The translations under genes and the position numbers were made by a program. Shown here piece after piece: positions 1 to 36,351 of a DNA stretch of 36,351 bases. Each line of letters begins with the position of its first letter. Position 1 is the stretch's first letter. A model generated the notes under the pieces. The model saw only the letters and a list, made by a program, of their open reading frames with translations, made no database searches and was not told the DNA's origin. The stretch comes from Sandaracinaceae bacterium (lineage in GTDB: Bacteria; Myxococcota_A; Polyangia; Polyangiales; Sandaracinaceae): the NCBI GenBank assembly GCA_040218145.1, contig JAVJQK010000013.1:1-36351 (forward strand). The letters are read 5' to 3'.

Positions 1-49
1 CCTCGTCTCTCGGGCGGGACGACCCGTCTCTCGGCCCGTGTCTCCTCGA

Positions 50-65
50 AAATGCTGAAGCATTT
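50..65. promoter_or_regulatory. Perfect 7-bp inverted repeat, candidate operator upstream of parC
   Basis: AAATGCT and AGCATTT are separated by two bases. It is an AT-rich island in otherwise GC-rich DNA, about 270 nt upstream of the favoured parC ATG. A perfect dyad of this kind could bind a homodimeric regulator. No known regulator is recognised, and it could belong to a gene left of the window. Confidence 0.3.
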
Positions 66-159
66 CCTCGTCGCCCCGAACCGAGAACCGGGCCGTCGCG
101 CTCCGAGATCCTTCGGGCTCGGTACTTCAACGGCCTGCTGAGCCCCGTTCGCCGTTTTC

Positions 160-189
160 TTGCGCTTCAGGGCGAAGCCCTGCTAATAG
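160..189 (+). promoter_or_regulatory. Candidate sigma70-like promoter for parC-parE
   Basis: A TTGCGC -35-like hexamer (160-165) and a TAATAG -10-like hexamer (184-189) are separated by 18 nt. The -10 lies in one of the few AT-rich spots before the gene. Transcription would start near 196, leaving a leader of roughly 50 or 140 nt depending on the parC start used. The match is by eye only. Confidence 0.3.
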
Positions 190-333
190 CGGTCAGATCC
201 GCGGGGCTGAACACCGATCCAGTCTCGCGCGACGGGAGTAGGGGATTTGGGGCGACGACGCGCAGCTGCTGCCGATGATCAGCTCGACCTCTTCGCCCTG
301 CTGAACCTGACGGAAAACGGAGAGCCGCCGCCC

Positions 334-2646
334 ATGAGCTTCGTGGACGCCTCGCTCGCGGAAGAGACCCGCAAGCGGTACCTGAACTACGCACTCAGCG
401 TCATCACCAGCCGCGCGCTCCCCGATGCGCGTGACGGCCTCAAGCCGGTCCAGCGTCGCATCCTCTACACGATGCAAAAGGACCTGCATCTCCGCCCCGA
501 CGGCCGCTACATGAAGAGCGCCCGCGTGGTCGGTGAGGTGATGGGCAAGTACCACCCGCACGGCGACACCGCGATCTACGACGCGCTCGCCCGCATGGCG
601 CAGGACTTCACCATGCGCGCGCCGCTCGTCGACGGCCGCGGCAACTTCGGCTCGCCCGACGGCGACTCGCCGGCCGCGATGCGTTACACGGAGTGCAAGC
701 TCGCGCCGATGAGCGAGGAGCTGCTGCGCGAGATCGGCCAGCAGACCGTCCCGTTCCGGCCCACCTACGACGGCCAGCTCTTCGAGCCGGTCGTGCTGCC
801 CGCGCGCTTCCCCAACCTGCTGGTCAACGGCAGCCAGGGCATCGCGGTCGGCATGGCCACGTCGATCCCGCCGCACAACCTCGGCGAGGTGATCGACGCG
901 CTGGTCGCGCTCATCGACGACGACAGCCTCGGCATCGTGCAGCTGATGAAGCACATCCGCGGGCCGGACTTCCCGACGGGCGGGCAGGTCGTGAGCACCA
1001 AGGTCGAGCTCCGCGAGGTCTACGAGGCGGGCAGCGGCTCGCTGAAGCTGCGCGGCGAGTGGAAAGAGGAGACGTCGAAGAAGAAGCGCGAGAACCCGCG
1101 CCTCATCATCACGTCGATCCCGTACTCCGTCGTCCGCAGCACGCTCGTCGAGAAGATCGCCGAGATCATCATCAACAAGAAGCTGCCGCACCTGCTCGAC
1201 GTGCGCGACGAGAGCACCGAAGAGACGCGCGTGGTGCTGGAGATCAAGAAGGGCGCCGACCCCGCGCTCGTCATGGCGTACCTCTACAAGCACACCCCGC
1301 TGCAGACGAACGTCACCCTCAACTTCACCTGCCTCGTCCCGACCGATCAGCCCGAGATCGCCGCGCCGGCGAAGCTCGGCCTGAAGGAGCTGCTCCGGGT
1401 CTTCCTCGACTTCCGCATGGAGGTCGTGACCAAGCGGCTCGAGTTCGAGCTGAACAAGCTCCTCGAGCGCATCCACATCCTCGAGGGCTTCATCACGGTC
1501 TTCGACGCGCTCGACGAGACCATCCGCATCATCCGGCGCAGCGACGGTCGCGCCGACGCGGCCAAGAAGATCATCGAGCGCTTCGAGCTGAGCGAGCTCC
1601 AGACGAACGCCATCCTCGAGCTGCGGCTCTACAAGCTCGCGAAGCTCGAGATCCTCGTCATCCGGCAGGAGCTCGAGGAGAAGCGGGCCGAGGCGGAGCG
1701 CATCGAGAAGCTGCTCAGCGACCGCGGCGCGCGCTGGAAGCTCATCCGCGCGGAGCTGCTCGAGCTCAAGAACGACTTCGCCGATCGCCGCCAGACCAAG
1801 GTCAGCGGCTCGGTGGACGAGCCCGAGTACGACGCGGAGGCCTTCATCGTCGACGAGGACCAGGTGGTCCTCATCACGCACCAGGGCTGGATCAAGCGCC
1901 AGGGGAGGGTGACGGACATCTCCTCGACCCGGACGCGCGAGGGCGACGCGGTGATGGACGCGACCGCTGGCTCGACCAAGGCGTCGGTGGCCTTCTTCAG
2001 CAGCCTCGGCAGCTGCTACGTGTGCCGCATCGTCGACATCCCGGCGACCACCGGCTACGGCGACCCGATCCAGAAGCTCTTCAAGCTCGCGGACGGCGAG
2101 CGCATCGTGAAGATGGTGGGCTTCGATCCGCGGCTCCTCGAGGTCCCGGAGCTGGACCCGGACTCGCTCGAGCCGGATCCGCCCTACGCCATCGCGGTCA
2201 CGCGCGGCGGGATGACGTCGCGCTTCTCGCTGCGCGCGCATCGGGATCCGAGCACCCGCAACGGGCGGAAGTACATGCGCCTCAACAAGGGTGACGAGAT
2301 CGTGATGGTGGACCTGTCGGACGACACGATGAAGGTGGCGTGCGCGACCAAGAAGGGCCACGCGCTGCTCACCACCGATGACGAGGTGCCGGTGCTCAAC
2401 GGGCCCGGCAAGGGCGTCAAGCTCATCAAGCTGGCCAAGGGCGACGAGGTCGTCGGCGCGGCGGTGATGAGCGACTCGACCGAGCCGCTCATCGTCGAGA
2501 ACGCCAACGGCAAGCAGTTCGAGATCACTGTGTGGCGCACGGTCGTCGCGCGCGGCGGCAAGGGCCAGCAGCTCTTCAAGCGCGGGACGCTCGAGCGACA
2601 GGTCCCACGCGAGCCGGTCGTGCCCGAGCTGAGCGGAGGGGAGTGA
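334..2646 (+). CDS. parC: DNA topoisomerase IV subunit A (ParC)
   Basis: ParC is the DNA cleavage-reunion subunit of topoisomerase IV, which decatenates sister chromosomes together with ParE. The protein has the winged-helix/tower/coiled-coil core of type IIA enzymes, with the catalytic tyrosine in the AAMRYTE motif, and a C-terminal beta-pinwheel region. Its last blade carries ARGGKG, a degenerate GyrA-box-like motif. The frame is open from a TTG at 247, preceded by GGGAG. The ATG at 334, preceded by GGAGAG, places the catalytic Tyr at residue 118, close to the usual position 120-122, so it is preferred. The TTG start would add 29 residues. The gene stops four bases before parE, so the two are almost certainly co-transcribed. 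Assignment as ParC rather than GyrA rests on the adjoining ParE and the lack of a canonical GyrA box. Confidence 0.9.
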
Positions 2647-2650
2647 GGCG

Positions 2651-4567
2651 ATGGCTGGTTACACGTCGCAAGAGATCACCGTCCTCGAGGGCCTCGAGCC
2701 GGTGCGTCAGCGCCCCGCGATGTACATCGGGGACACGGCGAAGAACGGCTATCACCACCTGCTCTGGGAGGTCGTCGACAACTCGGTCGACGAGGCCATC
2801 AACGGGCACGCCAACACCATCGAGGTCCACCTCGACAAGGACCACAGGGGCGCGACCGTCATCGACAACGGCCGCGGCATCCCGGTCGACGTCCACAAGA
2901 AGTACAAGAAGTCGGCCCTCGAGCTGATCCTCACCACGCTGCACGCGGGCGGGAAATTCGGCCACAAGAACTACGCGGTGAGCGGCGGCCTGCACGGCGT
3001 CGGCTCCTCGGTCGTCAACGCGCTCAGCGTGGAGATGACGGCCGACATCTTCCGCGACCAGCAGCACTACCAGCAGGTCTACTCGCGCGGGAAGCCCAAG
3101 GGCAAGGTCAAGAAGGTTGGCGCGACGCGTGGCAAGCGCGGCACCACCATCCACTTCCGGCCGGACCCCGAGATCTTCGGCAAGAAGCTCACCTACGACG
3201 TCGACGTCGTGAAGAAGCGGCTCGAGGCCAAGAGCTACCTGCACAAGGGGCTCAAGGTCGTCTTCAAGGACGAGAAGTCCGGCGAGCGCATCGAGTTCCA
3301 TCACCCCGGCGGCATCGTCGAGTACCTCGGTCACCTGGTGGAGGAGCGCGGCAAGCGGGCCATCGCGCCCGAGGCGTTCGTGCTCGACAAGGACGACGAC
3401 CACCCGCGCATCGAGCTGGCGCTGACGTGGACCGAGGCGCCCGAGGAGCGGCTGCTCACCTACGCCAACGGCATCCCGACGGGCTCGGGCGGCACGCACG
3501 AGGCGGGGCTGAAGTCGGCGCTGAACCGCGCCGTCCGCGGCTTCATGAAGACGAAGGGCATCAACCCCAAGGGCGTGACCATCTCCGCGGAGGACATCCG
3601 CGAGGGCGTCATCGCGCTGCTGAGCGTCTACGTCCGCGACCCGCAGTTCCAGGGGCAGACGAAGGACCGGCTCAACAACCCCGAGGTCGCCTCCCCGGTC
3701 GAGACCGCCATCCGCAACGCGCTCGAGCACTGGCTGCTCGACAACTCCAGCGTCGGCGAGGCCATCGTCGCGCGCATCGTCACCGCGGCGCGCGCCCGCG
3801 AGGCGAGCCGCGCGGCCATCCAGCAGGTCAAGCGCAAGACCGCGGTCAGCCACCGGCTGAACCTGCCCGGCAAGCTCGCCGACTGCTCGAGCACGAGCCC
3901 CGAGGACAGCGAGCTGTTCCTGGTCGAGGGTGACTCCGCGGGCGGCAACGCCAAGCGCGCGCGCGACCGGAAGACGCAGGCCATCCTCCCGCTCCGAGGC
4001 AAGGTGCTCAACGCCGAGCGCGCGAGCGCGAAGCAGGTCCTGAGCAACAAGGAGCTGAGCGACATCGTCAGCGCCCTCGGCTGCGGCATGGGCAAGGCCT
4101 TCGACGTCAAGAAGCTTCGCTACGGGAAGATCTTCCTGCTGATGGACGCCGACAGCGACGGCCATCACATCGCCACGCTCCTCCTGACCTTCTTCTACCG
4201 GATGCTGCCGGAGCTCATCCGCGAGGGGCACATCTTCCTCGCGCTGCCGCCGCTCTTCCGGATCGACGCGGGCAAGGACACCCACTGGGCGCTCGACGAG
4301 GACGATCGCGACCGGATCCTCGCGGAGCTGCCCGGGAACGTGAAGCCCAAGATCAGCCGCTTCAAGGGGCTGGGCGAGATGAACCCGGACGAGCTGAAGG
4401 AGACCACGCTCGACAAGAAGCGCCGCCGGGCGCTGCGCGTGGTGATCGACGAGGAGCTGCTGACCGACCAGACCATCAACGACCTGATGGGCAAGGACGC
4501 GGCGCCCCGCTACGAGCTGATCATGGAGCACGCGCCGAAGGCCGAAGCCGAAGCGCTCGACGTCTGA
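2651..4567 (+). CDS. parE: DNA topoisomerase IV subunit B (ParE)
   Basis: ParE is the ATPase subunit of topoisomerase IV. The N-terminal GHKL ATPase domain shows [19 protein letters not shown] and GGLHGVG motifs. The central transducer carries GGTHEAGL, and the TOPRIM domain has EGDSAGG and [13 protein letters not shown]. The segments [17 protein letters not shown] and [10 protein letters not shown] resemble Escherichia coli ParE more closely than GyrB. At 638 aa it has the length of ParE and lacks the large GyrB insertion. It starts with ATG four bases after parC and is followed by a strong hairpin, so parC-parE looks like a self-contained two-gene operon. Gene context and residue signatures make the ParE call firm. 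Confidence 0.93.
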
Positions 4568-4584
4568 GCCTGCGCCCCCGAACG

Positions 4585-4609
4585 GCGTCGGCCCGTCGTG
4601 GGCCGGTGC
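4585..4609 (+). terminator. GC-rich hairpin after parE, probable terminator
   Basis: A 10-bp stem with two G-T wobbles encloses the loop GTCGT, and its core is CGGCCC paired with GGGCCG. It begins 18 nt after the parE stop codon. There is no T-tract, so it is not a classical intrinsic terminator, but U-poor hairpins at gene ends are common in high-GC genomes. Confidence 0.45.
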
Positions 4610-4673
4610 ATCCCCGACCCTGGCGCGTACCTCGCCCATAGGCACACGGGACGAACGCCGGATTGGGGGGATC

Positions 4674-4754
4674 ATGGCGATGAGATGGACGCGCCGCGTG
4701 CTCGCGGCTGCGCTGGTGTTTGGCTCCGCCCTGATGGGGTGCGGGTTGGGGTAG
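4674..4754 (+). CDS. Micro-ORF encoding a 26-residue prolipoprotein-like peptide
   Basis: The ATG at 4674 is preceded by GGGGGG at a sensible ribosome-binding distance. The peptide has a basic N-terminus (MAMRWTRR), a hydrophobic stretch (VLAAALVFGSAL) and a lipobox-like LMGC at residues 20-23, then ends after CGLG. It looks exactly like a lipoprotein signal peptide with almost nothing behind it: lipidation and cleavage would leave a four-residue lipopeptide. It is somewhat like entericidin-type tiny lipoproteins, but much shorter. It could be a real micro-lipoprotein, the remnant of a truncated lipoprotein gene, or chance. No domain continues downstream in frame, because the TAG is immediate. 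Too short for family assignment. Confidence 0.4.
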   Translation: MAMRWTRRVLAAALVFGSALMGCGLG

Positions 4755-4889
4755 ACCGGGCGGTCGTCGGGCCGCCGAATCATCGGGCGCCGTGGCGGGA
4801 GGGGCTGCCATGGCGCTCCTTCCTTTTCCGAGGGGACCCAGGGCGGACCGAGCGTGAGTGGGCGCCGCAAACGCGGTAAGACGGCGCCC

Positions 4890-5723
4890 ATGAGCGAAGA
4901 GCGGAAGGTGGCGGTCGTCACCGGGGCGAGCCGCGGCGTGGGCAAGGGCGTCGCCCTCGCCCTCGGCGACGCGGGCATGCGGGTGTACGTGACCGGGCGG
5001 ACCCTCGAGGGGGAGCTGTCCTTGCGCGCGACCGCGGACGAGATCGACCGGCGGGGCGGCCAGGGCGTCGCCGTGCAGGTCGACCACGCGGACGACGCGG
5101 CGGTCGAGACGCTGTTCGGGCGGGTGCGGGACGAAGCGGGGCGGCTCGACGTGCTCGTGAACAACGTCTTCACGATCCCGAAGGAGCGCATGTGGGGCGT
5201 CCCGTTCTGGGAGCAGCCCATCCACATGTGGGATCAGATGCACACCATCGGCCTGCGCTCGCACTACGTGGCGAGCGTCTTCGCCGCGCCGCTGATGGTC
5301 GAGGCGGGGCGCGGGCTGATCGCCAACGTCTCCTCCTTCGCGGGGGCCGGCTTCCAGCTCAACGTGGCCTACGGCGTGGGCAAGGCGGGCGTGGACCGCC
5401 TCGCCGCGGACATGGCGCACGATCTCTCGCCGCACGGCGTGGCGAGCGTGAGCCTCTGGCCGGGCATCGTGCGCACCGAGTGGGTGATGGGCCAGGACGA
5501 GCTGCCCTTCTCCACCGAGGTGAGCGAGTCGGCCGAATTCACCGGGCGGGCCGTGGCCGCGCTCTCGGCCGATCCGCACGTGATGGGCAAGAGCGGCGAG
5601 GTCCTCGTCGTCGCGGAGCTCGCATCGGAGTACGGTTTCACGGACGTCGACGGCGCGCGGCCGCCCTCGCTGAGGGAGCTGGCGCGCGCCCGGGCCAAAG
5701 CACGGAAGAAGGAGCGAGGATGA
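4890..5723 (+). CDS. Short-chain dehydrogenase/reductase, DHRS1-like
   Basis: A classical-fold SDR oxidoreductase, predicted to be cytosolic and NAD(P)-dependent. It has the cofactor motif TGASRGVGKG (residues 11-20), NNVF near 91-94, a serine in NVSSF (about 148-149) and the catalytic pair Tyr161/Lys165 in YGVGK. The stretches FWEQPIHMWD, GLRSHY and VSLWPGIVRTE closely resemble the DHRS1 subgroup, whose substrates include steroids and carbonyl compounds. The substrate here is unknown. The ATG at 4890 is chosen because the TG motif then falls at the usual distance; a GTG at 4854 would add 12 residues. The stop overlaps the next start by ATGA, so it is translationally coupled to the flavin monooxygenase. 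Confidence 0.85.
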   Translation: MSEERKVAVVTGASRGVGKGVALALGDAGMRVYVTGRTLEGELSLRATADEIDRRGGQGVAVQVDHADDAAVETLFGRVRDEAGRLDVLVNNVFTIPKERMWGVPFWEQPIHMWDQMHTIGLRSHYVASVFAAPLMVEAGRGLIANVSSFAGAGFQLNVAYGVGKAGVDRLAADMAHDLSPHGVASVSLWPGIVRTEWVMGQDELPFSTEVSESAEFTGRAVAALSADPHVMGKSGEVLVVAELASEYGFTDVDGARPPSLRELARARAKARKKERG

Positions 5724-6868
5724 CCGACCTGGTGGAGCGCGCGCGGACCCTGGCGCCCAAGCTCGCGGAGCGGAGCGCGGAGATCGAGGCGGCGCGCCGG
5801 GTGCCGGCGGACGTGAGCGACGAGCTCGGCGGGCACGGCTTCTACCGCATGCTCGTCCCGGCGAAGCTCGGCGGCGGCGAGGTCCACCCGCGGGTCTTCG
5901 CCTCCGCGCTCGAGGAGCTCGCGCGCGGAGACGCGGCGGCGGCGTGGGTCGTGATGACCGGCTCCACCACCGGGCTCTTGCTCGCGTACCTGGAGGAGGC
6001 CGCGGCGCGGGAGATCCTCGAGACCCGCCCCGGCGCGGCGCTGGCTGGGGTCTTCGCCCCGACCGGCCGCGCGACGCCGGACGGGCAGGGCTACCGCGTG
6101 ACCGGGCGCTGGGCGTACGGGAGCGGCTGCGAGAACGCGGAGTGGCGCATGGGCGGCTGCCTCGTGTTCGACGGAGGCGCGCCGCGCACGCTCCCGAACG
6201 GGGCGCCCGAGATCCGCTCCTGCTTCTTCCGCGCCGACGAGTCGCGCGTGGTCGACACCTGGAGCGTCAGCGGCCTGCGGGGCACGGGCAGCCACGATCT
6301 GGTGGTCGAGGACGTCTCCGTGGCGCACAGCTGCTGCGTGCTCGCGGACGCGCCGAAGCACGAGGGCGCGCTCTATCGCTTCCCGGTCTTCGGCCTGTTG
6401 AGCACGGGGGTGACCGCGGTCGGCCTCGGCATCGCGCGCGCCGCGCTCGATCGCGTCATGGAGATGGCCCGGACCAAGCGCTCGCGGGGCGGGAAGAAGA
6501 CCATGGCGGACGGCGAGCTGGTGCAGGTCACGCTCGCGGGGGCCGAGGGAGAGCTCCGCGCGGCCCGCGCGCTCGTGCACGCGACGCTGGACGAGGTGTG
6601 GGAGACGGCGGCCCGCGGCGACGCGCTCTCGGACCTCGATCGGGCGCGGCTCCGGCTCGCGGCGACCCACGCGGCGCGCGCGTCGGCGAAGGTCGTGGAC
6701 ACCGTCTATCACCTCGCGGGCGGGGCCGCGATCTGGGACACGAGCCCGTTTCAGCGCCACTTCCGCGACGTGCACGTGATGACGCAGCACGTGATGGTGG
6801 GCGAGCAGACCCTCAAGCCCGTGGGCCGCGTCCTGCTCGGGCTGCCCACCGACACCAGCGTGCTCTAG
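5720..6868 (+). CDS. Acyl-CoA dehydrogenase-fold flavin monooxygenase (class D, HsaA/DszC-like)
   Basis: A 382-residue member of the acyl-CoA dehydrogenase superfamily. The segment WSVSGLRGTGSHDLVV (from residue 181) is characteristic of the two-component monooxygenase branch (HsaA, DszC, HpaB-like), which hydroxylates small aromatic or heteroaromatic substrates using reduced flavin from a separate reductase. N-terminal helices, a central beta domain (about 110-220) and a C-terminal four-helix bundle can be discerned. No flavin reductase gene lies nearby. Start codon ATG overlaps the SDR stop (ATGA), after a GGAGCGAGG ribosome-binding region. The pairing suggests that both act on the same metabolite. 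An acyl-CoA dehydrogenase role is less likely because the usual catalytic Glu context is not recognisable. Confidence 0.78.
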   Translation: MTDLVERARTLAPKLAERSAEIEAARRVPADVSDELGGHGFYRMLVPAKLGGGEVHPRVFASALEELARGDAAAAWVVMTGSTTGLLLAYLEEAAAREILETRPGAALAGVFAPTGRATPDGQGYRVTGRWAYGSGCENAEWRMGGCLVFDGGAPRTLPNGAPEIRSCFFRADESRVVDTWSVSGLRGTGSHDLVVEDVSVAHSCCVLADAPKHEGALYRFPVFGLLSTGVTAVGLGIARAALDRVMEMARTKRSRGGKKTMADGELVQVTLAGAEGELRAARALVHATLDEVWETAARGDALSDLDRARLRLAATHAARASAKVVDTVYHLAGGAAIWDTSPFQRHFRDVHVMTQHVMVGEQTLKPVGRVLLGLPTDTSVL

Positions 6869-6883
6869 CGCACGCGCGGCGCG

Positions 6884-7261
6884 TCAGCGGTGCTCGCAGG
6901 CGCCCTGGGCCAGCACGAGGCTCTCCATCGCCTCTCGGTAGAGCGCGCCCGCGCGCCGATCGTCCGGCGGCGGGGCCGAGGCCATCGACTCCGCCCGCTC
7001 GAGCGCGAGGTCGGGATCGCCGGCGATCGTGTCTCTCACCGCGCCGGCCGCCTGCCGCGGGCTGCCCGGCGCCAGGTGCGCCACGTAGCCGTTCCAGGCG
7101 TGCTCGGCCCGCAGCAGCTCGTCCTCGCACGGCGCCGACCAGGGCACGAGGAACGCGACGCCGGCCCCCACCAGCACGAGCGCGAGCACCGCCGCGACCG
7201 TCAGGCGGAGCCCGGGCCGGAGCTTCACGGGTGACTCACGTGTCTCCGAGAGAGATGACAT
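6884..7261 (-). CDS. Small single-pass membrane protein of unknown function
   Basis: A 125-residue protein with a cytoplasmic-looking N-terminus, one hydrophobic segment (about residues 20-42, including VAAVLALVLVGAGVAFLV) and a soluble helical C-terminal part rich in Ala, Glu and Asp. Two cysteines, in APCED just after the membrane segment and in the C-terminal GACEHR, could form an extracytoplasmic disulfide. A GGGGAGGG ribosome-binding site lies about 9 nt upstream of the ATG. It is divergent from the OmpA gene, with only 36 nt between starts, so the promoters must overlap. It converges on the monooxygenase gene. No family is recognised. Confidence 0.7.
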   Translation of the reverse strand: MSSLSETRESPVKLRPGLRLTVAAVLALVLVGAGVAFLVPWSAPCEDELLRAEHAWNGYVAHLAPGSPRQAAGAVRDTIAGDPDLALERAESMASAPPPDDRRAGALYREAMESLVLAQGACEHR

Positions 7262-7297
7262 GGCTAAAGACCCTCCCCGATCGACCGTAACGCCAGG

Positions 7298-8754
<1,457 letters not shown>

Positions 8755-8758
<4 letters not shown>

Positions 8759-9981
8759 GAGCCACCGTACTGTCCACGCTGAGCGTGTTGATGCTCGCCG
8801 CGGGCTGCCAGAGCCCGGTCGTCGGCGCGGCCTGTCGCGGCGACCTCGCGCTCTGTGACGGCCTCTGCGTCGACCTCGAGCGCGACCCGCAGCACTGCGG
8901 CGCGTGCGGGACCCAGTGCGCCAGCGACCAGTCCTGCGTGCTGGGCGCGTGCGTCGGCCTCGCCCTCGATGGCGGCGGCGGCGACGCCAGCGGCGGCGAC
9001 GCGGGCGTGATCGGCGACGGCTCGTTCGCGGACGCCGACGTCACGCCGCGGGACGGCGGACCGCGCGACGGCGGAGACGGTGGCGCCCCGCCCGAGGGCT
9101 GCGACGTGGGCGAGCTCGAGTGCGGCGCGATCTGCGTGCGCCCCGACTCGGACCCCGCGAACTGCGGCGGATGCGGGATCGCCTGCGCGATGGGTGACGT
9201 CTGCGCCGGCGGCGAGTGCACCGACGCGTGTCGGCTGCCGCGCATGACCTGCGACGACCGATGCATCGACACGCGCAGCGACCCCGATCACTGCGGCGGC
9301 TGCGACAACGCCTGCCCGTCGGGCGTGTGCATGGCGGGCGAGTGCAGCGGACCGCTCGCGGGTCACCTCGTGGTCGTCGGTCACGACTATCGCGAGAGCC
9401 GGGCCGACATGAACCGGATCGCGGGCAACGCGGTCTTCCTCGCCCGGCAGAACCCTCCGCGTGTGCTCGTCTACGAAGGCGACGCGCGCCCCGCGGCCAT
9501 CGCCGGCACCGACGCGGCCATCGACCAGGTCGCCGCCCTCTACGGGCGCAGCTGGGCTCGCACCGCGGCGCCGCGCCCCGAAGAGATCCCCTTGATGCTA
9601 CTCGACGCGGACGTGCTGGTCGTCTACGCGCAGACCGACGCGGTCGACGGAGAGCTCCAGCGCCTGTCCCAGGGCCTCGCGCGCTCGCTGACCACGTTCC
9701 TGCAGACGGGCGGCGTCATCGTCGTCTTCGACGGGGCGGGCAGCAACCGCGGCACGTTCCAGGTCGTCACCGGGACGGGCTTCTTCTGGGCCGACTCCCG
9801 CACCGACGTGTCGCGCCGCGTGCTCGACGTGGTCAGCCCCGGCGACGCGGTCGCCCTCGGCGTCCCGATCCGCTACCGAGGCGAGGTCAGCACGGTCCGC
9901 TTCGACACGACGGAGACGACGGTGGTGGTGGACGACGGCGCGGGCGGCCCGGTGGTGATCCACCGCACTGTTCTTCCCTGA
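8755..9981 (+). CDS. Cys-rich repeat lipoprotein with a flavodoxin/GATase-like C-terminal domain
   Basis: The signal peptide ends in the lipobox LAAGC, with Cys18 as the lipidation site. Three copies of a Cys-rich repeat of the form LCxxxCVDxxxDPxHCGxCGxxC occur at about 25-60, 113-150 and 155-190. They are split by a Gly/Asp-rich linker that is probably flexible. Such repeats are common in myxobacterial surface lipoproteins. The C-terminal half (about 200-408) alternates beta strands and helices, for example LLDADVLVVYAQ and FLQTGGVIVVFDG, which suggests a flavodoxin-like or ThuA/GATase-like fold; that is inference. GTG start, overlapping the OmpA-protein stop by four bases. The two products probably act together at the outer membrane. 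The stop codon lies in a tandemly duplicated 19-mer. Confidence 0.78.
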
Positions 9982-10008
9982 AGGCGCAGTTCTTCCCTGA
10001 AAGCGCAG
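9971..10008. repeat. Tandem 19-nt duplication spanning a stop codon
   Basis: TTCTTCCCTGAAGGCGCAG is repeated immediately with one G-to-A change. The first copy contains the stop codon of the Cys-rich lipoprotein gene. The second lies just beyond it, shifted by one frame. Confidence 0.85.
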
Positions 10009-10027
10009 GCTTCCCGAGGACGCGTGG

Positions 10028-11200
10028 TCAGTCGGTCGTCCGCAGCTCCACACCTGGCGCGATGCGGTAGCGCTCCCCGTGGCGGACGAAGCAGTCTCGC
10101 AACCCCAGCTTGCGGAGCGTCGAGAGCGCGACGTGAACCCGGGCGCTCGCGGACTCCGGCAACACGGACTCGTCGGGCCAGCCCGCCTCCACCAGGCCGT
10201 CGCGGGTGATGCCTGGCTCGCCCGCCAGGTGCGCGTCGACGAGGCGCTCCCAGATCCGCCACAGGCTGCCCCGACGGGCGAGCTCCGCCTCTCGTGAGCC
10301 GACGCGCACGCAGCGCTTCGCTCGATCGACGAAGACGCTCAGCGCCTCGGACTCGGCCGACTCCCTCGGCGCGCGCTGCGCCCGGATCCAGGTCCGCAGC
10401 AGGGCTTGAAGACCGGACGTGTCGGGCGCCGGGATCGCGGGGGTGAGCGCGCGGATCGCGCGGTAGCGCTGGCGGAGCGCGTCCACGCTCTGCACTCGCT
10501 CCTCGGGCGCGGGCGCGAGCGCGTCCCGCTGCATCTCCACCAGCGCGGCGCGCACCGCGGCCAGCGTCTCGGTCGCCCCGCCGCGCGCGGCCTCCTCGAA
10601 CACGGGGTACATGTCGACCAGCGGCACCAGCGTGGGCAGGATGCCGTGCAGCGCGTAGACGTCCGAGGCGGGGGTCGGCGCCACCCCGAGCAGGACCTCG
10701 GGGGCGACGGCGCGGAAGCTGCTGCTCACGAACCGCCCGTTCGCGAGTCGGAGAGGAAAGTTGTCGCCGGCGCCGAAGAGCCACGCGTGGCCATCTTCCC
10801 CGAGCAGCACATTGCGCGCGCCCAGCGCGCCGAGACACACGGCGCCGCCCGGGGCCGCGTGGGCGGCCTCCACCGCGTCCATGAGCAGCTCGTTGAAGGC
10901 GACGGCGGCCGCGTAGGGGGCGCGCAGATCGGACGCGAGCGCCGCGTCCGCCGCGACCTCGAGGTCCCCCCGCGCGTCGCAGGCGAAGACCAGGAAGCGC
11001 TCGCCCGCGTCCTCCACCGGCGGGATGTGCGGGGACGTGATCCGCGCGTGCGCGTCCTCGATCCTCGCGAGGCGCCCGGTCGCCTCGGGCTCCGCGACGA
11101 GCACCAGGCGCCGCCCCTGCGGAGTCGCGCACGACAGCGCCGTCAGCCCGTCATAGCGCCGGATCTCCCGCGGTCGCGCGAGCCGTTCGGGAAGTCTCAT
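10028..11200 (-). CDS. Pseudokinase fused to a C-terminal winged-helix domain
   Basis: This 390-residue protein keeps the outline of a Hanks-type kinase but lacks its catalytic residues. The catalytic loop reads LGALGARNVLLGEDG (123-137) where HxDLKPxNxLL is expected. The DFG site reads LFGAGDN (141-147), and the beta3 lysine site reads VLVAE. The APE motif (VAPEVLLG, 165-172) and PASDVYAL (177-184) are intact, so the fold is convincing. Residues about 287-385 form a winged-helix unit with recognition-helix-like ASARVHVALSTLRKLGL, as in OmpR/SARP C-terminal domains. It is predicted to bind DNA and to sense something through the inactive kinase fold. It is the last gene of a minus-strand run, 28 nt after the small membrane protein. 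Inactivity is inferred from motifs only. Confidence 0.72.
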   Translation of the reverse strand: MRLPERLARPREIRRYDGLTALSCATPQGRRLVLVAEPEATGRLARIEDAHARITSPHIPPVEDAGERFLVFACDARGDLEVAADAALASDLRAPYAAAVAFNELLMDAVEAAHAAPGGAVCLGALGARNVLLGEDGHAWLFGAGDNFPLRLANGRFVSSSFRAVAPEVLLGVAPTPASDVYALHGILPTLVPLVDMYPVFEEAARGGATETLAAVRAALVEMQRDALAPAPEERVQSVDALRQRYRAIRALTPAIPAPDTSGLQALLRTWIRAQRAPRESAESEALSVFVDRAKRCVRVGSREAELARRGSLWRIWERLVDAHLAGEPGITRDGLVEAGWPDESVLPESASARVHVALSTLRKLGLRDCFVRHGERYRIAPGVELRTTD

Positions 11201-11228
11201 CTTTCGTTCAGATCCAAGAGTGGGCCCG

Positions 11229-11516
11229 CTACACGACCGCGATGATGGCGATGCAGAAGCAGCCGAGGCCGCGCAGGAGCATTCCCGATCCGTCCCGGCC
11301 GATGCTGCGCAGGATGCGGCCGAGCTGGATCGAGCTCAGGCCTGCGCCGATCCAGGCCGCGCCGCGGAGCCAGTCGAGCAGGTCGAGCCAATCGGCCTCG
11401 AAGACGAGCTGGATGGCCAGCGTCGCGAAGGCCGCGAACACGCAGAAGAAGAAGCGCTTCTCCCACTTGTCCAGCTGGCGCTCGGTCGTCTCGAGCGCGT
11501 CGTCGTCGTCGCCCAT
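11229..11516 (-). CDS. Small polytopic membrane protein
   Basis: This 95-residue protein starts with an acidic cap (MGDDDDALETTE) and has about three hydrophobic segments (roughly 22-40, 49-68 and 78-95). It ends abruptly within the last one (CIAIIAVV). No family is recognised. It lies 3 nt after the stop of the upstream SDR gene and 28 nt before the pseudokinase gene on the same strand. The three probably share a transcript, which makes it a candidate membrane partner for the pseudokinase-DNA-binding protein. Confidence 0.68.
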   Translation of the reverse strand: MGDDDDALETTERQLDKWEKRFFFCVFAAFATLAIQLVFEADWLDLLDWLRGAAWIGAGLSSIQLGRILRSIGRDGSGMLLRGLGCFCIAIIAVV

Positions 11517-11519
11517 GGC

Positions 11520-12218
11520 TCAGCTCCTGCCGTAGACGGGCACGATGGCGCCGCGACCGACCGCGTTGTCGGGGGAGGCGAGGTGGACGAGGGTCTTGGC
11601 GATCTCGGCCGGCCTCGGCCACGCGTCGAAGCTCGCCTTCGGCATGGCCTCGCGGTTGTCGGGCGTGTCGATGGTGGAGGGCGCGACGGCGTTGACCCAG
11701 ATGCCCTCCCCGGCGAGCTCCTCCGAGAGCGACCGGGTGAGCGAGGCGACGACGGCCTTCGAGGCGGCGTAGGCGGCGAGACCTCCCGTGGGGACGAGGG
11801 CAGGGCGAGCCGCGACGTTGACCAGCCGACCGGTCCCCTCGCTCGCGCGGATCTTCTTGACCGCCTCCCGGCACGCGAGGAAGCAGGTCACCGCGTTCAT
11901 GTTCATCATCCCGAGGAAGCCCTCGAGCGAGGTCTCGGCGATGGGGCTCATCGCGAAGCCGCCCGCCACCTGGACCGAGGCCCAGAGCGAGGGCAGCTCG
12001 CCGTAGTAGCGCTCGACCGTCTTCTCCACGGTGAAGTCGAGGCCCGCGCGCACGTGGACGCGCTCGTGGTCGCGGTAGGGGAACGCGTCGAGCTCCTTCG
12101 GCGAGTAGACGGGGACGTGGATCGTCGCGCCCCGTCCGAGCAGCTCGGTGACCACCGCGGTGCCGAGCGCGCCGCTGCCGCCCGTGACCACGACGTGTTT
12201 CTTCGAGAAGTCGTTCAT
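11520..12218 (-). CDS. Short-chain dehydrogenase/reductase
   Basis: A 232-residue SDR with the cofactor motif TGGSGALG near the N-terminus and the catalytic YAASK (Tyr/Lys). The usual NNAG is replaced by QVAGGF. The usual active-site serine, about 13 residues before the tyrosine, appears to be alanine (NVAARPAL), as in some dihydropteridine-reductase-like SDRs. The C-terminal APSTIDTPDNREAMP is the usual substrate-loop region. The frame is open upstream to an ATG at 12290, but the ATG at 12218 places the nucleotide-binding motif at the standard position and is preferred. It is the first gene of a minus-strand run with the small membrane protein and the pseudokinase, and it diverges from parA. 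The substrate is unknown. Confidence 0.8.
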   Translation of the reverse strand: MNDFSKKHVVVTGGSGALGTAVVTELLGRGATIHVPVYSPKELDAFPYRDHERVHVRAGLDFTVEKTVERYYGELPSLWASVQVAGGFAMSPIAETSLEGFLGMMNMNAVTCFLACREAVKKIRASEGTGRLVNVAARPALVPTGGLAAYAASKAVVASLTRSLSEELAGEGIWVNAVAPSTIDTPDNREAMPKASFDAWPRPAEIAKTLVHLASPDNAVGRGAIVPVYGRS

Positions 12219-12256
12219 CGCTCGCGAGCTTACCCACTTTTTTGACGCCGCGATCT

Positions 12257-12309
12257 GCATCGGGCATCGGTGGGTCTCGAAGCGCTTCATGAAGTGAACA
12301 TGGAAGCGC
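12257..12309. promoter_or_regulatory. Cluster of direct and inverted repeats upstream of the zinc-finger parA gene
   Basis: A perfect tandem repeat of GCATCGG (12257-12270) is followed by two overlapping 10-bp palindromes, GAAGCGCTTC (12279-12288) and CTTCATGAAG (12285-12294), and a further GAAGCGC (12303-12309). The result is four GAAG/CTTC tetramers in 28 bp. It lies between the divergent SDR and parA genes, just after a TTGACG -35-like hexamer at 12242. Ribbon-helix-helix partners of ParA proteins (ParG type) bind tetramer boxes upstream of their own operons, so autoregulation by the downstream RHH protein is a reasonable inference. Confidence 0.45.
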
Positions 12310-12392
12310 GCAGGGAGGAGGTCGGTGTGATCCGGGTCCCGGTGGATCCGCGGTCGCCGACCTGCGCCGTGCGCCCGAGGCGGGGCGCGCGT

Positions 12393-12397
12393 GGAGG
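12393..12397 (+). promoter_or_regulatory. Shine-Dalgarno that fixes the parA start
   Basis: GGAGG ends 5 nt before GTG 12403. It lies inside the longer reading frame beginning at GTG 12391, and favours the shorter start. Confidence 0.6.
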
Positions 12398-12402
12398 AAA
12401 CC

Positions 12403-13485
12403 GTGGTTCAGTCGACTTGCAGCGTGTGCTCGCGCGCCTTCGAGGTCCGGTTCCGCTACCAGGTCCGCGAAGAGGCCGGTCAGTTCGTCCACTTCTGCTC
12501 GCAGATGTGTCACCAGCGCGGGCTCCGCTCGGAGGGGCCTCAGTGCTCGGTCTGCGCCAAGAGCTTCGAGCTCGAGTTCCCCTTCCAGGCCGAGGTCGGT
12601 GACGGCGAGCCGCGCTACTTCTGCACGACGCAGTGCAAGACCGCGGCGAAGGCCGGGGTCTTCGGTCTCAACAAGGCGGGCGGACGCGCCTCGGACGGGC
12701 CGCGCCGCATCGCGGTGTTCAACCACAAGGGCGGCACCGGGAAGACGACCACCGCGGTCAACCTCGCGGCGGGGCTCGCCGAGCGGGGCAACCGCGTGCT
12801 CCTCGTCGACGCGGACGGGCAGGGCAACGTCGGGGCGTCGCTCGGCATCCGCGGAGAGCGCACCCTCTATCACGTGCTCGTGGCGGGCGCGCCCGCGGAC
12901 GAGGCGTCGGTGCCGGTGCGCAACAACCTCGACGTGCTGACGAGCAACGAGCTGCTCGCGGCGGCGGAGCTCTACCTCGCCGAGCGCCAGAACCGGCACC
13001 GCATCATGCGCGAGCGGCTGAGCGACCGGGTGACCGGCTACGACGTCGTGGTCCTCGACTGCGCGCCCGCGCTGTCGCTGATGAACCAGAACGCGCTCGT
13101 CTACGCCGACAGCGTCGTGGTCCCCGTCAGCTGCGATTACCTCTCGCTCGTCGGCGTGCGGCAGGTGCTCCGGACGCTCAAGAACGTGCGGCAGCTGCTC
13201 AAGCACGAGGTGAAGCTGCTCGGCGTGCTCCCGACCTTCTTCGACGTGCGCAACAAGATCAGCCGCGAGGCGATCGAGGCGCTGACGGACCACTTCGGCG
13301 AGCGCTGCCTGCCGCCGATCCGCGTCAACACCAAGCTGCGCGAGGCGCCGAGCGCCAAGCAGACCATCTTCGAGTACGCCCCGGACAGCCACGGCGCGCT
13401 CGACTATCTGGCGCTCGTCGAGCGCATCGTGGCGCTGCGGGGCGACGCAGGCGCCCTGGATCGCGCGCCGGCGATGGCGGGCTGA
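12403..13485 (+). CDS. ParA-family ATPase with two N-terminal zinc-finger motifs
   Basis: The C-terminal 260 residues are a ParA/MinD-type ATPase. They contain the deviant Walker A KGGTGKTT (109-116), DADGQGN (Walker A', where DPQGN is usual) and VVLDCAPA (Walker B). The first 80 residues carry two Cys4 units with identical spacing, C-x2-C-x22-C-x3-C (Cys6/9/32/36 and Cys48/51/74/78), each including an aromatic-rich middle. This looks like a tandem TRASH/MYM-like zinc ribbon, which is unusual on a ParA. Such ATPases position DNA or protein cargo by patterning on the nucleoid. The RHH gene follows after 18 nt. No parB or parS is nearby. The start at GTG 12403 is chosen for its GGAGG; GTG 12391 would add four residues. 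Confidence 0.85.
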   Translation: MVQSTCSVCSRAFEVRFRYQVREEAGQFVHFCSQMCHQRGLRSEGPQCSVCAKSFELEFPFQAEVGDGEPRYFCTTQCKTAAKAGVFGLNKAGGRASDGPRRIAVFNHKGGTGKTTTAVNLAAGLAERGNRVLLVDADGQGNVGASLGIRGERTLYHVLVAGAPADEASVPVRNNLDVLTSNELLAAAELYLAERQNRHRIMRERLSDRVTGYDVVVLDCAPALSLMNQNALVYADSVVVPVSCDYLSLVGVRQVLRTLKNVRQLLKHEVKLLGVLPTFFDVRNKISREAIEALTDHFGERCLPPIRVNTKLREAPSAKQTIFEYAPDSHGALDYLALVERIVALRGDAGALDRAPAMAG

Positions 13486-13503
13486 GAGACCGAGGGAGGA
13501 ACG

Positions 13504-13812
13504 ATGAGCGACATCAAGGACGTGCTCGATGGCGACGAGGTGCGGGAGGTCCTGAGCGGGACCTTCTACCGAGACGCCGCCGCGCCGAGCGTGGTCAAGG
13601 CGCCGCGCACGCGCTCCAGGAAGAAGAAGGAAGAGGAGAAGCCGGACCACTACCAGGTGATCTGCATCTCCCTCTACACCGAGGACCTCGAGCGGCTCGA
13701 CCAGAAGGTGAAGCTCCTCAAGGACTCGGGGCACCGAAAGATGAGCCGCAGCGCGCTGATCCGGTACGCGCTCGACACGGCCGACCTCGACGGCCTGCCG
13801 CGGCCGTACTGA
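13504..13812 (+). CDS. Ribbon-helix-helix protein, likely partner of the zinc-finger ParA
   Basis: A 102-residue protein. The acidic N-terminal 30 residues and a basic stretch (about 34-46, RTRSRKKK) look disordered. Residues about 50-95 match a ribbon-helix-helix fold: strand YQVICISLY, helix EDLERLDQKVKLL, then helix SRSALIRYALDTADL. RHH proteins bind DNA as dimers. In type Ib partition systems the ParG-like RHH partner both represses its operon and stimulates the ParA ATPase through a flexible N-terminal arm, which fits this layout. A GGAGGA ribosome-binding site precedes the ATG. The stop codon lies in a 15-nt tandem duplication. Fold assignment is by pattern only; the role is inferred from context. 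Confidence 0.75.
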   Translation: MSDIKDVLDGDEVREVLSGTFYRDAAAPSVVKAPRTRSRKKKEEEKPDHYQVICISLYTEDLERLDQKVKLLKDSGHRKMSRSALIRYALDTADLDGLPRPY

Positions 13813-13827
13813 CCGCGGCCATACTGA
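13798..13827. repeat. Tandem 15-nt duplication carrying a second in-frame stop
   Basis: CCGCGGCCGTACTGA is followed at once by CCGCGGCCATACTGA. The first copy encodes the last residues and stop of the RHH protein. The second repeats them in the same frame, so readthrough would add only five residues. Confidence 0.85.
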
Positions 13828-13830
13828 GCC

Positions 13831-14163
13831 CTATTCCTTGGCCTCGGGCGCGGCGTCCTTCGGGTCGCCGATCTCGCCCTTGAACATCGTGTAGAGGTCG
13901 GGCGCCTTCACCGCGACCCAGGCCGCCGCCTCTTCGAAGTCGTGCACCAGCGCGTCGCTGATGGTGGAGCCGCCGTCCAGCATGCGCTTGCAGGCCGAGT
14001 GGAGCTGCACGTAGGTGTCGAGCCGCTGCTCGAACTCCCCGCGCTCCAGCCGCTTGATCATGTGGTTGTGGAACTTCGCGTAGCTGCCGAGCGGCTTGTC
14101 GCCCACGGTCTTCTCGTAGCGCGCGTTGTACTTGTCGAAAGCGGCGTCGTAGTCGATCTTCAC
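13831..14163 (-). CDS. Hypothetical 110-residue protein downstream of hutI
   Basis: A soluble, mostly helical protein with no signal peptide or membrane segment and one cysteine (SACKRML). Aromatic and charged residues are frequent (YNARYEKT, YAKFHNHMIKRLE), and the acidic C-terminal tail (DPKDAAPEAKE) is probably disordered. It starts 24 nt after the hutI stop on the same strand, so it is likely the third gene of the hut transcript. It faces the RHH gene, with 18 nt between stop codons. No known family is recognised and its role in histidine use is unproven. Confidence 0.68.
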   Translation of the reverse strand: MKIDYDAAFDKYNARYEKTVGDKPLGSYAKFHNHMIKRLERGEFEQRLDTYVQLHSACKRMLDGGSTISDALVHDFEEAAAWVAVKAPDLYTMFKGEIGDPKDAAPEAKE

Positions 14164-14187
14164 GGCGGTCTCGCTGGGGCTGTGAGC

Positions 14188-15422
14188 CTACCAGAGCGGG
14201 GAGGGCGACGGCACCCGTTCTAGCGCGACTTCACCGCCGAGCACCACGGCGCGCGCGTCGATGCCGCCCAGCCCGTAGGCCAGGGCCCGCGGATCCTCCT
14301 CGTCGTAGAGCGCGAGGTCCGCGCGGAGGCCCGGGACGATGCGACCGCACTCCTCGAGCCCCGCCGCCTCGGCCGCGTTCCGCGTGATCGCGAGGACCGC
14401 CTCCTCGAGGGTCAGGCCCGCGTCGCGCACGGCGAGCGCGGCCATCATCGGGAGATCGACGCTCGGGCTCGTGCCCGGGTTGCAGTCGGTCCCGACCGCC
14501 ATGCGCACCCCCGCGGCGCGCATGCGCTCCACGTCGGGCGCCTCCTGCCGCAGCGTCCGCCACGCGCCGGGCAGGAGCACCGCGACCACGCTGCACCGCG
14601 CCATCGCCTGCAGCCCCGCGTCGCTCACCGCCTCGAGGTGGTCCGCGCTCAGCGCGCCGAGCTCCGCCATGAGCTCCGCGCCGCCCAGGTCGGCGAACTG
14701 CCCCACGTGCGCCCGCACCCGCAGCCCCGCGTCCTTGGCCGCGCGCAGGATCCGCTCCGCCTCGTCGCGCGTGAAGGCGCCGTCGTCGAGGTAGACGTCG
14801 CACGCGTCCGCGAGGCCCTCGCGCTTCGCCTCCGGGATCATGCGCTCGACGATCTCGTCGACGTACGCGCCCCGCTCCACGTCGGGGGGGACCGCGTGCG
14901 CCCCGAGGAGAGAGGTGGTCACGTGCAAGATGCCCTCCGCGCCCAGGCGTCGCGCCACGCGCAGGTGCCGCAGCTCGTGCTCGGTCGAGAGGCCGTAGCC
15001 GCTCTTGACCTCCGCGCTCGTCACGCCGAACGCGCGGAGGCGCCGGGCGCGCGCGGCGGCGGCGTCGAAGAGCTGCGCGTCCGACGCCTCGCGGCTCCAG
15101 CGCACGGTGGCCTTGATGCCGCCGCCCGCGGCCGCGATGGCGCGGTAGTCCTCCCCCGCCATGCGGCGCGCGAACTCGTCCACGCGCGAGCCGGCGAAGA
15201 CGAGGTGGGTGTGCGGGTCGACGAGGCCGGGCATCACGATCCGGCCGCCCGCGTCCAGCACGCGCGTCGCCTTCGCCACGCCCAGCTCGGCGCTCGGGCC
15301 CACCCACGCGATCCGGCCGCGGCGCACGGCCACGCAGCCGTCCTCGACGATGCCGAGCGGATCGCTCTCCGGGCCGTCGCACGTGACGACGCGGCCCCCC
15401 GTCACCACCAGATCGAAGTCGC

Positions 15423-15426
<4 letters not shown>
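14188..15426 (-). CDS. hutI: Imidazolonepropionase (HutI)
   Basis: This amidohydrolase opens the imidazolone ring of 4-imidazolone-5-propionate to give N-formimino-L-glutamate, the third step of histidine degradation. The 412-residue length is normal for the family. The metal-binding DPHTH (His72, His74), [12 protein letters not shown], further histidines in RVRAHVGQF and ADHLEAV, and [10 protein letters not shown] are all present. The N- and C-terminal beta-sandwich segments flank the barrel as usual. Start ATG 15426 overlaps the hutU stop by four bases, so translation is coupled to hutU. hutH, hutG and hutF are not in this window. Confidence 0.94.
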
Positions 15427-17078
<1,652 letters not shown>

Positions 17079-17136
17079 GCCCCATGCCTACCGCGGACGG
17101 GCGCTCCCCGCATCGCGCGACCTCACGGCGAATATC

Positions 17137-17154
17137 GACGCGGCCCGCCGCGTC
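17137..17154. promoter_or_regulatory. Perfect 8-bp inverted repeat between hutU and the IPT gene
   Basis: GACGCGGC and GCCGCGTC are separated by CC. The dyad lies about 59 nt upstream of the hutU start and 55 nt upstream of the IPT-protein start. Its sequence is unlike the AT-rich HutC operator of Pseudomonas. It could be an operator for either gene or a GC-rich hairpin. Confidence 0.4.
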
Positions 17155-17208
17155 ACGTTTGACCCGTCCCCCGCCTTCGGCGACGCTCCCCCCGGAAAAT
17201 CCCGAGCC

Positions 17209-18819
17209 ATGACCCGACTCCCCCTCCTCCTCGTGCTGGGCGCGCTCTTGTCGCCCCTCTTCGCGCCCACCCTCGCGGGCGCCCAGGTCCGCCGCCCCAT
17301 GCCCGTGGTGCAGCGCATCGAGCCGACGTCGGGCCCGCCGGGCACGCTGATCAGCCTGATCGGTCGCTACTTCGGCGCGGAGCAGACGATCTGGCTGGGC
17401 GACGCGCAGCTCGAGGTCCAGAGCCGGCTGCCGAACCGGTGGACGGCGACGGTGCCCGAGGGCGCCCGCAGCGGGAGCCTCGAGATCCGGACGCCCCGCG
17501 GCAACGTGCGTGGCCCCCGCTTCCGGGTGACCCAGGCCGCGCCCGCGCCGGTCATCAGCGGCTTCGAGCCCGAGACGGGGGCGGCCGGGACCGAGGTGGT
17601 GATCGAAGGCGAGCACTTCTCGCCGCGGCTCGCCGAGAACCAGGTGCGGCTCGGGGACCGGCCCGTCGTCGTGCGCAGCGCCAACCCCAACGCGCTCCGG
17701 GTGATCATCCCGAGCGGCGCCGCGTCGGGCGCCTTCTCCGTCCACGTCGACGGGGCCGGCTCCGTCACGAGCGAGGCGAGCTTCACCATCGGCACGGGCA
17801 CGTCGGTCAGCGGCTTCGAGCCCGCGCTGGGGCCGCCCCGCACCCGGGTGACCCTGACGGGCACGGGCTTCCACCGCAGCCGCGCCCGCAACCGGGTCTA
17901 TCTCGGGGAGCAGCGCGCGCGGGTCCTGCGGGCGTCCGAGACCGAGCTGGTCGTGGAGGTGCCGCGCCGCGACCCGCAGTCCGGCCGCTGGCTGGTCGAC
18001 GTGCGCGGCGCCGGGCGCGCCTACTCCGAGCGCGAGTTCCAGGTCCGCTACGAGCCGGTGGTGCGGGAGATGAGCCCGAGCTTCGGCGCGCCCGGCACCC
18101 GGGTCACCCTCATCGGCGATCACTTCGGCAGCGACGTGCGGCAGATCACCGCCACGCTGGGCGAGACCAACCTGGTCGTGCGCGACCTCAGCGCGCAGCG
18201 CCTGGTCGTCGAGGTGCCGCAGGGCGCGACCGACGGCCGCATCGCGATCACCGTCGCCGGCCTCGGCCCGGCCCGGGCGCCCGAGGACTTCGACGTCGTG
18301 CAGCCGGTGTCGGTCACGGCCTTCTCCCCGCGGAGCGGCGGGGCGGGGACCGAGGTGACCATCACGGGCCGCGGCTTCTCGGCCGAGGCGGAGCGCAACA
18401 CGGTCACGCTCTCGGGCCAGCGCGCCGAGGTGGTGCGCGCGAGCGCGGAGGAGCTGGTCGTGCGCGTCCCGGAGGCCGCGAGCGGCGCCCTGGTGGTCGC
18501 GGTCGCGAACGCGGGAGAGGACCGCACGCAGCAGCCCTTCGTGGTCACGCGCGTCCCCGTCATCACTAGCTTCTCGCCCGCGCAGGGGCCCGCCGGCACC
18601 GCGGTGACGATCGAGGGCCGAAACTTCGGCACCCGCACCGGCCTGGTGCGCGTGCAGATCGGCGACCGCAACGCGCAGGTCGTCAGCGCGAGCGGCACGG
18701 CGCTCCGCGTCGTCATCCCCTCGCAGGCCGCGACGGGCCGCCTCCGGGTGACCGTGCGCCTCCAGGGCAGCGCCGAGTCGGACCAGGACTTCACGGTCAC
18801 CGACTCCGCCCCGCAGTAG
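17209..18819 (+). CDS. Exported protein made of six IPT/TIG domains
   Basis: A 536-residue protein with a signal peptide (about residues 1-25, ending LAGAQ) followed by six Ig-like IPT/TIG repeats. Each opens with a phrase such as GFEPETGAAGTEVVIEG followed by an aromatic-Gly/Ser end (RYFG, EHFS, TGFH, DHFG, RGFS, RNFG). The domains are about 85 residues apart and fill the whole mature protein. No anchor or enzymatic domain is visible. IPT arrays usually serve in cell-surface or extracellular adhesion and carbohydrate binding. The ATG at 17209 is chosen because it starts the signal peptide; the frame is open further upstream but that part overlaps hutU. A strong hairpin follows the stop. Confidence 0.85.
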   Translation: MTRLPLLLVLGALLSPLFAPTLAGAQVRRPMPVVQRIEPTSGPPGTLISLIGRYFGAEQTIWLGDAQLEVQSRLPNRWTATVPEGARSGSLEIRTPRGNVRGPRFRVTQAAPAPVISGFEPETGAAGTEVVIEGEHFSPRLAENQVRLGDRPVVVRSANPNALRVIIPSGAASGAFSVHVDGAGSVTSEASFTIGTGTSVSGFEPALGPPRTRVTLTGTGFHRSRARNRVYLGEQRARVLRASETELVVEVPRRDPQSGRWLVDVRGAGRAYSEREFQVRYEPVVREMSPSFGAPGTRVTLIGDHFGSDVRQITATLGETNLVVRDLSAQRLVVEVPQGATDGRIAITVAGLGPARAPEDFDVVQPVSVTAFSPRSGGAGTEVTITGRGFSAEAERNTVTLSGQRAEVVRASAEELVVRVPEAASGALVVAVANAGEDRTQQPFVVTRVPVITSFSPAQGPAGTAVTIEGRNFGTRTGLVRVQIGDRNAQVVSASGTALRVVIPSQAATGRLRVTVRLQGSAESDQDFTVTDSAPQ

Positions 18820-18835
18820 CCCGCGAGGCACCGGC

Positions 18836-18857
18836 GACCCGGAGTGCGTTCCGGGTC
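18836..18857. terminator. Hairpin between convergent genes, probable bidirectional terminator
   Basis: GACCCGGA and TCCGGGTC form a perfect 8-bp stem with a 6-nt loop (GTGCGT). It lies between the stop codons of the IPT gene and the convergent vWA lipoprotein gene. No T-tract is present on either side. Confidence 0.5.
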
Positions 18858-18896
18858 TCGGCGAAGACGGAACGGATCTCGGGCCGCGAGTACGAG

Positions 18897-22464
<3,568 letters not shown>

Positions 22465-22468
<4 letters not shown>

Positions 22469-24663
22469 CGGCAGACCACCGGCTGCGCCGAGAGCGTCCC
22501 CGCCTCGCTGAAGGCGACGTAGCGGCTCGAGCTGCTGCCGGCCCCGCCGATCCCGACGAGGTGGCGCTCGTGTCCGGCCGCCGTGGTCAGCGACCCTCGC
22601 ACGGCCATGAGGTCCGACGCCCGGTAGCGCTCGAGCTGCGGGCCCCCCGAGACATCGCGCACGACCGCGAAGTTCCCGTCGCCGGCGGAGGCGAGCGAGA
22701 CCCAGCCGCCGCTCACGATGCCGACGTCGCCGCGCCGACTGCCGAAGGTGTCGAGCGTCTCGATCGTCCAGTCCATCGGCGCGCCGCTCGCGCTGTAGCG
22801 TCGATAGAGCAGGGCGACGAGATCCCCGTTCGGGTCGTACGCGAGCTCGAGATCGCGCTCGGTGAAGCCGTCGCCCGCGCCCAGTCGACCGACCATGATC
22901 GGGCTCGAGCCGGGGACGACGCGATACAGAGGGACCTCGTCGACGCCGCCAGAGCTGTTGTAGTGCGCGAACACCAGGAAGGCGCCCGCGGTCGTGCGAA
23001 CCACGGCCGGGTCCGACATGATCCGCGGCCCTCCGGAGCTCTCGAGGCGGAAGGTGCCGTCGAAGGCTGGCGCGGTGGTGTGCGAGCTCCCGGTGCGGAG
23101 CCGGGTCATGATGGCCTCGTGCCCCGCGGAGGTGTCGCCGCCCGTGTGCAGCAAGGCGAGCTGATCGGTCGTGCCGATGCGGTCCAGGCGGACGTAGTTG
23201 GGGCTCAGGTCGGTGGAGACGGCCGAGGTCGCCCCCGCGACGCCCGTGGGGCTGAACGCAGCCAGCTCGATCCGGTTGGCGCTGCGATCCGCGATGGCGA
23301 CCAGGAAGTGGCTCCCCGTGTACGCCACGTCCCAGCTCGTCGGGCCGCTTCCCACGCGCGTCGCCCCGCCGACCGTGGACCCGTCGGGGAGGAGCGCCTG
23401 GAAGTACGCAGAGCCCGCGCTCTCGTAGACCAGGCCGATGTGATCGGCGCCCGCCGAGACGCCCCACGCCGCGCGAGGCGCGCGGACCCCAGACGTCACC
23501 ACGACGCGTGAGGTGCCCATGCCGAGCATCGCCTCGTCGACGAACCCGTCGCAGTCGGTGTCCGTGCGGTCGCAGGACTCGGTGAGCACGCAGCTGCCGA
23601 AGCCGCCGCAGGTCGTGGTGCAGTCCTGTACGCCCATGCCCGTGCAGCCGGAGATGGTCATCGTGCAGGTCCGGGAGTCGCCCAGCGCGCACGTGAAGGT
23701 CTCGTCCGCGCGGGTATCGCAGTTGTCGTCGAGCCCGTTGCAGACCTCGCTCGCGCCGGGGTTGATCCCCGGCTGGGTGTCGTCGCAGTCGCGATTGTTG
23801 TCGGCGAAGTTCGCGGGCGCCACGCACGCCGTCATCGGCGCGCCGGTCGGGTTGCCGTAGCCGTCTCGATCGCCGTCGGGCCAGAACTGGCGCAGCATCT
23901 CGCAGCCGTTCATCGGGTTGCCGTCGCAGTCGTCGAAGCCCGCGCGACAGATGGGGCGGCACGTGCCCCCGCTGCACGTCGAGCCGGTCGCGCCGGGAGG
24001 CGAGGACGGGCACGCGTTGCCGCAGCGGCCGCAGTGGACGGGGCTGCTGTTGGTGTCGACGCACGCGCCCGAGCACTCCGTCTCGTCCGCGCCGCAGCTG
24101 GACACGCAGCTCGGCGGTCCTCCTCCGGGCGCCGCGCAGAGCTCTGTCCCCGCGCAGGCGTTCTCGCACGCGCCGCAGTGCTCGGGGTCGATCAGCGACT
24201 GCTCGCAGCCGTTGGCCATCGCGCCGTCGCAGTTGTCGAAGCCAGCGTTGCAGGTCCCGTCGCAGGTGCCGGCGTTGCAGGTCGCGGTGAAGTTCGGCCC
24301 CATCGGGCACTCCTCGCCGCAGCCGCCGCAGTTGGAGATGGTGCCGACGTCGGTGCAGGAGCCATCACAGCAGGCGTTGCCGGCCGCGCAAGACGGGCCG
24401 ACGCCGCACATGCAGCTGCCCTCGACGCACTCCTCGCCCGCCCCGCAGGCAGGGTCGCACCCGCCCATGCCGCCGTCTTCGTCCACGGCGCCGTCCCGGT
24501 CGACGCCGCCGTCGTTCCCGGAGTCGGGAGTGTCGGCGTCCATGCCCTGGCCGCCGTCCGTGTCGCCGCGCGGCGTGTACCCGCCGAAGCCGGTGATGGC
24601 GGTGCAGCCGCCGACCGCCAGGGCCGCGACCAGGATGAAGAGCGTGGTCCTCTGACTGCTCAT
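22465..24663 (-). CDS. Large Cys-rich lipoprotein with MopE-type metal-binding motif
   Basis: A 732-residue lipoprotein with a signal peptide ending AVGGC (Cys20). An Asp/Gly-rich linker (about 28-70) follows, then a series of Cys-rich repeats (about 70-330; CCDGSCTD, NCGGCGEEC, CGRCGNACP). After these comes a MopE-type putative metal-binding motif (DCDDTQPGINPGASEVCNG, then LDDNCDTRADE). The C-terminal 350 residues are beta-rich with repeated short strands (GVSAGADHIGLVYES, AYTGSHFLVAIADR, GDLVALLYRRY), suggesting a beta-propeller. Enzymatic residues are not recognisable. The start overlaps the stop of the upstream TPR gene by four bases, so the pair is coupled. Such proteins are typical outer-surface components of Polyangiales. 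Function unknown. Confidence 0.8.
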
Positions 24664-25562
24664 GGCAGCTGCCCCCGAAGGCCCGCCATGCATCCGGTCG
24701 GGCCGCAAGAGAAGTCGAAGCGCGCGGTGTCTTCGTCCCCGCCGTCGTCGGCGAGCACGAAGGCGAGCACCACGCCCGTGGCGGCGACCACGAGGCCGCC
24801 GATCAGGAGCCCGTCGGTCAGCCCGGCGAGCGTGGCGCCGCTGTCCCGCGCGCCCTCGAAGCCCGGGTCGCACCGACCCTCGGCGTCGCAGTTGTAGTCA
24901 CTTTCGAGGCTGGCCTGCGCGTCGAGCGCGAGCACCCCGGTGATGACGCCCGCGATCGCCGCCGCGGCGCCGACGCCACCGATGATGAAGCCGGGCACCC
25001 AGAGCCCGCCGCCTCCGGTCGCGCCCTCCGACGTCTCGGTCGCCGCCCCGGCCTCGCTGGTGGCGGTGGCCTCGGTCGTCGCCGTCGCCTCTGCGGTGTC
25101 CGTGGTCTCGGCCGGCGTCGTCTCGGAGTGCGCGGTCTCGGACGGCGTGGTCTCGGACGGCGTGGTCTCGGACGGGGCCGTCGCCTGGCGCGCCGCCACC
25201 CGCTCCATCGCCGCGAGCCGCGCGGTCAGCTGGTCTCGGTTCTCCGCGTCCGGCACCAGCTCGAGGTAGCGGCGCAGCGCCTCCATCGCCTCCTGGAGCC
25301 GGCCGGCGTCCCGGTAGGCCACGAAGATGTTGTAGAGGAGCTGCGGCCGGTCGCTCTGTCGGTAGGCCTCCTCGAACTCGTGCGCGGCCTCCAGGAAACG
25401 CCCGCTGTCGTAGTACGCGCGGCCGACCCGGAAGTGCATGCGCGCCTCCGACTCGTCCTCTCCCTGCGCCAGCGCGGGCGCCGCGGAGGCGCAGACCAAC
25501 AGGCCGACGAGCGCCGCGCGCGCGAAGTGTGAGCACCCTCTCCCAAGCATGGCTTGGACCAT
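24660..25562 (-). CDS. TPR-repeat membrane-associated protein with Thr/Glu repeat linker
   Basis: This 300-residue protein has a signal peptide (about 1-32, ending APALAQ) and two to three TPR units (about 40-125; ARMHFRVGRAYYDSGRFLEAAHEFEEAY, split over the first two helices). A low-complexity ETTPS linker follows (about 128-180). Two hydrophobic segments at about 185-210 and 245-270 flank a small Cys-containing loop (NCDAEGRCDPG). TPRs usually mediate protein contacts. This architecture recurs in myxobacterial envelope proteins, but no specific function is known. The ATG at 25562 is used; the ATG at 25550 would shorten it by four residues, and neither has a clear ribosome-binding site. It is first in a coupled pair with the MopE-motif lipoprotein. 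Confidence 0.75.
   Translation of the reverse strand: MVQAMLGRGCSHFARAALVGLLVCASAAPALAQGEDESEARMHFRVGRAYYDSGRFLEAAHEFEEAYRQSDRPQLLYNIFVAYRDAGRLQEAMEALRRYLELVPDAENRDQLTARLAAMERVAARQATAPSETTPSETTPSETAHSETTPAETTDTAEATATTEATATSEAGAATETSEGATGGGGLWVPGFIIGGVGAAAAIAGVITGVLALDAQASLESDYNCDAEGRCDPGFEGARDSGATLAGLTDGLLIGGLVVAATGVVLAFVLADDGGDEDTARFDFSCGPTGCMAGLRGQLP
25105..25179. repeat. Five tandem 15-nt units encoding an ETTPS-type linker
   Basis: GTCTCG recurs at 25105, 25120, 25135, 25150 and 25165, each followed by a similar 9-nt tail (commonly GACGGCGTG). On the coding strand this gives a five-residue repeat (SETTP and variants) in the TPR protein linker. The number of units may vary between strains. 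Confidence 0.85.
25543..25557. promoter_or_regulatory. Inverted repeat at the start of the TPR gene
   Basis: CCAAGC and GCTTGG are separated by ATG. The dyad spans both candidate start codon regions of the TPR gene and lies 74 nt upstream of guaA, so it could be an operator or a translational hairpin. Confidence 0.25.
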
Positions 25563-25630
25563 AGCAGATCAGGCCCCTGCTGATAGCGGCGCGTCGACCG
25601 CCCACCAGGCCCGTGGTACCTAGCGGGCGC

Positions 25631-27175
25631 ATGGAACGGAGCTTCGTCCTCATCCTGGATTTCGGGTCTCAGTACACGCAGCTGATCGCGCGGCGCATCC
25701 GCGAGCAGCACGTCTACTGCGAGATTCAGCCCTGCACCCTGGACATCGCGGAGATCCGCCGCCTCTCGCCGAGCGCGGTCGTGCTCAGCGGCGGGCCGGC
25801 GAGCGTGTTCGAGGAGGGCGCGCCGCGGGTCGACGACGGCGTGTTCGAGCTCGGCGTGCCCGTGCTCGGCATCTGCTACGGGATGCAGCTCTTCTGCCAC
25901 CTGCTGGGCGGCCAGGTCGAGCCCGCGAGCGAGCGCGAGTACGGCGCGGCCACCATCACCGTCGCGCAGGCCGAGGGCGTCTTCGAGCCGTTCGATCCAG
26001 GCGCCACGCTCGACGTCTGGATGAGCCACGGCGACCGCGTCGCGAAGCTCCCCGAGGGCTTCGAGACCCTGGCCAGCACCGACAACGCGCCGTTCGCCGC
26101 CGTCGGCAACGCCGAGCGGAAGATCTACGGCCTCCAGTTCCACCCCGAGGTCGCGCACACGCCCCAGGGCCCGGAGCTGCTCGGCGCCTTCCTGTTCCAC
26201 ATCTGCGGCCTGAAGGCCGACTGGACCCCGGGCTCCTTCATCGAGGAGTCCATCGAGAAGATCCGCGCCGCCGTCGGCGACGGCCAGGCCATCTGCGGGC
26301 TCAGCGGCGGCGTGGACTCGTCGGTCGCCGCCATCCTCGTGCAGCGCGCGATCGGCGAGCGGCTCACGTGCATCTTCGTCGACAACGGCGTGCTCCGGAA
26401 GGGCGAGGCCACCGAGGTGGTCAAGACCTTCCGCGACCACTTCCACCTGAAGCTCATCCACGTCGACGCGGCCGAGCAGTTCCTGACCGCGCTCGAGGGC
26501 GTGACGGACCCCGAGGAGAAGCGGAAGATCATCGGCCGCGTCTTCATCGAGGTCTTCGAGGAGGAGGCGAAGAAGGTCGAGAACGCCGGCCACCTCGTCC
26601 AGGGGACGCTCTACCCGGACGTCATCGAGAGCGTCTCCTTCAAGGGCCCGAGCGCGCTCATCAAGACGCACCACAACGTGGGCGGGCTCCCGGAGCGCAT
26701 GGAGCTCTCGCTCATCGAGCCGCTGCGCGAGCTGTTCAAGGACGAGGTCCGCGAGGTCGGCGCCGCGCTCGGCATGCCACATCACATCCTCTGGCGTCAC
26801 CCGTTCCCCGGGCCCGGGCTCGCGATCCGCTGCCTCGGCGCCATCGACGAGGAGAAGCTCCGCATCCTGCGCGAGGCCGACCACATCTGGATCGACGAGA
26901 TCCGTCGCGCCGAGATGTACGACCAGATCTGGCAGGCCTTCGCGGTGCTGCTCCCGGTGAAGTCGGTGGGCGTGATGGGCGACTTCCGCACGTACGAGTA
27001 CGTGGTGGCGCTCCGCGCGGTCAGCTCGCGCGACGGCATGACCGCCGACTGGTCGCGCCTGCCCGACAGCCTGCTCGCCCGCGCGAGCAATCGCATCATC
27101 AACGAGGTCCGCGGCGTCAACCGCGTGGTCTACGACGTCTCCTCCAAGCCCCCCGCGACGATCGAGTGGGAGTGA
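25631..27175 (+). CDS. guaA: GMP synthase, glutamine-hydrolysing (GuaA)
   Basis: GuaA aminates XMP to GMP using glutamine and ATP. The 514-residue protein has a class I glutamine amidotransferase domain with the nucleophile Cys82 in GICYGMQ and the His/Glu of [10 protein letters not shown]. An ATP-pyrophosphatase domain follows, with the P-loop SGGVDSS, then the dimerisation domain, which ends PPATIEWE as in the family. The ATG at 25631 starts directly at the conserved [16 protein letters not shown] region; an upstream GTG at 25613 would add six residues. It diverges from the TPR gene, with only 68 nt between starts. The stop overlaps the next gene by GTGA. Confidence 0.96.
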
Positions 27176-27594
27176 GAGCGCTCTCCATCGCCTCGGCCTT
27201 CGTTGCCGTCGCGGCGCTCGCGACGACCGCAGGAGCGCAAGACGCGTTCGCGCTGCCCTGGACCGATCAGCCGGCGCGCGTGGCCGGCGAGCACCTGGTG
27301 GCCGCGGCCGTCGCGCAGCCCGACGACCGCATCGGCCGCTTCTCCGCCCGCCGGGCCTCCGCGCGCCGGCGCGCCCGCGCCGCCGCTCTCCGCCGACTCC
27401 ACGCCTTCGTCGACGACGCCCTGGCGCGGGTCCGCGCGACGCCTCGCGAGGCCGCCGCCGCCCACGCCGCCGTCGACGCCAGCGCCGAGGTCCAGGGCAC
27501 GCGCCCGCTCGTGGACGCCGGCGCCGTCGTGGTGGTCCGCGTCCCGCGCGCCGCGCTCCGCGACGCTTGCCCGCGCGAGGGCTTGCCATGGTGA
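27172..27594 (+). CDS. Small exported protein, possibly LPP20-like
   Basis: This 140-residue protein has a signal peptide (about 1-23, ending TTAGAQ). Its Arg/Ala-rich helical middle ([20 protein letters not shown]) is followed by a strand-rich end ([17 protein letters not shown]). The layout of a helical stretch followed by a short strand is reminiscent of LPP20-type envelope proteins, but the resemblance is weak and no lipobox is present. The GTG at 27172 overlaps the guaA stop by four bases. The stop overlaps the next start, so guaA, this gene and the PEGA lipoprotein gene may be co-transcribed. Arginine density is high for an exported protein. Confidence 0.62.
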
Positions 27595-27890
27595 AGCGCC
27601 TCCTCCCGTTCGTCGCGGCGCTGCTCTTCGCGGCCGCGTGCGGCGGCCCGCAGCGCGCGGCTCCGCCCGCGCAGGTCCGCTTCGTCATCGAGCCGCAGAC
27701 CGCGCGGGTCTATGTCGAAGATCGCTTCGTCGGCGCCGCGCGCGTGCTCGCCCGACGCCCGCAGGAGTTCCCGCCCGGCCGTCGTCACTTCACCGTGACG
27801 GCGGATGGCCACTTCCCGCACGACGTCGAGGTGGATCTCCCGAGCGGGCTGACCACCATCCGCCTCTCGCTCCGGCCCGTCCCCCCGTAG
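27588..27890 (+). CDS. Small PEGA-domain lipoprotein
   Basis: This 100-residue lipoprotein has a signal peptide ending FAAAC (Cys18). The rest is one PEGA-like domain: VRFVIEPQTARVYVEDRFVG begins the first strands, and FPPGRRHFTVTADGHFPH carries the usual Pro-Gly and Gly-aromatic features. PEGA domains occur in surface and S-layer-associated proteins, and next to kinases in myxobacteria. It starts inside the 3' end of the preceding exported-protein gene (7-nt overlap). Confidence 0.75.
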   Translation: MVKRLLPFVAALLFAAACGGPQRAAPPAQVRFVIEPQTARVYVEDRFVGAARVLARRPQEFPPGRRHFTVTADGHFPHDVEVDLPSGLTTIRLSLRPVPP

Positions 27891-27960
27891 ATCCGCCCGC
27901 TCGGGGAGGACGCCGAACCGGCGCCTGCCCCCACGGCCGGTCTGGAGTATCCTCCGCCCG

Positions 27961-28692
27961 ATGGCTCGTCGCGCCGCCGCCCTCGTGATCGGGAACGAGA
28001 TCCTCACCGGGAAGATCCGGGACGAGAACGTGCACGTGCTCGCCAAGGAGCTGCGGCTGCTCGGCATCGTGCTCGACCGGGTGATCATCTGCCCCGACGA
28101 CATCGACGTGATCGCCGACGACCTCCGCGCGCTCCGACGCAGCCACGATCTCGTGTTCACGAGCGGCGGGGTCGGGCCCACCCCCGACGACGTCACGCTC
28201 CCCGCGGTCGCCAAGTCGTTCGACCGCCCGCTCGTCCGCTCCGAGACCATCGAGGGCCTCATCCGCGGCTACTGGAAGGACAAGGTCACGCCTGGCCATC
28301 TGCGCATGGCCGACGTGCCCGAGGGCGCCGACCTGCTCAGCAACCCCGAGGTGCCGTGGCCGGTCGTGACGATCGACAACGTGTGCGTGCTGCCCGGCGT
28401 GCCGGAGATCTTCCGCCTCAAGCTGCGCATGCTCCGCGAGAAGATCGGCAGCGACACCCCGTTCGTGTCGCGTGCGCTCTACACGACCTGCGACGAGGGC
28501 TCGATCGCGCAGCTCCTCGAGGACCTCGGCCGGCATCACCCCGCGGTCGAGATCGGGAGCTACCCCCGCTGGCGCGATGACGACTACCGCGTGAAGCTGA
28601 CCTTCGATGGGCTCGACGCCGCCGCCGTGGGCGCGTGTCTCGAGGCGTGCCGAGCCGCTCTGGACGACGAACAGGTGGTGCGCGTCGAATGA
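27961..28692 (+). CDS. CinA-type MoaB/Mog-domain protein
   Basis: A 243-residue protein with a molybdopterin-binding (MoaB/Mog-like) domain of the CinA N-terminal type. It opens AALVIGNEILTGKIRDEN and carries FTSGGVGPTPDDVTL, the family signature. The C-terminal nicotinamide-nucleotide amidase domain of full CinA is absent. Stand-alone CinA N-domains can act as ADP-ribose/CoA-type pyrophosphatases, and a related domain is fused to FAD synthase in eukaryotes, so a role in nucleotide cofactor clean-up is likely but not shown. It heads a coupled run with the hydrolase lipoprotein and a Sir2 deacylase, and overlaps the next start by ATGA. Confidence 0.85.
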   Translation: MARRAAALVIGNEILTGKIRDENVHVLAKELRLLGIVLDRVIICPDDIDVIADDLRALRRSHDLVFTSGGVGPTPDDVTLPAVAKSFDRPLVRSETIEGLIRGYWKDKVTPGHLRMADVPEGADLLSNPEVPWPVVTIDNVCVLPGVPEIFRLKLRMLREKIGSDTPFVSRALYTTCDEGSIAQLLEDLGRHHPAVEIGSYPRWRDDDYRVKLTFDGLDAAAVGACLEACRAALDDEQVVRVE

Positions 28693-29552
28693 ACGCTCGT
28701 TTCTTCTCTCTCTCCTGTCTCCTCGGGCTCGTCTCGGTCCTCTCCGGCTGTGGCGACGAGGAGCGCCCCGCGTCCACGCCCGAGCCCGCGCCGGTCGTCT
28801 CCGAGGAGCCGCCCGCGCCGACGGAGCCGGAGCCGCCGGCGGAGCCGCCGCCGCTGCGCGAGGCGCGTGAGATCCGGATCCCGAGCGAGGGAGCCACGCT
28901 GGTCGGCGATCTCCGGGTCGGGGACTCCGTCGCGGCGCCGCTCGTGGTCCTGGTCCATCAGCTCTCCTCGACCCGCGCGGAGTGGGAGCCGCTGCTCCGC
29001 CACCTGGGCGCGGACCCGGCGCTGAGCACGTTCGCGCTGGACATGCGTGGGCATGGTGCTTCTACGGAGCGTGCCTCCACCGAGCGTGAGCGCGGCGCGG
29101 CCCTCGACTGGCAGCGCTTCGAGACCCGCGACTGGGAGGCCGTCGCCGCCGACCTTCGCGCCGCGCTCGGCCACCTGCGCGAGGAGGAGGGGCTGCAGCC
29201 CACGCGCGTCGCGCTCATCGGCTCGAGCATCGGCTCGAGCGCGGTGATCCAGGCCGCGTCCGAGGACGAGAGCGTCGACGTGGTCGTCGCGCTCTCGCCC
29301 GGCCGCGCCTACCGCGGGCTCGACGCGATCACCCCGCTCCCGGCCCTGGGCGAGCGGCCGTTCCTCGCCGTCGCCAGCCGCGGAGAGGCGTCGAGCGCCG
29401 AGGCCGCGCAGGACATGGCCCGCATCGCGGGGGGCGGCGAGCTGCTGCTGGTCGAAGGCGACGCGCACGGCGTCGGCATGTTCGAGAGCGCGCCCGACAG
29501 CCTGCCTCGCGTCGCGACCTTCCTGCGCACGCACCTCGCGGCCGCGGAGTGA
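28689..29552 (+). CDS. Alpha/beta-hydrolase lipoprotein
   Basis: A 287-residue lipoprotein with the lipobox VLSGC (Cys21). A Pro/Glu-rich linker (about 28-57) follows, then an alpha/beta-hydrolase fold. The oxyanion-side LVHQLSSTRAEW (88-99) and DMRGHGAS (118-125) follow the usual order. The nucleophile is Ser180 in GSSIGSS, and the acid/histidine end has EGDAHG with His260. It is most like dienelactone-hydrolase/esterase-type enzymes. The substrate is unknown; it would act outside the cytoplasm. The ATG at 28689 overlaps the CinA-type gene stop (ATGA), and its own stop overlaps the Sir2 start (GTGA). Confidence 0.82.
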   Translation: MNARFFSLSCLLGLVSVLSGCGDEERPASTPEPAPVVSEEPPAPTEPEPPAEPPPLREAREIRIPSEGATLVGDLRVGDSVAAPLVVLVHQLSSTRAEWEPLLRHLGADPALSTFALDMRGHGASTERASTERERGAALDWQRFETRDWEAVAADLRAALGHLREEEGLQPTRVALIGSSIGSSAVIQAASEDESVDVVVALSPGRAYRGLDAITPLPALGERPFLAVASRGEASSAEAAQDMARIAGGGELLLVEGDAHGVGMFESAPDSLPRVATFLRTHLAAAE

Positions 29553-30298
29553 GCGCGGTGGGGGACGTCGAGCGCCTGGCCGCGCTGCTGAAAGGCGCGA
29601 AGCGCGGCGTCGCGCTGACCGGCGCGGGGGTCTCCACCGAGTCCGGCATCCCCGACTTCCGGAGCCCGGACAGCGGCCTCTGGAAAGAGCACGACCCGAT
29701 GGAGATCGCCTCGCTCGAGGGCTTTCGCCGCGAGCCGCGCGCCTTCTACGCGTTCTGGGGCGAGCGCTTCGGCGCGCTGGCCGGCGCGCAGCCCAACGTC
29801 ACGCACCACGTCCTCGCCCGGCTCGAGCGGCAGGGGCGGCTGCGCGGCGTGGTCACCCAGAACATCGACGGGCTCCACCACGACGCCGGCAGCGAGACCG
29901 TGCTCGAGGTGCACGGCAGCTACCGGCAGGCGCGCTGCGTGGGCTGCCGCGCCGTCTATCCGCTCGCGGACATGGAGGCGCGCGTGAAGGCGGGGCGACT
30001 GCCGTTCTGCGACGCGTGCGGCGAGCTGGTGAAGCCCGACGTGGTGCTCTTCGGTGAAGACTTGCCGCCGCTGTTCCGGGAGGCCGAGCGGCTGACCGAG
30101 CTGGCCGACGTTTTTCTGGTCCTCGGCTCCTCGCTGCAGGTGCACCCCGTGGCCGGGCTCGTCGCGCTCGCGCATCGGCACGGCGCGCGCCTCGCCATCG
30201 TCAACCGCGAGCCGAGCCCCTACGACGAGCTGGCGGAGGTGCTGATCCACGCGGAGCTCGGCGCGACCATGCGCGCCCTCGCGTCGCTGCTCGACTGA
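29549..30298 (+). CDS. Sir2-family NAD-dependent protein deacylase
   Basis: A sirtuin of 249 residues that removes acyl groups from lysine using NAD+. The NAD-binding GAGVSTESGIPDFRS (25-39), QNID (104-107), catalytic His122 in EVHGS and a structural zinc site with Cys130, 133, 154 and 157 are all present. The Tyr-x-x-Arg motif that marks desuccinylases (SIRT5/CobB) is not present; the corresponding segment reads FYAFWGERF. A deacetylase-like or other short-acyl activity is therefore more likely. GTG start overlapping the hydrolase stop; a second GTG at 29558 is possible. Third gene of a coupled run. Confidence 0.9.
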   Translation: MSAVGDVERLAALLKGAKRGVALTGAGVSTESGIPDFRSPDSGLWKEHDPMEIASLEGFRREPRAFYAFWGERFGALAGAQPNVTHHVLARLERQGRLRGVVTQNIDGLHHDAGSETVLEVHGSYRQARCVGCRAVYPLADMEARVKAGRLPFCDACGELVKPDVVLFGEDLPPLFREAERLTELADVFLVLGSSLQVHPVAGLVALAHRHGARLAIVNREPSPYDELAEVLIHAELGATMRALASLLD

Positions 30299-30308
30299 CG
30301 CGCCGCTC

Positions 30309-30794
30309 TCAGTCGTGCAGAGCGTGCGTGGCCACGAGGAGCCCGTCCTCGTCCGCGTACAGGTGCATGCCCGGGCCGAAGCGGACCCCGGCGAAGCGCA
30401 CGCTCCCGCCCTCCTCGCCGAAGCCGTGCTTGGCGCTCCGACGCGGGGTCGTGCCCAGACAGCGGACGCCGATGTCGAGGGTGTCGATGACCGCGCTGTC
30501 TCGCACGCAGCCCCAGATCACGAGCCCGGCCCAGCCGTTGTCGGCCGCGAAGCCAGCCAGCCGATCGCCGACCAGCGCGCTCCGGAGCGAGCCCCCGCCG
30601 TCGACGACCAGGACGTGACCCTCGCCCGGGGACTTCACCGCGGCCTTCACCATCGGGTTGTCCTCGAACACCTTGAGCGTGCGGATGGGCCCGCAGAACC
30701 GGGCGCGCTTGCCGAAAGACAGGAACCGCCCCTCCGCCACCTGCACCTCGCCCTCGTGGGCGTCGTAGAGATCCGCGGTCGTCCAGTCGCTCAT
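30309..30794 (-). CDS. rraA: RraA-family protein
   Basis: 161 residues, the same length as Escherichia coli RraA, with which it shares the opening TADLYDA-like region, SFGKRARFCGPI, VLVVDGGGSLRSALVGD and FGPGMHLYADEDG. RraA inhibits RNase E in enterobacteria. The wider family also contains metal-dependent HMG/CHA aldolases and oxaloacetate decarboxylases, which need an Arg-Asp pair. Here the matching segment reads WGCVRDSAVID, so the Arg-Asp pair is kept, whereas in E. coli RraA it is VRQV. Either activity is possible. The ATG at 30794 is used; the frame extends six codons upstream. It is divergent from ftsH. Confidence 0.82.
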   Translation of the reverse strand: MSDWTTADLYDAHEGEVQVAEGRFLSFGKRARFCGPIRTLKVFEDNPMVKAAVKSPGEGHVLVVDGGGSLRSALVGDRLAGFAADNGWAGLVIWGCVRDSAVIDTLDIGVRCLGTTPRRSAKHGFGEEGGSVRFAGVRFGPGMHLYADEDGLLVATHALHD

Positions 30795-30915
30795 GCCCCC
30801 AGCTGTAGCCACCGCGCGCCTCGGTTGTCCAGCGCGGCCGAGTGTCTACCTGTTTGGGGACTGTCCGCGTCGACCCCTGTCGTTCGCGGCAGCACAGCAC
30901 TAGATTGCGGCTCAC

Positions 30916-32868
30916 ATGGCGCCACCCCCCAAACCGCGAGATCCGAGGCGTCCTGGCGAGGACGCAGGCGACGCCCCCGAAGGGCGGCCGCGCGGCGGCC
31001 TGCTGCTCGCGCTCTTCCTGATGCTGCTGGCGTTCGGGCTCGCGCAAGTCTTCTTCGCGCGCCCCGCCTCGGAGCCGATCCGCTACGACCAGTTCAAGCG
31101 ATACCTCCGCGAGGACCGCATCGACTGGGTGTCGCTCGGCGACGCCCAGATCCGCGGCGCCTTCCACGAGGATCGCATCCCGCCGCGCGAAGGTGAGCGA
31201 GCCGACGAGGACGGCGAGCGGGGCAAGAGCTTCATCACCCCGCGGGTCGACGACGAGCGGCTCGTGCCGCAGCTCGAGGAAGCGCAGGTGGCCTTCCGAG
31301 GCGAGACGCAGTCCCCGTGGGCGGAGAGCTGGCCGACCCTCCTCTACATCGGCGTGACCATCCTCCTGATGGTCTTCCTGTGGCGCACCATGTTCCGTCG
31401 CATGGGCCAGGGCGCGGGCGGGGTGCTCTCGTTCGGCAAGAGCCGCGGCAAGGTGATCCAGGAGGCGGACGTCGACGTCACCTTCGACGACGTCGCGGGT
31501 GCAGACGAGGCGAAACAAGAGCTGACCGAGATCATCGAGTTCCTCAAACGCCCGGAGAAGTTCCGGCGCATCGGGGCGAAGATCCCGAAGGGCGTGCTCC
31601 TGGTCGGCCCGCCCGGCACGGGCAAGACGCTGATGGCGCGCGCGGTGGCGGGCGAGGCGGGGGTGCCCTTCATCTCCATCAGCGGCTCCGAGTTCGTCGA
31701 GATGTTCGTCGGCGTGGGCGCGGCGCGGGTGCGTGACCTCTTCGAGCAGGCGGCCAAGAGCGCGCCCTGCATCGTGTTCATCGACGAGCTGGACGCGCTC
31801 GGTCGCTCGCGGAGCGGCGGTCAGGTGATGGGCGGCAACGAGGAGCGCGAGTCGACGCTCAACCAGCTCCTCGTCGAGATGGACGGCTTCGAGCCGCACG
31901 AGGCGGTCATCCTCATGGCGGCCACCAACCGGCCCGAGGTCCTCGACACCGCGCTCCTGCGCCCGGGCCGCTTCGACCGGCAGGTGCTCGTCGACCGCCC
32001 GGACCGCAACGGGCGCGAGGCCATCCTGCGCGTGCACGTCAAGGGCGTGAGCCTCTCGGACGACGTCGACCTCGAGGAGCTGGCCAAGCGCACGCCCGGG
32101 TTCGCCGGGGCGGACCTCGCCAACCTCGTCAACGAGGCCGCGCTCCTGGCCGCGCGCCACGACGCGACCGCGGTGACCATGAAGCACTTCTCCTCCGCCA
32201 TCGACCGCGTCGTCGCCGGGCTCGAGAAGAAGAACCGCCTGATGGACGAGACCGAGCGCGAGCGCATCGCCTACCACGAGGTCGGGCACGCGCTCGCCGC
32301 GACGCTCTCGGGCAGCGAGGATCGCGTGCACAAGATCTCCATCGTGCCGCGCGGCATGGCCGCCCTCGGCTACACGATGCAGCTGCCCGATCAGGAGAAG
32401 TACCTGATGACCGAGGCGCAGATCCGCGTGCGCTTGCGCGGGCTGCTGGGCGGACGCGCGGCCGAGGAGGTCGTCTTCGGTGAGCCGTCCACGGGGGCGC
32501 AGAACGACCTGCAGAAGGCGACCGACATCGCGCGCGCCATGGTGACCGAGTACGGCATGAGCGAGCGGCTCGGCCCGGTGCACCTCGCCCGCGAGCGGCG
32601 CCCCGTCTTCCTCGGGGAGGGCCCCGGCCTCCAGGGCGGTGAGCACGGCGACCGGGTCGCGGACGAGGTCGACCAGGAGATCCGGTCCATCGTCTCGCGC
32701 GCGCTCGAGGAGGCGAAGGCGCTGCTCGCGGACAACCGCGACACGCTCGACACCATGACGAGGCGGCTGCTCGACGCCGAGCAGCTCGAGGGCGACGAGC
32801 TGAAGGACCTGCTCGCCGAGGCGGTGTCGAACAACCGCTGGACCCCCGAAGACGCAGCCGCCGAATAG
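30916..32868 (+). CDS. ftsH: ATP-dependent zinc metalloprotease FtsH
   Basis: A membrane-bound AAA+ protease for quality control of membrane and regulatory proteins. The 650-residue protein has a basic N-terminus and a first transmembrane segment (about 29-48). A periplasmic domain with an acidic Arg/Glu-rich insert (about 88-105) is followed by a second transmembrane segment (about 138-156). The ATPase domain carries Walker A GPPGTGKT (231-238), FIDELDAL and the second region of homology [20 protein letters not shown]. The metalloprotease has HEVGH (454-458). The C-terminal tail reads NNRWTPED. It is divergent from rraA. The DUF1361 gene follows after 89 nt. Confidence 0.95.
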
Positions 32869-32957
32869 ACGCGCCGCCACGACTTCGCCACGACTCGGCC
32901 TCCCCAGCTCCTCACCGCCTCCGCGCCAGCGCGACCGCGGGCCTCCATGCTCGGGGC

Positions 32958-33602
32958 ATGCATCGATGGTGGGCCCGCGAGCGCGGGCGGGGGCTCTCTC
33001 CGATCGGGTTGGGCATGGCGCTCTTCGGCGTCGCGCTCGTGGCGCGCGTCACGTACGCGGAGGAGCTGCGCTACGGCTTCCTCGTCTGGAACCTCTTCTT
33101 GGCGTGGCTGCCCTGGCTGCTGTCGGCCTTCGCCGAGCGCGCCGCGGCGCGCCGCCGGGACCTGCTCCTCCTCGTCATCGGCGTGGGTTGGCTGCTCCTG
33201 CTGCCCAACGCGCCCTACGTGGTCACCGATCTGATGCACCTCCGGCGCCACCCCCCGACCCCGCTCTGGTACGACGCGATCCTGCTCGGCACCGCGGCGA
33301 CCACGGGCCTCTTCGCCGGCGCGTTCGCGCTCCGCCGCATGCAGGACGCCGTCACGACTCGCTGCGGCGCGCGCGCCGGCTGGGCCCTCGTCGCGCTTGC
33401 GCTCCCCGCGAGCGGCCTCGGCATCTACCTGGGCCGCTTCGAGCGCCTCAACAGCTGGGACGCCATCCTCCACCCGCTCGCCGTCGCGCGCTCCGTGCTC
33501 GCCTCGCTCGGCCCGCGCGCCTTCGTCGTGAGCGCCGCGATGGCCGGCCTCTTCGCGATGACCTACCTCGCCCTCGGCCGCCCGCGTCTGGACACCGAAT
33601 GA
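32958..33602 (+). CDS. DUF1361-family polytopic membrane protein
   Basis: A 214-residue membrane protein with about six hydrophobic segments. The DUF1361 landmarks LPNAPYVVTDLMHLR, WYDAILLGT and GIYLGRFERLNSWD are in order. The function of the family is unknown. Its C-terminal Asp/Glu follows the last helix. It ends directly before the GTG of the next gene, suggesting co-transcription with that unknown exported protein. Confidence 0.87.
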   Translation: MHRWWARERGRGLSPIGLGMALFGVALVARVTYAEELRYGFLVWNLFLAWLPWLLSAFAERAAARRRDLLLLVIGVGWLLLLPNAPYVVTDLMHLRRHPPTPLWYDAILLGTAATTGLFAGAFALRRMQDAVTTRCGARAGWALVALALPASGLGIYLGRFERLNSWDAILHPLAVARSVLASLGPRAFVVSAAMAGLFAMTYLALGRPRLDTE

Positions 33603-34535
33603 GTGGTGGCTCACCCTCGTGAAGTGAGGGTTGCACTGTGCATCATCGCGGCGACCCTGGGCGTGGGCTGCTGGGGACACCACGCTCGCTGGGAAGAGGC
33701 CGCGCCCGACCGGACCGGCGTGACGCTCGAGGTGCGACTCGCCTCGACGGGCGGGGGCCGTTGGTATGCAGGCGTCGTGCGCGTCTTCCCCGACGGGAGC
33801 TTCGACGCCGCCGACCGCTTCGAGCTGCGCGTGTGCACCGGGACGCTCGACCCTTCGCTCCTCTCCGAGGCGGAGGCGCTGATCCGCGAGACGCGGCCGT
33901 TCGAGCTCCCGCCCTGGCTGGGTGAAGACTGCGCACACTGCGAGCTGGTCTCCGTGCGGCTGGTGAGCGAGGGAGGGCTCGCGAACGACGTCCGGGGCAC
34001 CTTGGCGCCCGCGCTCGAGCCCTACCGAGCCTTCGCCGAGCGCGTCTGGGCGGAGACCGACTTCGACGCCTGCCCTTCGCCTCCGCTCTCACCCGAGGAG
34101 ACGGAGCTCGTGCTCTGGGTGGACGCGACCACTCCGTCGATCGCTGTGCGGGACTCGTATGCGGGCTTCTCGGCGCTGAGGCTCGAGCTCCGCTCCGGCG
34201 CGCCGCTCCTCCGTATCGAAGGGTATGAAGCGTTCTCCAGCGACGGCGACGAACCGACGCCGCTCTGCGCGCTCGAGATCTCGGCCGACGAGCGCGAGCG
34301 TCTACTCGACGCGATCCAGCGCGCGGCGCTGCACGCCGAGCCCGCCATGTGCGACACCGACGACGTCCGCTCCCTGACGGACCTGCGCGTGACCGTCAAC
34401 CTGCGCACTCGTGTCCCGGCCTACGAGCGGACCTCGCTCCTCCGGAACGTCTCCTTTCGGGTCTGCGACGACCACCACGAGAGTCACCGCGAGGTGGAGG
34501 ACGCGGTGCGCGTGCTGCTGGACCGGTGCGGCTGA
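33603..34535 (+). CDS. Unrecognised exported or lipid-anchored protein
   Basis: This protein of up to 310 residues has a hydrophobic N-terminus (VRVALCIIAATLGVGCWG) that may be a signal peptide with a non-canonical lipobox (GVGC). The rest is soluble with mixed strands and helices, seven more cysteines and many acidic residues, for example LGEDCAHCELVSVRL and ISADERERLLDAIQRA. No family is recognised. The start is either GTG 33603, directly after the preceding stop, or GTG 33624, which begins the hydrophobic part; neither has a good ribosome-binding site. An ACCCTC/GAGGGT hairpin (33613-33631) overlaps the second start. More A/T-ending codons than its neighbours are visible. Its stop abuts the stop of the convergent regulator gene. 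Confidence 0.7.
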   Translation: MVAHPREVRVALCIIAATLGVGCWGHHARWEEAAPDRTGVTLEVRLASTGGGRWYAGVVRVFPDGSFDAADRFELRVCTGTLDPSLLSEAEALIRETRPFELPPWLGEDCAHCELVSVRLVSEGGLANDVRGTLAPALEPYRAFAERVWAETDFDACPSPPLSPEETELVLWVDATTPSIAVRDSYAGFSALRLELRSGAPLLRIEGYEAFSSDGDEPTPLCALEISADERERLLDAIQRAALHAEPAMCDTDDVRSLTDLRVTVNLRTRVPAYERTSLLRNVSFRVCDDHHESHREVEDAVRVLLDRCG

Positions 34536-35874
<1,339 letters not shown>

Positions 35875-35885
<11 letters not shown>

Positions 35886-36351
35886 GGGTGCCGAAAGAGT
35901 ACCACCGGCCGATGGTGGCGCGAGCGCGATACGTCCGGGGCGCGGAGGGGAAGGCGAGCAGCGCCTGCTCGCCGCCTTCCGGTGCTGCTGCCGCATCCGC
36001 ACCCGCTTCCGAGTCCGCTTCCGCACCCGCTTCCGAGTCCGCATCCGCACCCGCATCCGCATCCGCACCCGCACCCGCACCCGCTTCCGAGTCCGCTTCC
36101 GAGTCCGCTTCCGCCTCCGCCTCCGCCTCCGCCTCCGCTTCCGCTTCCGAGTCCGCTTCCGAGTCCGCTTCCGAGTCCGCCTCCGAGTCCGCCTCCGAGT
36201 CCGCCTCCGAGTCCGCCTCTGAGTCCGCTTCCGAGTCCGCGGCCGCTTCCGAGTCCGCGGCCGCGTCCGAGTCCGCGGCCGCACCCCAGTCCGAGTCCGC
36301 TTCCGAGTTAGCTCCCGAGTCGAGCCCCCCCCCGAACCCCGCCCCCCCCCC
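35875..36351 (-). CDS. Possible partial gene: acidic EADS-repeat C-terminal part
   Basis: A minus-strand frame is open from the window edge to a TGA at 35875-35877, 158 codons without a stop. It begins Gly-rich, then runs through about 300 nt of EADS, EA, AGAD and AAAD units. It ends in a normal-looking tail (APEGGEQALLAFPSAPRTYR and about 15 more residues). Its Ala, Ser and Asp codons are mostly GCG, TCG and GAC, the preferred ones here. It overlaps the regulator start by 11 nt, as coupled genes do. Against this, every frame across the array is open, and a plus-strand frame from ATG 35912 (SESAS repeats) also runs to the edge. No start codon lies within the window. Confidence 0.28.
35991..36309. 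repeat. Hexamer/dodecamer tandem array at the window edge
   Basis: About 320 nt of six-base units of the form CCGCNT or CCGAGT arranged mainly as 12-mers such as GAGTCCGCTTCC and GAGTCCGCCTCC, with GCACCC and GCGGCC variants. All spacings are multiples of six, so every reading frame stays open. It is followed by two runs of nine or more C, consistent with a contig that ended in unassembled repeat. Confidence 0.9.

Follow-up and report, generated by a model that had tools for sequence, protein, structure and literature searches.

A zinc-finger ParA ATPase and a putative ribbon-helix-helix partner on myxobacterial chromosomes: a candidate partition-type positioning module

Introduction

What would a ParA ATPase that carries two N-terminal zinc fingers, and that is encoded directly ahead of a small ribbon-helix-helix (RHH)-like protein, do on a myxobacterial chromosome? 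Bacterial chromosomes are thought to rely on ParABS for origin segregation, pairs of ParA and an RHH protein have been described on plasmids and in archaea on the chromosome, and myxobacterial genomes are among the largest bacterial ones. Several unusual segregation and division factors of myxobacteria, i.e., PomXYZ, CdbA and BacNOP/PadC, are named in PMC7156744. The locus studied here lies in a 36,351-nt stretch of DNA from a Sandaracinaceae bacterium, referred to as the window; the ATPase is called zfParA. If the reading that we favor is right, a conserved, autoregulated pair of ParA and RHH proteins on many Myxococcota chromosomes would be a bacterial counterpart of archaeal SegAB, and the module would supply a concrete, testable DNA site together with an ATPase partner.

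The zfParA ATPase and its zinc fingers

The ATPase gene and its domains are located as follows:

12403..13485, + strand: zfParA, a Soj-class ParA ATPase with two predicted N-terminal zf-FCS zinc fingers (360 aa; open reading frame, SD sequence, Pfam, AlphaFold, Soj folds)
12418..12510, + strand: predicted zinc finger 1, C-x2-C-x22-C-x3-C (residues 6-36; Cys in 52/52; zf-FCS)
12544..12636, + strand: predicted zinc finger 2, C-x2-C-x22-C-x3-C (residues 48-78; Cys in 52/52, last Cys in 49/52; zf-FCS)
12706..13443, + strand: ParA/Soj ATPase domain with the deviant Walker A motif KGGTGKTT (Pfam, motif alignment, AlphaFold, fold matches)

The gene starts with GTG at 12403, with GGAGG well placed ahead of the start codon, and ends at 13485. 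Its product matched AAA_31/ParA in Pfam at 1.6e-48 and contains a complete ParA ATPase domain, in which KGGTGKTT is invariant among 52 aligned homologues, drawn from two collections with some overlap; the pLDDT of the AlphaFold model was 86. The two Cys units, CSVC-x22-CSQMC and CSVC-x22-CTTQC, share the spacing C-x2-C-x22-C-x3-C. Of the eight cysteines, seven occur in every homologue and the last in 49 of the 52. Zf-FCS (MYM-type) scored above the Pfam cut-off in two stretches, and PF06467 reached 33 bits on the N-terminal region (cut-off 22.4) and matched 28 of 34 family members. Both the C-x2-C-x19-22-C-x3-C spacing and the curated Pfam score of the zf-FCS/MYM/TRASH group were found in zfParA, and the units are predicted to be zinc-binding fingers of the zf-FCS/MYM type. 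The first-pass annotation had described a full ParA with KGGTGKTT and two identically spaced Cys4 units, which the sequence and Pfam (zf-FCS and AAA_31) bear out, and its proposed check, conservation of the cysteines across homologues, came out in its favor. For four relatives from the same family (G001, G003, G006 and G007), the two fingers come as separate zinc-finger search matches, which suggests a longer or altered inter-finger stretch.

When the PDB was searched with a profile of the ATPase, Thermus Soj scored 223 bits, followed at a distance by pSM19035 delta (2oze, 53 bits), SegA (7dut, 49 bits) and ParF (48 bits). The top structural matches of the ATPase were the Soj folds 2bek/1wcv. 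A tree of ATPase domains split the zinc-finger proteins from the canonical ParA proteins of the same genomes, with a branch support of 83/97. zfParA thus belongs with the chromosomal Soj ATPases and not with the short ParF class of plasmids; type Ib ATPases of the ParF class are short, about 206-220 aa, and zfParA with its 360 aa is not. Because profile and fold place it with Soj and the tree sets it apart, the type Ib (ParF/ParG) label under which the locus had been filed fits the gene arrangement but not the ATPase lineage. Canonical Soj/ParA of ParABS is the nearest ATPase class and fold (2bek); the module differs from it in having an RHH-like partner instead of an HTH/CTPase ParB, in the added zinc fingers, and in its position, since within one genome the two occupy different loci and their ATPases fall into different clades.

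The RHH partner protein

The downstream gene and the parts of its product are located as follows:

13504..13812, + strand: putative RHH partner protein (102 aa; open reading frame, alignment, AlphaFold, structural alignment, RHH_1 in relatives)
13531..13569, + strand: conserved N-terminal helix motif, a candidate ParA-contacting peptide (residues 10-22, DEVREVLSGTFYR; alignment, low-confidence helix 10-18)
13570..13644, + strand: linker, basic, disordered and variable (alignment, AlphaFold)
13651..13779, + strand: putative ribbon-helix-helix core (residues 50-92; alignment, AlphaFold, structural alignment)

The gap between the zfParA stop codon and this open reading frame is 18 nt (13485 to 13504), as had been annotated. 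Pfam RHH_1 matched the window protein below threshold (E 0.065), and weak RHH_1 matches were obtained for 24 of 37 family members, the best at E 0.0065. AlphaFold predicted helices at residues 59-74 and 82-92 with pLDDT above 90, following a beta-like stretch. Foldseek returned no significant match for the monomer; among its candidates, whose E-values were not significant, the TraM RHH domain gave the best structural alignment (Z 5.6, rmsd 2.7 over 49 residues). Taken together, the weak RHH_1 matches in relatives, the AlphaFold helices and the TraM alignment make the RHH assignment likely, short of proof, i.e., moderately supported. When the family profile was run against the PDB at E up to 1, none of the chains of known RHH ParBs or nucleoid proteins was matched, nor any SegB.

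The family alignment revealed an N-terminal motif, [DE]DEVxxVLRxxFY, followed by a linker that is rich in Lys and Arg but varies in sequence, and then by a core that is strongly conserved, with the consensus HYxVICISLYxEDLxxLDxxVxxLKxxGHRKxSRSALIRxAL. No Arg or Lys is invariant within the N-terminal motif, and the linker is basic but variable. The arm described at first reading as basic and probably flexible is basic and predicted to be disordered, with a conserved short helix motif preceding the basic stretch, and the RHH fold predicted with it is retained at the moderate level stated above.

Conservation of the pair

Since it is conserved in the 52 homologues, the zfParA-RHH pair is not a chance association; the RHH gene comes next after zfParA in 50 of them. 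A scan of species genomes yielded 45 myxobacterial zfParA loci and five distant ATPases without fingers. Independent searches of 329 Myxococcota genomes detected the zinc module in 107, once per genome, and the RHH protein in 72, always as a single copy; in 69 of these 72 the two share a contig and are at most 1.7 kb apart. Presence of the RHH gene at orthologous loci had been set as a second check, and adjacency in 69 of the 107 zinc-finger-bearing genomes supports the pairing without being universal.

The RHH protein was undetected in 37 of the 107, many of them in family f27, so zfParA can have another partner. Four f27 loci that were read contained no RHH gene downstream of zfParA, and a conserved putative membrane protein follows zfParA in all four. 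At locus L119, whose zfParA clusters with those of f27 in the tree, zfParA, RHH and a related membrane protein stand in a row; most simply, RHH would be the ancestral condition and f27 would have lost it. The putative membrane protein, of ~480 aa and without a Pfam match, is encoded after zfParA in the RHH-less loci (L105:1407-2858, L106:1029-2471, L107:3787-5190 and L108:4271-5713) and after RHH in L119 (2461-4053), and may be an alternative partner in the module. One further locus, L120 (G331:C178), has an RHH gene with no zfParA detected alongside, because the contig is misassembled or because the ATPase gene has been lost.

Plasmids were searched as a source of the pair. No RHH relative was found across 72,556 plasmid records, and no plasmid ParA matched zfParA above 60% identity; on these grounds a plasmid origin of the pair was rejected. 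Plasmid ParAs from Nostoc, Acaryochloris and Pseudodesulfovibrio are among the nearest to zfParA (L147:1534-2618, L148:1438-2651 and L149:1498-2602), and each overlaps a small downstream gene for a hypothetical protein of ~120-135 aa. Common descent of RHH with these small proteins was rejected, the similarity being only weak, with the one from Pseudodesulfovibrio faintly similar to the RHH family.

The upstream repeat array

Two elements precede zfParA in the window:

12242..12247, + strand: TTGACG, a -35-like box (38 nt from the array, fixed in most loci with both)
12280..12306, + strand: predicted RHH operator or parS-like array with a 12-bp period, AAGCGCTTCATG AAGTGAACATGG AAG (enrichment, spacer, consensus)

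When the 200-nt stretch preceding zfParA was read for every locus, a repeated element emerged, AAGYRCTT-N4. With at most one mismatch, AAGYRCTT-N4-AAG or its complement was present in 33 of 53 zfParA upstreams compared with 33 of 2189 background windows (1.5%), and with zero mismatches in 24 upstreams compared with 3 of 2189; these counts overstate independence, as the 53 include close relatives, but the sites nonetheless occur in families f1, f3, f4, f6, f8 and f10. The spacer is 4 nt in 23 loci, while every other spacer from 0 to 15 nt was seen in 0 or 1 locus. The aligned arrays gave the consensus AASCRCTTCNNNAAGYRCTTCNNNAAS, again with a 12-bp period. In most loci with both elements, the first palindrome starts 38 nt downstream of the TTGAC box, as it does in the window (12242 to 12280), which would put the array near the presumed transcription start of zfParA. 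The window array has AAG at 12280, 12292 and 12304, corresponding to about three repeats. A sigma-70 consensus scan of the window called no full promoter. The array was unrecognized in about 20 of the 53 upstreams, and the RHH-less loci L105-L109 and L114 had no array match upstream of zfParA.

Genome-wide searches with 15-, 20- and 21-base patterns gave counts close to those of the controls; in the window's own genome the 15-mer occurred 34 times compared with 41 for the control, and the 20-mer 5 times compared with 10 per strand. The additional sites examined in G019, G039, G046 and G049 fall in one conserved coding region, which by eye we take to be dihydroorotate dehydrogenase, and were attributed to chance; the same applies to additional sites in G000, where two of the three examined lie in likely coding frames. 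The array is essentially one per genome, at the promoter of the zfParA-RHH module itself. We predict that it is the operator of the module, and possibly also a centromere.

Genomic neighborhood

The window also contains a pair of topoisomerase genes:

247..2646, + strand: topoisomerase IV-like subunit A, parC-like (start codon provisional; NCBIfam)
2651..4567, + strand: topoisomerase IV-like subunit B, parE-like (NCBIfam)

In 21 loci, type IIA topoisomerase genes, parC-like and then parE-like, are located directly upstream of zfParA on the same strand. The end of parE is roughly 80-150 nt from the start of zfParA in the tightest loci, with an own promoter-like region between them; in the window, ~7.8 kb of other genes separate the parE-like gene from the pair. 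Because the products score below the NCBIfam gyrase cut-offs, and a separate gyrB above cut-off was found in all but one of 14 genomes (in the window's genome on another contig, C22), topoisomerase IV is their likely identity. This linkage is missing in the f12 and f27 genomes tested. One of the intervening stretches of the window, 8755-9981, encodes a protein of 408 aa that is rich in Cys, matches the STIG1 family (PF04885) in three stretches, and is kept in several related loci.

A canonical parB is encoded elsewhere in all 14 genomes tested, with the best match in the window's genome (G000) on another contig (C35). In G315 it lies 11 kb from the zfParA locus and in G001 and G006 about 88 kb, but in G061 the distance reaches 1.6 Mb; over complete genomes closeness to parB was non-significant by our own estimate from coordinates, and only some genomes hint at a position of the locus near the origin. 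The surroundings had been described as ordinary chromosomal genes with no parB. The lack of an adjacent parB is correct, but "ordinary" passes over the parC-parE genes in the same window.

Discussion

We propose that zfParA and its neighbor constitute an autoregulated chromosomal ParA/RHH positioning module of the partition type, consisting of a zinc-finger Soj and an RHH adaptor, a reading that draws on sequence and on analogy and to which we give an even chance. From the features described above we infer that RHH dimers would bind the AAGYRCTT-N4 array cooperatively and, once bound, would repress the operon and build a small nucleoprotein complex. ATP-bound zfParA dimers would bind the nucleoid, the RHH N-terminal motif would stimulate their ATPase, and the RHH-bound cargo would be moved or held in place on a ParA gradient, with the zinc-binding fingers as an added targeting or anchoring contact. 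The cargo would most likely be the module's own chromosomal locus, which is beside topoisomerase IV genes in many lineages; next in line would be a protein cargo, for example topoisomerase IV or a complex on the nucleoid. If the cargo is the own locus, the module would work alongside canonical ParABS as an accessory system for segregation. It is conceivable, although we consider it doubtful, that this amounts to a second, Myxococcota-specific segregation system parallel to ParABS, in which a single parS-like array by the topoisomerase IV genes couples locus positioning to sister decatenation.

The partition-type reading is favored by the single-copy, phylum-wide conservation, the Cys and ATPase motifs, the array and its lack of a match in RHH-less loci, the parC-parE genes, the Soj class by profile and fold, the distinctness from canonical ParA, and the precedents of SegAB and delta/omega. 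The single evident array per genome with its few repeats in the window, unrecognized arrays, RHH-less genomes, lost topoisomerase linkage and a closeness to parB that is not general count against it. The open-licence full-text papers searched contained no description of a zinc-finger ParA-RHH pair. The module, which much of the myxobacterial phylum has conserved, probably serves segregation or positioning and is probably undescribed as such; the novelty first claimed for the pair stands within that literature, and the positioning role claimed with it is retained as a proposal.

Similar pairs help to define what is new. TP228 ParF/ParG (type Ib) likewise combines a ParA with an RHH protein encoded directly downstream (50/52 here) and a promoter repeat array, for which binding is predicted here. 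In contrast, ParF is a 206-aa ATPase with 48 bits by profile, compared with the 360 aa of zfParA, and the arginine-finger-like motif that ParG reportedly carries in its N-terminal tail has no invariant basic counterpart in the RHH N-terminal motif. In SegA/SegB of the Sulfolobales, a chromosomal ParA ATPase is closely followed by an RHH protein, with palindromes upstream of the operon (PMC12284271, PMC9178275), and SegB binds these palindromes (PMC12284271). The statement that ParA and RHH pairs are usually found on plasmids had overlooked this archaeal chromosomal case (PMC12284271), although the chromosomal location reported for the present pair is upheld. SegA differs from zfParA in having no zinc fingers and in a distant ATPase (7dut 49 bits, Thermus Soj 223), and SegB in having many chromosomal sites as opposed to the one evident array here. 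The delta/omega system of pSM19035 (Streptococcus pyogenes) includes a ParA without HTH, a small RHH partner that also has an N-terminal arm, and promoter-overlapping repeats; its RHH-ParB activates ParA and binds arrays of heptads that overlap its own promoters, full activation requiring at least four contiguous repeats (PMC9499535). It is, however, plasmid-borne, its repeats measure 7 bp where the period here is 12 bp, it lacks zinc fingers, and its ATPase scores 53 bits (2oze). The present module resembles SegAB and delta/omega in the order of its genes, the type of partner, the N-terminal arm and the array at the promoter, and departs from them in ATPase class, in having zinc fingers, in the 12-bp period of the array and in its topoisomerase neighbors. 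By this analogy, the mode of working would resemble known ParA/RHH partition, with the zinc fingers as a new targeting part.

The main alternative, which we hold tentatively, is a regulatory pair with no DNA cargo, in which RHH would be essentially an autorepressor and adaptor, and zfParA a MinD/ParA-type switch that positions or regulates a protein cargo reached via the zinc fingers; topoisomerase IV and a polar or membrane complex are examples. A single array per genome, located at the module's own promoter, is consistent with this, and with about three repeats in the window, compared with the at least four needed by pSM19035 ParB, the array is perhaps only an autoregulatory operator. In addition, zfParA persists without RHH in 37 genomes, with the conserved putative membrane protein next in four such loci, and many orphan ParAs move protein cargo (PMC9178275). 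On the other hand, the RHH N-terminal motif and basic linker resemble those of RHH partition adaptors, and RHH is found almost only beside zfParA, both of which are at odds with a regulatory pair.

It is improbable that the RHH protein is a nucleoid-associated protein of the CdbA type, which would organize the chromosome by broad genomic binding with assistance of the ATPase. CdbA of Myxococcus xanthus is an RHH nucleoid protein important for chromosome segregation in this myxococcal species (PMC7156744), and SegB binds many chromosomal sites (PMC12284271). However, the array motif has no genome-wide excess over control, the family profile matched no PDB chains of known RHH ParB or nucleoid proteins, and homology to CdbA was rejected because no sequence relation was found. 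CdbA binds c-di-GMP and many sites, and the passages on CdbA that were consulted describe no ParA neighbor. Finally, a functionless remnant of a partition cassette from a plasmid or mobile element, on which pairs of ParA and RHH are common, is very improbable given the plasmid search results and the vertical single-copy conservation across families, with the catalytic and Cys residues all kept.
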